Shown: in pieces, positions 1-64,000 of the stretch | Numbering within the stretch: position 1 is the first letter of the stretch | Layout: every line of letters begins with the position of its first letter | NCBI GenBank assembly: GCA_016125555.1 | Contig: WGLN01000003.1 | Span: 45,055 to 109,054 of the forward strand | Reading direction: 5' to 3' | Origin: Porphyrobacter sp. | GTDB taxonomy: Bacteria; Pseudomonadota; Alphaproteobacteria; Sphingomonadales; Sphingomonadaceae | Length of the DNA stretch: 64,000 nt | The notes under the pieces: generated by a model | Told to the model about the DNA's origin: nothing | The model's input: only the letters and a program-made list of their open reading frames with translations | Databases searched by the model: none | Program-made: the position numbers and the translations under genes

Positions 1-290
1 CGGCTGGTGTAGACCGCCGCGGTCTGCGCGGCGGGACTGCCTTCGGGCACCACGGTGTAGCCGAGCCGGGTCAGCTGCTCGCCGACCGCGGCGGCGAAGG
101 CTGCGCGCGCGACATCATTGCCGGGCGGTTCGGGAAAGGTCACCGCGATGGTCCCCTCTCCCAGCCCTGCCGGATCGGGGGCGACGAAGCGGGTGATCTC
201 GACCGGGCCGGTGTAGGGCGTGGTCGCGCAGCCCGACAGCGCGAGCGCCGCGGCGCAGAGAGCGGGTGCAAGGAAGCGAATGGCAGGCAT
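1..290 (-). CDS. DUF4136-like lipoprotein, truncated by window start
   Basis: Minus-strand frame from ATG at 290: MPAIRFLAPALCAAALALSGCATTPYTGPVEITRFVAPDP..., a lipobox LSGC signal peptide; same layout as the 35243-35890 protein. Confidence 0.65.
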   Translation of the reverse strand, partial: MPAIRFLAPALCAAALALSGCATTPYTGPVEITRFVAPDPAGLGEGTIAVTFPEPPGNDVARAAFAAAVGEQLTRLGYTVVPEGSPAAQTAAVYTS

Positions 291-407
291 GGCGAAGGTT
301 CCTTTCCTGAGCCGAACCTTATAGGGCGCGCGCGATAATGTGCACAGGCCCGGTTTGTCTGCTCCAGGTTGAGAATTTCCGAACCGCTTGCCTGTAAGGG
401 GGTGCCC

Positions 408-1415
408 ATGACCTCGCAGAACAGATGTCCCGTGCTGGTGACCGGCGGTGCCGGCTATATCGGCAGCCACGCCGTGCTCGCCCTGAAGGACGCCGGCTGG
501 CCGGTGGCGGTGATCGACAATCTTTCCACCGGCTTCCGCTTCGCCGTGCCCGAGGGCGTGCCGCTCTACGAGGGCGACATCGCCGATGCCGACCTGCTGG
601 CGCGGATCTTCGCCGAGCAGGGAACGCGGGCGATCATGCATTTTGCAGGCTCGATCGTGGTGCCCGAAAGCGTCGCCGATCCGCTCAAATACTACCACAA
701 CAACACCGCCAAGAGCCGCGCGCTGATCGAGGGTGCGGTCACGGCGGGCGTGCCGCATTTCATCTTCTCCTCGACCGCGGCGACCTACGGGATTCCCGAT
801 GTTGCTGCCGTCTCGGAGGACACTCCGCAGCGCCCGATCAACCCCTATGGCTTGTCCAAGCTGATGACCGAACAGATGCTCGCCGACGTCGCCGCCGCGC
901 ACCCGCTCAACTACGGGGTGCTGCGCTATTTCAACGTCGCGGGCGCGGACCCGCAGGCGCGCAGCGGGCAATCGACCGCAGGCGCGACGCATCTCATCAA
1001 GGTCGCGATCGAGGCGGCGCTGGGGATGCGCGAATCGGTCGCGGTGTTCGGCACCGATTACGACACGCCCGACGGGACCGGGGTGCGCGACTACATCCAC
1101 GTCTCCGACCTTGCCGCCGCCCATGTGCTGACCTTGGAGGCACTGGTCGCCGAGCCATCGCGTTCGCTGACGATGAATTGCGGTTATGGCCGGGGCTTCT
1201 CGGTGCTCGAGGTGCTCGACGCGGTCGACCGGGTGACGAATCGCAAGCTCGACCGCCGCCTCGAGCCGCGCCGCGCCGGCGATCCGGATTCGCTGATTTC
1301 CGATTCGCGGGCCCTGCGCGCGACGCTCGGCTGGGAGCCGCGCCATGCCGATCTCGACACGATCATCGCCCACGCGCTCGCCTGGGAGCGCAGATTGTCC
1401 GATTTGCGGGGCTAG
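408..1415 (+). CDS. galE: UDP-glucose 4-epimerase
   Basis: VLVTGGAGYIGSHAV Rossmann motif, SSTAATYG, YGLSKLMTEQ (YxxxK), full-length SDR epimerase. Confidence 0.93.
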   Translation: MTSQNRCPVLVTGGAGYIGSHAVLALKDAGWPVAVIDNLSTGFRFAVPEGVPLYEGDIADADLLARIFAEQGTRAIMHFAGSIVVPESVADPLKYYHNNTAKSRALIEGAVTAGVPHFIFSSTAATYGIPDVAAVSEDTPQRPINPYGLSKLMTEQMLADVAAAHPLNYGVLRYFNVAGADPQARSGQSTAGATHLIKVAIEAALGMRESVAVFGTDYDTPDGTGVRDYIHVSDLAAAHVLTLEALVAEPSRSLTMNCGYGRGFSVLEVLDAVDRVTNRKLDRRLEPRRAGDPDSLISDSRALRATLGWEPRHADLDTIIAHALAWERRLSDLRG

Positions 1416-1531
1416 CGGCACGCCTGAGGGCAGGTTCGCATTGACGCGCCGAGGCTCTGCCGCTAACGGCACGCTTCAATTTCCGCGCGTCGGACCCGAT
1501 CCGGCGCGCTTTGCATTTGGAACCGCACGCC

Positions 1532-1657
1532 ATGAAGATCGTCAACAGCCTCAAGTCGCTGAAGGGCCGCCACCGCGACAACCGCGTGATCCGTCGTCGC
1601 GGCCGGACCTATGTCATCAACAAGACCAACCGTCGCTTCAAGGCCCGCCAGGGCTGA
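1532..1657 (+). CDS. rpmJ: 50S ribosomal protein L36 (Cys-less type)
   Basis: Read from the DNA, absent from the ORF track: [41 protein letters not shown] (41 aa). Confidence 0.95.
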
Positions 1658-1751
1658 TCGATTCGCGGTGCGGCTGCCGCAGCGCAGCCGGTGAACACAC
1701 GGCCCGCCTCCTTGCCGGAGCGCGGGCCGAAATCATTTGAGGGTTCGGACA

Positions 1752-2354
1752 ATGCAGCGGGCGGTGGTTTTCGATGTCGGGCGGGTGCTGTTCCACTGGC
1801 AGCTGCGCGCGCTGTTCGAGAAGCTGATCGCCGACCGCGAGGAGCTGGAATGGTTCCTCGCCAACGTCGTGACCGAGGAATGGCATTTCGAGCATGACGC
1901 CGGGCGCCCGCTTGCGGAGATGGTGCCCGAGCGGATCGCGCTCTTCCCCGACTACGAAGCCCATATCCGCGCTTATGCGACGCGCTTCAACGAGACCATC
2001 CCCGGGCCGATCGAAGGCTCGCACGCGCTGGTCGAGCGCCTTGCCGCGAAGGGCGTGCCGCTGTTCTGCCTGACCAATTTCGGCGACGAGTTCTTCGCCG
2101 GCTTCCGCCCCACCCAGCCGATCTTCGATCATTTCGCGGATATCGTCGTCTCGGGGGTGGAGAAGATCGCCAAGCCCGACCCGCGCATCTACGAGATCGT
2201 CGAGCAGCGCAGCGGCCGTTCGGGCGCGGCACTGTTCTTCACCGACGACAATCCCGCCAATATCGCCGCCGCGCGCGCCCGCGGTTGGGACGCGCACCTG
2301 TTCACCGATGCCGAGGCGCTGGAAGCGCAGCTGGTCGCGGCGAAGTTTCTCTAG
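1752..2354 (+). CDS. HAD family hydrolase
   Basis: VVFDVGRVLFHW (motif I), FCLTNFGDEF, KPDPRIYEIV, FFTDDNPANIAAARARGW. Confidence 0.88.
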   Translation: MQRAVVFDVGRVLFHWQLRALFEKLIADREELEWFLANVVTEEWHFEHDAGRPLAEMVPERIALFPDYEAHIRAYATRFNETIPGPIEGSHALVERLAAKGVPLFCLTNFGDEFFAGFRPTQPIFDHFADIVVSGVEKIAKPDPRIYEIVEQRSGRSGAALFFTDDNPANIAAARARGWDAHLFTDAEALEAQLVAAKFL

Positions 2355-2379
2355 CGGCTTCTGGAATGAAGCGCCGGAA

Positions 2380-2396
2380 CGGACCCGCAGGGTCCG
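2380..2396. repeat. Inverted repeat CGGACCC-GCA-GGGTCCG
   Basis: Perfect 7-bp stem read directly. Confidence 0.7.
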
Positions 2397-2489
2397 CAAG
2401 CGCGACCGCGCGCCCGCAGGCGCCCCGTAGCGAAGTGAAGGGAGCAGCGCCGAGGACGCCTCCGCGGAGGCGGGGGCGCAAAACAAGCA

Positions 2490-2542
2490 AACAAACCCGA
2501 AAAACAAACCCCCGGGACGCCGTGGGAAGGGCGTGCCGGGGG
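2490..2542 (-). terminator. Intrinsic terminator for the minus-strand gene at 2605-2949
   Basis: Stem CCCCCGGGACGCC (2509-2521)/GGCGTGCCGGGGG (2530-2542), 12 of 13 paired; followed on the minus strand by T-rich GTTTGTTTTTCGGGTTTGTTTG. Confidence 0.65.
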
Positions 2543-2604
2543 TTCTGGAGATCCGCCCGGGCTGGAGAGGGTGCCCGGGCGGTGGGGATGGGGTCAGCCG
2601 GCGA

Positions 2605-2949
2605 TCAGCCGTTGCACTTGGCGAGTTCTTCCGCCGCGAGGTCTTCGCCGTTGGCGGTAAAGGACGCGATCTCGCCGAACTTGCGGTTGAGGCCGCGGCA
2701 CACGCGCAGCGGGCGCGCGCTCGCCTTGTTGGCGACGCAGGTGGTGCCTTCGCAGGCCCATGCGACGCCGCCCGCGACAACGCGGCTTTCGCTCGCCGGG
2801 GCGGCAAGCGTGGCGGTGTAATAGGCGCCGCCGGCGGCGTTGGCCGGGGCCGGTGCGGCGGCCACGCCGAAGGTGAGGCCGGTGTAGAGCATCGCCGAGG
2901 CGAGGATGGCGAACTTGCCAGAACGGGGGAGGGAGAGGGTGTTGGTCAT
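2605..2949 (-). CDS. Small secreted protein, CC_3452-like family
   Basis: Signal peptide MTNTLSLPRSGKFAILASAMLYTGLTFGVAAAPAPANA; four Cys (CEGTTCVANKASARPLRVCRGL...KCNG). Confidence 0.65.
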   Translation of the reverse strand: MTNTLSLPRSGKFAILASAMLYTGLTFGVAAAPAPANAAGGAYYTATLAAPASESRVVAGGVAWACEGTTCVANKASARPLRVCRGLNRKFGEIASFTANGEDLAAEELAKCNG

Positions 2950-3160
2950 CGCGCTTGTCCTTTCGTTATCGTGTCGCGGGCGCTTGGCCCTTGGGGGCTG
3001 TGGCTGCATTTTGCAATGCAACATTTCGATTCGAAACCAGTTGCTATTCGCTACCTAACCCACTAGGTTGCGTTGTGCAACTGATATTTGAAAAATTTTT
3101 GTGACCGCCCGCAAAAGCGGTTACACATCACCCCTGACGGGGAAGGACGGACACACACCT

Positions 3161-3715
3161 ATGGGCGAATTGAGAGAACCGCTGCGCGACCTCATCGAAT
3201 GCGGCCTGCCGCAGGCGCTGGAGGTGATGGGGGAACGCTGGTCCTTCATGATCCTGCGCGCGAGCTTCAACGGGTTGAAGCATTTCGAGGAATTCCTGAG
3301 CGAGCTCGGTATCGCCCGCAACATCCTCTCGAACCGCCTCGCCAAGCTGGTCGAGCACGGCATCTTGAAGCGCGAGCCCTGCGCCGACGATCGCCGCAAG
3401 ATCGAATACCGCCTCACCGAAAAGGGCTTCGACCTGCTCCCGGCGATGGTCGCGCTGCGCCAGTGGGGGCAGAAATACGGCTCCGAGCAGGTGGTCGAGG
3501 ACCCGGTGCTGGTCGACGAGCGCGACCGGCTGCCGATCGGACCGGTGTCGATCCTTGCCCATGACGGGCGGATTCTCGGCCCGCAGGACCTCTGGCTGAC
3601 CCGCCCCGCCGACCTCGGCAAGCGCGCCGACGGCAGCACCGCGACGCCGGGCATGGGGCTGGGCGTGGGCGACGTGGTCGATCTCGAAGCCGTCAAGAAG
3701 GCCGCCGCCGGATAA
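3161..3715 (+). CDS. HxlR-family winged-helix transcriptional regulator
   Basis: CGLPQALEVMGERWSFMILRASFNGLKHFEEFLSELGIARNILSNRLAKLVEHGILKRE. Confidence 0.9.
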   Translation: MGELREPLRDLIECGLPQALEVMGERWSFMILRASFNGLKHFEEFLSELGIARNILSNRLAKLVEHGILKREPCADDRRKIEYRLTEKGFDLLPAMVALRQWGQKYGSEQVVEDPVLVDERDRLPIGPVSILAHDGRILGPQDLWLTRPADLGKRADGSTATPGMGLGVGDVVDLEAVKKAAAG

Positions 3716-3777
3716 GCCGTCGATAGCGGCCTGCCGGCGGGTGACCTTGCCGCCCGGCCTCGGCTAGGGCAGCGGGC

Positions 3778-5574
<1,797 letters not shown>

Positions 5575-5585
5575 GGCGCTGCGGG

Positions 5586-6401
5586 TCAGCGCGGCCCCTG
5601 TCCGAGCGTGTAGTCGATCCTGATCCGCACCCAGCTGCCGAACTGCTCGCGGCCGCCGATCCGCGCCGGGCGGACCCGGAACTGCCACGCGGCGGCGAGC
5701 ACCGCGCGCCCCATCTGCGAGCCCGCAGGACCTTCGGAGAGGAGCTCGCAATCCTCGACGTAATAGCCCTCCACCGTCTTGCAGGCGATCAGCGCAAAGC
5801 CCGGACCGGTGGCCGTCGACAGGTAGCCCGCCAGCTCCTGGTGGGTCGGCTCGCGATACCAGCGCGCGGCATAGAGCGGCTCGCCGTTGGGGGCCGTGCC
5901 GACCCGTTCGCTGTCCATGCTGGTGCGCGGCGGCCCGGTGTCGGCGGGGCCATAGTTGCGGTTCGGATTGATGCGCGCACCGATGGTCGGCGCGGGGCTG
6001 GGCGCGGGCGGCGCAGGGGGAGCCGGCGGGGGCGCGGGCGCGGGCGTCGGGTTCGAGATCAGCGGCGAAGGGGGGCGCACCGGTTCGGGCAGGTCAGGCG
6101 TGGCCGGTCGGTCGGGCTCGGGCTGCGGCTGCGGGGGACTTGCCGCCTCGGCAGCCGGTTCGGGCGGGGCTTCCGGCGCAGGTTCGGGCGCTGCGGCGAA
6201 GTCCTTCGCGGCGAATTCGGTGACCACCTCCTTGGGCGTGTCGCGCCCGATGCGCGCACTGATGGTGAGCAGGAGCGCGACGATCAGCGCCTCCATCGCC
6301 AGCGCGATGGCAAGGCTCGCCCAGCGCTGGCGCGCACGAGCGCCCCAGCGCGCGCCGGGCGGCTCTTCTGTCAGTGCCGGATTGTCGGAAAACTTCGCCA
6401 C
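5586..6401 (-). CDS. TonB-like protein with single N-terminal TM helix and Pro/Ala-rich linker
   Basis: N-terminal TM (LAIALAMEALIVALLLTI), long PEPAPEAPPEPAAE linker, C-terminal FRVRPARIGGREQFGSWVRIRIDYTL. Confidence 0.6.
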   Translation of the reverse strand: MAKFSDNPALTEEPPGARWGARARQRWASLAIALAMEALIVALLLTISARIGRDTPKEVVTEFAAKDFAAAPEPAPEAPPEPAAEAASPPQPQPEPDRPATPDLPEPVRPPSPLISNPTPAPAPPPAPPAPPAPSPAPTIGARINPNRNYGPADTGPPRTSMDSERVGTAPNGEPLYAARWYREPTHQELAGYLSTATGPGFALIACKTVEGYYVEDCELLSEGPAGSQMGRAVLAAAWQFRVRPARIGGREQFGSWVRIRIDYTLGQGPR

Positions 6402-6458
6402 GCGCGCCTTCGGACCGGCCGCGCGTCGGGGGGAGGGTGCGGGGCCGTGAAGCGCCTC

Positions 6459-7949
6459 TTAGCCGGTCATCAGCCGATAGGATAGCGCCTCGGCGATATG
6501 CACGCGGCCCACGCTGTCGGCCCCGGCGAGATCGGCGACGGTGCGCGCCACGCGCAGCATCCGCGTGTAGCCGCGCGCGGAGAGGCGCAGCTTCTCGGCG
6601 GCCTGCATCAGCAGCTTGCGTCCGGCTTCGTCCGGGGTGGCGTAACGTTCGAGGCCCTCGCCTTCCAACTCGGCATTGGAGCGCACGCCCCTCGTGGTCT
6701 GCCGGCTGCGCGCTGCCGCAACCCGCCGCGCCACCTCGGCGCTGCCTTCGGCAGGCGGGGGCAGCGTCATGTCCATCGCGCTCACCGCGCCAACATGGAC
6801 GTGGAGGTCGATGCGGTCGAGCAGCGGACCCGAAAGCCGCGCCTGGTAGTCCCCCACGCAGCGCGGATACTTGTTGCAGTTGCGCGCCGGGTCGCCGGCA
6901 TAGCCGCAGCGGCACGGGTTCATCGCCGCCACCAGCTGCACCCGCGCGGGGAAGGTGACGTGGGCATTGGCGCGCGCGACATCGACCTGCCCGGTCTCCA
7001 GCGGCTGGCGCAGCGAATCGAGCACCGGGCGCTGGAATTCGGGCAGCTCGTCGAGGAACAGCACGCCGAGATGCGCGAGGCTGACCTCGCCCGGACGCAC
7101 CTTGAGCCCGCCGCCCGTCAGCGCCGCCATGCTCGCCGAATGGTGCGGGGCGCGGAACGGGCGCGCGCGGCTGATCCGCCCCGCCTCCAATGTGCCCGCG
7201 ACAGATTGCACCATCGACACCTCGAGCGCCTCGGCGGGCGTGAGTTCGGGGAGGATCCCGGGCAGGCAGCTTGCCAGCAGGCTCTTGCCCGAACCGGGCG
7301 GGCCGACCATCAGCAGATTGTGCCCGCCGGCGGCGGCGATCTCGAGCGCGCGCTTGGCGGTCTCCTGCCCCTTGACCTGCCTGAGGTCGTTGCCCCCTGC
7401 GGCATCGACCACCGCGCCGCGTGGCGGCTCGTCGAGCACCAGGCTGCCCTTGAGGTGGCCGAGCAGGCTGACGAGATCGCGCGGGGCGAGCACCGGGACG
7501 CCGCTCGCCCAGCGCGCCTCCGGGCCCTGTTCGGCGGGGCAGATAAGGCCCGTGCCCGCAGCGCTGGCGTGGAGGGCTGCGATCAGCACGCCCGGGCTCG
7601 CCACCACTCGCCCGTCGAGCGCGAGTTCGCCCACCGCGATCCAGTCGCCGAGCTGTTCGGCATCGGTCACCCCCATCGCCGCCAGCAATGCGAGCGCGAT
7701 GGGCAGGTCGTAATGCGATCCGTCCTTGGGCAGGTCGGCGGGCGACAGGTTGACGGTGATCCGCTTGGGCGGGAGCGCCAGGCCCATTGCGGCGAGCGCC
7801 GACTGCACCCGCTCGCGGCTTTCGCTCACCGCCTTGTCGGGCAGGCCCACCACGGTGAAGCGCGGCATCCCGGGGGCGACCTGGCACTGCACCTCCACGC
7901 TGCGCGCCTCGAGCCCGAGATAGGCGACCGTCCTCACCAGCGCGACCAT
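6459..7949 (-). CDS. comM: YifB/ComM family Mg-chelatase-like AAA ATPase
   Basis: VEVQCQVAPGMPRFTVVGLPDKAVSESRERV, MVGPPGSGKSLLASCLPGILP, MNPCRCGYAGDP. Confidence 0.95.
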   Translation of the reverse strand: MVALVRTVAYLGLEARSVEVQCQVAPGMPRFTVVGLPDKAVSESRERVQSALAAMGLALPPKRITVNLSPADLPKDGSHYDLPIALALLAAMGVTDAEQLGDWIAVGELALDGRVVASPGVLIAALHASAAGTGLICPAEQGPEARWASGVPVLAPRDLVSLLGHLKGSLVLDEPPRGAVVDAAGGNDLRQVKGQETAKRALEIAAAGGHNLLMVGPPGSGKSLLASCLPGILPELTPAEALEVSMVQSVAGTLEAGRISRARPFRAPHHSASMAALTGGGLKVRPGEVSLAHLGVLFLDELPEFQRPVLDSLRQPLETGQVDVARANAHVTFPARVQLVAAMNPCRCGYAGDPARNCNKYPRCVGDYQARLSGPLLDRIDLHVHVGAVSAMDMTLPPPAEGSAEVARRVAAARSRQTTRGVRSNAELEGEGLERYATPDEAGRKLLMQAAEKLRLSARGYTRMLRVARTVADLAGADSVGRVHIAEALSYRLMTG

Positions 7950-8084
7950 GTGCTGCCCCCCGCGATCCTGCCGATCCCCCCGCCGTTTGTGCAGGGTTAA
8001 GAGAGGCTTGTCGAGCGCCTTGGGAGCGAGCCTAAGGGATTTTGAAAGGATAATTCTTGGCGATTTGGCAGGCACGCCGGGGCG

Positions 8085-9062
8085 ATGCTGCGCGCGATGG
8101 CCCGCGTGCTCGCCCTTCTTCTTGCCGCTCTCGCGCAGCTGCTGCCCGGCGCGCCGGCGCTTGCGCAGCCCGGGGCGCGGGTGATTTCGAGTGTCAGCTG
8201 GGTCGAGGAATGGGACCCGGCAAGCCGGCGCTGGGTGCGGGTCGATGACAGTCCCGCGACGATCCGTGACGCTGCATGGGAGACCACCACCAGCGTCACC
8301 CGCGAAGGGACGGCGATCGTCACGGAGACCGTCTCCCGCGAGCCGGTGCGGTTCATCGCGCGCCCGCAGCCGCCCGCTCGGCCGCCGCTTGCGAGCGGGG
8401 CGCGATATGGTCCCTTCCGCGTGCTCGACGAGCGCCGCGCGGCGCTGGTCGGCGCGACCGATGCCGCTTCGCCGGCAGCCTTCGCCGCAATGCTCGCCGC
8501 CCACCCGGGCCTGCAAGTGATCGAGTTCGTCGACGCTGCCGGCACCAGCAACGATCTCGCCAATCTCGCGGTCGGCAGGGCGATTCGCGCCGCCGGGCTC
8601 TCCACCCATGTTCCGGACGGCGGATCGGCGCGCTCCGGCGCGGTCGAGCTGTTCCTTGCCGGTGCGCACCGCAGCGCCGAACCGGGCGCGCTGTTCGCGG
8701 TGCATTCCTGGCGCGACGAGAGGGGGCGCGAGCCCGATGATTTCGCTCCCGATGCGCCCGAGAACCGGCTCTATCTCGATTACTATGCGGAAATGGGCAT
8801 GAGCGAGGGGGAGGCGCGGGCCTTCTACGACATGACCAATTCGGTATCGAACGCGGAGGCGCTGTGGCTCACGGGCAGCGACATGGCGCGCTGGATCGCG
8901 CCCGAGCGGTCGGCGCCGCGCAGCCGCGAAATGCCGGTGCCGGCCGCACCCTTGCGCCTCGCCGGGCTGGACGACAGGCTGCCGATCGCCTGCGTCGCGC
9001 CGCTGCCGTGGCCGCGCTTCGCCTATGCCGGGCTGCTTGACTCGCTCGCGGCTTTCCCATAA
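8085..9062 (+). CDS. Secreted ClpP/crotonase-fold-like protein (COG3904-like)
   Basis: Signal peptide ending [58 protein letters not shown]...FAVHSW resembles periplasmic ClpP-like proteins. Confidence 0.5.
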
Positions 9063-9135
9063 GCGCGCCCACCTGATCCCGGCCGCCTCGCGGTGGCCGC
9101 GCGCCGGCGTTCCGGCCTTTTTTTTCGAGGATGAT

Positions 9136-9270
9136 ATGAAGCGGACGTTCCAACCCAGCAATCTCGTGCGCGCCCGTCGCCACGGTTTCTTCGCGCGCAA
9201 GGCGACCCCGGGTGGCCGCAAGGTGCTGCGCGCCCGCCGCGCCCGCGGCCGCAAGAAGCTCTGCGCGTAA
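9136..9270 (+). CDS. rpmH: 50S ribosomal protein L34
   Basis: [44 protein letters not shown]. Confidence 0.97.
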
Positions 9271-9356
9271 TTTTCTGGCGCCTTCAGGCGCCGGGCGCGG
9301 GCCGTCCGGCCCGCTTGGCTTTCGCGGCATAGGCCGCGGCGGGCAGTCGCCCTTGC

Positions 9357-9385
9357 GGGCTCCCTTCGGGAGCCCGTTTGCGTTA
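9357..9385 (+). terminator. Terminator-like hairpin between rpmH and rnpA
   Basis: GGGCTCCC-TTC-GGGAGCCC perfect 8-bp stem followed by GTTTGCGTTAT. Confidence 0.55.
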
Positions 9386-9396
9386 TCGGCGAACGC

Positions 9397-9774
9397 ATGA
9401 CTTCGGTTCTCACCAAGCGCGCCGATTTCCTTGCGGCCAACGCAGGGCTGCGCAATGCGCGCGCGGGGTTTGTGCTGCTGACCCGGCCCAATGACGGGCA
9501 GGGCATCCGCTACGGGATCACCGTCACCAAGAAGATCGGCAACGCGGTGGTGCGCAATCGCATGAAGCGGCGATTCCGCGAACTGCTGCGCGCCGCGCTT
9601 CCCGAGCAGGGTCTGCCCGACCACGATCACGTGCTGATCGGGCGCGCGGGCGGGATCGAACGGGACTTTCACCTGATGGCGGAGGAGCTTTCCAAGGCTC
9701 TCGGCCGTGCGCGCGAGGGGCGCGGCGATCCCGCCGGCGGCCGCCGTCCGCGCCGCGGGGACCGCCGGAAATGA
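9397..9774 (+). CDS. rnpA: Ribonuclease P protein component
   Basis: [27 protein letters not shown] signature. Confidence 0.96.
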
Positions 9775-9980
9775 AGCATCTCCTGATCCTTCTCGCGCGC
9801 GGCTGGCAGCTCGGCCCTTCGCGGCTGCTGCCGCCGACCTGCCGCTACATGCCCTCCTGCAGCGAATACGCGATCCAGGCGATTGGCAAGTATGGTGCGC
9901 TGAGGGGTGGATGGATGGCGGCGAAGCGGCTAATGCGCTGCCACCCCTGGGGCGGGCACGGTCATGATCCGGTTCCTTGA
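9771..9980 (+). CDS. yidD: Membrane protein insertion efficiency factor YidD
   Basis: [59 protein letters not shown]. Confidence 0.96.
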
Positions 9981-10047
9981 GGGTTTAAACGGGACTGTTC
10001 TAATCCCATAATACACCTGTCGTCGCATTTTCTTAGGGCGCTTTCAC

Positions 10048-11841
10048 TTGGACAATCGCAATCTCCTCCTCGCCGTCGTGCTTTCGGGTCTGCTGATCCT
10101 CGGCTGGGACGTCGGCATGCGGTATTTCTACCCGCAGGCTTCGCTGAGTGCGCCGATGGCCGCCTCCGATCCCGCGGCCAAGGCGCCTTCGCAGGGCGCG
10201 CCCGGCACGGTCAAGCCGGCGGCCGATCTCGGCGGCGATCCCGCGCCCGCGCGCAAGGTCGATCTCACCGCCGCGCTCGCCAGTCCCGAGCGCGTGGCGA
10301 TCGACACTCCGCGCCTTGCCGGCTCGATCAACCTCGTCGGTGCGCGGATCGACGACATCGTGCTCAAGGACTACCGCCAGACGGTGAAGAAGGGTTCGGG
10401 CCCGGTGCGGCTGTTCGCCCCGGAATCGACGCCCGACCAGTATTTCGCCGAGTTCGGCTTCGTCACCAACGGGGTGCGCCAGCCTTCCGATGCGCGCTGG
10501 CAGGCGGACGGCGGCAAGCTCACCCCGACCAGCCCGGTCACCCTGACCCGCACCGATGCGGACGGCATCACCTACCGGATCCGCCTGACGGTGGACAAGG
10601 ACTACATGATCACGGCCGAGCAGACCGCGGTCAACGCAGGCACCACGGCGGCGACGGTCCAGCCTTTCGCGTTCATCAAGCGGACCAGCGCCAATGCCGG
10701 CCTGAGCACCTGGACCGCCCATACCGGCCCGATCTTCGCGGCCGATGACGTGGCGAGTTACGAGGTTTCCTACAAGTGCGGCTGGACGCTCCTGAGCACC
10801 TGCTACGGCCTCACCGAGGACAAGCTGCACAAGATCCCCGGCAAGGCCGACTGGCTCGGTTTCACCGACCAGTACTGGTTTGCCGCACTGGTGCCCGGCG
10901 CCGCCGCGGCGAGCGCGGATTTCCGCAAGGTCGGTGACGAGCTGTTCCGCGCCGACGTGCTCTACGCGCCGATCACGCTGCCGGCCGGCAAGGCGGTCAC
11001 CCGCGCGACGCGACTGTTCTCGGGCGCCAAGGAAAGCGCGCTGCTCGATCGCTACGAAGACAGCGGCATCGCCAAGTTCGGCCTCGCCATCACCTGGGGC
11101 TGGTTCTGGTTCTTCGAGAAGCCGTTCCTGTGGCTGCTGCGCACGCTCAACAGCGTGGTCGGCAATTTCGGCGTGGCGATCATCCTGCTCACGGTCATCA
11201 TCCGCGGGCTGATGTTCCCGGTCGCGCAGCGGCAGTTCGCCAGCATGGCGCAGATGAAGGCCGTGCAGCCCAAGATGAAAGCCATCCAGGAACGCTTCAA
11301 GGACGACAAGCAGCGCCAGCAGCAGGAGATCATGAAGCTCTACAAGGAGGAGAAGGTCAATCCGCTGGCCGGCTGCCTGCCGATGGTGATCCAGATCCCG
11401 GTCTTCTTCGCGCTCTACAAGGTGCTGGTGCTGGCGATCGAGATGCGGCACGAGCCCTTCGTGCTGTGGATCAAGGACCTCTCGGCTCCCGACCCCGCGC
11501 ATATCCTCAACCTGTTCGGGCTGCTGCCCTTCGTCGTGCCCGAACACAGCTTCCTTGCGATCGGGCCGCTGGCGGTGTTGCTGGGCATCACCATGTTCCT
11601 GACCTTCAAGCTCAACCCGTCCACCATGGACCCGGTGCAGCAGCAGATGTTCTCGTTCATGCCGTGGATTTTGATGTTCGTGATGGCGCCTTTCGCCGCG
11701 GGCTTGCTGATCTACTGGGTGACCTCGAACCTGCTCACCCTGGCGCAGCAGACCTACCTCTATTCGCGCCACCCGCAATTGAAGGCGGCGAACGTCAAGG
11801 CGAAGGAAGAGGAAGAACGCAAGAAGCCGGCGAAGGGCTGA
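10048..11841 (+). CDS. yidC: Membrane protein insertase YidC
   Basis: TTG start; MDNRNLLLAVVLSGLLILGWDVGMRYFYPQ, NPLAGCLPMVIQIPVFFALYKVL, FMPWILMFVMAPFAAGLLIYWVTSN. Confidence 0.97.
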   Translation: MDNRNLLLAVVLSGLLILGWDVGMRYFYPQASLSAPMAASDPAAKAPSQGAPGTVKPAADLGGDPAPARKVDLTAALASPERVAIDTPRLAGSINLVGARIDDIVLKDYRQTVKKGSGPVRLFAPESTPDQYFAEFGFVTNGVRQPSDARWQADGGKLTPTSPVTLTRTDADGITYRIRLTVDKDYMITAEQTAVNAGTTAATVQPFAFIKRTSANAGLSTWTAHTGPIFAADDVASYEVSYKCGWTLLSTCYGLTEDKLHKIPGKADWLGFTDQYWFAALVPGAAAASADFRKVGDELFRADVLYAPITLPAGKAVTRATRLFSGAKESALLDRYEDSGIAKFGLAITWGWFWFFEKPFLWLLRTLNSVVGNFGVAIILLTVIIRGLMFPVAQRQFASMAQMKAVQPKMKAIQERFKDDKQRQQQEIMKLYKEEKVNPLAGCLPMVIQIPVFFALYKVLVLAIEMRHEPFVLWIKDLSAPDPAHILNLFGLLPFVVPEHSFLAIGPLAVLLGITMFLTFKLNPSTMDPVQQQMFSFMPWILMFVMAPFAAGLLIYWVTSNLLTLAQQTYLYSRHPQLKAANVKAKEEEERKKPAKG

Positions 11842-11847
11842 AGGCGC

Positions 11848-12528
11848 GTGACCGAGCCCGACGAACAGACCGCGCGCGAGGAGGCGGCATCGCGGCTGTT
11901 TTCCGGGCCGGTCGATTTCCTCCTGTCCGCCCCGCAGCTGAAGTTCCTGCCCGATCCGATCGTGCCGGAACTGGCCTTCTGCGGGCGCTCCAACGTCGGC
12001 AAGTCCTCGCTGCTCAACGCGCTCACCGGGCGGAAGGCGATCGCCCGCGCCTCGGTGACGCCCGGCCGCACGCAGGAGCTCAATTTCTTCGACGTCGGGC
12101 GGGACGAGGAGGAGGGCGCCCTGCCGCTGTTCCGCCTCGTGGACATGCCCGGCTACGGCTTCGCCAAGGCGCCGGTGAAGGTGGTCGAGAAGTGGAAGGC
12201 GCTGGTCAATTCCTACCTGCGCGGCCGCGCGGTGCTGGCGCGCACGCTGGTGCTGGTCGACAGCCGCCACGGCCTCAAGGAGGTCGACCGGGCGATGATG
12301 AAGATGCTGGATGAAGCCGCGGTGGGCTATCGCATCGTGCTGACCAAGACCGACAAGATCAAGGCGAGCGAACTCGAAGCCGTCGCCGACAAGACCGCCG
12401 CCGAGGCGAGGAAGCACGTCGCGGCGCACCCCGAGATCCATCGCACCAGCGCCGAGAAGGGCATGGGCATCGCACGCCTGCGCGCCGCGGTGATTGCCGA
12501 TGCGCTCGGAGAGGATTGGGCGGGCTAG
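11848..12528 (+). CDS. engB: Ribosome biogenesis GTP-binding protein YihA/YsxC
   Basis: GTG start; FCGRSNVGKSSLLNALTGR, TPGRTQELNFF, LVDMPGYGFA, LTKTDK. Confidence 0.95.
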   Translation: MTEPDEQTAREEAASRLFSGPVDFLLSAPQLKFLPDPIVPELAFCGRSNVGKSSLLNALTGRKAIARASVTPGRTQELNFFDVGRDEEEGALPLFRLVDMPGYGFAKAPVKVVEKWKALVNSYLRGRAVLARTLVLVDSRHGLKEVDRAMMKMLDEAAVGYRIVLTKTDKIKASELEAVADKTAAEARKHVAAHPEIHRTSAEKGMGIARLRAAVIADALGEDWAG

Positions 12529-13952
12529 GCCAGCCGCCGCCCTATCCGCGCGCGCGCCAGATCCTCGCAGAAACGCCGCGTCCAAGCCTGCACGTTGTCG
12601 TCGCGGATCGTGCCGATCATCGCCTGGTAGCGCGCCTTGCGCTCGGCGAGCGGCATGTCGAGCGCGATGCGGATCGCGTGGGCGATGTCATCGGGGCTGT
12701 AGGGATTGACCAGCACCGCGCCCGCGCCCGCCGCCTCCAGCTGCTGCGCCGCGCCCGCGAAGCGCGAGAGGATCAGCACGCCCGGGTCCTCCGGGTCCTG
12801 CGCAGCGACATATTCCTTGGCGACGAGGTTCATCCCATCGCGCAGGGGCGTGACCAGCCCGATCTTGGCGGCGCGGAAGAAGCCGTAGAGCTCGGCATGC
12901 GAATAGCCGCGGTTGACGTAGCGGATCGGCACGAGATCGACCTCGCTCCTCGCCCCGTTGATCTGTCCAGTCTTCTGTTCGAGCAGCATCCGGATCTGCT
13001 GGTAGCTTTCCACGTCCTCGCGGCTCGGCGGGGCGATCTGGATGAACACGAGATCGCGGACCCGTTCGGGATGCTGGTCGAAAAAGCGGCCGATGCCGTC
13101 GATCCGTTCGGGCAGGCCCTTGGAATAGTCGAGCCGGTCGACCCCGATCATCGCGGTGCGGTGGCGGGTGGATTCGATCAGCCGCTGCTGCGCCACCTGC
13201 GCGGCCTCGGCGGCGCCCTCGGTCTGGAAGTGCTCCCAGTCGATGCCGATCGGATAGGCGCGCGCGACGGTGGTGCGCCCCTCGTAGCGGATCGTGCCGG
13301 TGTCCTCCTCGACCTCGGCGCCCAGTTCCTTGCGGCAATAGTGCAGGAAGCTCTCGCGCCATTCGCCGTTCTGGAAGCCGATCAGGTCGTATTCGAGCAT
13401 GGTCTTTACCAGCCGCTCGTGGAACGGCAGCGAAACGAACAGGCGGGTCGGCGGCCAGGGAATGTGGAGGAAGAAGCCGATGCGGTTCTTCACGCCGCGC
13501 GCACGCAGCCGCTCGCCCAGCGGCATGAGGTGGTAATCGTGCACCCAGACGAGGTCGTCCTCCTCGATCAGCGGGGTCACGCGTTCGGCGAAAAGCTCGT
13601 TGACCCGCTCGTAGCCCCTGCCCGTTTCGCGTTCGTAGCGGGTCAGGTCGAGCCGGTAGTGGAACAGCGGCCAAAGCGTGGCGTTGGCATAGCCGTTGTA
13701 GTATTCGTCGATGTCGCGGTGCGAGAGGTCCATCGTGGCGGTGGTCACACCGCCGGTGCGCTGCAGGTTGATGTTGCCGTCGGCGTCTTCGCTTTCCTGT
13801 CCGGACCAGCCGAACCAGATCCCGCCATGTTCGCGCAGCGCGGCGTTGAGCGCGCCCGCAAGGCCACCCTGCGCGCCCGCGACCCCGCGCGCCTTGGGAA
13901 CCGCGACGCGGTTCGAGATGACGACCAGCCGTTCTATCGCACGCTGCTCCAC
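12525..13952 (-). CDS. otsA: Alpha,alpha-trehalose-phosphate synthase (GT20)
   Basis: LVVISNRVAVP, GGLAGAL, WVHDYHLMPLGERLR, GVDRLDYSKGLPERI. Confidence 0.95.
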   Translation of the reverse strand: MEQRAIERLVVISNRVAVPKARGVAGAQGGLAGALNAALREHGGIWFGWSGQESEDADGNINLQRTGGVTTATMDLSHRDIDEYYNGYANATLWPLFHYRLDLTRYERETGRGYERVNELFAERVTPLIEEDDLVWVHDYHLMPLGERLRARGVKNRIGFFLHIPWPPTRLFVSLPFHERLVKTMLEYDLIGFQNGEWRESFLHYCRKELGAEVEEDTGTIRYEGRTTVARAYPIGIDWEHFQTEGAAEAAQVAQQRLIESTRHRTAMIGVDRLDYSKGLPERIDGIGRFFDQHPERVRDLVFIQIAPPSREDVESYQQIRMLLEQKTGQINGARSEVDLVPIRYVNRGYSHAELYGFFRAAKIGLVTPLRDGMNLVAKEYVAAQDPEDPGVLILSRFAGAAQQLEAAGAGAVLVNPYSPDDIAHAIRIALDMPLAERKARYQAMIGTIRDDNVQAWTRRFCEDLARARIGRRLA

Positions 13953-15736
13953 GGTTTGGACAACAGGCCCGCGCAGTTGATGACGCCGACCAGCGAATAG
14001 GTCTGGGGGAAGTTACCCCAAAGCTCCCCTGTGTTGTAGTCGAGATCCTCGCTGAGCAAGCCGGATGCGGTGGTGTGAGAGAGCATGGTGGTGAACAGCC
14101 GCCGCGCCTCCTCGATGCGCCCGGCGAGGTGGAGCGCCTCGATCAGCCAGAAGGTGCAGACGTTGAAGGCGGTCTCGGGCGCGCCGAAATCGTCCTCGGC
14201 GGCATAGCGCAGCATGAAGTCGCCGCGCCGCAGGTGTTTCTCGACCGCGGCGAAGGTCGAAAGGAAGCGCGGATTGTCGGGCGAGAGGAACCGCAGTTCG
14301 ACCATCTGCAGCAGGCTTGCGTCGAGATAGTCGCTCTCGAAACTGGCACCGTAATGCCCGCCCTCGCCGTTCTCGACCCAGGCCTCTTCCTCGATCTTCG
14401 CGCGGATCGCGTCGGCACGCGTCCGCCACAGCGCCGCGCGGTCCGCCTTGCCGAGCCATTCGGCGGTCATCGCCAGGCGGTCGCAGGCGGCCCAGCTCAT
14501 CACCGCCGAGTAGGTGTGCACCTCCTGCCGGGTGCGGAACTCCCAGAGCCCGGCGTCGGGCTGGTCGTGCATCGCCCAGGCCATCTCGCCGACCTCTTCG
14601 AGGCTGGCGAAGTCCTGATCGTCGGCCATCCGCAGCAGGCGGCGGTCGAGGAAGCCCTGCACTGTCGGCAGCACGATCTGGCCGTAGCAGTCGTGCTGGA
14701 TCTGCTGGTAGGCCGCATTGCCGCGCCGCACCGGCCCCATGCCGCGATAGCCGGCGAGCCAGCCGGCGGTGGTTTCGGACAGCTCGGCGACCCCCATCAC
14801 CGAATAGAGCGGCTGGATCTGGCCGCCTTGGGCATTGTCGACGATGTTGCGCAGATAGGCGAGGTACTTCTCCAGCACGTCGAGCGCGCCGAGGCGGTTC
14901 AGCGCCTGCACGGTGTAGTAGGAATCGCGGATCCAGCAGTAGCGGTAGTCCCAGTTGCGCTCAGAATTGGGCGCCTCGGGGATCGAGGTGGTGAGCGCGG
15001 CGACGATCGCGCCGGTCTCCTCGTGCTGGCACAGCTTGAGGGTGATGGCGCAGCGGATCACCTCCTCCTGCCATTCGAAGGGCGTGGCAAGGCCGCGCAC
15101 CCAGCGCTGCCAGTAGCTGCGCGTCGCCTGCTCCATGCGGCGCACTTCCTCGCGCAGATTGCCGGCGAAGGGCTCGTCGGGGCCGAGGAAGAAGTGCAGG
15201 TCCTCCTCGACGCGAAAGACCCGTTGTTCGAGGATGAAGCCGACCGGCGCATCGGTGCTCAGCCGCAAGGCCTGTGGGCCGACGAGATAGCGGATGTGGT
15301 TTGTGCCGTGGGTCGTCTCGGCGAGCGCCGCGCCGTAATCGCGCAAGGGACGCAGCACCACCTTGATGCGCGGGTGCCCGGCGACCGGGCGCACGATCCG
15401 CGCGATCGCGACGGGCCGATACATCCGCCCCTTGCCCTCGTGGCGCGGGCAGAAGTCGAGCACCTCGACCGCGCTGCCGTCCTCGGCCTCGAGCCGGGTG
15501 ACGAGGATCGGGGTGTTGCGGATATATTCCTGCGTCGCGCGCACCTGCCCGACCAGCTCGAAGCGCCAGGTCCCCGCATCGCGCTGCGCGCCGTTGAGCA
15601 GCGTGCAGAACACCGGGTCGCCGTCGACCCGCGGCACGCAGGACCACGCCACCGCGCCCTCGCGGTCGATCAGCGCGCTGACCTGGCAATTGCCGATCGG
15701 CCAGAGTTCGAGGTCCGGGGTCACAGTTCCAGCCAC
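13934..15736 (-). CDS. Glycoside hydrolase family 15 protein (glucoamylase/trehalase-like)
   Basis: WPIGNCQVSALIDREGAVAWSCVPRVDGDPVF, NWDYRYCWIRDSYYTVQALNRLG, LLSEDLDYNTGELWGNFPQTYSLVGVIN. Confidence 0.93.
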   Translation of the reverse strand: MAGTVTPDLELWPIGNCQVSALIDREGAVAWSCVPRVDGDPVFCTLLNGAQRDAGTWRFELVGQVRATQEYIRNTPILVTRLEAEDGSAVEVLDFCPRHEGKGRMYRPVAIARIVRPVAGHPRIKVVLRPLRDYGAALAETTHGTNHIRYLVGPQALRLSTDAPVGFILEQRVFRVEEDLHFFLGPDEPFAGNLREEVRRMEQATRSYWQRWVRGLATPFEWQEEVIRCAITLKLCQHEETGAIVAALTTSIPEAPNSERNWDYRYCWIRDSYYTVQALNRLGALDVLEKYLAYLRNIVDNAQGGQIQPLYSVMGVAELSETTAGWLAGYRGMGPVRRGNAAYQQIQHDCYGQIVLPTVQGFLDRRLLRMADDQDFASLEEVGEMAWAMHDQPDAGLWEFRTRQEVHTYSAVMSWAACDRLAMTAEWLGKADRAALWRTRADAIRAKIEEEAWVENGEGGHYGASFESDYLDASLLQMVELRFLSPDNPRFLSTFAAVEKHLRRGDFMLRYAAEDDFGAPETAFNVCTFWLIEALHLAGRIEEARRLFTTMLSHTTASGLLSEDLDYNTGELWGNFPQTYSLVGVINCAGLLSKPWSSVR

Positions 15737-16461
15737 GCGTGGACATCCTTTACGCTGTCGAGGGAGAAGCGGGCGGCGGCGGATGGCCGCTCGCCGACCG
15801 CAATGCCGAAGCCGCCACGCCGGGCGCAGGCGGCGAAGCCGTCCTCGTCGGTGACATCGTCGCCGAGGAACACCGGCCGCGCGCCGGCGAAGGGCGCATG
15901 GCCGAGCAGCAGCTCGACCGCGCCGCCCTTGTCCGCGCCGGGCCAGACCAGCTCGATTACCGCCTTGCCGCGCTTGGTGGCGAGGCCATGCTCGGTGGCG
16001 AGACCGTCGGCGAAGCGGTGGGCCTCGCCTTCGAGATCGGGCCGGGCGCGGAAATGCAGCGCCCCGCCATGCGCCTTGCGCTCGTAGAGCAGGCCGTTGT
16101 CGCGGGCATAATCATCGAGCGCCGCGGCGGCAGCCGCAGGAAGCGGCTCCGCCTCGCGCAAGGGCACGCCGTCCGGGGCGAGCACGTGGCCGCCATGCGA
16201 TCCGGCAAGGTGCAGCGGCACCGCCCCGAGATGCGCGGTGAGGTTGTCGATCCCGCGCCCGCTGACCAGCGCCAGCGCCCCGCCGAGCCGTTCGGCGAGC
16301 GTCTCCAGCCCCGCGCCGAGCCGCTCCGGCACGCGGATCGCGTCCGGCCCCTCGGCGATCTCCACCAGCGTCCCGTCGAAATCGAGAAACAGCGCGAGCG
16401 GGCCCTCCGCCAGCAGGCTCGCGAGGCTGGGCGGGGCGGGAAGGCGGGGACGCGTCTTCAT
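15721..16461 (-). CDS. otsB: Trehalose-phosphatase
   Basis: LALFLDFDGTLVEIAEGPDAI, ALVSGRGI, FLGDDVTDEDGF. Confidence 0.94.
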   Translation of the reverse strand: MKTRPRLPAPPSLASLLAEGPLALFLDFDGTLVEIAEGPDAIRVPERLGAGLETLAERLGGALALVSGRGIDNLTAHLGAVPLHLAGSHGGHVLAPDGVPLREAEPLPAAAAAALDDYARDNGLLYERKAHGGALHFRARPDLEGEAHRFADGLATEHGLATKRGKAVIELVWPGADKGGAVELLLGHAPFAGARPVFLGDDVTDEDGFAACARRGGFGIAVGERPSAAARFSLDSVKDVHAWLEL

Positions 16462-16594
16462 CGCTGCGAGACATAGAGCCTGAAGCGCGCGCGTCAAACC
16501 GCCTCTTCGCAGATGCAGCACATCACCGGCTGCGCCATTTCAACCGCAGCGGGCGCGCGCGAAGGAGAGGCCCGGCATGACCGCGCGGCCTGAA

Positions 16595-17302
16595 TCAGGC
16601 GCCTTCGATCTCCCCGCGCCGCTCGAGCCAGCGGGCAATCAGCCAGAACAAGAGCGCCCAGGACGCCCCGACCGTCCATCCCGCGAGCACGTCGGAGGGC
16701 CAGTGCACCCCGAGATAGACCCGGCTGATCCCGATCGCGAGCGTCAGCAGGACGGCGAGCACGAGGTAATAGGCCTTGAGCGCGCGATTGGGCTCGACCC
16801 GCACCAGCAACGCGGCCAGCGTCAGGTAGGTCACCGCCGACAGCATCGAATGGCCGCTCGGAAAGCTGGCAGTGTAGACCATCGCGCCGTGCGGCACCAG
16901 TTCGGGCCGCGGGCGGTCGAATCCCTGCTTGAGGAGCGTGCTGACGACGAAGCCGCTGATCACCGCGCCCAGCATCAGCCACATCGCCCGGCGCTTTCCG
17001 CTGAGCAGCAGATACCCCGCCACCGACAGCGTCAGCAGCGCCAGGATGCCCATGCCGCCCAGCGCGGTTATGTCGCGGAAGAACTCCTCCAGCCAGCCGG
17101 GGCCGATCGGATCGGAGAGGTCCGCGGGGTTCCTGAGCGCGAGCAGCAGGCGGGTGTCGAGTGCGTGGCTCGCGCCGTCCTGCACCGCCTCGGCGATCTC
17201 GAGGAAACCCCACACCGCGGCGGCGATCGCGGCAAGCGACGCGAGGGTCCAGAACTGGAAGCGCTCGCGCAGGTGGAAGATATCGTCTCGGCCAAGCTTC
17301 AC
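16595..17302 (-). CDS. PAP2-family phosphatase
   Basis: KQGFDRPRPELVPHG, SFPSGHSMLSAVTYLTLA, SRVYLGVHWPSDVLAGWTVGA. Confidence 0.94.
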   Translation of the reverse strand: MKLGRDDIFHLRERFQFWTLASLAAIAAAVWGFLEIAEAVQDGASHALDTRLLLALRNPADLSDPIGPGWLEEFFRDITALGGMGILALLTLSVAGYLLLSGKRRAMWLMLGAVISGFVVSTLLKQGFDRPRPELVPHGAMVYTASFPSGHSMLSAVTYLTLAALLVRVEPNRALKAYYLVLAVLLTLAIGISRVYLGVHWPSDVLAGWTVGASWALLFWLIARWLERRGEIEGA

Positions 17303-17344
17303 GTGCAGTGCAACGCGCCCGGCGAGGGACTTGTTCCGGCCCGC

Positions 17345-17764
17345 TCAGGTCTCGAACAATTGCCCCATGTCCGCAAACGCCTTGAACTCGAGCGCGTTTC
17401 CCGAGGGATCGCGCAGGAACATCGTCGCCTGTTCGCCCGGCTGGCCTTTGAAGCGGATGGTCGGCGCGATCACGAAGGCGGTGCCCGCCGCGCGCAGCCG
17501 TACGGCCAGCGCCTCCCATTCGTCCATCGACAGCACCAGGCCGAAATGCGGCACCGGCACGCCGTGGCCATCGACATGGGTGTTCGCCCGGTCCCCCGCC
17601 TGTCCGGGCGCGAGGTGGGCGACGATCTGGTGGCCGTGGAAATCGAAATCGATCCACTCGTCCGAAGAACGCCCCTCGGCGCAGCCCATCGCCTCGCCGT
17701 AGAAGGCCCGCGCGGCGGCAAGGTCGTGAACCGGGAAGGCGAGGTGGAACGGGGGCAGGCTCAT
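17345..17764 (-). CDS. VOC (glyoxalase/bleomycin-resistance) family protein
   Basis: [23 protein letters not shown]...HFGLVLS...[15 protein letters not shown]. Confidence 0.92.
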
Positions 17765-18042
17765 GCCGCGCGGCATAGCGCAGGGCGGGGCGGCGTGGAA
17801 CGATTTTCCTACCGGCTGCCGATCTGCCAGCCTCGATCCTGCCATGCGACGCCCCCCGATCCGCAGCCATGCCCCCGCCATCACGCGCGAAGAGTTCGAC
17901 GCGATGCTCGCCCGTTTCATCGCCCGCAGCAATTCCGCTTCTGGAGTGTCTCAAGTGTCTCCCCGTTCAGCGTCGACACCGCCGGGATGAACGCCTAGGG
18001 GAGGGCTCCAGGACAGCCCGGCAAGGTGGAGCAGGCGCCCCC

Positions 18043-18705
18043 ATGAAACTGATCATCGGCAACAAGAACTATTCGAGCTGGTCGCTGCGCGGCTGGCTCG
18101 CGGCCAAGCAATCGGGCCTCCATTTCGACGAGCTCACCGTGCCGATCATGGGCGAGGAGTGGGACCGGCTGAAGCAGGACATGGGCGAGGTCCAGCCCTC
18201 CAGCGGCAAGGTGCCGGTGCTGTGGGACGGTGAGGCGGTGGTCTGGGACAGCCTCGCGATCCTCGAATATCTCGCCGACAAGGTCGGGCGCGAGCGGTTC
18301 TGGCCCAAGGACGAGGTGGCCCGCGCCATGGCCCGCGCGATGGTCGCGGAAATGCATTCGGGCTACCAGAGCCTGCGCAAGGAAATGCCGATGAACATCC
18401 GCCGGCAGGTGCAGCTTGCCGACGTGTCCGAGCAGACGAAGCACGACATCGTGCGCATTCTCACCCTGTGGGCCGAGGCGCGCGCGCGGCACGGATCGCG
18501 CGGGCCCTATCTGTTCGGAACCTTCGGCGCGGCCGACATCTTTTACGCTCCGGTGGTGACGCGCTTCGTCACCTATGGCATCGGCGTCCCGGGATTCGCC
18601 CAGGCGTACATGCAGGCGATCACCGAGCACGAGTGGATGCGCGAATGGGCCGGAGCGGCCGAGGAAGAACAATGGGTCATCGAACAATTCGAAGTGGTGC
18701 GCTGA
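18043..18705 (+). CDS. Glutathione S-transferase family protein
   Basis: MKLIIGNKNYSSWSLRGWLAAKQSG, SGKVPVLWDGEAVVWDSLAILEYLADK. Confidence 0.93.
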   Translation: MKLIIGNKNYSSWSLRGWLAAKQSGLHFDELTVPIMGEEWDRLKQDMGEVQPSSGKVPVLWDGEAVVWDSLAILEYLADKVGRERFWPKDEVARAMARAMVAEMHSGYQSLRKEMPMNIRRQVQLADVSEQTKHDIVRILTLWAEARARHGSRGPYLFGTFGAADIFYAPVVTRFVTYGIGVPGFAQAYMQAITEHEWMREWAGAAEEEQWVIEQFEVVR

Positions 18706-19580
18706 GGTTTTCGCTGGCGGCGGCGCTGTTGGCGCTGCTGCTCGCCCCGGTGCAGGCGAACGCATGGGGCGCCTACGCCCACCGCAAGACCGCCGAGATC
18801 GCCGAGGCCAATGTCTCGCCCGAGGTGCGCGCGAAGATCGCGCGGCTGCTGCGTTCGGAGAAGGCGCTCGGCACCCCGCAATGCCCGCTCAGGACGCTCG
18901 AAGACGCCGCCGTGTGGCCCGACTGCATCCGCCGCGAGGGCTGGCGCTGGGGCTATACCGCCGCCTGGCATTACCGCACCGCGCCGATCTGCGAGAGTTT
19001 CGATGCGCGCGCCAACTGCCCGGGCGGCAATTGCGTGACCGCGCAGATCACCCGCGCGCACCGCATCCTCGCCGACGAGAGCCTGCCCGCGCCCGTGCGG
19101 CTCGAGGCGCTCGCCTTCATGGTCCACTTCGCGGGCGACGTGCACATGCCGCTGCACTCGGGCGACGACGAGGACCGCGGCGGCAATGATCGCGAGGCCG
19201 ATTACGGGATCATTCCGGGGCTCAACCTGCACTGGATCTGGGACGGCCCGCTCGCCGAGCGGGCGATCAGCGACCCGGCCGATCCCGTGGTGCGGCGCTA
19301 TTCGCCCGCCGAGCGCGCCGAGCTTGCCGGGGGAACGCCCGACGACTGGGGCCGCGAGAGCTGGGAGATCAGCCGCAGCTTCGTCTATCCCACGGCGTTC
19401 CACACGGATGCGCCCTGCGACCGCGACCTCCCGAAAAAGACCGCGCTGACCCAGGAGGACATCGTGCGCGGCGTGCCGATCGCCAGGCGGCGGGTGCAGC
19501 AGGCGGGCCTCAGGATCGCCGACCTGCTGACCAGCGCCTTTGCGCCGGGACCGCTCAAGGTCGGGCAGGGTGGTCGCTAG
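18672..19580 (+). CDS. S1/P1 nuclease family secreted protein
   Basis: Signal peptide ending ANA-WGAYAHRKTAEIAEANV; HFAGDVHMPLHSGDDEDRGGND, NLHWIWDG zinc-binding motifs. Confidence 0.9.
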   Translation: MGHRTIRSGALRFSLAAALLALLLAPVQANAWGAYAHRKTAEIAEANVSPEVRAKIARLLRSEKALGTPQCPLRTLEDAAVWPDCIRREGWRWGYTAAWHYRTAPICESFDARANCPGGNCVTAQITRAHRILADESLPAPVRLEALAFMVHFAGDVHMPLHSGDDEDRGGNDREADYGIIPGLNLHWIWDGPLAERAISDPADPVVRRYSPAERAELAGGTPDDWGRESWEISRSFVYPTAFHTDAPCDRDLPKKTALTQEDIVRGVPIARRRVQQAGLRIADLLTSAFAPGPLKVGQGGR

Positions 19581-20188
19581 GCGAAGGCCTTGAGGAGAAA
19601 CCACGCGGCGACGCCGAGCATTGCGAGCGCCAGCACCCGCCGCACCGCCCTTGCGCGGGCCTCGGCAAGCAGCAGCGCCCGCACGTGGTCGGAGCCGAGC
19701 ACCAGCACGAGGTGGATCGCGGTGGCGATCGCGACGCTGGTCGCCGCCATCGCCAGACCCTGCCAGAACCCCGGCTGCCCGCCGGGGACGAATTGCGGCA
19801 TCACGGTGAGGAAGAACAGCGCCGCCTTGGGGTTGAGCAGGTTGATGACGAAGCCCGCAAGCGCGTGGCGCTGGCCGCCCGTGCGCGGGATCGCGGCGGG
19901 CGAGCTTTCGCCCGAGCCGCGCCACGCCTCCCACGCGAGCCACGCCATCATCGCCGCCGCCAGAACCGAGACGCCCTGCGTCAGACCGGCTCCTTGGACA
20001 AGGATCAGGCTTGCGGCGAGCACGCTCAGCGCGGCATTGGCAGCGAGGCCCAGCGCGATGCCCGTGATCGCCCCGAGGCCCGCACGCCGTCCCTCGGACA
20101 GGGTCAGCGCCACCAGCCAGCCCATGTTGGGGCCGGGGGTCAGCTCGACCAGCAGCACCGCGAGGGCGAAACCGGCAATGTCGATCAC
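19577..20188 (-). CDS. LysE family translocator
   Basis: VLLVELTPGPNMGWLVALTLSEGRRAGLGAITGIALG, NLLNPKAALFFL. Confidence 0.93.
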   Translation of the reverse strand: MIDIAGFALAVLLVELTPGPNMGWLVALTLSEGRRAGLGAITGIALGLAANAALSVLAASLILVQGAGLTQGVSVLAAAMMAWLAWEAWRGSGESSPAAIPRTGGQRHALAGFVINLLNPKAALFFLTVMPQFVPGGQPGFWQGLAMAATSVAIATAIHLVLVLGSDHVRALLLAEARARAVRRVLALAMLGVAAWFLLKAFA

Positions 20189-20652
20189 GGCAGGCGCTTG
20201 GCCTCGTAGCGCGTCCCGTCCTTGCGGGCATAGCCAGCTGCGTCGAACACCATGTCGATGTCGGGATATTCGCCGCTGTCCGCCGCATCGTCCCCGGCGC
20301 TGATCGCGACATAGACGCAGGGCGCATCCGACCGGTTGTGGAGGTGGTGTCCGTTCTCCTCGCCCGCCGGAAAGGCGAGCACGTCTCCGGGGCCGACCGG
20401 GGTTTCGCCCGCATCGTCGATCAGGACCGCGTGGCCGGAAATCATCACCACCAGTTCGTCTTCCTCGCGGTGCCAGTGGCGCTGCGAGGAAAAGGCCCCC
20501 GGTGCCAGCGTCACGTGGCTCGCGCCCATCCGCATCAGCCCCGCCACCGGTGCGAGGCGGCGATAATGGCGCCCTGCCACCGCGGCGTCGAAGGGCGGGG
20601 GATAGCCGGTCGCATTGGTCTGGGGGATCGCGTCAAGATCGAGCTTGGGCAT
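20185..20652 (-). CDS. Cupin domain-containing protein
   Basis: HWHREEDELVVMISGHAVLIDDAGETPVGPGDVLAFPAGEENGHHLHN. Confidence 0.93.
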   Translation of the reverse strand: MPKLDLDAIPQTNATGYPPPFDAAVAGRHYRRLAPVAGLMRMGASHVTLAPGAFSSQRHWHREEDELVVMISGHAVLIDDAGETPVGPGDVLAFPAGEENGHHLHNRSDAPCVYVAISAGDDAADSGEYPDIDMVFDAAGYARKDGTRYEAKRLP

Positions 20653-20682
20653 TCTCGGGAACTCCTGCTAGGCGGAGCAGCA

Positions 20683-21837
20683 ATGAGCGACGTTCTCGAC
20701 CTTGCCAAGCGCCTGATTGCCGCGCCCAGCGTGACGCCCGCCAGCGGCGCGGTCTTCGACGAACTGGAGGCGATGCTCGCCCCGCTCGGCTTCGCGGTGC
20801 ACCGCTTCACCCGCGGCGAGGGGCCGGAGGGGAGCGACGAGGCCCCGGTCGAGAACCTGCTGGCGATCCGCCAAGGCCCGGCGGGCTCGCGCCACTTCGC
20901 CTTCGCCGGCCACCTCGACGTGGTGCCGCCGGGGGAGGGGTGGGCGTCCGATCCCTTCGTGCCCGAGGTGCGCGGGGAGCTGCTCCACGGGCGCGGCGCG
21001 GTCGACATGAAGGGCGCGATCGCGGCAATGGTCGCCGCCGCCGCCGAGGTGCCGCAGGACGCCGGGACGATCAGCTTCCTCATCACCGGCGACGAGGAAG
21101 GCCCCGCGCTCCACGGCACCCGCGCGCTGATCGAGTGCATGGAGGCGGACGGAATCCGCCCCGACCTCTGCCTTGTCGGCGAGCCGACCTCGGTCCACCG
21201 CTTGGGCGACATGGTGAAGATCGGGCGGCGCGGATCGGTCAACATCTGGATCGAGGTCGAAGGGACGCAGGGCCACGTCGCCTATCCGCACCTTGCCGAC
21301 AATCCGCTGCCGAAGCTGGTGGCGATCCTTTCAGAACTCGGCGCGCTCACGCTCGACACCGGCACCGACTGGTTCCAGCCCTCCAATCTCGAGATCACCG
21401 ACATCAATGTCGGCAACCGCGCGCACAACGTCATCCCGGCCAAGGGCGAGGCGCGCATCTCGATCCGCTTCAACGACCTCCATTCCGGCCAGAGCCTGTC
21501 CGAACGCGTCTCAGCCATCGCCGAGAGGCACGGCGGCAGGGCGCGGCCCGTGATCTCGGGCGAGCCTTTCCTGACCGAGCCGGGGGCGTTCTCGGCGCTG
21601 GTCAGCGCGGCGGTCGCGGCCGAGACCGGCATCACGCCGGAGCTTTCCACCACCGGCGGCACTTCGGACGCGCGCTTCCTGCGCGCGGTCTGCCCTGTGA
21701 TCGAGTTCGGCCTCACCAACGCGACCATGCACAAGCGCGACGAGGCCGTGGCAATCCCCGATCTCGCCGTGCTCGCGCGCATCTATGCCCGCATCGCGCG
21801 CGCCGCGCTGGCGCTTGCAGAAAGGACCGTGTCTTGA
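20683..21837 (+). CDS. dapE: Succinyl-diaminopimelate desuccinylase
   Basis: FAGHLDVVPPGEGWASDPF, GRGAVDMKGAIAAMVAA, GDEEGPALHGTRALIE, STTGGTSDARFL. Confidence 0.95.
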   Translation: MSDVLDLAKRLIAAPSVTPASGAVFDELEAMLAPLGFAVHRFTRGEGPEGSDEAPVENLLAIRQGPAGSRHFAFAGHLDVVPPGEGWASDPFVPEVRGELLHGRGAVDMKGAIAAMVAAAAEVPQDAGTISFLITGDEEGPALHGTRALIECMEADGIRPDLCLVGEPTSVHRLGDMVKIGRRGSVNIWIEVEGTQGHVAYPHLADNPLPKLVAILSELGALTLDTGTDWFQPSNLEITDINVGNRAHNVIPAKGEARISIRFNDLHSGQSLSERVSAIAERHGGRARPVISGEPFLTEPGAFSALVSAAVAAETGITPELSTTGGTSDARFLRAVCPVIEFGLTNATMHKRDEAVAIPDLAVLARIYARIARAALALAERTVS

Positions 21838-23069
21838 GCTTCTGGTTCCGCATCCCCCTGTGGCAGCGCGTCATCGGCGCGCTGGTGCTCGGCATCCTGC
21901 TCGGCCGTCTCTGGGGGCCTGAGGCGGAGAGCATCAAGATCATCGGCGACGTGTTCATCGCCTTCATCAAGATGCTGGTCGTGCCGTTGATCTTCTTCAG
22001 CCTCGTCGCCGGCGTGGCGAGCATCGGCGACCTGAGGAAGCTCGGGAGCGTCGGCTGGCGGGCGATGCTGCTGTTCGTGGTGACCGGGCAGCTGGCGGTG
22101 TGGCTCGGCCTCGCGCTCGGCACGCTGATCGCGCCCGGCGTGGGCGTCGACACCACCGCGCTGACGATGGGCACGCCGCCGGCGCCAACCGAGACGAGCT
22201 GGCGCGACATGGTGCTCGGCATGATTCCGCAGAGCCCGGTCAAGGTGATGGCCGACGTCAACGTCCTGCCGCTGATCGTCTTCTCGCTGCTGATCGGGAT
22301 CGGCATCCTGATGGCCGAGAAGGAGGGCGAACCCGCGCTCAAGATCTTCGAGAGCGGCAGCGTGGTGATGCAGAAGGTCACCATGGTGGTGATGGAACTG
22401 ACCCCCTTCGGCGTCTTCGCGCTGATGGCCTGGGTCGCCGGCACGCTGGGCTTCGATGCGCTCGCGGCGCTCGGCAAGCTGGTGTTCCTGAACTATCTCG
22501 GCTGCCTGCTGATCATCGCCCTGATCTATGGCGGGATGCTCAAGCTGATTGCCAAGGTGCCCGTGGTGGGTTTCCTGCGCGGCATGATCGATGCCATTGC
22601 GGTCAGCTATTCCACGGCCAGCTCCAACGCGACCCTGCCGGTGACATTGCGCTGCGCCGAGCGCAATCTGGGCGTGTCGAACTCGGTGGCGAGCTTCATC
22701 ATCAGCCTCGGCGCGACGGTGAACATGAACGGCACCGCGATGTATCTCGGCCTCGCCACGCTGTTCGGCGCGCAGATTTTCGGCGTCGACCTGTCCTGGG
22801 GCGACTACGGGATGATCGCGCTGCTCGGGACGCTCGGCGCGGTGGGCGCGGCGGGGATTCCCGGAGCGGGGCTCATCATGATGGCGCTGGTGTTCAGCGC
22901 GGTCGACGTGCCGCTCGAGACGATCGCCTTCGTCGCGGGCGTCGACCGGATCATGGACATGATGCGCACCACCACCAACATCACCGGCGATGCGGCGGTG
23001 GCGGTGACCGTGGCGAGCCTGACCGGCGAACTCGACCGGGCCGAACTGATCAGCGCGGACGACGTGTGA
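21834..23069 (+). CDS. Dicarboxylate/amino acid:cation symporter
   Basis: TTG start overlapping the dapE stop; FIKMLVVPLIFFSLVAG, AVSYSTASSNATLPVTLRCAE, ATVNMNGTAMY, GIPGAGLIMMALVF, DRIMDMMRTTTNITGDA. Confidence 0.95.
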   Translation: MSFWFRIPLWQRVIGALVLGILLGRLWGPEAESIKIIGDVFIAFIKMLVVPLIFFSLVAGVASIGDLRKLGSVGWRAMLLFVVTGQLAVWLGLALGTLIAPGVGVDTTALTMGTPPAPTETSWRDMVLGMIPQSPVKVMADVNVLPLIVFSLLIGIGILMAEKEGEPALKIFESGSVVMQKVTMVVMELTPFGVFALMAWVAGTLGFDALAALGKLVFLNYLGCLLIIALIYGGMLKLIAKVPVVGFLRGMIDAIAVSYSTASSNATLPVTLRCAERNLGVSNSVASFIISLGATVNMNGTAMYLGLATLFGAQIFGVDLSWGDYGMIALLGTLGAVGAAGIPGAGLIMMALVFSAVDVPLETIAFVAGVDRIMDMMRTTTNITGDAAVAVTVASLTGELDRAELISADDV

Positions 23070-23087
23070 GGCTGCCCCGCGGCGCGG

Positions 23088-23501
23088 CTACTTCGCGTCG
23101 CGGATGTATTCCACCGGCACGAACTTGCCGAGGCCGCACCCCACGCCCCGCTCGGGCTGGCCTCCGGTGGTGCGCAGCACGTAGATGATGTCGGTGTTGC
23201 ACAGCCGGTCGGTCTGCGTGTTGTAGGTGAAGGCCCTTTCGAAGCCGAGGCCGGGGCATTCGGATGGCAGGACGCTGCGATAGATCTTGCCGCCGCGCAT
23301 CTCGAAATCGATGACCCGGTCGGACTGCACCCGGCTCTGCAGGATCGTGCTCCGGCTGATGCAGTTCTGCCCTTCGCCCAAGACCTTCACCGCGGGCGCA
23401 TCGGCGGCGGGATCGGTGGCTGCGGCTTGGCGTTCGACGGGGGCGCAGGCGATGGTGGCCGCGAGGCCGGCGAGCGCGAGCGGAAGGATAGGTCGGTGCA
23501 T
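23088..23501 (-). CDS. Hypothetical secreted protein
   Basis: MHRPILPLALAGLAATIACAPVERQ signal/lipobox-like; ISRSTILQSRVQSDRVIDFEMRGGKIYRSVLPSECPGL. Confidence 0.65.
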   Translation of the reverse strand: MHRPILPLALAGLAATIACAPVERQAAATDPAADAPAVKVLGEGQNCISRSTILQSRVQSDRVIDFEMRGGKIYRSVLPSECPGLGFERAFTYNTQTDRLCNTDIIYVLRTTGGQPERGVGCGLGKFVPVEYIRDAK

Positions 23502-23551
23502 CGTGGCGGCTCCTCTTCTTGGGGACAGCGCCGTGCCCGGACGGGCAGGCG

Positions 23552-24214
23552 TCATCCGCTCTGTTTGCCCCCGCCCGGCGCTTGTAGCACCTTTTTGCGA
23601 TAGCTGCACAGGTCAACCACCGGGCAGCGCCAGCATTCGGGCGTCCGCGCCTTGCAGACATAGCGGCCGTGGAGGATCAGCCAGTGGTGCGCGTGCAGGC
23701 GGAAGGGTTGGGGGACGCGCTTTTCCAGCTTCGCCTCGACCTGATCGGGGGTCTTGCCCTTGGCGAGCCCGGTGCGGTTGCCGACCCGGAAGATGTGGGT
23801 GTCGACCGCGAATGTCTCCTGCCCGAACCAGCAGTTGAGCACGACATTGGCGGTCTTGCGCCCGACGCCGGGCAGCCGCACGAGATCCTCGCGGGTGTCG
23901 GGCACCTCGCCGCCGTATTCGTCGACCAGCAGCCGGGAGAGGGCGATCACGTTCTTGGCCTTCGAGTTGAACAGGCCGATGGTCTTGATGTGCGCCTTCA
24001 GCCCCTCCTCGCCGAGGTCGAGCATCTCCTGCGGCGTCCTGATCTTGGCGAACAGCGCGCGGGTCGCCTTGTTGACCCCGACATCGGTCGCCTGCGCCGA
24101 AAGCGCCACGGCGACGACGAGCTGAAAGGCGTTGCCGTATTCCAGCTCGGTCTCGGGCGCGGGGTTTTCCTCCGCGAGACGGCGGAAGAACTCGAAGATC
24201 TGGTCCCTGGTCAT
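23552..24214 (-). CDS. nth: Endonuclease III
   Basis: LSAQATDVGVNKATRALF, LPGVGRKTANVVLNCWFGQETFAVDTHIFRVGNR, C-x6-C-x2-C-x5-C cluster CKARTPECWRCPVVDLC. Confidence 0.96.
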   Translation of the reverse strand: MTRDQIFEFFRRLAEENPAPETELEYGNAFQLVVAVALSAQATDVGVNKATRALFAKIRTPQEMLDLGEEGLKAHIKTIGLFNSKAKNVIALSRLLVDEYGGEVPDTREDLVRLPGVGRKTANVVLNCWFGQETFAVDTHIFRVGNRTGLAKGKTPDQVEAKLEKRVPQPFRLHAHHWLILHGRYVCKARTPECWRCPVVDLCSYRKKVLQAPGGGKQSG

Positions 24215-24224
24215 CGCTGCCGCG

Positions 24225-24959
24225 TCACAGCCCCAGCAGGTCGTTCATGGTGTAGCGCCCCGCGGGACGCCCGGCGAGCCACACGGCCGCCTTCACCGCC
24301 CCGCGCGCGAAGATCATCCGGCTCTCCGCCGAGTGCGAAAGCGTGAGGCGCTCCTCCGGTCCGGCGAAGATTACCGAATGCTCGCCCGCGACCGTGCCGC
24401 CGCGCAGGGTGGCAAAGCCGATCGCGCCTTCGGTGCGCGCGCCGGTCATCCCGTGCCGGCCGCTCTCCATGTTGGCGGCAAGATCGATCCCGCGCCCCTC
24501 GGCCGCCGCTTCGCCGAGCAGCTTCGCCGTGCCCGAGGGCGCATCGACCTTCATGCGGTGGTGCATTTCCAGCACCTCGATGTCCCAATCCGTCCCCAAT
24601 CGCGACGCCGCCTCGCGCACGAGATGGGCGAGCAGCGTCACGCCGAGCGAGAAGTTGCCCGATTGCAGCACCGGCACCGCGCGCGCCGCCGCGTCGAGCT
24701 GCGCGAAGTGCGTCTCGCCGAGTCCGGTCGTGCCGACCACGATCGGCTTGCCCGCCACCCGCGCTGCCTTGAGGTTGTGCTCGAGCGCGTCGGGCGCGGA
24801 AAAATCGACCAGAACGTCGCATTGCACCGCCAGCGGCCCGATATCACCCCCGGCATCGACGCCGACGCACAATTCGTGCCCGGCCTCGGCGATCGCGGTC
24901 TCGAGCGCCTGTCCCATCCGGCCCTTGTGTCCGATCACCCCGAATTTCAGCTGTGCCAT
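24225..24959 (-). CDS. dapB: 4-hydroxy-tetrahydrodipicolinate reductase
   Basis: FGVIGHKGRMGQALE, VDFSAPDALEHN, EVLEMHHRMKVDAPSGTA. Confidence 0.96.
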   Translation of the reverse strand: MAQLKFGVIGHKGRMGQALETAIAEAGHELCVGVDAGGDIGPLAVQCDVLVDFSAPDALEHNLKAARVAGKPIVVGTTGLGETHFAQLDAAARAVPVLQSGNFSLGVTLLAHLVREAASRLGTDWDIEVLEMHHRMKVDAPSGTAKLLGEAAAEGRGIDLAANMESGRHGMTGARTEGAIGFATLRGGTVAGEHSVIFAGPEERLTLSHSAESRMIFARGAVKAAVWLAGRPAGRYTMNDLLGL

Positions 24960-24993
24960 TGCCACGCCTCTTGCGAACATGCTTGATGGCCTC

Positions 24994-25704
24994 ATGGCAC
25001 AGGTCGAACGCATCGTCATCCTCACCGGCGCGGGGATTTCCGCCGAGAGCGGGATTGACACCTTCCGCGATGCAGGTGGGCTGTGGGAGCAGCACCGCGT
25101 CGAGGATGTCGCAACGCCAGAGGGTTTCGCGAGGAACCCCGATCTGGTGCTTGCCTTCTACGACATGCGCCGCGCCGCGCTGGCGGATGTGGCGCCCAAC
25201 CCTGCCCACCGCGCACTCGCACGTCTGGAGCGCGAGTTTCCCGGCGAGGTGCTGCTGGTGACGCAGAATGTCGACGATCTCCACGAACGCGGCGGCAGCG
25301 CAAACGTGCTGCACATGCACGGCGCGCTCAAGAGCGCGCTGTGCACGGCTTGCGAGACGCGCTCGCCGTGGCTCGAAAGCCTCGGCGCCCGCCCCCCGTG
25401 TCCGGTTTGCCAGGCGCCCAGCCTGCGGCCCGATGTCGTCTGGTTCGGCGAGATGCCCTACGAAATGGCGCGCATCTACCGCGCCCTGGAGAGCTGCGAC
25501 CTGTTCGTCAGCATCGGCACCAGCGGGGCGGTCTATCCCGCCGCGGGCTTCGTCGCCGAGGCACGCAGCAACGGCGCGCGGTGCCTCGAACTCAATCTCG
25601 AACCCAGCGAGGGTTCGCGCCTGTTCCACGAAACGCGTCTCGGCCCGGCCAGCGTGGTTGTGCCCGCTTGGGTCGAGGAAGTGCTCAGTCGGGCGGAAGA
25701 TTAG
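24994..25704 (+). CDS. cobB: NAD-dependent protein deacylase (Sir2 family)
   Basis: VILTGAGISAESGIDTFRDAGGLW, TQNVDDLHERGG, HMHGAL, C-x2-C...C-x2-C, RPDVVWFGEMP. Confidence 0.95.
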   Translation: MAQVERIVILTGAGISAESGIDTFRDAGGLWEQHRVEDVATPEGFARNPDLVLAFYDMRRAALADVAPNPAHRALARLEREFPGEVLLVTQNVDDLHERGGSANVLHMHGALKSALCTACETRSPWLESLGARPPCPVCQAPSLRPDVVWFGEMPYEMARIYRALESCDLFVSIGTSGAVYPAAGFVAEARSNGARCLELNLEPSEGSRLFHETRLGPASVVVPAWVEEVLSRAED

Positions 25705-25951
25705 GCGTCGGCGGGTTGGCGCCGCGCTGCTTGCTCCACGCCCGGCCGGATTCGCTCTCGACGTCCTCACTGGGCGTGGTCGGGCGCACGTCCTCCTTCC
25801 CGGCGGCGGCCTGCCTTCGTCCGCGCTCGGCCACCGCCGCGTCCTCGTGGCGGTCGCGGGCACGGCGGGTGCGCGCCAGCACCACGGCGCCGATGATCAG
25901 CACCGCGCCGATCGTGAACACGGCGAGGATCATGACGATGTCTTTGTCCAT
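25685..25951 (-). CDS. Small single-TM hypothetical protein
   Basis: MDKDIVMILAVFTIGAVLIIGAVVLARTRRARDR; one hydrophobic helix and a charged tail. Confidence 0.55.
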   Translation of the reverse strand: MDKDIVMILAVFTIGAVLIIGAVVLARTRRARDRHEDAAVAERGRRQAAAGKEDVRPTTPSEDVESESGRAWSKQRGANPPTPNLPPD

Positions 25952-26059
25952 CCCGGAGCTCCTTTGGCTGGGCCAAGTCGAGCACGGGCGCGCAGGGAAT
26001 GTTCCGCCGGTCAGCCGCTTACGGGCCGCGGCGTGGCCCGGGCGGGGCAGGCCGAGGGC

Positions 26060-26824
26060 TCAGCCGCAGGTCTTGCAGTGCGGGTCCTTGGCGATGCGGA
26101 TGCTGCGCAGACCCGGCGCGAGCCCGTCGAGCACGTGGAGCTTTCCCCAGCCCGGTTCGCCCAGCGCCGCGCTCCCGGCGAGCAGCACCTTCACCGCCTG
26201 CAGCGCAGCGAAGCTGCCCGTCCAGCCCGCCATCGCGCCGAGCATCCCATCCTCGGCGCAGGTGTCGCAGTCCTCGGCATCGAAAGCATCGCCGACGAAG
26301 CAGCGGTAGCAGGCCTCGCCCGGCAGGTGTCCCGCGAAGGCTCCGACCTGCCCCTGGAAGCGGCCCACCGCAGCCGAGAGCAGGGGAATGCCCGCCGCCA
26401 CGCAGGCGTCCGACACCGCGAGGCGGGTCGCGAAATTGTCGGTCCCGTCGAGCACCAGGTCGCACGTCCCGACCAGCCGGGCGGCGTTGTCCGCGGTGAT
26501 GCGCGCGTCGGACACCTCGACTTTCAGCGCGTCGTCGAAGTTGGCGAGCCAGCGCCGCGCGGAAACCGCCTTGCCGTGGCCGATGTCGCGGGTGGTGAAG
26601 ATCGTCTGCCGCTGCAGGTTCGAGACATCCACCAGGTCGTCGTCGACAAGGGTGAGGCTGCCGATCCCGCTGGCGGCGAGGTATTGCAGCGCGGGGCTGC
26701 CGATTCCGCCGAGCCCGATCACCGCGACATGGCTCTGCGCGAGCCGCACCTGCCCCGCGCCGCCCACCTCGGGCAGGACGATATGGCGCGCGAAGCGTTC
26801 GAGCCTTGCCGGCGAGAGGCTCAC
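26060..26824 (-). CDS. HesA/MoeB/ThiF family adenylyltransferase
   Basis: GTG start; RFARHIVLPEVGGAGQVRLAQSHVAVIGLGGIGSPALQYLAASGIG, DLVLDGTDNFATR, CYRC...CDTC. Confidence 0.94.
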   Translation of the reverse strand: MSLSPARLERFARHIVLPEVGGAGQVRLAQSHVAVIGLGGIGSPALQYLAASGIGSLTLVDDDLVDVSNLQRQTIFTTRDIGHGKAVSARRWLANFDDALKVEVSDARITADNAARLVGTCDLVLDGTDNFATRLAVSDACVAAGIPLLSAAVGRFQGQVGAFAGHLPGEACYRCFVGDAFDAEDCDTCAEDGMLGAMAGWTGSFAALQAVKVLLAGSAALGEPGWGKLHVLDGLAPGLRSIRIAKDPHCKTCG

Positions 26825-27243
26825 CGCGGCGGTTCCTCGGGCGCTCGGCGCTCCTGCTTGAAGGCGCCGATGCCGTGCCACCACAGGAAGGCGATCACCG
26901 CCCCTTTCACCGGCTGGAGCGTTACCAGCAGCAACACGACCGCTACCGGCAGGATGATCGCCAGCGTCGCCCAGGCCGACATCCCGCCGGAGATCATCGC
27001 GATCACCACCGGTGCGAGCAGGTGGCCGACCACGAAGATGCCGATATAGGCGGGAAAGTCGTCGGCCTGCTGGACCGACCAGTCCTGCCGGCAATGCGCG
27101 CAGCGCTCGACGGGCTTCAGCCATTTGCGGAACAGCGGCGCGGCGCCGCAGCGCGGGCAGGTGCCCCGCGCACCGCGCAGCAAGGCGGCGATCCACCCGG
27201 CGGGCAGGTCGACAAGCTCGGGGGAAAGGCGTTGGTGGGGCAT
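26821..27243 (-). CDS. DUF983 domain-containing membrane protein
   Basis: RGARGTCPRCGAAPLFRKWLKPVERCAHCRQDW plus two hydrophobic helices. Confidence 0.88.
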   Translation of the reverse strand: MPHQRLSPELVDLPAGWIAALLRGARGTCPRCGAAPLFRKWLKPVERCAHCRQDWSVQQADDFPAYIGIFVVGHLLAPVVIAMISGGMSAWATLAIILPVAVVLLLVTLQPVKGAVIAFLWWHGIGAFKQERRAPEEPPR

Positions 27244-27259
27244 GGAAAGGCTGTTTACA

Positions 27260-27303
27260 GCCTGTGCACCGCCTGTCGACAGGCCTGTGGAGGGGCCTGT
27301 CGA
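27260..27303. repeat. Iteron-like array of four GCCTGT units at 11/12-bp spacing
   Basis: GCCTGT at 27260, 27271, 27283, 27295; includes palindrome CCTGTCGACAGG. Confidence 0.7.
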
Positions 27304-27341
27304 AACTGCGGTGCAAAGCTTGTGCGGATGATGTGCGGATT

Positions 27342-28745
27342 TCAGCTTTCGAGCTGGCGCAGCAGGCTCCTCACGTCGCCGTCCATGTCGGCATCGCGCT
27401 GGCGCAGGTCCTCGATCAGCCGCACGGCGTGGATCACCGTCGAGTGGTCGCGCCCGCCGAACTTGCGCCCGATCTCGGGATAGCTGCGCGGGGTCAGCAC
27501 CTTGGAGAGATACATCGCCACCTGCCGCGGGCGCACCACCGCACGGGCGCGGCGCTTGGAGCTCATTTCCGCCCGGTCGATCCGGTAGAAGTGGCACACG
27601 GTGCGCTGGATTTCGTCAATCGTGATCCGTCGGCGGTTGGCCGAGAGGATGTCGGTCAGCTGCTCCTCGGCGAGCTGGAGCGAAACCTCCTGGCCCGTGA
27701 GCTGGGCATAGGCGATCAGCTTGTTGAGGCCGCCGACCAGCTCGCGCACGTTGCGGGTGATGGTGCGGGCGAGAAAATCGACCACGTCTTCAGGCACGCC
27801 GAGCGGCGCGAAGCGGGCAAGCTTGGAGACGAGGATCTTCTTGCGCAGCTCGATGTCGGCGGGCTGGATGTCGGCCACGAGGCCCATCGAGAGGCGCGAA
27901 AGAAGACGCGGCTCGACGCCGTCCAATGCCTGCGGGGCACGGTCGGCGGCGAAGACCAACCGCTTGCCCTCGGCCAGCAGCGCGTCGATCGTGTAGAGCA
28001 GTTCTTCCTGCGCGCTCGCCTTGCCGATGATGAACTGGATGTCGTCCACCAGCAGCAGGTCGAAGCTGCGCAGCCGTGCCTTGAACTCGATGGTCTGGCT
28101 GGCCTTCAGCGCCTGCACGAATTCGACCATGAAGCGTTCTGCCGAGCAGTAGAAGATCCGCGCGCGCGGGTGGGCGTTGAGATAGCCGTGGCCGATCGCG
28201 TGGAGCAGGTGGGTCTTGCCCTGGCCGGTCGCCGCCTTGAGGTAGAGCGGCGAGAATTGCGGCGCCTCGAGCGCGGCCATGCGCTGCGCGGCGTTGCAGG
28301 CGAGGATGTTGGCCTCGCCGGTGACGAAGGCCGCGAAGGTCAGCGAGGGGTCGAGCCCCACCGAGGAGGTGAAGCCCGCATCCGACAGCGTGCCCGCGGC
28401 GACCGCGATCGCGCTCGCGCCGTCATTGGCGGGGCGGCGGCCGTCGTCGATCCGCAAGTCGGGCAGCTGGCGGCGGCCCGGGTGCACCATGATGTTGACC
28501 ATGCGCACTTCGCTGCGCGCGATCTTCCATGCCAGTTGCAGCCGGTCGTGGAAGCGGTCGCGCACCCAGTTGGCCGAAAACTCGGTCGGCAGGTAGAGGT
28601 CGAGCGTGCCGTTGTCGCGGTTGAGGCTGCCGAGCTGGATCGGCTTGATCCACTGGCTGTGCAACTGGTGGCCGAGGTCCTTGCGCAGGCCCTGGCTGAT
28701 ATCCGCCCAATCCGCGGCCAAATTCACGGCTTCGGAATCTTCCAT
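27342..28745 (-). CDS. dnaA: Chromosomal replication initiator protein DnaA
   Basis: LKAATGQGKTHLLHAIGHGY, DLLLVDDIQFI, C-terminal RPRQVAMYLSKVLTPRSYPEIGRKFGGRDHSTVIHAVR; alternative start at 28799. Confidence 0.97.
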   Translation of the reverse strand: MEDSEAVNLAADWADISQGLRKDLGHQLHSQWIKPIQLGSLNRDNGTLDLYLPTEFSANWVRDRFHDRLQLAWKIARSEVRMVNIMVHPGRRQLPDLRIDDGRRPANDGASAIAVAAGTLSDAGFTSSVGLDPSLTFAAFVTGEANILACNAAQRMAALEAPQFSPLYLKAATGQGKTHLLHAIGHGYLNAHPRARIFYCSAERFMVEFVQALKASQTIEFKARLRSFDLLLVDDIQFIIGKASAQEELLYTIDALLAEGKRLVFAADRAPQALDGVEPRLLSRLSMGLVADIQPADIELRKKILVSKLARFAPLGVPEDVVDFLARTITRNVRELVGGLNKLIAYAQLTGQEVSLQLAEEQLTDILSANRRRITIDEIQRTVCHFYRIDRAEMSSKRRARAVVRPRQVAMYLSKVLTPRSYPEIGRKFGGRDHSTVIHAVRLIEDLRQRDADMDGDVRSLLRQLES

Positions 28746-29156
28746 CAAATCGTCATCCGCAGGGCGGCGCGTGGTCCGCGCCTTGTCGATCCTGTGCACA
28801 AGCTCATCCCCAATCTGCCCGGACCTGCGAAGCCGTGATCCGCAAGCCCATTCTTGTTGTCGCCACAGGTAAAGACCGTCCCGTCTGCAAGACGCACGTC
28901 TCGCAGAGCCCCCCTGTCGACCGGTTTGTAGAACCCAGGCTGTCCCGCCCCGGGTGAGACGCGAATTAAGAACGCAACGCGGCTTTGCGCAAGCGGTCTG
29001 TTTTAAAAAAAGTGAAATATTCCTGTTGACTCGGTGCTAAGCCGCAGACTTGCGTTCATGTCATTGTTTTCTTTGACATACTACACCGGGAGAGGTGCGA
29101 ATCGCGGAGAATCCTGACATTTGCCGCGCTTGCACAGGTCGCATTTGTCGCAAATG

Positions 29157-29184
29157 AAAAAGGCCGCGCCCACACGGCGCGGCC
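29157..29184 (-). terminator. Intrinsic terminator downstream of rpsT
   Basis: GGCCGCGCC-CACAC-GGCGCGGCC perfect 9-bp stem with TTTTT on the minus strand. Confidence 0.8.
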
Positions 29185-29258
29185 TCTTGCCGATTCCTAA
29201 CCTGTGACAACCCGTGAATCCCCCCCTTGGGGAAGCTACGGATCGGCCGAAGCGCGAA

Positions 29259-29519
29259 TCAGAGCGCGGCGACTCGGCGGGTGAGGCGCGAAAGCTTGCG
29301 CGCCACGGTGTTCTTGTGGAGCACGCCGCGGGCGACGCCGCGGGCCATTTCCGGCTGGGCCTGCTTGAGCGCGGCGGCAGCCGCTTCCTTGTCGCCGGCT
29401 TCACAGGCCAGTTCGACCTTCTTCACGAAGCTGCGGATGCGGCTGATGCGCGAATGATTGATCTCGGCGCGGCGCTCGTTGCGGCGGATGCGCTTCTTGG
29501 CTTGCGGCGTATTGGCCAT
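29259..29519 (-). CDS. rpsT: 30S ribosomal protein S20
   Basis: [36 protein letters not shown]. Confidence 0.97.
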
Positions 29520-29679
29520 GTGTCTCGTCTGTCTCGCGTTTGCTTTGGCCGCGGCAAGCGACCGGGAAAAGGCTGTCGGGTTGCTCGAAAAGGGGCGAAC
29601 AGGCCAAGAGCCCGACCGCCGGAAAGCGGCGCACATAGTCGGAAGTCCCCCGCAGGTCAACGATTCCCTTGGGGCGGGG

Positions 29680-30495
29680 CTACTTCTGGCAGGCAGGGCA
29701 GAACCAGGTGCTGCGTCCGCCCTGCGCGATGCGGCGGATCGTGCCCCCGTCGGCGCGGCGGCAGGGTTCGCCCTCGCGTCCGTAGACATCGAAGCTGCTG
29801 GCGAAGTAGCCGAGCTCGCCGTCGGGGCGGGCATAGTCGCGCAAGGTCGAACCGCCGTCGCGAATCGAGGCCTCAAGCACGTCGCGGATCGCGGGCACCA
29901 GGCGGGCGAGTTGCGGGCCGGTGACCTTGCCGGCGGGTTTCGTCGGACGGATCCGCGCACGCCACAGCGCCTCGCAGACATAGATATTGCCAAGACCCGC
30001 CACGATCCGCTGGTCGAGCAGCGCCAGCTTGATCGACACCGCCTTGCCCGCGAGCGCCGCCTTGAGATGCGCCGCCGTCAGCCCCGGCCCCAATGGCTCC
30101 GGGCCGAGCGCGGCGAATTGCGGCCACGCATCGAGCGCCGCGGTGCCGACGAGATCGACCGAACCGAAGCGTCGCGGATCGCACAGCGCGAAGCGGTGCC
30201 GCGCCGTCTCGAGCAGCAGGTGATCATGGGTGTCGGGCACCTCCGGGTCGATCCGCCAGCGTCCGCTCATCCCGAGGTGGAAGATCATCGTCGCCCCGCG
30301 GTCGAGGTGCACGAGGCCGTATTTGGCGCGCCGCGACAGGCCGGTCACCGTCGCGCCCGTCAGCACCTGCACGAGGTCGGCGGGGAAGGGCCGCCTGAGG
30401 TCGGCACGGTTGAGCGCGACGCGGGTGATCCGCTCGCCTTCCAGGAACCGGGCGAGCCCCCGGACGGTTGTTTCGACTTCGGGCAATTCGGGCAT
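29680..30495 (-). CDS. mutM: Formamidopyrimidine-DNA glycosylase
   Basis: [31 protein letters not shown]-terminal zinc finger [27 protein letters not shown]. Confidence 0.97.
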
Positions 30496-30552
30496 GGCCC
30501 CGCGCCTGTAACACCCTTTGCCTTGGCGGCAATTCCTTCTAGGGAACCGGGC

Positions 30553-31308
30553 ATGAGCGAAACCACCGACGACACCGTTTCCTTCGGCTACCAGGAGGTC
30601 ACTCCGCAGGAGAAGACCCGCAAGGTCGGCGAGGTCTTCTCCAGCGTCGCGCGCAAGTACGACATCATGAACGACGCCATGTCGGGCGGGATGCACCGGC
30701 TGTGGAAGGACCGCTTCGTGAAGCGGGTGAAGCCGCAGCCGGGCGAGCAGATCCTCGACATGGCGGGCGGCACGGGGGACATCGCCTTCCGCATGGCGGA
30801 GCGCGGCGCACACATCACCGTGGCCGACATCAACCAGGACATGCTCGACGTGGGCGCCGAGCGCGCGCTCGAGCGCGGGTTTTCCGAAGAGGACGGCAGC
30901 CTCGTCTTCACGCGCCAGAACGCCGAGGAAGTCAGCTTCGCCTCCGGCACTTTCGATGCCTACACCATCGCTTTCGGCATCCGCAACGTCACGCATATCG
31001 ACCGCGCCTTGGCCGAGGCGCTGCGGGTGCTCAAGCCGGGCGGCCGGTTCTTCTGCCTCGAGTTCTCGAGCGTCGAGTGGTCCGGCCTCAGGGAAGCCTA
31101 CGACCTCTATTCGGAACACCTTCTGCCGCGGATGGGACAGGCGATTGCCGGGGACGCGGATTCCTACCGCTACCTCGCCGAATCGATCCGCCGCTTCCCG
31201 CCGATGCCCGCCTTCGAGGCGATGATCCGCAAGGCGGGCTTTGCCAACACCCGGGTCGAGCCGATCATGGGCGGGCTCGTCGCAATCCATTCGGGGTGGA
31301 AGATATAG
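30553..31308 (+). CDS. ubiE: Demethylmenaquinone/ubiquinone methyltransferase UbiE
   Basis: YDIMNDAMSGGMHRLWKDRFV, ILDMAGGTGDIAFRM, FGIRNVTHIDRAL. Confidence 0.96.
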   Translation: MSETTDDTVSFGYQEVTPQEKTRKVGEVFSSVARKYDIMNDAMSGGMHRLWKDRFVKRVKPQPGEQILDMAGGTGDIAFRMAERGAHITVADINQDMLDVGAERALERGFSEEDGSLVFTRQNAEEVSFASGTFDAYTIAFGIRNVTHIDRALAEALRVLKPGGRFFCLEFSSVEWSGLREAYDLYSEHLLPRMGQAIAGDADSYRYLAESIRRFPPMPAFEAMIRKAGFANTRVEPIMGGLVAIHSGWKI

Positions 31309-31312
31309 GCCG

Positions 31313-32875
31313 GTGCCCTCTCCCGCGATTCACCTGATCCGCCTCGCCCGCTGGGGCGTGACGCTCGCCCGGCGCCGCGCACTGGTGGGGATCGAACTCG
31401 ACCCCAATGCCCCCGCGACCTTGCGCCGGCTGGTCAGGCTGGCGCGCCTCGCGACGCTCACCGGCCAGAACGGTCCGCGCGACTACGCCGGGGCGTTCCG
31501 CGCGATCGGCCCGGCCGCGATCAAGCTGGGCCAGAGCCTCGCCACCCGTCCCGACCTGGTCGGCGAGGAGGCGGCTGGCAACCTGTTGAGCCTGCAGGAC
31601 TCGCTCCCGCCCGTGCCCTTCGGCGAAATCCGCGCGGCGATCGAATCGAGCTTCGGCCAGTCGATCGAGAACCTCTTCGCCACCATCGATCCCGAGCCGG
31701 TCGGCGCGGCGAGCATCGCGCAGGTGCACCGCGCGGTCACCACCGACGGCCGCGAGGTCGCGGTCAAGGTGCTGCGCCCTGGAATCCGCGAGAAGTTCGC
31801 GCAGGACCTGCGCACCTACGAATGGGCCGCCGCCCATGTCGAGGCGATGGGCGGCGAGGCCTCGCGCCTGCGCCCTCGCCTGACCATCGCGAACTTCAAG
31901 CGCTGGACCAATTCCGAACTCGACCTGCGGCGCGAGGCGGCTTCCGCCAGCGAACTCGCCGAGCAGATGGCGGGCGTGCCCGGTTACCGCATCCCCGCGA
32001 TCGACTGGGACCGCACCAACGGGCGGGTCATGACTGTCGAATGGATCGACGGGATCAAGATCAGCCGGGTCGAGGAGCTGCGCGCCAAGGGACATGACCT
32101 TGCCGCCATCGCCGAGCGCCTCGTCATCAGCTTCCTGACCCAGGCGATCAGCGCGGGCTTCTTCCATGCCGACATGCACCAGGGCAACCTGTTCATCGAG
32201 GACGACGGCACCATCGTCGCCATCGACTTCGGGATCATGGGCCGGATCGATCGCCGCGCGCGGCAATGGCTGGCGGAGATCCTCTACGGGCTGACCACGG
32301 GCAATTACCAGCGCGTCGCTGAAATCCATTTCGAGGCGCAATACGTGCCCTCCTACCATTCGGTCGGCGAATTCGCGACCGCGCTGCGCGCCGTGGGCGA
32401 GCCGATGCGCGGCAAGCCGGTGAAGGAACTGTCGGTCGGCCAGATGCTCGACGGGCTCTTCGCCATCACCCGCGACTTCGACATGCAGACCCAGCCGCAC
32501 CTGCTGCTGCTGCAGAAGACGATGGTGATGGTCGAGGGCATCGCCACCCAGCTCAATCCCGACATCAACATGTGGGACACCGCCGCGCCCTATGTGCGTT
32601 CGTGGATTCGCGACGAACTGGGCCCGGAAGCCGCGCTCGCCGAGCGGATCAAGGAGGACACGGAGACCCTGCTGCGCCTGCCGGGCCTTGTCCGCCGGCT
32701 CGAGGAGAAGTTTCCGCCCAAGGGCGGTGCGCCCGAGCCGCCGCCGCTGCCTGACATCCGCCTGATCACCGAGCGCCGGGACCGGGAAGGCGCGGGCTGG
32801 CTCGGCTACATCCTGTCCGCGGCGGTCGGAGGGGCGCTCGTCTGGGGTGCGGCGGCACTCGGCTGGCTGGGATGA
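31313..32875 (+). CDS. ubiB: Ubiquinone biosynthesis kinase-like protein UbiB
   Basis: GTG start; GPAAIKLGQSLATRPDLV, ASIAQVHRAVTTDGREVAVKVLRPGI, FHADMHQGNLFIEDDGTIVAIDFGIMGRI. Confidence 0.95.
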   Translation: MPSPAIHLIRLARWGVTLARRRALVGIELDPNAPATLRRLVRLARLATLTGQNGPRDYAGAFRAIGPAAIKLGQSLATRPDLVGEEAAGNLLSLQDSLPPVPFGEIRAAIESSFGQSIENLFATIDPEPVGAASIAQVHRAVTTDGREVAVKVLRPGIREKFAQDLRTYEWAAAHVEAMGGEASRLRPRLTIANFKRWTNSELDLRREAASASELAEQMAGVPGYRIPAIDWDRTNGRVMTVEWIDGIKISRVEELRAKGHDLAAIAERLVISFLTQAISAGFFHADMHQGNLFIEDDGTIVAIDFGIMGRIDRRARQWLAEILYGLTTGNYQRVAEIHFEAQYVPSYHSVGEFATALRAVGEPMRGKPVKELSVGQMLDGLFAITRDFDMQTQPHLLLLQKTMVMVEGIATQLNPDINMWDTAAPYVRSWIRDELGPEAALAERIKEDTETLLRLPGLVRRLEEKFPPKGGAPEPPPLPDIRLITERRDREGAGWLGYILSAAVGGALVWGAAALGWLG

Positions 32876-32884
32876 TTCGAAAGC

Positions 32885-32910
32885 GATTGCGCGTTCGTAA
32901 GCGCAATCTT
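32885..32910 (+). terminator. Possible terminator downstream of ubiB
   Basis: GATTGCGC-GTTCGTAA-GCGCAATC stem followed by TT; weak U-tract. Confidence 0.35.
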
Positions 32911-33068
32911 AACCACGGCGCGACAAACCTGCGCGCCAGCATTCCGCCGGTGCCGCTTGGCGCGGCCCGGTTGCGCGACTATCAAGGACGGCCGACGGCA
33001 CTTGTAGCTGCGGCTTGGGAGTTTTTCGGACCGATGGCGAGGATCGGCAGGCACGGCGAGGCACGGCG

Positions 33069-34706
33069 ATGACGGGCAGGTTCCCGCGCATCCTGCTGGT
33101 CGTGGGCGGCGGAATCGCGGCCTACAAGGCCTGCGAGCTGGTGCGCCTGATCCGCAAGGGCGGGGGCGATGTCACCTGCGTGCTCACCAAGGGGGGGCAG
33201 CAATTCGTCACGCCGCTGGCGCTGGCCGCGCTGTCCGAGAATCAGGTCTACACCAACCTCTTCGACCTCAAGAACGAGGCCGAGATGGGGCACATCCAGC
33301 TCAGCCGCGAAGCCGATCTGGTGGTCGTCTGCCCGGCGACCGCCGACCTCCTCGCCAAGATGGCGAGCGGGATCGCCGACGATCTGGCCACCACGCTGAT
33401 CCTCGCCACCGACAAGCCGGTGATGGCCGTTCCCGCGATGAACGTGCGGATGTGGGAGCACGAGGCAACCAGGCGCAACGTCGCGCTGCTTTCGGCGGCG
33501 GGCGTGAGAGTGCTCAACCCGGACGAGGGGCCGATGGCCTGCGGCGAGTTCGGCTATGGTCGCCTGCCCGAGCCCGAGGCGATCTGGCGCGCGATCGCCG
33601 AACAGTGCGGGATCGAGCTGCCCGAGGAAGCGGCCCCGCAGGCGATTCCGGTCGAGGCGATCGAGCCGGAGGACGAGGAAGCGGAGGACACCGTTCCCAC
33701 CAGCGGCCTCGGCGGTCTGCTCGCGCGGATCATTCCGCGCTCCACCGCGAAGCGCAGTCACGAGGAAATCGAGGCCGAATACGAGGGCCTGCCCGCGCCG
33801 GAGGAGAGCGAGCTGCCCCCGGCCGAAGAGGAGGCCGCGCCCGACTTCGCGCCCGATCTCGGCGGACCGCTGCTGGCGCGGAAGGGCAAGGCCAACTCCG
33901 CGCCGCCGATCGATGCCGCCGCGCTCAATCACGAGTTCGATCCGCGCAAGAGCGCGCCCGAAGTGCTCGCCCCCGCCGTGCCCGACGACATCGAGGCATT
34001 GCTCGGCGACGTGCCCGAGGGTGCAGATTTCGAACTCCCCGCCGATCACCGGCCGCTCGCCGGGCGCCACGTGCTCGTCACCGCCGGCCCGACCTGGGAA
34101 GCGATCGACCCGGTGCGCTACATCGCCAACCGCTCGAGCGGGAAGCAGGGCTTCGCGATCGCCGCCGCCGCCGCCGCGCTGGGCGCCAAGGTGACGCTGG
34201 TCGCCGGGCCCGTCGCGCTGCGGACCCCGGCCGGGGTCAAGCGCATCGATGTCGAGAGCGCCGAGGACATGGGCAAGGCGGTCAAGGCGGCGCTGCCCGC
34301 CGATGTCGCGGTGATGGTCGCCGCGGTCGCCGACTGGCGCCCCAAGGAGTATCGCGGCGAGAAGATCAAGAAGCGCGGCTCGGCGCCGCCCGCGCTGATG
34401 CTGGCCGAGAACCCCGACATCCTCACCAATGTGTCCGCCGGGGCCAAGCGCCCCGAACTGGTGATCGGCTTCGCCGCCGAGACCGAGAACGTGATCGAGC
34501 ACGCCAAGCAGAAGCGCAAGCGCAAGGGTGCGGACTGGATCGTCGCCAACGACGTTTCGGGCGACGTGATGGGCGGTGACCGGAATCGCGTCCACATCGT
34601 CAGCGCCGAAGGGGTCGAAAGCCTCGATGACATGCCCAAGAGCGCGGTCGCGATGGCACTTGCCGAACGCATCGCGGCGAGCCTGAGGGCCGAGGCCGCG
34701 GAGTGA
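33069..34706 (+). CDS. coaBC: Bifunctional phosphopantothenoylcysteine decarboxylase/phosphopantothenate-cysteine ligase
   Basis: Coa[48 protein letters not shown]; Coa[32 protein letters not shown]; separated by a long acidic linker. Confidence 0.96.
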
Positions 34707-35155
34707 GCGTCCGCGTCGCGGTCAAGCGCCTGCCCCACGGCGCGGGCCTGCCGCTGCCCGCCTATGCCACCGACGGCGCGGCGGGCATGGACGTGGTGAG
34801 CGCCGAGCAGGTGACAATCGCGCCCGGCGCGCGCCATGCGGTCGCGACCGGCCTCGCACTGGCGATCCCCCCGGGCTACGAGATTCAGGTGCGCCCGCGC
34901 TCGGGGCTGGCGCTCAAGCACGGCATTAGCGTGCCCAACACCCCCGGCACCATCGACAGCGATTATCGCGGCGAGCTCAAGGTGATCCTGATCAACCTCG
35001 GCACCGATCCTTTCGCAATCGCTCGCGGCGACCGCATCGCCCAGCTGGTGCTGGCACCGGTCGTGCAGGCGAGGTGGGACGAGGTCGCGGAACTGGACTC
35101 GACCGAGCGGGGCGAGGGCGGCTTCGGTTCGACCGGGAGGCACGCAAAGCTCTGA
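34703..35155 (+). CDS. dut: dUTP diphosphatase
   Basis: GTG start; [53 protein letters not shown]. Confidence 0.97.
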
Positions 35156-35167
35156 ACGCCGGACACG

Positions 35168-35198
35168 AAAAAGGCGGCGCCGATCCCCTGGCGCCGCC
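35168..35198 (-). terminator. Intrinsic terminator, possibly bidirectional
   Basis: AAAAA GGCGGCGCC-GATCCCCT-GGCGCCGCC; U-tract on the minus strand. Confidence 0.7.
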
Positions 35199-35242
35199 TC
35201 TCTGTTCCCGTCCAAGGGTCTGTTGAAGACCGATCTACACGA

Positions 35243-35890
35243 TCAGTCGGCGTCGCGCACGGTCTTTTCGTCGTCGCGGATGGTAATGCGCAGGGTTTCG
35301 CCCGAGTGGCCGGGGAAATCGGTGAACATCGCATCGACGAGGTTGGGCACGAGCCGCGGCAGGCGATTGGTGCGCGAGACCGCCTCGGCCTTGCCTTCGA
35401 ACAGGCGCTGGCCATCGGCCGCACGGTCGATCTTGAGATCGATATTGCTGGTGTAGACGGTGTAGCTGCGCACGTCCGGGCCGCCGAGCCACGGATCGTA
35501 GAGACCGTAGCCCCAGGCGCCGAAGGCACCGCCCCACGGACCCCAGCGACCCCACGGACCGAAGCCGGCGGCGCCGGTGTAGTCGGTGCGCACGCGCTCG
35601 CGGCCATTGTCGACGCCGTAGTCGAAGCGCACCAGCAGGTCGGCACTTTCGGGCGAAGCGGCACGGACATAGCCGAGCTGCTCCATCTCGGCGGCGACGT
35701 CCTTCGCGTAGGTGGCAAACTCCAAGCCGCCGGCGAGTTTGGGATCCTCCGCCACCACGGCGAAGGTCTGGCCCTGCGGGGCCGGCATCGGCACGGCGAA
35801 GCGCGAGACGTCGGCCTGGAACGGAGTCGCGCAGGCCGCGAGGCTCGCAGCGAGGGCGATGGACAGCCCGATACGGGCGAGGGATTTCAT
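35243..35890 (-). CDS. DUF4136 domain-containing lipoprotein
   Basis: Lipobox LAAC; LGYVRAASPESADLLVRFDYG, Trp/Gly-rich WGRWGPWGGAFGAWGYGLYDPW. Confidence 0.8.
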   Translation of the reverse strand: MKSLARIGLSIALAASLAACATPFQADVSRFAVPMPAPQGQTFAVVAEDPKLAGGLEFATYAKDVAAEMEQLGYVRAASPESADLLVRFDYGVDNGRERVRTDYTGAAGFGPWGRWGPWGGAFGAWGYGLYDPWLGGPDVRSYTVYTSNIDLKIDRAADGQRLFEGKAEAVSRTNRLPRLVPNLVDAMFTDFPGHSGETLRITIRDDEKTVRDAD

Positions 35891-36046
35891 CGAAAACATC
35901 GGCACATTCATGACACAACCCTTGGTTTGCCGCCAGCGCGAAGTGGCGCCGGGCGGTTCTCTATGAGCGCCGATCTAGCCTTTCGGGCATGAACGGGGAT
36001 TGAATGTTCGCCTTGTGTCCCGGTCTTCCCGCTGCGTGCCTGGCGC

Positions 36047-37063
36047 TCAGTGCCGCACCAGGCCGAGCGCCCGGTAGGCGGCATCGAGAGTCGGCATCCC
36101 GCGCTTGCGGGCCCTGGCAGCACCGCGCGCGAGGATCGCGTCCAGCGCCTCGCGGTCGTCCTTCAGGGCCACGAAGCGTTCGCGGATCGGGCCCAAGGTT
36201 TCCACCAGCAATTCGCCGAGCGCCGGCTTGAAGGCGCCGAAGCCCTGCCCGCCGAACGCGGCGAGCACCGCCGCCGGCTCCTGGCCGGCGAGCGCGGCGT
36301 AGATGCCGACGAGATTGGCCGCCTCGGGCCGGGCTGCGAGCCCGGCGACCTCGGAGGGCAGCGGCTCTGGGTCGGTCTTGGCCTTCCTGACCTTCTGCAT
36401 CACGGTGTCGGCATCGTCGGCGAGGTTGATGCGGCTCATCTCCGAAGGATCGGACTTGCTCATCTTGGCGCTGCCGTCGCGCAGGCTCATGATCCGCGCC
36501 GCCTCGCCGGGGATGATCGGCTCGGGCAGGGTGAAGACCGGGGCATCCTCGGGGCAGAAGTCGTTGTTGAACTTCTGCGCGATGTCGCGGGCTAGCTCGA
36601 GATGCTGCTTCTGGTCCTCGCCCACCGGCACGTGGGTGGCCTGATAGAGCAGCACGTCGGCGGCCTGCAGCACGGGGTAGGTGAAGAGCGCAACCGACTG
36701 CCCCTCGCGGTTCTTGCCGGCCTTGTCCTTCCACTGGGTCATGCGGTTCAGCCAGCCCATGCGCGCTGTGCCGTTGAGGAGCCATTGCAACTCGGCGTGC
36801 TGGGGAACCTGCGCCTGGTTGAACAGCACCGAGCGGTCAGGATCGATCCCGCAGGCGACCAGCGCCGCGGTCATCTCGAGCGTCGCAGCCCGCAGCGCAG
36901 CCGGATCGTGCGGCTGCGAGAGGGCGTGGAGATCGGCGAGGAAGAAGAGGCATTCCGAACCCTCTTCGAGCGCGTCCTGCATCCGCACCCAGTTGCGGAT
37001 CGCGCCGAGATAATTGCCAAGATGAAGATTGCCGGTGGGCTGGATGCCGGAAACGACGCGCAT
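36047..37063 (-). CDS. trpS: Tryptophanyl-tRNA synthetase
   Basis: [44 protein letters not shown]. Confidence 0.97.
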
Positions 37064-37087
37064 GGATGTGAGACTCTCGAAACGGGT

Positions 37088-38683
37088 TCAGGCGGCGGGC
37101 GTGTCGCTCGCCGGTCGCCTGCGCCGTAGCTGGGTGAGGAGGTCCTTGTCGAGGGCGCCGAGCACGAAGGCGCTGCCGAAGAACACGATCGCCCCTGCCG
37201 CGATCAGCACGGCGAGCGACCACACCCGATGATACCATGCGCCGCCGTGCCAGAACGGCTCGAGCGCGGGGGTGAGGAACCACAAGGCCGCGCCCATCGC
37301 CGCGGTTGCCACCACTTGCCGCGCGACCTTGCCCGCGAGCGGCGCGGTGAGGTGGAACCAGCCGCGCAGGTGCAGGATCGTCACCAGCGTTACGACATTG
37401 AGCGTCGCGGTGGTCGCGGTTGCCGCTGCCAGTCCGACGATGCCGAAGCGCGGCACCACGTAGAAGTTGAGCGCGATGTTCACGACCAGCGCGCCTGCCG
37501 CGACGAGGACCGGGGTGCGGGTGTCCTCGCGGCTGAAGAAGGCCGGCTGGAACACCTTGACCAGCACGTAGGCGGGCAGGCCCGCGACCAGCGCGATCAC
37601 GATCCGTCCCATCAGCGCGGTGTCCGCGGCGGTCATCTTGCCGCCTTGGAAGATGCCCGTGGTGAAGGCCTCGGCGCAGATCGCGAGCGCGACCGCGCAG
37701 GGCAGGCACAGCAGCATCGCGATCTCAACCGCGTTGGTCTGAAGCCGCTGCGCCTCGGCGGCATTGCCCGACTGGATGTGGCGCGCCAGCATCGGCAGGA
37801 TCGCGGTGCCCAGCGCAATGCCGAACACCCCGAGCGGCATCTGGTTCAGCCGGTCGGCGAACTTGAGCAGGGTCAGCGAGCCCTGCGGAAGGCTGGTGGC
37901 GAAGAAGGTGTCGACCAGTTGGCTGATCTGGTAGATGCCCGCCCCGAAGGTCGCCGGCAGGATCAGCCAGCCGAGCCGCTTCACGTCCGGCGAGATGCCC
38001 GGCATGGTCAGCCTGAGGCGCACGCCCGCCCGGCGGGTCGCCCATGCCATGTAGGCGAGCTGCGCTATGCCCGCGAGCGCCAGCGCGATCGCCTGGGCAT
38101 AGGCGACCGTCACGTCGCCACCGCCGAACCGGTCGCGCAGCAGCGCGCCCGCGACGATCCCGGCGATCAGCACCAGGTTGAGCAGAACCGGCACGAAGGC
38201 CCCCGGCGCGAAGCGGCTGCGCGCGTTGAGCACGCCCGAGAGCATCGCCACAAGGCTGACCAGCGCGAGATAGGGGAAGGTGATCTGCGAGAGGCTCACC
38301 GACAATTCGAACTTGCCGGGCACCGCCTGGTACTCGCGCGCCAGCAGCCAGACGATGCCCGGCATCCCCAGCATGCACAGCGCCGAAAAGCCGAGCAGCA
38401 CCCAGACGAAGATACTGAGCACGTCGTTGGCGAAGCGGTCCGCCGCCGCCTCGCCATCCGCTCCCGACAGGGCGCGGGTGTACATCGGCACGAAGGCGAC
38501 GCTGAACGCGCCCTCGGCGAACAGGCGGCGGAAGGTGTTGGGCAGCGTGAAGGCGAGCTGCCAGGCGTCCGCCGCCAGCCCTGCGCCGAGGACGCGCGCG
38601 AGCAGCATGTCGCGCGCGAAGCCGAAGATGCGGCTCAGCAGCGTCAGGCTGCCGATCGTGCCGACATTGCGAACGAGGCTCAT
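37088..38683 (-). CDS. murJ: Lipid II flippase MurJ
   Basis: MSLVRNVGTIGSLTLLSRIFGFARDMLLARVLGAG, FRRLFAEGAFSVAFVP, polytopic. Confidence 0.96.
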   Translation of the reverse strand: MSLVRNVGTIGSLTLLSRIFGFARDMLLARVLGAGLAADAWQLAFTLPNTFRRLFAEGAFSVAFVPMYTRALSGADGEAAADRFANDVLSIFVWVLLGFSALCMLGMPGIVWLLAREYQAVPGKFELSVSLSQITFPYLALVSLVAMLSGVLNARSRFAPGAFVPVLLNLVLIAGIVAGALLRDRFGGGDVTVAYAQAIALALAGIAQLAYMAWATRRAGVRLRLTMPGISPDVKRLGWLILPATFGAGIYQISQLVDTFFATSLPQGSLTLLKFADRLNQMPLGVFGIALGTAILPMLARHIQSGNAAEAQRLQTNAVEIAMLLCLPCAVALAICAEAFTTGIFQGGKMTAADTALMGRIVIALVAGLPAYVLVKVFQPAFFSREDTRTPVLVAAGALVVNIALNFYVVPRFGIVGLAAATATTATLNVVTLVTILHLRGWFHLTAPLAGKVARQVVATAAMGAALWFLTPALEPFWHGGAWYHRVWSLAVLIAAGAIVFFGSAFVLGALDKDLLTQLRRRRPASDTPAA

Positions 38684-38712
38684 CGCCGGCTGCCCCTCGG
38701 GCCGCTTGCGGT

Positions 38713-39270
38713 TCAGGCGTTCCCGGTGACCGGCGCGATCGGATCGCCGCCCGCGGCTTCCTCGGCGCGGCGGGCCTGAAGGCGCTGCACGTAGAGCCCG
38801 TTGAAGTCGATCGGGTCGATCATCAGCGGCGGGAACCCGGCATCGCGCACCGCATCGGCGACGACCCGGCGGGCGAAGGGGAACAGCAACCGCGGCGCTT
38901 CGGCGTAAAGGAAGGCATGGGCCTGCTCCTCGGGCACGTTGCGCATCCCGACGAGCCCGCAATAGGCGAGGTCGACGATATAGGCCTTGCCGCGCTGCGA
39001 GGCGGCGGTGAGCGTGATCTTGAGGGTCACCTCGTGAACGTCCGTCCCGGCGGGTTCCGCGCCGATGTTGAACTGGACGTCGATCTGCGGCGCCTCGGCC
39101 CACTGGTAGACGTCGGGCGCATTGGGGTTCTCGACCGAAAGGTCCTTCACGTATTGCGTGATCAGGCCGATCGCGGGCTGGGTGTCGGCGCCTTTGGCCT
39201 TGGCCTCGCCATTGTCGGGGCCGTTGCCGGAATTGTCGAGATCGGTGAGCACGCCATCTTGGTCGGCCAT
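38713..39270 (-). CDS. secB: Protein-export chaperone SecB
   Basis: QYVKDLSVENPNAPDVYQW, LAYCGLVGMRNVPEEQAHAFLYAEAPRLLFPFARRVVADAVRDAGFPPLMIDPIDFNGLY. Confidence 0.97.
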   Translation of the reverse strand: MADQDGVLTDLDNSGNGPDNGEAKAKGADTQPAIGLITQYVKDLSVENPNAPDVYQWAEAPQIDVQFNIGAEPAGTDVHEVTLKITLTAASQRGKAYIVDLAYCGLVGMRNVPEEQAHAFLYAEAPRLLFPFARRVVADAVRDAGFPPLMIDPIDFNGLYVQRLQARRAEEAAGGDPIAPVTGNA

Positions 39271-39520
39271 GGGTCTTTCGTCTTTCAAACTTGCTGACAG
39301 GGATTGCGCCGGATGCATCTGCGGTGCCGCTCCGGAAGCCTGCCCGCGCGCCTAGCAGGCGCGGGCCAACCCCGCAACTGCACGCAAGAGGCAAAGATTC
39401 GCCCCGCGTCGCAACCTATCGGACGTTGGCGAATTGTAATGAGTGCCTATTTAAGGCAGTGTGACGTTCCTTGGGTGTTCGCACGGCCCTGCGGCCGCAC
39501 GGCGCCCGCCCGCAGATCGG

Positions 39521-40183
39521 ATGTGTCTAGTGCTTGTAATCGTTCTCCTCGCCATGGTCGCCGCCTTCCTCGGCCTGCGGCTCTATTCGGTGCTCGGTCG
39601 CCGGGCCGAGCAGGAAGAGGAGTCGGTGCCGCAGCGCTTCGATTCGGAGGACAAGCCGGTCGCCACGGTGCGGCCCGCCGCCGCGGCGCCGGCGCTGCCC
39701 GCACGCCCGGCCGAGCTCGAGGGCGTGATGCCTGCGGTCGAACGCGGCATCCGGGAGATCGCCTCGGCCGACAACCGCTTCGTCCTCGGCCAGTTTCTCG
39801 AGGGCGCGCGCGGGGCTTACAAGATGGTCCTCGAGGCCTTCTGGAACGGCGATCGCGACACGCTGCGGGAGCTTTGCGACGATGATGTCTTTGCAGGCTT
39901 CGTTGCCGCCATCGAGGCGCGCGAGGCGGCGGGCGAGACGCTCGAGAACACGCTGATCCGCATCGAGGAAACCCGCATCCATTCGGCCTCGCTCGACGGG
40001 CGGATGGCGCGCATCGCGGTGCTGTTCGTGGCCGATATCGCCGCCGTCACCCGCGACAGGGACGGGCACGTCATTGCCGGCTCGCTCGACGACGCGATCG
40101 AGAGCCGCGATGTCTGGACCTTCTCGCGCAACATCGCCTCGCGCGATCCCAACTGGATGCTCGACGAAACCGACGAGGGCTGA
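39521..40183 (+). CDS. Tim44-like domain protein
   Basis: N-terminal TM; FVLGQFLEGARGAYKMVLEAFWNGDRDTLRELCDDDVFAGF; between secB and mltA. Confidence 0.9.
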   Translation: MCLVLVIVLLAMVAAFLGLRLYSVLGRRAEQEEESVPQRFDSEDKPVATVRPAAAAPALPARPAELEGVMPAVERGIREIASADNRFVLGQFLEGARGAYKMVLEAFWNGDRDTLRELCDDDVFAGFVAAIEAREAAGETLENTLIRIEETRIHSASLDGRMARIAVLFVADIAAVTRDRDGHVIAGSLDDAIESRDVWTFSRNIASRDPNWMLDETDEG

Positions 40184-40232
40184 TCGGGCCTCCGGCGCGC
40201 CGGGCGCGGGCCGGGACGAGGGGAGCGATCCG

Positions 40233-41435
40233 ATGCGCGCGGGAATTGCGCTCTTGCTGCTGCTGGCGCTCGCGGCCTGCGGGCGGATCATCCCCGAAGG
40301 CAGCCTGCCACCCCCTGGCGCCGCCGTTCCGCCGGCAGCCGCACCGGTCACTGCCAACGCGCTGCTTGCCGGTCTCGCCATCGGTCCGGCGCTGTCCGCA
40401 TTGCCGCTGGCCGAGCGCGATGCCGCGGACGCGCTTGCGAGTTTTGCCGAATCCTGCCCTATGCTGATGGCGCGCGAGGATGCGAGCGGTCTCACCCGTC
40501 CCGAGGACTGGCGCCCCGCCTGCGGCGACGCCGGCACATGGCCGCGCGGCCGGGCGGGTGCGTTCTTCGCACAGCATTTCGCCGCGGTGCAGGTCGGCGA
40601 CGGGCGGGCCTTTGCGACCGGCTATTTCGAGCCCGAGATCGCCGGCAGCCGGACCCGCCGCCCCGGCTTCGAGGTGCCGGTCTACGGCCTTCCGGGCGAC
40701 CTCGTGCGCGGCTGGCCCGACGACGTTCCGTTCTCCGAACGCAGCGGACGCCCGCCGCTCGGGCGCTATGACGAGCAAGGCCGCTTCGTGCCCTATTTCG
40801 ACCGCGCGGCGATCGAGGACGGCGCGCTTGCGGGCAAGGCGCCGGTGATCGCATGGGCCGCCGACCCGGTCGAGTTCTTCTTCCTCCAGATCCAGGGCTC
40901 GGGGCGCTTGCGCACGCCCGAGGGCGAGGTGATCCGCATCGGCTATGCCGGGCAGAACGGTCGCGAATACACCGGCATCGGATCGGTGATGCGCGAGCGC
41001 GGGCTGCTCGGCGAGGGGCCGGGGCAGTACCCCGGCTCGATGCAGGGCATCATGGCCTATATCCGCGACCACCCGGCGGAAGGCCGCGCGCTGATGCGCC
41101 TCAACAAGAGCTGGGTGTTCTTCCGGCAGCTGACCGGCGACGGGCCGCTCGGCGCGCTGGGCGTGCCGGTGCGGCGCGAAAGCTCGGTGGCCGCCGATCC
41201 GGCCTTCGTGCCGCTCGGCGCACCGGTGTGGCTCGATCTCGACCGGCCCGAGGCACGCGGTCTGTGGATTGCGCAGGACACCGGCGGAGCGATCAAGGGT
41301 GCCAACCGCTTCGACACCTTCTGGGGCGCCGGGGAAGAGGCGCGCCGCATCGCCGGTGGAATGAGCGCGCGCGGGCGGGCTTTTATCCTGATCCCGCGTG
41401 TCGCCGCCGCGCGGCTCGGCGCAGGGCCGCGATGA
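40233..41435 (+). CDS. mltA: Membrane-bound lytic murein transglycosylase A
   Basis: Lipobox LAAC; GYFEPEIAGSRTRRPGFEVPVYG, FFFLQIQGSGRL, IGYAGQNGREYTGIG, AQDTGGAIKGANRFDTFWG. Confidence 0.95.
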   Translation: MRAGIALLLLLALAACGRIIPEGSLPPPGAAVPPAAAPVTANALLAGLAIGPALSALPLAERDAADALASFAESCPMLMAREDASGLTRPEDWRPACGDAGTWPRGRAGAFFAQHFAAVQVGDGRAFATGYFEPEIAGSRTRRPGFEVPVYGLPGDLVRGWPDDVPFSERSGRPPLGRYDEQGRFVPYFDRAAIEDGALAGKAPVIAWAADPVEFFFLQIQGSGRLRTPEGEVIRIGYAGQNGREYTGIGSVMRERGLLGEGPGQYPGSMQGIMAYIRDHPAEGRALMRLNKSWVFFRQLTGDGPLGALGVPVRRESSVAADPAFVPLGAPVWLDLDRPEARGLWIAQDTGGAIKGANRFDTFWGAGEEARRIAGGMSARGRAFILIPRVAAARLGAGPR

Positions 41436-42019
41436 AACCCCCGCGCGGCCTCAGCGCAGGCGAGCAGGCGGCCTGGGCGCAGCTCGCCGCAAGCGTGCAG
41501 CCGCTTCCGGGCAAGCAGCGTCCCGAGGCCCCGCGCAGATCCCCGCCGCCGCAACCCAAGACCGCTGCGGCGCCGCCGGCTCCGCCCGCCTTGCCCGCCA
41601 AAGCCGCCGCAGGGCCGCGCCTGCCGCGCAATCCCGCGCCGGTGCCCGGTGCGCCGCCGCGGGCGGGACAGGACGCGGGCCTCGATTCGCACTGGGATCG
41701 TCGGATGAAGGGCGGCCGCATCGTGCCTGACCTGACGCTCGACCTGCACGGGCACACGCTCGATACGGCCTACGAACGGATCATGGCCGGGCTCGACCAG
41801 GCGCGGGCGATGGATGCGCGGGTGGTGCTGATCGTGGCCGGACGCGAACGCCCCGTCGATCCCGCCGACCGCATGGAGCGCCGCGGGGCGATCCGCGCCA
41901 AGCTGCTCGACTGGCTCGCGGCGAGCCGTCATGCGGCGGCGATCGGGGCGGTGCGCAAGGCCCATGTCCGCCACGGCGGGGAAGGCGCTCTCTACCTGTT
42001 CCTCAAGCGCCGCAGCTGA
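41432..42019 (+). CDS. Smr/MutS2 domain protein
   Basis: LTLDLHGHTLDTAYERIMAGLDQAR...AIGAVRKAHVRHGGEGALYLFLKRR. Confidence 0.92.
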   Translation: MKPPRGLSAGEQAAWAQLAASVQPLPGKQRPEAPRRSPPPQPKTAAAPPAPPALPAKAAAGPRLPRNPAPVPGAPPRAGQDAGLDSHWDRRMKGGRIVPDLTLDLHGHTLDTAYERIMAGLDQARAMDARVVLIVAGRERPVDPADRMERRGAIRAKLLDWLAASRHAAAIGAVRKAHVRHGGEGALYLFLKRRS

Positions 42020-42030
42020 TCCGGCGGCGG

Positions 42031-42121
42031 TGGCGGAGACGGAGGGATTCGAACCCTCGGTACCCTGATAGAGTACGGTTCCTTAGCAGGGAACTGGTTT
42101 CAGCCACTCACCCACGTCTCC
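42031..42121 (-). tRNA. tRNA-Ser (anticodon GCT)
   Basis: Minus strand GGAGACGTGGGTGAGTGGCTGAAACCAGTTCCCTGCTAAGGAACC...GAGGGTTCGAATCCCTCCGTCTCCGCCA; 7-bp acceptor stem, long variable arm, encoded CCA. Confidence 0.97.
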
Positions 42122-42399
42122 GGGCAACAGCGTTGGCTGCGAGGCGCGCGCTATAATCGGCATGTAGGCCAGCGGCAAGGTCGCTTTCGAGAAAATCGCA
42201 TGGGCGCCGGCCCGTGACCCGCGCGCGCGAGCCCATTCGGCGCGGGTTCAGGCGCAGCGCGGCACATCGGCCCACGCCTCGTCGCAATTCCGATTCGCTC
42301 CGGCGACGCGTGATTGCGGTTGGGGCACAAAGCGATTCTGAGTGAGCCTTGCGGCAATGCGCAGGCTGCCAGCGCGGGCAGGAAAGAAAGGCAATCGGC

Positions 42400-43218
42400 A
42401 TGGCGGGGATGATCGGACGGAGCAGCGGGTGGCGGGGCCGGATCGGCGGGATCGCGATCGGTGTCGTCGCGAGCATCGCGCTGGCGGTGCCGGGCCATGC
42501 GCAGGATCTCGAAACCGTCGACCCCGACCAGGCATACGAGGCCCAGAGCGCGACGACGGCCGCGCCCGCCAGCGGGATCGACGGCGATCTCGCCGCGCCG
42601 CAGAGCCAGCCAGCGCCCGCGCCTGCCGAGCCCGGATACGACAGCGAGCCCTATCAGGACGCGCCGGCCACCCCGCCGCCCGGCGAGGCCGATCCGGTCG
42701 CCCCGCTGACCACCGCCGATGCGCAGGACGGCACCGAGACCTATGGCGAGGACGACCTGATCGGCGCGGCAGAGGGCGTGTTCGGCAAGGGCGCGGAAGG
42801 CCTTGCGCGGATGATCGAGGATCTGCTCGCCAAGCAGGGCAAGCCCAACGCCTATATCGTCGGGCGCGAGGCGGGCGGGGCCTTCATCGTCGGCGCGCGC
42901 TACGGTTCGGGCACGCTCCACCACAAGGTCGAGGGCGAGCGCAAGGTCTACTGGACCGGCCCCTCGATCGGCTTCGATGCCGGGGCCAATGCCGCCAACA
43001 CCTTCGTGCTGGTCTACAACCTCTACGACACCGAGGACCTCTACAAGCGCTTTCCGGCGGGCGAGGGGCAGGCCTATTTCGTGGGCGGGCTGACCGCCAG
43101 CTACCTGCGCTGGGGCGACATCGTGCTGATCCCGATCCGCATGGGGGCAGGGCTGAGGCTCGGGGTCAACGCGGGCTACATGAAGTTTTCGAAGAAGCAG
43201 CGCTGGCTGCCCTTCTAG
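42400..43218 (+). CDS. DUF1134/EipA-family envelope protein
   Basis: Signal peptide ending GHAQ; Pro/Ala-rich region; NAYIVGREAGGAFIVGARYGSGTLHHKVEGERKVYWTGPSIGFDAGANAANTFVLVYNL. Confidence 0.85.
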   Translation: MAGMIGRSSGWRGRIGGIAIGVVASIALAVPGHAQDLETVDPDQAYEAQSATTAAPASGIDGDLAAPQSQPAPAPAEPGYDSEPYQDAPATPPPGEADPVAPLTTADAQDGTETYGEDDLIGAAEGVFGKGAEGLARMIEDLLAKQGKPNAYIVGREAGGAFIVGARYGSGTLHHKVEGERKVYWTGPSIGFDAGANAANTFVLVYNLYDTEDLYKRFPAGEGQAYFVGGLTASYLRWGDIVLIPIRMGAGLRLGVNAGYMKFSKKQRWLPF

Positions 43219-43276
43219 AAAATTGCGTGAAAACCCGGTTGAAGTGCGCCGGATGACGCGCCATGGCGCGCGCATG

Positions 43277-44452
43277 ATGCTCGAACGACTCAACGCCCAG
43301 GCGCCCGACGCGCTGCTCGCCCTCATCCGCCTCTACGGCGCCGACCCGCGCGAGGACAAGATCGACCTCGGCGTGGGCGTCTATCGCACCGAGGAGGGCG
43401 ATACGCCCGTCTTCGCCGCAATCAAGGCTGCCGAGCAGCGGCTGGTCGACGAGCAGGATTCGAAGTCCTACCTTGGCCCCGAAGGCGACATGGGCTTCGT
43501 CAACGCGCTGATGCCCTACATCTTCGGCGGCGATCCCACGATGGGCGGGCGCATTTCGGGGATGCAGACCCCGGGCGGCACCGGGGCGGTGCGGCTGGCG
43601 CTCGCGCTTGCGCAGAAAGCCGCCGTGAAGCGGGTCCACATGGGCGTGCCGAGCTGGCCCAACCACGCGCAGATCCTCGCCGACCTCGGACTGGAGCTGG
43701 TGCCCTTCGATCATGCGCGCGGCGACGGCACCGCCGATCTCGACGCCGTGCTGGGTGCGATCCGCGAAGCGGGCGAGGACGGCGCCGTGCTGCTCCACGG
43801 CTGCTGCCACAACCCCACCGGCATCGACTACACGCCCGACCAGTGGGCCGCGATTGCCGAGGCCTTTGCCGAGACCGGCACCTTTCCGATCATCGACGTC
43901 GCCTATCAGGGGCTCGGCCAAGGGCTGGAGGACGATGCGGCGGGCCTGCGCATGGTGCTCGCCAAGGTGCCCGAGGCCTTCGTCGCCTATTCCTGCGACA
44001 AGAACTTCGGCCAGTATCGCGATCGGGTCGGGGCCTTCTACATTCTCGGGGCAAGCAGCGACGCGCTCGAGACCGCCTTCAGCAATGCCAACGCGCTGGC
44101 CCGTGCCTGCTGGTCGATGCCGCCCGATCACGGCGGGGCGGCGGTGCGCATCATCCTGCGCGACCCCGATCTCAAGAAGCAGTGGCTCGCCGAACTCGAC
44201 ACGATGCGGGCACGGATGCGCCAGGTGCGCGATGCACTGGCCGAGGCGGGCAGCGCGGGGCGGATCGACTTGACCCCGCTTGGAAGTCAGAACGGGCTGT
44301 TCGCGACGCTGCCGGTCACCAAGGACGAGGTCGCCCGGCTGCGGGAGGAACACGGCATCTACATGGCCGCCTCGGGCCGCATCAACATCGCCGGGCTGAC
44401 CACCGCCAACCTGCCGAAGTTCATCGCCGCCCTGGCGGCGGTGGCGCAGTAG
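43277..44452 (+). CDS. Aromatic/aspartate amino acid aminotransferase (class I)
   Basis: KIDLGVGVYRTEEGDTPVF, LHGCCHNPTGIDYTPDQW, YSCDKNFGQYRDRVGAFY. Confidence 0.95.
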   Translation: MLERLNAQAPDALLALIRLYGADPREDKIDLGVGVYRTEEGDTPVFAAIKAAEQRLVDEQDSKSYLGPEGDMGFVNALMPYIFGGDPTMGGRISGMQTPGGTGAVRLALALAQKAAVKRVHMGVPSWPNHAQILADLGLELVPFDHARGDGTADLDAVLGAIREAGEDGAVLLHGCCHNPTGIDYTPDQWAAIAEAFAETGTFPIIDVAYQGLGQGLEDDAAGLRMVLAKVPEAFVAYSCDKNFGQYRDRVGAFYILGASSDALETAFSNANALARACWSMPPDHGGAAVRIILRDPDLKKQWLAELDTMRARMRQVRDALAEAGSAGRIDLTPLGSQNGLFATLPVTKDEVARLREEHGIYMAASGRINIAGLTTANLPKFIAALAAVAQ

Positions 44453-44462
44453 CAGGCGCTCC

Positions 44463-45017
44463 ATGCTCGACCGCCAGCCGGTGCTCGCGGACGAGCGCCT
44501 GCTTCTGCGGCCGCTCGCCGCCGACGATTGGGACGCGCTCTTCGCGGTCGCATCCGATCCGCTGATCTGGGAACAGCACCCGGCGCACGACCGCTGGCGC
44601 GAGGAGGTATTCCGCGCCTTTTTCGCCGATGCCCTCGCCAACAAGGGTGCGCTCGTGGCGATCGACCGGGCGAGCGGCGCGGTGATCGGCTCCTCGCGCT
44701 ATCAGGGGTTCGAGGAAGCAGGCGGCGGTTCGGTCGAGATCGGCTGGACCTTCCTTGCGCGCTCGCGCTGGGGCGGCACCTGGAACCATGCGATGAAGCG
44801 GCTGATGCTCGCCCACGCGCTGGCCAGCATCGCCGAGTGCCGGTTCCTGGTGGGGGAGGACAACCTGCGCTCGCGGCGCGCGCTCGAGAAAATCGGCGCA
44901 CGGCTCACCGACCGGCGCGAGGAGCGGATCATGGCGGGCGGGGTGGTCGTCCCGCACCTCACCTATGTCGTCACCGCCGATGATTTCGCGCAGGGGCCGC
45001 TCTGCGCGGGTGGCTGA
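44463..45017 (+). CDS. GNAT family N-acetyltransferase
   Basis: LADERLLLRPLAADDWDALF, SVEIGWTFLARSRWGGTWNHAMKRLMLAHAL, NLRSRRALEKIGAR. Confidence 0.92.
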   Translation: MLDRQPVLADERLLLRPLAADDWDALFAVASDPLIWEQHPAHDRWREEVFRAFFADALANKGALVAIDRASGAVIGSSRYQGFEEAGGGSVEIGWTFLARSRWGGTWNHAMKRLMLAHALASIAECRFLVGEDNLRSRRALEKIGARLTDRREERIMAGGVVVPHLTYVVTADDFAQGPLCAGG

Positions 45018-45095
45018 CCGCTTGCCCGCCGGGCGACGGCGGCCTTACCGTTGCGCGCATCATCAAGAAACCCTTGTAAGAACCACCGCCTAAGC

Positions 45096-45105
45096 GTTAG
45101 CTAAC
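45096..45105. promoter_or_regulatory. Palindrome GTTAGCTAAC upstream of the curlin-like gene
   Basis: Perfect 10-bp palindrome in the 185-bp intergenic region. Confidence 0.3.
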
Positions 45106-45202
45106 AAACTGGAACGGCAGGCCCTTGAGTCGCGCTGTTCCCAACAACAAGGGGCGCTATCGCAAGCCTATCGCTCGCAAGAGCTAACCGGGGGGTTTCT
45201 TC

Positions 45203-46237
45203 GTGAAAAAACTGATGATTGCCGGCGCCTCGCTGCTGGCACTGGGGACGGCTGCGCCCGTACTGGCGCAGAGCAAGAGCACCGTTACGCAGACGGGCAA
45301 CCAGAACGATGCCGAGGTCGCCCAGACCGGCTCGGACAACGAATCCACGATCGAACAGACAAGCGACGGGGCGGAGGCCCACGTCCTGCAGTCCGGCACC
45401 GGCCAAAGCGCCACCATCAAGCAGTCCGCGGACTTCGTCGACACCACGGGTGCCGGGGCCGCGGTGGAGCAGGGCGGTTCGGACAATACCGCGACCATCG
45501 ACCAATCGGGCGGGCTGCTCCTCTACAGCTTCACCAGCGCACTCAACCCGGGGATGTTCGACGGCGAACTCGAGCTTGCCGAGGCAAAGCAATACGGCGA
45601 TCACAACAATGCCGATATCGATCAGGTGGGCGCCTCCAACCTCGGCCGGATCATCCAGAACGGCAGCTACAACTCGGGCACGCTCTACCAGGACGGCGAG
45701 AGCGGCGTCGCACGGATTCAACAGGGCGGCGCCTTCAATTTCGCGGATACCACCCAGAGCGGATCGAGCTTCGGCATCGCAGTGCTCGACACCTTGCAGT
45801 TCGGCGTGGGCAACTCGTCCACCGCTGTGCAGGACGGGCCCGGGGTGGCCGACGACTACCTGCCGTTCGGGGTTGTCTATCAGCAGGGGAACAACAACCT
45901 CTCCGACTTCACCCAGTCCGGAGAGGACGATTACGCCTGGGTCGAGCAGATCGGCGATCGCAACGAATCGAAGGTGCTCCAGAAGTCTGGCGGCGTCTCC
46001 AACGAGATCGACGTCAACCAGTACGGCGACGACGGCAAGTCCAGCGTCACGCAGGGCGGCACGGACAATTTCGCCAAGCTCGACCAGGACGGGACCTTCA
46101 ACGATTCGAAGATCGGCCAGGACGGCGTGCTCAACCAGGCATTCGTCACGCAGGGTGCAACGGGCAACACCTCGATGCTCGACCAGAGCGGGTCGGGCAA
46201 CCTCGCGACGGTCAACCAGAACGTGCCCGCACCCTGA
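45203..46237 (+). CDS. Curlin-repeat (CsgA/CsgB-like) secreted functional-amyloid-type protein
   Basis: Signal peptide MKKLMIAGASLLALGTAAPVLAQ; about 20 units of QxGxxNxAxVx in an 11-residue register, e.g. QTGNQNDAEVA QTGSDNESTIE ... QGGTDNFAKLD QDGTFNDSKIG QDGVLNQAFVT QGATGNTSMLD QSGSGNLATVN. Confidence 0.88.
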   Translation: MKKLMIAGASLLALGTAAPVLAQSKSTVTQTGNQNDAEVAQTGSDNESTIEQTSDGAEAHVLQSGTGQSATIKQSADFVDTTGAGAAVEQGGSDNTATIDQSGGLLLYSFTSALNPGMFDGELELAEAKQYGDHNNADIDQVGASNLGRIIQNGSYNSGTLYQDGESGVARIQQGGAFNFADTTQSGSSFGIAVLDTLQFGVGNSSTAVQDGPGVADDYLPFGVVYQQGNNNLSDFTQSGEDDYAWVEQIGDRNESKVLQKSGGVSNEIDVNQYGDDGKSSVTQGGTDNFAKLDQDGTFNDSKIGQDGVLNQAFVTQGATGNTSMLDQSGSGNLATVNQNVPAP

Positions 46238-46261
46238 GCGCGGCGCGGGTGGCGGCGTGGC

Positions 46262-46885
46262 TCAGTCCGCCGCCGCCAGCCCCTGCATCCGCTTCAGATA
46301 GCGCGCCAGAACGTCGATCTCGAGATTGACCGCGTCGCCCACCGACAGCATGCCCAAGGTGGTTACCTCGGCGGTGTGGGGGATGATGTTGAGCAGGAAG
46401 TCGCACATCCCGTCGGGCCGATCGCGCACGTCGTTGACGGTCAGCGACACGCCGTCGACCGTGATCGAGCCCTTTTCGGCGATGAACGGCGCAAGTTCCG
46501 CGCGGGCACGGATCGCCACCTTCCAGCTGCCGCCTTCCTGCCGCACCAGCACCACCTCGCCGATCGAATCGACATGGCCGGTGACGATATGCCCACCCAG
46601 CTCGTCGCCGAGCCGGAGCGAGGGTTCGAGATTGAGCCGGCGGCCCTCCTCCCACATGCCCGGCACGGTGCGGCTGACGGTTTCGCCCGAGACATCGACA
46701 TCGAACCACGCGTCGCCAGCGCTTCCGCCGCGCTCGACCACGGTGAGGCATACCCCCGAGCAGGCGATCGAGGCGCCGATCGCGATACGCGCCGGATCGA
46801 GCGGGGCGGTGATGCGCAGACGCAGGTCGCCACGCTGCGCGGCGCTCGCGATGGTGCCGATGGCGGTGACGATGCCGGTGAACAT
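46262..46885 (-). CDS. ribE: Riboflavin synthase
   Basis: MFTGIVTAIGTI, ACSGVCLTV, GGHIVTGHVDSIGEV, KGSITVDGVSLTVNDV. Confidence 0.96.
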   Translation of the reverse strand: MFTGIVTAIGTIASAAQRGDLRLRITAPLDPARIAIGASIACSGVCLTVVERGGSAGDAWFDVDVSGETVSRTVPGMWEEGRRLNLEPSLRLGDELGGHIVTGHVDSIGEVVLVRQEGGSWKVAIRARAELAPFIAEKGSITVDGVSLTVNDVRDRPDGMCDFLLNIIPHTAEVTTLGMLSVGDAVNLEIDVLARYLKRMQGLAAAD

Positions 46886-46900
46886 AGCGGCCTTTCCTCT

Positions 46901-47851
46901 TCAGTTCCGGCTGCGCAGATAGGCCTCGAAACTGTCGCTGCCAAGCTGGCGCCGCTCGCAAAGGCGCCAGCGGCCATGCGCTGCATCGAGCGCGGTCAGG
47001 CCGAGCGCGCCGAGGCTGCGGCGTCCCTCGCCAATCAGGATCGGCGCGCGGTAGAGGTGGAGTTCGTCGACGAGATCGGCGGCGAGGAAACCGGCCGCGG
47101 TCTCGGCCCCGCCCTCGACATAGCAATATTGGACGCCCTCGAGCCCCGCGATCTCCTGCGGCGTTGCGATCGTCGTCACCCCGGGGGGCGCTTCGCCGCG
47201 GGTCAGCACCACGCGCTGCGGACTGCGGTCTTCGAGCCCCGGCAGGCGCACGTCGAGCCGCGGCTTATCGGCCCGCCACGTTCCGCCGCCGACGAGGATC
47301 GCATCGGCTTGTGCGCGCCGGGCATGGACATGGGCGCGCGCGGCCGCGCCGGTGATCCAGCGGCTGGTGCCGTCGGCCAGCGCGATGCAGCCGTCGAGCG
47401 ACATGGCGAGCTTGAGCGTCACCCACGGGCGACCGAGGCGCTGGCGGCTCAGGAACCCGGCGAGGCTGGCGGCGGAATCCGGGTCGGCGAGCAGCGTCGT
47501 CGCGACGCCTGCCGCTTCGAGCCGTGCCATTCCCTTGCCGGCGGTGCGGGGATCGGGATCGTGCTGCCCGATCACCACCCGCGCCGGGCGTGCCGCGACG
47601 ATCAGGTCCGCGCAGGCCGGTCCGCGCTCCGAGACATGGGCGCAGGGTTCGAGCGTGACGTAGAGCGTCGCCTTCCGCAACTGTTCCGGGGCGAGCCCGG
47701 CCAGCGCCCGGGCCTCGGCATGGGGACGGCCTCCAGCGCAGGTCCAGCCGCGCGCCAGCACCCGGCCACCCTGCACCACCAGCGCGGCCACGCCGGGGTT
47801 GGGGCGCGACAACGGGCGCGCACGCGAGGCGAGCCGCGCAGCGGCGGCCAT
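46901..47851 (-). CDS. ribD: Bifunctional diaminohydroxyphosphoribosylaminopyrimidine deaminase/reductase
   Basis: NPGVAALVV, PHAEARAL, TLEPCAHVSERGPACADLI, TLKLAMSLDGCIALADGTSRWITG, ILVGGGTWRADKPRL. Confidence 0.95.
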   Translation of the reverse strand: MAAAARLASRARPLSRPNPGVAALVVQGGRVLARGWTCAGGRPHAEARALAGLAPEQLRKATLYVTLEPCAHVSERGPACADLIVAARPARVVIGQHDPDPRTAGKGMARLEAAGVATTLLADPDSAASLAGFLSRQRLGRPWVTLKLAMSLDGCIALADGTSRWITGAAARAHVHARRAQADAILVGGGTWRADKPRLDVRLPGLEDRSPQRVVLTRGEAPPGVTTIATPQEIAGLEGVQYCYVEGGAETAAGFLAADLVDELHLYRAPILIGEGRRSLGALGLTALDAAHGRWRLCERRQLGSDSFEAYLRSRN

Positions 47852-47883
47852 CCAGTCGTGATCGCTCGCTTGCGGCGGGGTGC

Positions 47884-48354
47884 CTATGGCGCCGTGCCTT
47901 CGCCCGGGGTCGCGGGTACAGCGCCAGCGCTTCCGAGGCGTTCCGCGCGGCGCTCGACCTCGGCAGCTTCTTTCGCGGCGCGCTCGGCATCGGCCTTGCG
48001 CTCGATCGCGTCTACATCCATCCCGGCGGCGGCGCCGAGCGCCTTGTACATCTCGCGCTTGCGCTGGGCGATGCGCTCCTCCTCGGCCTTGCGCAGGTCC
48101 TTGATTTGCTGATTCGCGCGGTTCTCGGCAGCGATTTCGGCATCGCTGCGGCCGGGGGCAAGCGTGGTGATGTAGGTGATGGTGGGCCGCTCCGGCGCCT
48201 TGTATTCCACCTGCTGCGTCGCCCAGACGAGGACCCCCGCGACCGGCAGCACGGACAGCGCGAGGATCGGCCAGCGATAGGGATGGGGACGGCGGATCTC
48301 GTTCCAGAAATCGGCGATGCCGGAGGCAGGGTTGAAGCGCGACTTGGACAGCAT
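47884..48354 (-). CDS. Single-TM protein of unknown function
   Basis: MLSKSRFNPASGIADFWNEIRRPHPYRWPILALSVLPVAGVLVWATQ then a charged, helix-rich C-terminus. Confidence 0.7.
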   Translation of the reverse strand: MLSKSRFNPASGIADFWNEIRRPHPYRWPILALSVLPVAGVLVWATQQVEYKAPERPTITYITTLAPGRSDAEIAAENRANQQIKDLRKAEEERIAQRKREMYKALGAAAGMDVDAIERKADAERAAKEAAEVERRAERLGSAGAVPATPGEGTAP

Positions 48355-48398
48355 GGCGCCAATATAGGCGTCCGCCGGAGGAAGGCAAAGGCCGCGCG

Positions 48399-49121
48399 TC
48401 AGCCGAAGGCGGCGTAGAGTTCCCGCCCGAATTCCTTCAGCCAGGCATCGGCGATGCGGATGTCGCCTTCGTAGATGTCCGCGAGCAGCGCGTGGAAAGC
48501 CGGGCTGTGGTCGAAGTGGACGAGATGCGCGACCTCGTGGGCGACCACCGAGCGGCGCACGAGATCGGGGGCCTGCACCAGCCGCCAGTTGATGCGGATG
48601 CGGCTCTTGTCGGAGCACGAGCCCCAGCGCCGCTGCGCCCGGGTCAGCCCGATCGGGACCGGATCGAGCCCGGCTGCGGCGCAGTAATCGGCCATGTCGC
48701 TTTCGCACAGCCGCAGCGCCTCGCCCTCCAGCCAGCGGCGCACGCGGCCCTCGAGCCCCGCTTCCGGCCCGCCAAGCCGCACCGCGTCCTCCGTCAGCAC
48801 CGGACGGCGCGGCGCCTGCGCCTCCCAGGCAAGACGCAGCGCCCGGCCGCGATACAGCACCTCGCCGCCCGGACCGGGCGCCACGCGCTGCGGCAGGCGG
48901 GCGAGCTGGCTCTCCAGCCATGCGGCGCGCGCATGGGCGAAAGCGATGGCCTCGCGGCTTTCGGCCCAGTCGGGCAGCGTGATGCGCACCGCGCTGCCAT
49001 CGGGCGCGAGCCGCAGCGTCAGGCGGCGGGCATTGCGCAGGCGGCGCAGCACGATCGGCACCGTGCGCCCGCCCAGCGCGATCTCGGGTTCGAGCGGGGC
49101 GCGGCGCAGCCAGTCGATCAC
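48399..49121 (-). CDS. YgjP/DUF45-type M48-like metallopeptidase
   Basis: QRRWGSCSDKSRIRINWRLVQAPDLVRRSVVAHEVAHLVHFDHSPAFHALL (HExxH-like HEVAH). Confidence 0.93.
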   Translation of the reverse strand: MIDWLRRAPLEPEIALGGRTVPIVLRRLRNARRLTLRLAPDGSAVRITLPDWAESREAIAFAHARAAWLESQLARLPQRVAPGPGGEVLYRGRALRLAWEAQAPRRPVLTEDAVRLGGPEAGLEGRVRRWLEGEALRLCESDMADYCAAAGLDPVPIGLTRAQRRWGSCSDKSRIRINWRLVQAPDLVRRSVVAHEVAHLVHFDHSPAFHALLADIYEGDIRIADAWLKEFGRELYAAFG

Positions 49122-49606
49122 GCCTCCTCCTCCTCGGCCTCGCGGGCGCGGCGGCGGCGGCGCGCGGCGGCGGACCAGTCGGTGATGTGGTGTTCGAGCG
49201 GGCCGGCATCGGTCTCGCTCACCACCCGCCCGATCACCGAGACGCCGGCGCGCCGCACCGCGTCACGATCGCCGCTGAGGAGATAGTGCCATTCGGGAAG
49301 CGGGCGATCATCGGCGCGCAGGCGGTAGGCGCAGGTCGCAGGGAGCCAGCTCACCTGCTCGACGATCCTCAGCGTCAGGCGCAGGCAATCGGGCACGAAG
49401 GCCTTGCGGTTGCGATAGTCGCTGCAGCTAGCCGTGGACGTGTCGAGCAGGCGGCACGCGACATTGGTGTCGTGAATTTCGCCGGTGTCGGCATCCTCGA
49501 GCTTGTGCAGGCAGCAGCGTCCGCAGCCGTCGCACAGCGCCTCCCATTCGGCGCGGGTGAGATCGCCGAGCGGCAGCTCCCAGAAGCGGTCTCTCAGCTC
49601 ACCCAT
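49118..49606 (-). CDS. YcgN family cysteine-cluster protein
   Basis: WEALCDGCGRCCLHKLEDADTGEIHDTNVACRLLDTSTASCSDYRNRKAFVPDCLRL. Confidence 0.93.
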   Translation of the reverse strand: MGELRDRFWELPLGDLTRAEWEALCDGCGRCCLHKLEDADTGEIHDTNVACRLLDTSTASCSDYRNRKAFVPDCLRLTLRIVEQVSWLPATCAYRLRADDRPLPEWHYLLSGDRDAVRRAGVSVIGRVVSETDAGPLEHHITDWSAAARRRRRAREAEEEEA

Positions 49607-50202
49607 TTGTCCAGTTCCGCGGCGACCGCATCGCCGCCCTGGTCGACCGGCAGGGTCGCCAGCGGTTCGCCCTGCGGCCCGAAGAGATAGACGATGTTCG
49701 AATGATCGACGAGATAGCCGCCGCCGTTCACCGTCTCGCCCTTGGAATGGAATACCTTGAATTCCTTGGCCGCGGCGGCGATCTGTTCGGGCGTTCCCGT
49801 GAGGCCGACGATGTCGGGCGAGAACGCGGCGGCGAACTCGCCGACCACCGCCGGCGTGTCGCGCGCCGGATCGACCGTGATGAAGATTGGCACGATCTTC
49901 TCCGCCTTCGCCGGGTCCTCGGCCTTGAGAACCTTCAATCCTTGCGCCACGCGCTGCATGTCGGTCGGGCAGATGTCGGGGCAGAAGGTATAGCCGAAAT
50001 AGACGATCCGGTACTTGCCCGCGAAGTCGCCCCACCGCACCGTCTCGCCCTTGCTGTTCGTGAGCGCGAAGTCGCCCCCGATGGCGGCTCCGGCCAGCGG
50101 GGGCTCGCCCGCGGGCGCGGGTCCGCCGCATCCGGCGAGCGCCAGCGCCGCGGCGGCGACAAGGATGAAGCGGGGGGCGGAAGACTTGTTGAGGGGGTTC
50201 AT
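49594..50202 (-). CDS. SCO1/SenC family protein (copper chaperone)
   Basis: Lipobox LAGC; VYFGYTFCPDICPTDMQRVAQ (CxxxC), FITVDPARDTP, VDHSNIVYLFGPQG. Confidence 0.95.
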   Translation of the reverse strand: MNPLNKSSAPRFILVAAAALALAGCGGPAPAGEPPLAGAAIGGDFALTNSKGETVRWGDFAGKYRIVYFGYTFCPDICPTDMQRVAQGLKVLKAEDPAKAEKIVPIFITVDPARDTPAVVGEFAAAFSPDIVGLTGTPEQIAAAAKEFKVFHSKGETVNGGGYLVDHSNIVYLFGPQGEPLATLPVDQGGDAVAAELDKWVS

Positions 50203-50259
50203 GGTCTGCTAATCGGCTTGTTGTGAAGGGGCGGTTGCCTCGCGCAGGTGTGGCAGGGA

Positions 50260-50919
50260 ATGCGAAAGGATCAAACCGTGGCTGTCGATGTTTTGCGCAA
50301 GTTAGGGTCTTGCGGGCGGATTGCCAGCGCTATCCTGACCGCGCTGGCCCTGTCGCTTGCGAGCCCTGCGGCGGCCCAGTTCCAGTCGGAAGGCTACAAG
50401 TTCCTCGAGGCGGTCAAGGACCGTGACGGCGCGAAGGCCACCGACATGCTCAACAAGCCGGGAACGCAGGTCGTCAACTCGCGCGATCTCACCAGCGGCG
50501 ATACCGGGCTGCACATCGTCGTCCAGCGCCGCGACGCCTTGTGGACGCGCTTCCTGCTGCAGCGCGGCGCCGACCCCAATATCCGCAACAAGCAGGGGCT
50601 GACCCCGCTGCAGGTCGCCACCACGCTCGGCTTCACCGAAGGCGTGGAGGCGCTGATCAAGGGCGGGGCGAGCGTCAATGTCAGCGACCAGACCGGCGAG
50701 ACCCCGCTGATTGCCGCGGTTCACCAGCGCGATGTCGAACTGGTGCGGCTGCTGCTCGACAAGGGTGCGGATCCCGACCACAACGACAATTCCGGGCGCT
50801 CCGCGCGCGATTACGTCGCGCTGATGAACGGCAACACGATGCTCGAGCAGGCATTCAAGGACGCCGACGACAAGCGCGCCGGCCGGGAACCGAAACGCCA
50901 GTACGGGCCTTCCCTCTGA
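50260..50919 (+). CDS. Ankyrin-repeat protein with signal peptide
   Basis: Signal peptide ...ASPAAAQ; DTGLHIVVQRRDALWTRFLLQRGADPNIRNKQGLTPLQVATTLGFTEGVEALIKGGASVNVSDQTGETPLIAAVHQRDVELVRLLLDKGADPD. Confidence 0.93.
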   Translation: MRKDQTVAVDVLRKLGSCGRIASAILTALALSLASPAAAQFQSEGYKFLEAVKDRDGAKATDMLNKPGTQVVNSRDLTSGDTGLHIVVQRRDALWTRFLLQRGADPNIRNKQGLTPLQVATTLGFTEGVEALIKGGASVNVSDQTGETPLIAAVHQRDVELVRLLLDKGADPDHNDNSGRSARDYVALMNGNTMLEQAFKDADDKRAGREPKRQYGPSL

Positions 50920-50920
50920 C

Positions 50921-51595
50921 ATGGCCAGCCAATCCCCCGATTTCGCCGACATGACATTGGACGAGCTGCGCATCGCGCTTGCTCCGGACATCGCGGCGTC
51001 CGCGATTTTCGACGGCTGGAACGAGACCGCGCTGACCGCCGCCGCCGAGATGGCCGGCTGCGACCTCGACGTGGCGAAGCTCGCCTTTCCGGGCGCGCGG
51101 CCGATGGAGATGATCGCGGCATGGATCGCCAGTGTCGATGCGGCGATGGAGGCGGAATGGCCCGCCGAACGCCTCGCGACGCTCAAGATCCGGGAGCGCA
51201 TCCGCACCCTGGTGGCCTTCCGGCTCGACGCGGTGGCCGATGTCGACGAGGCGGTGCGCCGCGCGCTGGCGGTGATGGCGCAGCCGCAGAACGCGGCCCA
51301 GGCGCTGAAGCTCGGCTGGCATTCGGCCGACATCATGTGGCGGCTCGCCGGGGACACCGCGACCGACTACAACCACTACACCAAGCGCGCGATCCTCGCG
51401 GGCATCTACTCGGCAACGCTGGCGGTGTTCGTGAACGACGAGAGCGAGGGCAAGGCCGATACCCACGCCTTCCTCGATCGCCGCATCGAAGGCGTGATGA
51501 AGTTCGAGAAGGCCAAGGCGCAGTTCCTCGGCAAGGACCGCGAATTGCCGAGCCTCACCCGCTTTCTCGGCAGGCTGCGCTACCCGGCGCGCTGA
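50921..51595 (+). CDS. coq9: COQ9 family protein
   Basis: GWNETALTAAAEMAGCD, RIRTLVAFRLDAV, ALKLGWHSADIMWRLAGDTATDYNHYTKRAILAGIYSATLAVFVND. Confidence 0.93.
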   Translation: MASQSPDFADMTLDELRIALAPDIAASAIFDGWNETALTAAAEMAGCDLDVAKLAFPGARPMEMIAAWIASVDAAMEAEWPAERLATLKIRERIRTLVAFRLDAVADVDEAVRRALAVMAQPQNAAQALKLGWHSADIMWRLAGDTATDYNHYTKRAILAGIYSATLAVFVNDESEGKADTHAFLDRRIEGVMKFEKAKAQFLGKDRELPSLTRFLGRLRYPAR

Positions 51596-51730
51596 CGCCT
51601 TCCGGCTTCGGCGGTTGAAAAGCCGCCGGGCATGGTCGCGCCCGGCACCCGTCTGGCCTATTGCCCGACTCGGATTCGCAGGCCATCTTGCTGCCTGCGG
51701 GGTCAAGACATTGACGGGAAGGGTATTTCG

Positions 51731-52261
51731 ATGGCGGGTTCGCTCAACAAGGTCATGCTGATCGGCAATCTCGGCGCCGATCCGGAGGTGCGCACCTTCC
51801 AGAATGGCGGAAAGGTGTGCAATCTGCGCATCGCCACCTCGGAAAGCTGGAAGGACCGCAACACCGGCGAGCGGCAGGAGCGCACCGAGTGGCACACTGT
51901 CGCGATCTTCAACGAGGGGCTGGCGGGCGTGGCCGAACGCTACCTGAAGAAGGGCTCCAAGGTCTATATCGAGGGCCAGCTCCAGACCCGCAAGTGGCAG
52001 GACCAGAACGGCAATGACCGCTATTCGACCGAGGTCGTGCTGCGCGGGCCGAATTCGGTGATGACTATGCTCGACGGCGCCCCCGGCGGCGGCGGTGGGG
52101 GCGGCCGCTCGGGCGGCTTCGGCGGCGGCAGCGGCGGCGGGAGCGGCGGCTATGGCGGCGGCTCCGGCGGCGGCGGTGGCGGCTGGGATCAGGGCGGTGG
52201 TTCGTCGGGCGGCTCCTCGGGCGGCGGCTACGACGATCTCGATGACGATATTCCCTTTTGA
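51731..52261 (+). CDS. ssb: Single-stranded DNA-binding protein
   Basis: [57 protein letters not shown], Gly-rich linker, DDDIPF tail. Confidence 0.97.
52083..52230 (+). repeat. GGC-rich low-complexity tract encoding the SSB Gly linker
   Basis: ggcggcggtgggggcggccgc...ggcggcggctac in-frame GGX repeats. Confidence 0.85.
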
Positions 52262-52321
52262 CACAAGCACTTCGCGCAGGCTAGGTTGAGGCCCGCCGGA
52301 CCCGCCGGCGGGAGTTCGACC

Positions 52322-53458
52322 ATGCGCGCACGTCTGCCTGTCCTCGGCCTTGCTCTCGCGCTGACCGCCCCGTTGTCGGCGGCGCAGACCGCCCCTCCAC
52401 CGCCCGCCTTCGTGACCGTTCGCCAGGCGGAAAAGGCGCTGGTCTCGTGGCAGGCGGGCGCGGTGCGTTGCGGGGGCGAAGAGGGGGTCACGATCGCCCC
52501 GCTCGATCCCGTGGAGCCCATGCCGTCACCCGTGGCGATATTTGCGGGCGCCGAGCGCGCCGGCGTGACGCTGCTGTTCGATCTCGATGCAGAAGGACGG
52601 CCTTTCGCGATCCGCCGCCAGTCCGAGGCGCGCGTGATCGTCGACGAACAGGACCTGATCCCGGCCCTGCGCGCCAGCCGCTTCGCCGTGGCCGCGCCGC
52701 AGACGGGGTGCAGCGTCACCTATTCGCCGCGCGTTGAACCGCTCTCCGAGGCGCCGCTCGCCAAGCTCGCGCGCTACGGGGTCGGCCAGCGCGCCCGGCT
52801 CGACCCGGCGACGTGGGACCGCTTCGCGCCCGGCAATTGCCGCGAACGCCCGCGGGTCGCGCCGTTGCTGCGCGCCTATCCCGACTGGCGCAAGCTCGAA
52901 CGCCGCGCGGGCGAGTGGGGCTGGACCTATGTCGGCTACGATATCGATGCCGAGGGGGTGCCGGTGAACCTCGAGACGCTCGCCGGTTCGGGCGATCCCG
53001 GCTTCGACGAGGAGGGGCGCCGCGCCGTCGCCGCGGCGCGCTATGCGGGCGGGCCGCGCTCGGGCTGCGTGCAGGTGTGGTGGCGCGGGCCGGCAAAGAT
53101 CCCGGCGCCGCCGATCCCGCCCAAGTCCGAGACGGAGGGGAACCCTGCCTGCGAGATCGACGACCGCTGGGCGACCGAGCCGCGCCTGACCTATCCCCGT
53201 CCCTACGAGAACCGCGCGGTCGAGGGCTGGGCGATTCTGCGCTACGATGTCGCGCCCTGGGGCGAAATCGGCGCGATCGAGGTGCTCGACGCGCAGCCGA
53301 GCGCGGAGTTCGGCCAAGCCGCCGTGGGGGTGATCCGGCGGTCGCGCTACAAGCCTCTCGAGAGCGGGCTCTCGGGCTGCGTCGACCGGGTGATCTTCCG
53401 CATCCGGCCGGACGCGGACGAGGCGAGCGACGGGGAAAGCGCCCCCGAGCCGGGCTAG
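52322..53458 (+). CDS. Secreted protein with TonB C-terminal-like domain(s)
   Basis: Signal peptide MRARLPVLGLALALTAPLSAAQ; AEGVPVNLETLAGSGDPGFDEEGRRAVAAARY and YPRPYENRAVEGWAILRYDVAPWGEIGAIEVLDAQPSAEFGQAAVGVIRRSRYKP. Confidence 0.8.
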   Translation: MRARLPVLGLALALTAPLSAAQTAPPPPAFVTVRQAEKALVSWQAGAVRCGGEEGVTIAPLDPVEPMPSPVAIFAGAERAGVTLLFDLDAEGRPFAIRRQSEARVIVDEQDLIPALRASRFAVAAPQTGCSVTYSPRVEPLSEAPLAKLARYGVGQRARLDPATWDRFAPGNCRERPRVAPLLRAYPDWRKLERRAGEWGWTYVGYDIDAEGVPVNLETLAGSGDPGFDEEGRRAVAAARYAGGPRSGCVQVWWRGPAKIPAPPIPPKSETEGNPACEIDDRWATEPRLTYPRPYENRAVEGWAILRYDVAPWGEIGAIEVLDAQPSAEFGQAAVGVIRRSRYKPLESGLSGCVDRVIFRIRPDADEASDGESAPEPG

Positions 53459-53998
53459 TCAGTCCTTCTTCAGCGCCGCCAGCATTGCCGCGAGCGGGCC
53501 GTCCTGCTCGCCCTCGGCCACGATCCCGGCGGCTTTGCGCGCCGCGTCGGCCTCCGGCCCCTCGGCATAGGGATCGATCGCGAGGCCGAGCGTCTGGGCC
53601 ACCGCCTCGCCGAGGTCGAACATCTCGCCCGCATAGTCGATCTCGTCGCAATCGTCGGCTTCGAGCTCGATTTCGGCGTCCTCGTCCTGCGGGAGGGTGC
53701 GCAGGGATTCCTCGACGAAGCGCAGTTCGATCGGTTCATCGATCGTGACCGGGAAGTCCTCGCCGCTCACCGCGCAGGGCTGCATGATCTCGGCGTGGAG
53801 ATGCCCGGTCGCGCGGATCGCCCGCGGCCTCTGTTCCAGTTCCACCTCGGCGCGCAGGCTTTGCACCGCGCCGAGGCCGAAGCGCGTCGCCAGCGCGGCG
53901 CGCTCCTCCGCGCTGGCCTCGATCGTCACCGGCCCTGCCGGAAGCGGGCGGGTGCGGATCATGCGCGTCAGTTCGGACGGGGGCGGGCTCGCGGTCAC
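53459..53998 (-). CDS. DUF177/YceD-like protein
   Basis: LHAEIMQPCAVSGEDFPVTIDEPIELRFV, acidic EDAEIELEADDCDEIDYAGEMFDLGEAVAQTLGLAIDPYA. Confidence 0.9.
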   Translation of the reverse strand: MTASPPPSELTRMIRTRPLPAGPVTIEASAEERAALATRFGLGAVQSLRAEVELEQRPRAIRATGHLHAEIMQPCAVSGEDFPVTIDEPIELRFVEESLRTLPQDEDAEIELEADDCDEIDYAGEMFDLGEAVAQTLGLAIDPYAEGPEADAARKAAGIVAEGEQDGPLAAMLAALKKD

Positions 53999-54522
53999 CA
54001 GATCGCGCTCGCCTTGAGCATTTCCTCGTCGCTGAAGCGCGCGAGGCGTTCGGAGAGCTTCATCAGCCGCTCGGCGACCCGGCCTGCGCTTTCGGCTTCG
54101 TCGGCGCCTTCCGCGAAGGTCACGTTGCGCGACACGGCGGCGGTCAGCCGCTCGCGGTCACGCGCGTTGAGCGCCCCGCGATAGGCGCCGAGCCGGCCGC
54201 CGAGCACGCTCATCAGCTTGCCCACGCGCTTGCCGACGACCACGTCGTTGACCCCGAATTCGCGCAACTGCCCGTCCATGTCCTCGACAAACAGCTCGGC
54301 CAGCAGCGCGCTTTCGGCGCGCATGTCGGAAGCCTCGACGCGCACCATCACCACGCTCAGCACCGCCGTGACGAGGTCGAAGCGCCCGGCAACCGTGTCG
54401 GCGACGCCGCATTCGGCGTAATAGGCCGGGTCGCGCGCCAGTTCGATCACGCGGTGCCACAGCGGGCGGACTTCCTCGCGCGGGTCGGGCGCGGTGCCGA
54501 GCAGACGGGAGAGAAACGACAT
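53995..54522 (-). CDS. Ubiquinol-cytochrome c chaperone (CBP3-like) family protein
   Basis: LWHRVIELARDPAYYAECGVADTVAGRFDLVTAVLSVVMVRVE...FVEDMDGQLREFGVNDVVVGKRV. Confidence 0.92.
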   Translation of the reverse strand: MSFLSRLLGTAPDPREEVRPLWHRVIELARDPAYYAECGVADTVAGRFDLVTAVLSVVMVRVEASDMRAESALLAELFVEDMDGQLREFGVNDVVVGKRVGKLMSVLGGRLGAYRGALNARDRERLTAAVSRNVTFAEGADEAESAGRVAERLMKLSERLARFSDEEMLKASAIW

Positions 54523-54772
54523 TGGTCCAGCTTTGCCTTTCACATTCGCAGACGCACAAGGGCACTGGCGGACTTACGCCGTTCGCCGGGCGCCGGATGC
54601 GTTCAAGCACGGTTCAAGCCGCGCTTGCCAAGCGCCCCGCATCGCCTGTGGGCAGATGGTGCGTTGCAAGCTCGTGCCTAGCCCCTTAAAGCGCAAGACC
54701 CAAGGACTATGAGGCCGCCCTTCGCGGGCTGGCAGGATACGGGACGGACACGGTTTGACGCGAATTGCGAAA

Positions 54773-55270
54773 ATGAGCCCCGGGGCTGGCTGCAAGCGGG
54801 TTGCGATGCGCGCGACGCTGGTGCTGGGCGCGGCACTGCTGCTGCCCGCCTGTTCGGCGATCCGCGAATCGCGCGGCTACATCACCGATCCGCTGCTGAT
54901 CGACGTGGTCCAGCCGGGGATCGACAACCAGCGCTCGGTCGAGGGCACGCTGGGCCGCCCGACCTTCACCAGCCAGTTCGGTCAGCCGACCTGGTATTAT
55001 GTGTCCTCGGTCACCGGGCAGCGCCCCTTCACCCGGCTGAAGATCCGCCAGCACGCGGTGCTCGCGGTGCATTTCGACGATGCGGGCAACGTGACCGAAG
55101 TCGATCGCAGCGGCATCGACAAGGTCGTCTATCTCGATCCCGATGGCGACAAGACGCCGACGCTCGGCCGCGAGCGCGGCTTCCTCGAGGACCTGTTCGG
55201 CAATATCGGCCAGGTCGGCGGCGCGGGCCTGCCGGGCGGCGCAGGGCCGGGCGGTCCGGGCGGCCCGTAA
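54773..55270 (+). CDS. BamE-like outer membrane assembly lipoprotein
   Basis: Lipobox [52 protein letters not shown]-terminal Gly/Pro tail; alternative start at 54806. Confidence 0.88.
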
Positions 55271-55329
55271 GGCCGCGCTTCTTCCGCAGCGCGCTTGAAC
55301 CTCCGGGCAAGCGCGCCATATTCGCGGGC

Positions 55330-55887
<558 letters not shown>

Positions 55888-55935
55888 CTCCGTTCGGTCC
55901 GGGCGCCGCGAGCGCTTGGCAGGACGGCAGGGGCG

Positions 55936-57048
55936 ATGATCGAGGGAGAGCTCGAGCGGCCGGTGAACGGCCCCGCGCGCAGCGCGCAAGGCAAGCTGGC
56001 CGCGATCCAGCTGCTGCGGATCGTCGCCGCTTCGGTGGTGGCCGTGTTGCACGTCGCGCTCGCCTTTGCCGATCACGTCGGCGAGGGCCTCGGGATCGGC
56101 CGCGAGACGGGGCCTGCCGACCAGATGGCGGTCATGCTGTTCTTCCTCGTTTCGGGCTACGTGATGGTGATTTCGTCGCGCGGGCGGTTCGGTCGGAGCG
56201 GCGCGCGATGGAGTTTCTGGAGGCGCCGCCTGATCCGCATCATGCCGGCCTATTGGATCGCGAGCCTCGCGCTGGCCGGGGTCTTCCTGACCATCCAGCC
56301 CCGGCCCGTGGACCCGGCCGCGCTCCTGCGCTCGCTCGCGCTGGTGCCCTACTGGCCCCCGGACGGCGGGCTTCGGCCTCTGCCGTTCCTGTGGGTCGGC
56401 TGGACGCTGTTCTACGAGATGTGCTTCTACGCCGTCTTCGGCCTGTTCATCGCGCTTCGCAAAACCGCGGCTCTGGGCGCCACCGCCGCGGCACTGCTCG
56501 CGCTGGTGCTCGCGGGCTTCGCGGTGCCGCCCGAAAACGCCTTCCTGTTCGCCGTCACCCGCCCTGTCCTGCTGATGTTTCTCGCCGGAATGGGCATCGC
56601 CCTGTGGCGGGGGGGCGGGGGCGCGGCATCCGGCCGGCTGCGCGTCGCCGCGCTGCTCGCGATGTGCGCCGCGCTCGCGCTGATCCCTGAGCCGGCGATG
56701 CCCGAGGCGATGGGCTTCGACTATCTCGCGTGGTGCGGCTTGCCGGCGCTGCTGCTGGCCCTTGCCGTCTTGGGCGGGCCGCTTGCGCTGCCCGCGCCGC
56801 GGGCCGTGGTGGCGGCGGGCGACATGAGCTACGCGCTCTACCTCCTGCACCTGCCGATCGCCTGGGCGTGGTTGTGGCTGTGGGCACGCCTCCCGTTCTT
56901 CGATCCGGGCCCGTGGGACTACCTCGTCTCCGCGCTGCTGGCGACCTGGGCGGCGAGCTGGCTGTTCTTCGTCCATGTCGAGCGGCCGATGACCGCAGGC
57001 TTGAACCGGCTCGCGCGCTCGCCACATGGGGGGCGAGTGACAGCCTGA
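55936..57048 (+). CDS. Acyltransferase family 3 membrane protein
   Basis: [58 protein letters not shown], polytopic. Confidence 0.9.
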
Positions 57049-57056
57049 CACGGGAC

Positions 57057-58373
57057 ATGATGACCAGCACCGCACCCCAATCCCTCACCCCCAAGGCGAT
57101 CGTCGCCGCGCTCAACGAGCACATCATCGGCCAGAAGGATGCCAAGCGCGCGGTCGCCGTCGCGCTGCGCAACCGCTGGCGGCGGCAGCGGCTCGGCCCT
57201 GAGCTGCGCGACGAGGTGACGCCCAAGAACATCCTGATGATCGGCCCCACCGGCTGCGGCAAGACCGAGATCAGCCGCAGGCTCGCGAAGCTGGCGGAGG
57301 CGCCCTTCGTCAAGGTCGAGGCGACCAAGTTCACCGAGGTCGGCTATGTCGGCCGCGATGTCGAACAGATCGCCCGGGATCTGGTGGAAGAGGCGATCCG
57401 CCTGGAAAAGGAACGTCGCCGCGAGAAGGTGCGCGAGGCTGCCAGCGAGGCGGCGATGCAGCGCCTGCTCAATGCGCTGGTCGGCGAGAACGCCTCCGAG
57501 GCGACCCGCGCCAGTTTCCGTGAACGCATCACCCAGAACGCGATGAACGATGTCGAGGTGGAGATCGAGGTCGCCGACAGCCCCGCCATGCCCTTCGACA
57601 TGGGCAACATGGGCGGCTCGATGCAGATGATCGACCTCTCCGACATGATGGGCAAGGCGTTCGGCCGGAAGAACACCCGCCGCCAGAAGCTGCGCGTGCC
57701 CGATGCCTGGGACCGGCTGGTCGACGAGGAGGCCGACAAGCGGCTCGACCAGGACGACGTGGCGCGGGTCGCGGTCCAGAACGCCGAGACCAACGGGATC
57801 GTGTTCCTCGACGAGATCGACAAGATCGCCGTCTCCGACGTGCGCGGCGGCTCTGTCAGCCGCGAGGGCGTGCAGCGCGACCTGCTCCCCCTGATCGAGG
57901 GCACCACGGTCGCCACCAAATACGGACCGATGAAGACCGACCACGTGCTGTTCATCGCCAGCGGCGCCTTCCACGTCGCCAAGCCTTCGGACATGCTCCC
58001 CGAACTTCAGGGGCGCCTGCCGATCCGCGTCGAACTGCGCGCGCTGACCGAGGAGGATTTCGTGCGCATCCTTTCGGAAACCCGCGCCAATCTCGTCGCG
58101 CAATACAAGGCGCTGCTCGGCACCGAGGAGGTGACGCTCGACTTCGCCGACGACGCGATTGCCGAGATCGCCCGGATTGCCGCGCAGGTGAACGCCGGGG
58201 TCGAGAACATCGGCGCGCGGCGGCTGCAGACGGTGATGGAGCGCCTGCTGGAGGAAATCAGCTTCGAGGCCGAGGACCACAAGGGCGAGACGATCCGGGT
58301 CGATGCCGGCTACGTGCGCGAACGGCTCGCCGGCCTTGCGGGCGACACCGACCTGTCCAAGTATATCCTGTGA
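57057..58373 (+). CDS. hslU: ATP-dependent protease ATPase subunit HslU
   Basis: [72 protein letters not shown]-terminus LSKYIL. Confidence 0.97.
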
Positions 58374-58744
58374 CCGAGCCGGTCGGCGACACCCAGGCGA
58401 TGATCGCCGGGATGGCGCCGACGCTCGATGCCCGCGCGTGGTTCTTCGTGCTGGTCGAGGGCGAGCCGCCCGCCGATGCCTTTGCGCTGATCCGCGAGGA
58501 GGAGGGCACCACCGCGATTCTGCCCGGCGAGCGGACGGGGATGCCCTTCGCGCGGATCACGCTGACGGTCCATTCTGCGCTCGAGGGCGTGGGGCTGACG
58601 GCGGCGGTCTCGGGCGCGCTGGCAGAGGCGGGGATCGCCTGCAACGTCGTCGCCGGATACCACCACGATCACCTATTCGTGCCATGGGAGCGGCGCGAGG
58701 AGGCGGTGGCGGTGCTCCGGCACCTCGCCGACAGGGCCTCCTGA
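58370..58744 (+). CDS. ACT-domain-like protein
   Basis: GTG start; [57 protein letters not shown]. Confidence 0.85.
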
Positions 58745-58912
58745 CACGCGCGCTTTCCTACTGCCTTTGGGCCTGACACCATCGCCCGCATGACCCGCCG
58801 CCCCGCCTTGCGCCGTGCTCTTCCAGAGGGGGTGGGCGGGGGCGGGTTTTCTCCCCCTGAACAGTGTCTCATGTGTCTCCAACAGGCGCCGGCGAGGGGA
58901 CGCGGACGTGCC

Positions 58913-60865
58913 TCACTCGCCCAGCAGGTGCTCTTCCCAGAACATCAGCTGCGCGAGGAAGGCGTAGTCCGAATTGTCCTTCTTCCGGTAGCCGTGGCCC
59001 TCGTCGGCGGCGATGAGGTGCCAGGCCTCGCCGCCGTTCGCGCGGATCGCGGCGACCATCTGGTCGGCCTCGGACTTGGGGACCCGCGGGTCGTTGGCGC
59101 CGGTGATGACGAACATCGGCTTGGTGATCTCGTTCACGCGGGTGAGCGGGCTGATGGCCATCAGCTTGGCGCGCTGTTCGGGAATGCGCTCGTCGCCATA
59201 TTCGACGCGCCTGAGGTCCTGCCGATAGGGGTTGGTGTTCTCGAGGAAGCTGACGAAGTTGCTGATCGCGACGGTGCACTGGGTCGCAGTCAGCTTGTCC
59301 TTCAGCTGCACCGCGGCAGCATAGCACATGTAGCCCCCATAGGAGCCGCCGGTGAGGCCCACCCTGTCCGCATTGACCGCCGGGTCGGCGCGCACGGCGT
59401 CGATCAGCGCGGCCATGTCCTTCACCGAATCCTCGCGCTTGAAGGGGCCGTTGTCGAGACTGACGAAGGTCTTGCCGTATCCGGTCGACCCGCGCACGTT
59501 GGGGTAGAACAGGCCGATGCCGAGCTCGTTGAGGTAGTAGTTGCCCCGGCCCATGAAGCCCGCGGTCGACTGGCCTTCCGGTCCCCCGTGGACGCTGACG
59601 AGCAGCGGGCGGGGGCCGGCGAACTTCGCCGGATCGGGAAGGTAGAGCAGGCCCGAGACCTCGAGCCCGTCGAAGCTCTTGGTGGTCACGATCCGCGGCT
59701 CGACGTTCACCTGCGGGTCGAGCCCGCCGGTCTCGCTCTGCGTCCAGCGGGTCAGCTGCATGGTTTCGGGGTCCAGCGACCACACGTCCGCCGCGCTCTT
59801 GGCGCTCGAGAAGGAAAAGCCGATTTCGCCCCACGGCGCGATCTCCACGCCGCCGATCTGTCCGGCGGGCAGGGCATCGACCTTGGTGACCTTGCCGGTG
59901 GCGACGTCCATGATCCGCAGCCGATCGGTCCCGGCCTCGTTGACGACATAGGCGATGGTCCTGCCGTCGTCGGAAATGTCGAAGCCGTCGACGTCCCATG
60001 TTTCACGTGAAACAGGGGCAAAAGCGCCTGACACGGGGTCAAGCCGGCCCAAACGCCGGAAATCGGACCCCAGGTCGCTCGTCACCCACAGCGTTCCGTC
60101 GGGCGCGACGGCGAGCCCGCCATAGGCCACCTCCGCCGCCGGATCGCCGATCGGGGTCATTTCGCCGCTGGCGAGATCGAGCCTGTAGAGGTCCACATCC
60201 TGCACCGAGTTGTAGTCGGCGACATAGGCGAAGGCCTTGTCGGGCGAGAAGGCGGCGATCGCCCATCCGCCGCCCTTGCTTTCGTAGACCATCCGCGCCG
60301 AGGCCGGGTCGCGCGGGTCCATCACGTAGAGGTCCGAATCCACCCCGTTGCGGCGGGTCGAGCTGAACCCGATCAGCGTCCCGTCTGCACTCCAGGCGTT
60401 CATCTGGTTGCGGCTCTTGCCATCCGTGACGAGGGTGAGCCGCCCGTCCTTCAGCGTGTGGAGCTGGTAATATTCGTCGCCCCCGCGGTCCTTGGACACG
60501 AGGATCACATCGCCCTTCTCGGGCGCATAGGAGCCGTAGACCGGCTCGGCCTCGAAGCTGATCTGGGTGCGCGCGCCCAGCGGCTCGGGGACCCGGTGGA
60601 GCTGGGTCACGTTGGCGAAGCGGGTGCCGATCAGCACCGCGCGGGCGTTCGGGTCCCACCCGGCGAAGGATGCGCCGCGCGCTTCGAGATAGGGGCGCGC
60701 GCGCTCGGCGAGCGTCAGCGGGACGGGCGGCATGTCCTCGGCGGTGAGCGCCGCGGGGATCGGCACGGCGGGGGCGGGGGGCGCGTCCTGCGCCGCGAGG
60801 GGCAGAGCAGTGCCAAAGGCGGTGGCGGCAAGCAGCGCGGCGGTCAGTCGGATGTGACGCGTCAT
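58913..60865 (-). CDS. S9 family (prolyl oligopeptidase-like) peptidase, secreted
   Basis: Signal peptide ending PLAAQ; beta-propeller repeats; VSVHGGPEGQ, GLTGGSYGGYMCYAA (catalytic Ser), ADEGHGY (His). Confidence 0.94.
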   Translation of the reverse strand: MTRHIRLTAALLAATAFGTALPLAAQDAPPAPAVPIPAALTAEDMPPVPLTLAERARPYLEARGASFAGWDPNARAVLIGTRFANVTQLHRVPEPLGARTQISFEAEPVYGSYAPEKGDVILVSKDRGGDEYYQLHTLKDGRLTLVTDGKSRNQMNAWSADGTLIGFSSTRRNGVDSDLYVMDPRDPASARMVYESKGGGWAIAAFSPDKAFAYVADYNSVQDVDLYRLDLASGEMTPIGDPAAEVAYGGLAVAPDGTLWVTSDLGSDFRRLGRLDPVSGAFAPVSRETWDVDGFDISDDGRTIAYVVNEAGTDRLRIMDVATGKVTKVDALPAGQIGGVEIAPWGEIGFSFSSAKSAADVWSLDPETMQLTRWTQSETGGLDPQVNVEPRIVTTKSFDGLEVSGLLYLPDPAKFAGPRPLLVSVHGGPEGQSTAGFMGRGNYYLNELGIGLFYPNVRGSTGYGKTFVSLDNGPFKREDSVKDMAALIDAVRADPAVNADRVGLTGGSYGGYMCYAAAVQLKDKLTATQCTVAISNFVSFLENTNPYRQDLRRVEYGDERIPEQRAKLMAISPLTRVNEITKPMFVITGANDPRVPKSEADQMVAAIRANGGEAWHLIAADEGHGYRKKDNSDYAFLAQLMFWEEHLLGE

Positions 60866-60975
60866 TGCGGGTTCTCTCTCCATGGAACTTCGCCCCCCTG
60901 TTGCGAGGGCCTGGAGAGCAAGGACTAACCAGCCGCTGCGGGAGGGGCAATCCTCCCCGATGAGCCGCCGCGCGC

Positions 60976-62820
60976 CTATTCGGCCGCTTCGGCAGCGGCG
61001 CCGTCCTCCTCGCGCCGCTCGCTCGCCTGGCGCGACCACATCTCGGCATAGAGCCCGCCCTTCGCCAGCAGCGCGGCATGGGTGCCGCTCTCGGCGAGCC
61101 GTCCGTGATCGAGCACGAGGATGTTGTCGGCATCGGCGATGGTCGACAGGCGATGCGCGATGGCGATGGTGGTGCGCCCTTCCTCGAGCCGCTTGAGCGT
61201 GCCGAGGATCTCCTGCTCGGTGCGCGTGTCGAGCGCGCTGGTCGCCTCGTCGAGCAGCAGGATCGGCGGGTTCTTCACCAGCGTGCGGGCGATCGCGACG
61301 CGCTGCTTCTCGCCGCCCGACAGCTTGAGCCCGCGCTCGCCGACGAGCGTCGCGAAACCATCGGGCAGGCGCGCGATCAGCGGCATCAGCGCGGCATCGC
61401 GCGCGGCTTGCGCGACGGTCTCCTCGTCCGCGCCTTCCGCCCCGTAGGCGATGTTGTAGGCGAGGCTTTCGTTGAACAGCACCGAATCCTGCGGGACGAT
61501 GCCGATTCTGGCGCGCAGCGAATCCTGCGTGACCTGCGCGATGTCCTCGCCGCTCACCAGCACACGCCCGCCTTGCGGATCGTAGAAGCGGAACAGCAGG
61601 CGCCCGATGGTGCTCTTCCCCGCGCCCGAGGGGCCGACGATCGCGGTGGTGCTGCCCGCCGGCACCTCGAAGGAGAGGCCGTTGAGGATCGTGCGTCCCG
61701 GCTCGTAGCCGAAGGTGACGTTGTCGAAGGCGACCGTGGGCCGCTTCACGATCAGCGCCGGGGCGCCGGGCGCGTCCCTCACCTCGATGTCGGTGTCGAT
61801 CAGGCGGAACATCTCGGCCATGTCGACGAGGCCCTGCCGGATCGTGCGATAGACCCAGCCGAGCACGTCCAGCGGGCGGAACAGCTGGGTGAGGTAGGTG
61901 TTGACGAAGACGAGGTCGCCGGTGGTGAGCTGGCCCTTGCTCCACCCCCAGACGGTGTAGGCCATCGCGCCGAACATCAGCAGGTTCATGATGCTCGCCT
62001 GCGCCATGTTGAGCAGGCCCACCGAGTTCTCCGAGCGGATCGCGGCCTCGGCATAGGCGCGCGCGGCCTGCGCGTAGCGGGCCTCCTCGCGCTGTTCGGC
62101 GTTGAAGTATTTGACCGTCTCGAAGTTGAGCAGCGAATCCACCGCGCGGTGGAGCGCCTTGCCGTCGAGCTCGTTCATCTCGCGCCGGAGCTTGGTGCGC
62201 CATTCGGTGATCGCGCGCGTCACCCAGACATAGGCGATGACGGTCAGCGCGGTCGCCGCGACCAGGCCGAGGCCGAAATTGATGTAGAAGATCACCGCCA
62301 CCGCGATCAGTTCGATGATGGTGGGCGCGATGTTGAACAGCAGGAAATAGAGCATCTGGTCGATGCTCTTGGTGCCGCGCTCGATGATCTTGGTGACCTC
62401 GCCCGTGCGCCGCGCGAGGTGGAAGCGCAGGGACAGGCGGTGGAGGCGGTGGAACACGTCCTCGGCGAGCCGGGTGGTGGCGACCTGCCCGACTCGTTCG
62501 AAGGCGATGTTGCGCAGGTTGTCGAAGGCGACCGATGCGAAGCGCCCGAGCGCATAGGCCGCGACCAGCGCGAGCGCGACTCTCAGCCCCGCATCGACGC
62601 TCCCCGCCATCGCGTCGACCGCGCCGCGATAGGCGAAGGGCAGCGACAGGGTGACCGCCTTGGCCGCCAGCACCAGCACCATGGCCACGACGATGCGGCG
62701 GCGCAGCGCTGCATCGTCGCTCGGCCAGAGATAGGGAAGGAAGCGCCGGAGGGTCGCCCAGCTTTCGACATTGCGCTTGGACGTGTCGGGATCGGCGGGC
62801 TGCTGGCTGTCGGGAGGCAT
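60976..62820 (-). CDS. ATM1/ABCB7-type ABC transporter (fused permease and ATPase)
   Basis: TMD followed by IVGPSGAGKSTIGRLLFRFYDP, LSGGEKQRVAIARTLVKNPPILLLDEATSALDTRTEQEI. Confidence 0.95.
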   Translation of the reverse strand: MPPDSQQPADPDTSKRNVESWATLRRFLPYLWPSDDAALRRRIVVAMVLVLAAKAVTLSLPFAYRGAVDAMAGSVDAGLRVALALVAAYALGRFASVAFDNLRNIAFERVGQVATTRLAEDVFHRLHRLSLRFHLARRTGEVTKIIERGTKSIDQMLYFLLFNIAPTIIELIAVAVIFYINFGLGLVAATALTVIAYVWVTRAITEWRTKLRREMNELDGKALHRAVDSLLNFETVKYFNAEQREEARYAQAARAYAEAAIRSENSVGLLNMAQASIMNLLMFGAMAYTVWGWSKGQLTTGDLVFVNTYLTQLFRPLDVLGWVYRTIRQGLVDMAEMFRLIDTDIEVRDAPGAPALIVKRPTVAFDNVTFGYEPGRTILNGLSFEVPAGSTTAIVGPSGAGKSTIGRLLFRFYDPQGGRVLVSGEDIAQVTQDSLRARIGIVPQDSVLFNESLAYNIAYGAEGADEETVAQAARDAALMPLIARLPDGFATLVGERGLKLSGGEKQRVAIARTLVKNPPILLLDEATSALDTRTEQEILGTLKRLEEGRTTIAIAHRLSTIADADNILVLDHGRLAESGTHAALLAKGGLYAEMWSRQASERREEDGAAAEAAE

Positions 62821-63120
62821 GGTCTATGATGTGGGCGCGGGCGCGGGCTCGCGCAAGCCGCTCTCCCGTTTGGCGCAAGCTGCCGGTGCCGCGGGAATCG
62901 GATTCGGGAATCGCGAAAGACGCGGCAGCGGGAGGAAAAGGGCGATTCCGTGCCTCGGGGGTGCTCCTGAAGCCCGAAAACGGCGGAGAATCGTCCGGTC
63001 TCCGGGTGGCGCGACCGATCGTCAGCCCGGGGCGAAGCCCGGAAATGCGGGCGGAATAGGAAAAAAATGGCGGATTTCTGCGGTTCTTGCGCGGGTCTGA
63101 AATAAAATTGCAAAAAGGCG

Positions 63121-63149
63121 TTGACCGAATCTCAGGCCCCCCATATATG
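63121..63149 (+). promoter_or_regulatory. Probable rRNA operon promoter
   Basis: TTGACC - 17 bp - TATATG, upstream of 16S. Confidence 0.65.
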
Positions 63150-63274
63150 GCCCTCACCGACGCGGCGCTGACGGCTTCCACCGCCACCGCAACGACCGGT
63201 CGCCAACAAATTCGGATAGCCGGTCCCCCGGTGAAAATCGGGGAACCAAGCGCTGTCCGCTATTACTGTCTGGC

Positions 63275-63289
63275 GGTTCTTTGACATCG
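63275..63289 (+). promoter_or_regulatory. boxA-like antitermination element in the rRNA leader
   Basis: GGTTCTTTGACATCG, resembles boxA (TGCTCTTTAACA). Confidence 0.5.
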
Positions 63290-63524
63290 TTGGTTTTTGA
63301 TGAAGGGACATGTGGGCGACGGCGCCCGGTCCGGGGACCTCAAGGCTCCGGTAACCGGTTAACTCAAGCCGATCGCCACATCCGATCGCAGGCTCCACGC
63401 CTGCCCGGATGGCAAGCATGTTCATTCGTATCCATTACGTTTGACAGTGCAGGTATCGGCTCCTTGAAGCTCATGCCAGTGAGGTCGACGGGGTTATCCC
63501 CGTGCCTGATTGGTGTGTGACACA

Positions 63525-64000
<476 letters not shown>

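Follow-up and report, generated by a model that had tools for sequence, protein, structure and literature searches.

The window analyzed here, i.e., the whole 64-kb stretch of DNA, carries at 45203..46237 (+ strand) an open reading frame with a GTG start that encodes a 344-aa curlin-repeat protein (PF07012). This gene, hereafter the window gene, is preceded by a Shine-Dalgarno-like GGGGGG box (45190..45195, +), GGGG[A/G] being frequent upstream of ribE-linked curlin genes, and lies between a GNAT acetyltransferase gene on its left (44463..45017, +; PF13302) and the convergent riboflavin synthase gene ribE on its right (46262..46885, -; PF00677). Both neighbors are functionally unrelated to it and served as syntenic markers, and the window gene forms a transcription unit apart from them, with an upstream region of its own. 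The window also contains a tRNA gene (42034-42121, -) and the start of a 16S rRNA gene (63523-64000) that runs past its end.

Residues 1-22 of the protein (MKKLMIAGASLLALGTAAPVLA; 45203..45268, +) read by eye as a Sec-type signal peptide of the form found in other curlins of the genus, including those of the csg operon, and are directly followed by Gln. The mature protein enters the repeats almost at once, and an N22-type CsgG targeting segment is absent. Residues 30-339 (45290..46219, +) parse into 25 units starting with Gln, 18 of them exactly 11 aa long, and the protein contains 14 QxGxxN motifs, whereas 2000 shuffles of the mature sequence averaged 0.35 and never exceeded 3. The longer units comprise 16, 29, 14, 17, and 13 residues. 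According to the alignment, a long insertion (residues 101-129, QSGGLLLYSFTSALNPGMFDGELELAEAK; 45503..45589, +) includes the motif FxSxLNPxxFxGELxLAEA common to this protein and to that of another genome, G068, and residues 185-226 (45755..45880, +), where units of 14 and 17 residues interrupt the register, face equally irregular sequence in ribE-linked relatives. The C-terminal module (residues 227-340; 45881..46222, +; 158.7 bits with a module HMM) is conserved, ribE-linked curlins and some csg-operon curlins ending in it as well.

The Pfam model Curlin_rpt (PF07012) matches the protein over 10 stretches with 113.7 bits, far above its cut-off of 20.7, and the NCBIfam CsgB and CsgA equivalog models match it below their cut-offs (130.8 against 165 and 98.8 against 160, respectively). 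The best match by sequence among solved structures is PDB 8c50, a "curlin associated repeat-containing protein" that we take to be R15.5 of Pontibacter korlensis (E 9e-28, the best matched stretch covering residues 257-340 only). Single-sequence AlphaFold prediction yielded an all-beta model with 27 strands at a low pLDDT of 50 and, for the C-terminal part, a pLDDT of 37, and a Foldseek search returned no match under E 1e-3.

An earlier note, made from the sequence of the window alone, had described a secreted, amyloid-type curlin-repeat protein flanked by unrelated genes. This description is borne out by the curlin-repeat HMM search that it had proposed and by the families of the two neighbors, the amyloid-type call itself resting on sequence. 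Its 14 QxGxxN motifs were counted again exactly and its long insertions correspond to the longer units listed above, but its estimate of about 20 units fell short of the parse. The protein is indeed rich in Asp (9.3%), as the note had remarked, yet this can hardly be regarded as a special trait, the csg-operon curlins of the genus averaging 8.9%.

The csg operon and its promoter element

The window sits on contig C16 of a 3.07-Mb genome (G000; 20 contigs, 99.99% complete), which also carries a complete csg operon of the alphaproteobacterial type on contig C4. There, 3' of rplJ-rplL, csgF and csgG are followed by three major curlin genes (752, 521, and 373 aa), a CsgB-like gene (216 aa), an unknown gene (235 aa), and csgH. 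In profile searches of the genome, csgG scored 205.6 bits, csgF 105.8 bits, and csgH 56.5 bits (NF041112; cut-off 35). CsgE (PF10627) had no match anywhere in this genome, and csgE has been reported to be absent from Alphaproteobacteria (PMC3521004). The order csgF-csgG-(major curlins)-CsgB-like-unknown-csgH recurs in 36 of the 38 type VIII secretion system (T8SS) loci of the genus that were read over enough length; in the T8SS loci of G004 and G131, the locus search did not find the gene between the CsgB-like gene and csgH. The protein of ~235 aa encoded at this position in almost every csg operon of the genus looks secreted and belongs to no Pfam family (L009:7687-8394, -; homologues in L191-L204 and L215-L254). 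It represents a candidate curli assembly factor.

The region upstream of the window gene contains an element, GTTAGCTAAC...GAGTCGC (45096..45132, +), which pattern comparison revealed to be shared with the csgF promoter. csgF promoters of the clade to which the window genome belongs read CTTTAC...GTTAATAAC..CTAAC...GAGTCGC; upstream of the window gene, GTTAGCTAAC is found at -107 and GAGTCGC at -76, and upstream of csgF in the same genome, GCTAAC occurs at -103 and -93 and GAGTCG at -77. The 3.07-Mb genome contains the pattern GCTAACN{8,28}GAGTCG just twice, once at csgF and once at the window gene, but this pattern was composed after both promoters had been seen, and a reversed control pattern likewise has two matches in the genome. 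Within the window, CTAACN{5,30}GAGTCG is found once, at the window gene, against 0.18 expected. Across the 740 kb of DNA retrieved, TAAC.{5,30}GAGTCGC has nine matches. Five of these lie at csgF promoters, one at the window gene, two at curlin genes of flagellar clusters, and one at an unrelated site, control patterns of the same type giving 0 to 15 matches counted regardless of place. An nhmmer model of the csgF promoters of clade B did not find the promoter of the window gene. Taken together, the promoter sequences offer good but not conclusive evidence in favor of a single regulon.

Kinship and distribution of ribE-linked curlin genes

Curlin repeats are encoded in 46 of the 114 genomes of the genus, 42 of which also possess CsgF and a full-strength CsgG (~200 bits). 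Among the 41 curlin-positive genomes read around ribE, 16 (the window genome and 15 further species) have ribE-linked curlins, one or two genes bordered by EipA-AspAT-(GNAT) on one side and by the convergent ribE-ribD on the other; the remaining surroundings showed no curlin gene within the stretch read, a few of these stretches ending at contig ends. Fifteen of the 16 species with a ribE-linked curlin are T8SS-positive (csgF and csgG). In the tree of flanking proteins, curlins at the ribE site occur in 14 of the 16 species of one clade and, in another, in G000 and G068, most clade-B relatives having no curlin at this site. Such a pattern fits an old presence followed by losses, and transfer into the same site may be an alternative.

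When the window protein was compared by BLAST with about 100 curlins of the genus, the first 11 matches were all ribE-linked. The ribE-linked curlin of G068 ranked first (44% identity), followed by clade-A proteins of roughly 590-1100 aa (40-43%, mostly over the last ~320 residues), and the 752-aa curlin of the window genome's own operon ranked 24th. The irregular insertions of the window protein also align with those of its ribE-linked relatives. The ribE curlins of G000 and G068 are sisters (support 99/99), both on long branches. A recent origin of the window gene as a copy of the operon curlin of its genome was rejected, the AU test giving p = 0.0004 for a grouping with the 752-aa protein. 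A strictly one-to-one line of descent for the ribE-linked curlins as a whole also fared poorly: a single clade was weakly rejected (AU p = 0.013), so that some exchange of sequence with operon curlins is likely. The rejection could possibly reflect exchanged repeats or the long row of G101.

Several genomes of the genus provide natural comparisons. The operon of G020 (L193, contig C5) reads csgF-csgG-CsgB-like-unknown-csgH and is unique among the loci read in containing no major curlin; five other curlin genes are spread over the chromosome of this species, two at ribE and three elsewhere. It follows that the fiber of this species, if one is made, must come from the dispersed curlins, among them homologues of the window gene, and that location in the csg operon is not strictly defining for a curli subunit. 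Conversely, the complete genome G068 encodes neither csgG nor csgF and retains three intact-looking dispersed curlin genes (L154; L185:6247-7623, +; L186:5676-5999, -). One of the three, the sister gene to the window gene, is of the same short form, and the 752-aa operon curlin of the window genome finds its closest relative in the curlin at L185.

G083, G104, and G114 also have no csgG or csgF, and each has curlin sequence at one place, beside flagellar genes (motA/motB, flagellin): L187:6346-8019 (-) in G083, L188:7004-8656 (-) in G114, and L189:6908-7465 and 7555-8319 (+) in G104, whose gene is split in two frames. G109 likewise has a curlin gene beside flagellar genes (L246:2802-4223, +), with a similar TAAC...GAGTCG match. 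The csgF-type element is still present at the flagellar-cluster curlins of G083 and G114, which argues for operon loss rather than a separate system and would be expected of leftovers from a lost system.

Proposed role of the window gene

We consider the window gene to be an unlinked structural subunit of the ordinary curli (type VIII secretion) system of this bacterium, with a probability of roughly 0.8. This reading is based on the curlin repeats, the gene content of the genome, synteny, the near-restriction of ribE-linked curlins to T8SS-positive species, the G020 operon, and the promoter element. Against it stand the sister gene in G068, which has neither csgG nor csgF, the post hoc composition of the promoter pattern and the two matches of its reversed control, the miss by the clade-B HMM, the weak rejection of one ribE-linked clade, and the low confidence of the structural models. 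As a subunit, the window gene would be co-expressed with the csg operon via the common promoter element, and its product would reach the periplasm by Sec, be kept soluble there by CsgH, and be exported unfolded via the pore of CsgG and CsgF, whose genes lie on C4. Outside the cell, it would form a beta-solenoid in or alongside the fibers of the operon curlins, which would be nucleated by the CsgB-like subunit. We infer co-expression, CsgG export, CsgH chaperoning, amyloid formation, and co-assembly of the protein, export and assembly being modeled on the known curli pathway.

The earlier note had instead proposed an orphan, stand-alone amyloid using an unlinked or non-canonical secretion route, no csg gene being visible around it. 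The latter observation holds within the 64-kb window and fails genome-wide; with csgF, csgG, csgH, and four more curlin genes on C4, the protein is neither an orphan nor an amyloid standing alone in its genome. The route is unlinked in the literal sense, the gene lying outside any csg operon. The csg locus, the common promoter element, and the 15 of 16 T8SS-positive species leave both "stand-alone" and "non-canonical" unsupported. As a refutation, the note had also named a complete operon elsewhere that already includes this gene as a standard subunit. This applies only by half: a csg operon does exist, on C4, but the window gene, located between the GNAT gene and ribE on C16, is not part of it.

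A refinement of the subunit reading, compatible with it and which we advance tentatively, is that the protein is a T8SS client with its own role, i.e., a modifying, capping, or alternative-fiber subunit rather than a bulk component, expressed under partly different conditions from its separate promoter. The independent transcription unit and its upstream region, the irregular insertions and the C-terminal module that are conserved within its distinct subfamily, and the suggestion that extra curlin copies in additional operons are independently regulated and modulate fiber properties (Dueholm et al., 2012, PMC3521004) speak for such a specialization, but the promoter element common to csgF and the window gene argues for joint expression, and the dispersed curlins of G020 have to be bulk subunits. 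Decay is unlikely: the window gene would then be a shortened copy that fibers no longer need, as its 344 aa against roughly 590-1100 aa in the best-matching clade-A homologues, the long branches of G000 and G068, and the ribE sites without curlin in most clade-B relatives could suggest. Nevertheless, its reading frame is intact, as are its signal peptide, its ribosome-binding box, and its promoter element, its repeats are still regular, and the same short form is retained in G068.

It is very unlikely that the ribE-linked curlin is a T8SS-independent amyloid or adhesin that exits by another route or acts in the periplasm. G068, with the sister gene and two other curlins in the absence of csgG and csgF, the flagellar-cluster curlins of the csgG-less G083, G114, and G104, and the 2% of CsgA-bearing genomes that lack CsgG (Sleutel et al., 2023, PMC10192328) are compatible with this idea. 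Nonetheless, csgF and csgG accompany the ribE-linked gene in all but one of the 16 species, the csgG-less curlins of G083 and G114 retain the csgF-type promoter as leftovers would, and the curlin-positive genomes without csgG fall at scattered points of the tree, amid csg-positive ones. That the intact G068 gene would make the ribE-linked lineage a conserved amyloid independent of the CsgG pore is likewise highly improbable; if true, curlin-repeat proteins would have to leave the cell by some other route or to act in the periplasm. Finally, a two-gene cassette in which a curlin is anchored to peptidoglycan by an OmpA-domain protein, the window keeping the curlin alone, is barely credible. Beside the ribE-linked curlin of clade A, a secreted protein with an OmpA domain (PF00691) is encoded (L142:6123-7049, +; L139:6113-7105, +; L143:8485-9390, +), but its gene belongs to the core genome of the genus, being present as a single copy in 109 of the 114 genomes whether or not these carry curlins, and lies on contig C17 in the window genome. 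A general partnership was rejected on account of this core status, and the OmpA-domain protein is probably merely a neighbor of the ribE-linked curlins.

Comparison with known curli systems

Supernumerary curlins are already known, mostly in additional operons and rarely outside csg operons (PMC3521004, PMC10192328), and our literature search found no paper treating curli, csgA, and Sphingomonadales together. What is new here is a satellite curlin locus conserved in the genus beside ribE, together with a csg operon for which every major subunit is encoded elsewhere. If the subunit reading holds, the curli fibers of this genus are probably built from dispersed subunit genes, the operon of one species being devoid of major subunits, and counts of curlins restricted to csg operons miss subunits. 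Moreover, G020, without major subunits in its operon, and G068, G083, G104, and G114, without the pore, offer natural comparisons to determine which curli parts are needed.

Like CsgA and CsgB, the window protein has a Sec-like signal and tandem Gln/Asn/Gly repeats, and its genome encodes csgF and csgG. Unlike CsgA of E. coli, it is longer, has more repeats, and has no N22 spacer after its signal peptide, N22-like segments being the exception among curlins (PMC10192328). It also differs from the CsgA/CsgB systems in that its gene lies outside the csg operon, CsgE is absent, and CsgH takes the place of CsgC. A close parallel is provided by the alphaproteobacterial CsgH systems, in which csgC, csgD, and csgE are not expected (Dueholm et al., 2012, PMC3521004) and which share with the window genome csgF, csgG, csgH, and several dissimilar curlins per genome. 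Extra curlins in that survey were mainly found in additional curli operons, whereas here a single curlin gene occupies a housekeeping locus that is curlin-bearing across much of the genus. The R15.5 curlin of Pontibacter korlensis is, like the window protein, long and acidic, but has 20% Asp+Glu against 13% and is described as a regular solenoid (PMC10192328). Finally, the Sinorhizobium fredii curlin A0A249PTX6 is likewise alphaproteobacterial and encoded outside a Csg operon, and differs by its description as having a purely Ser/Thr core (cited in PMC10192328).
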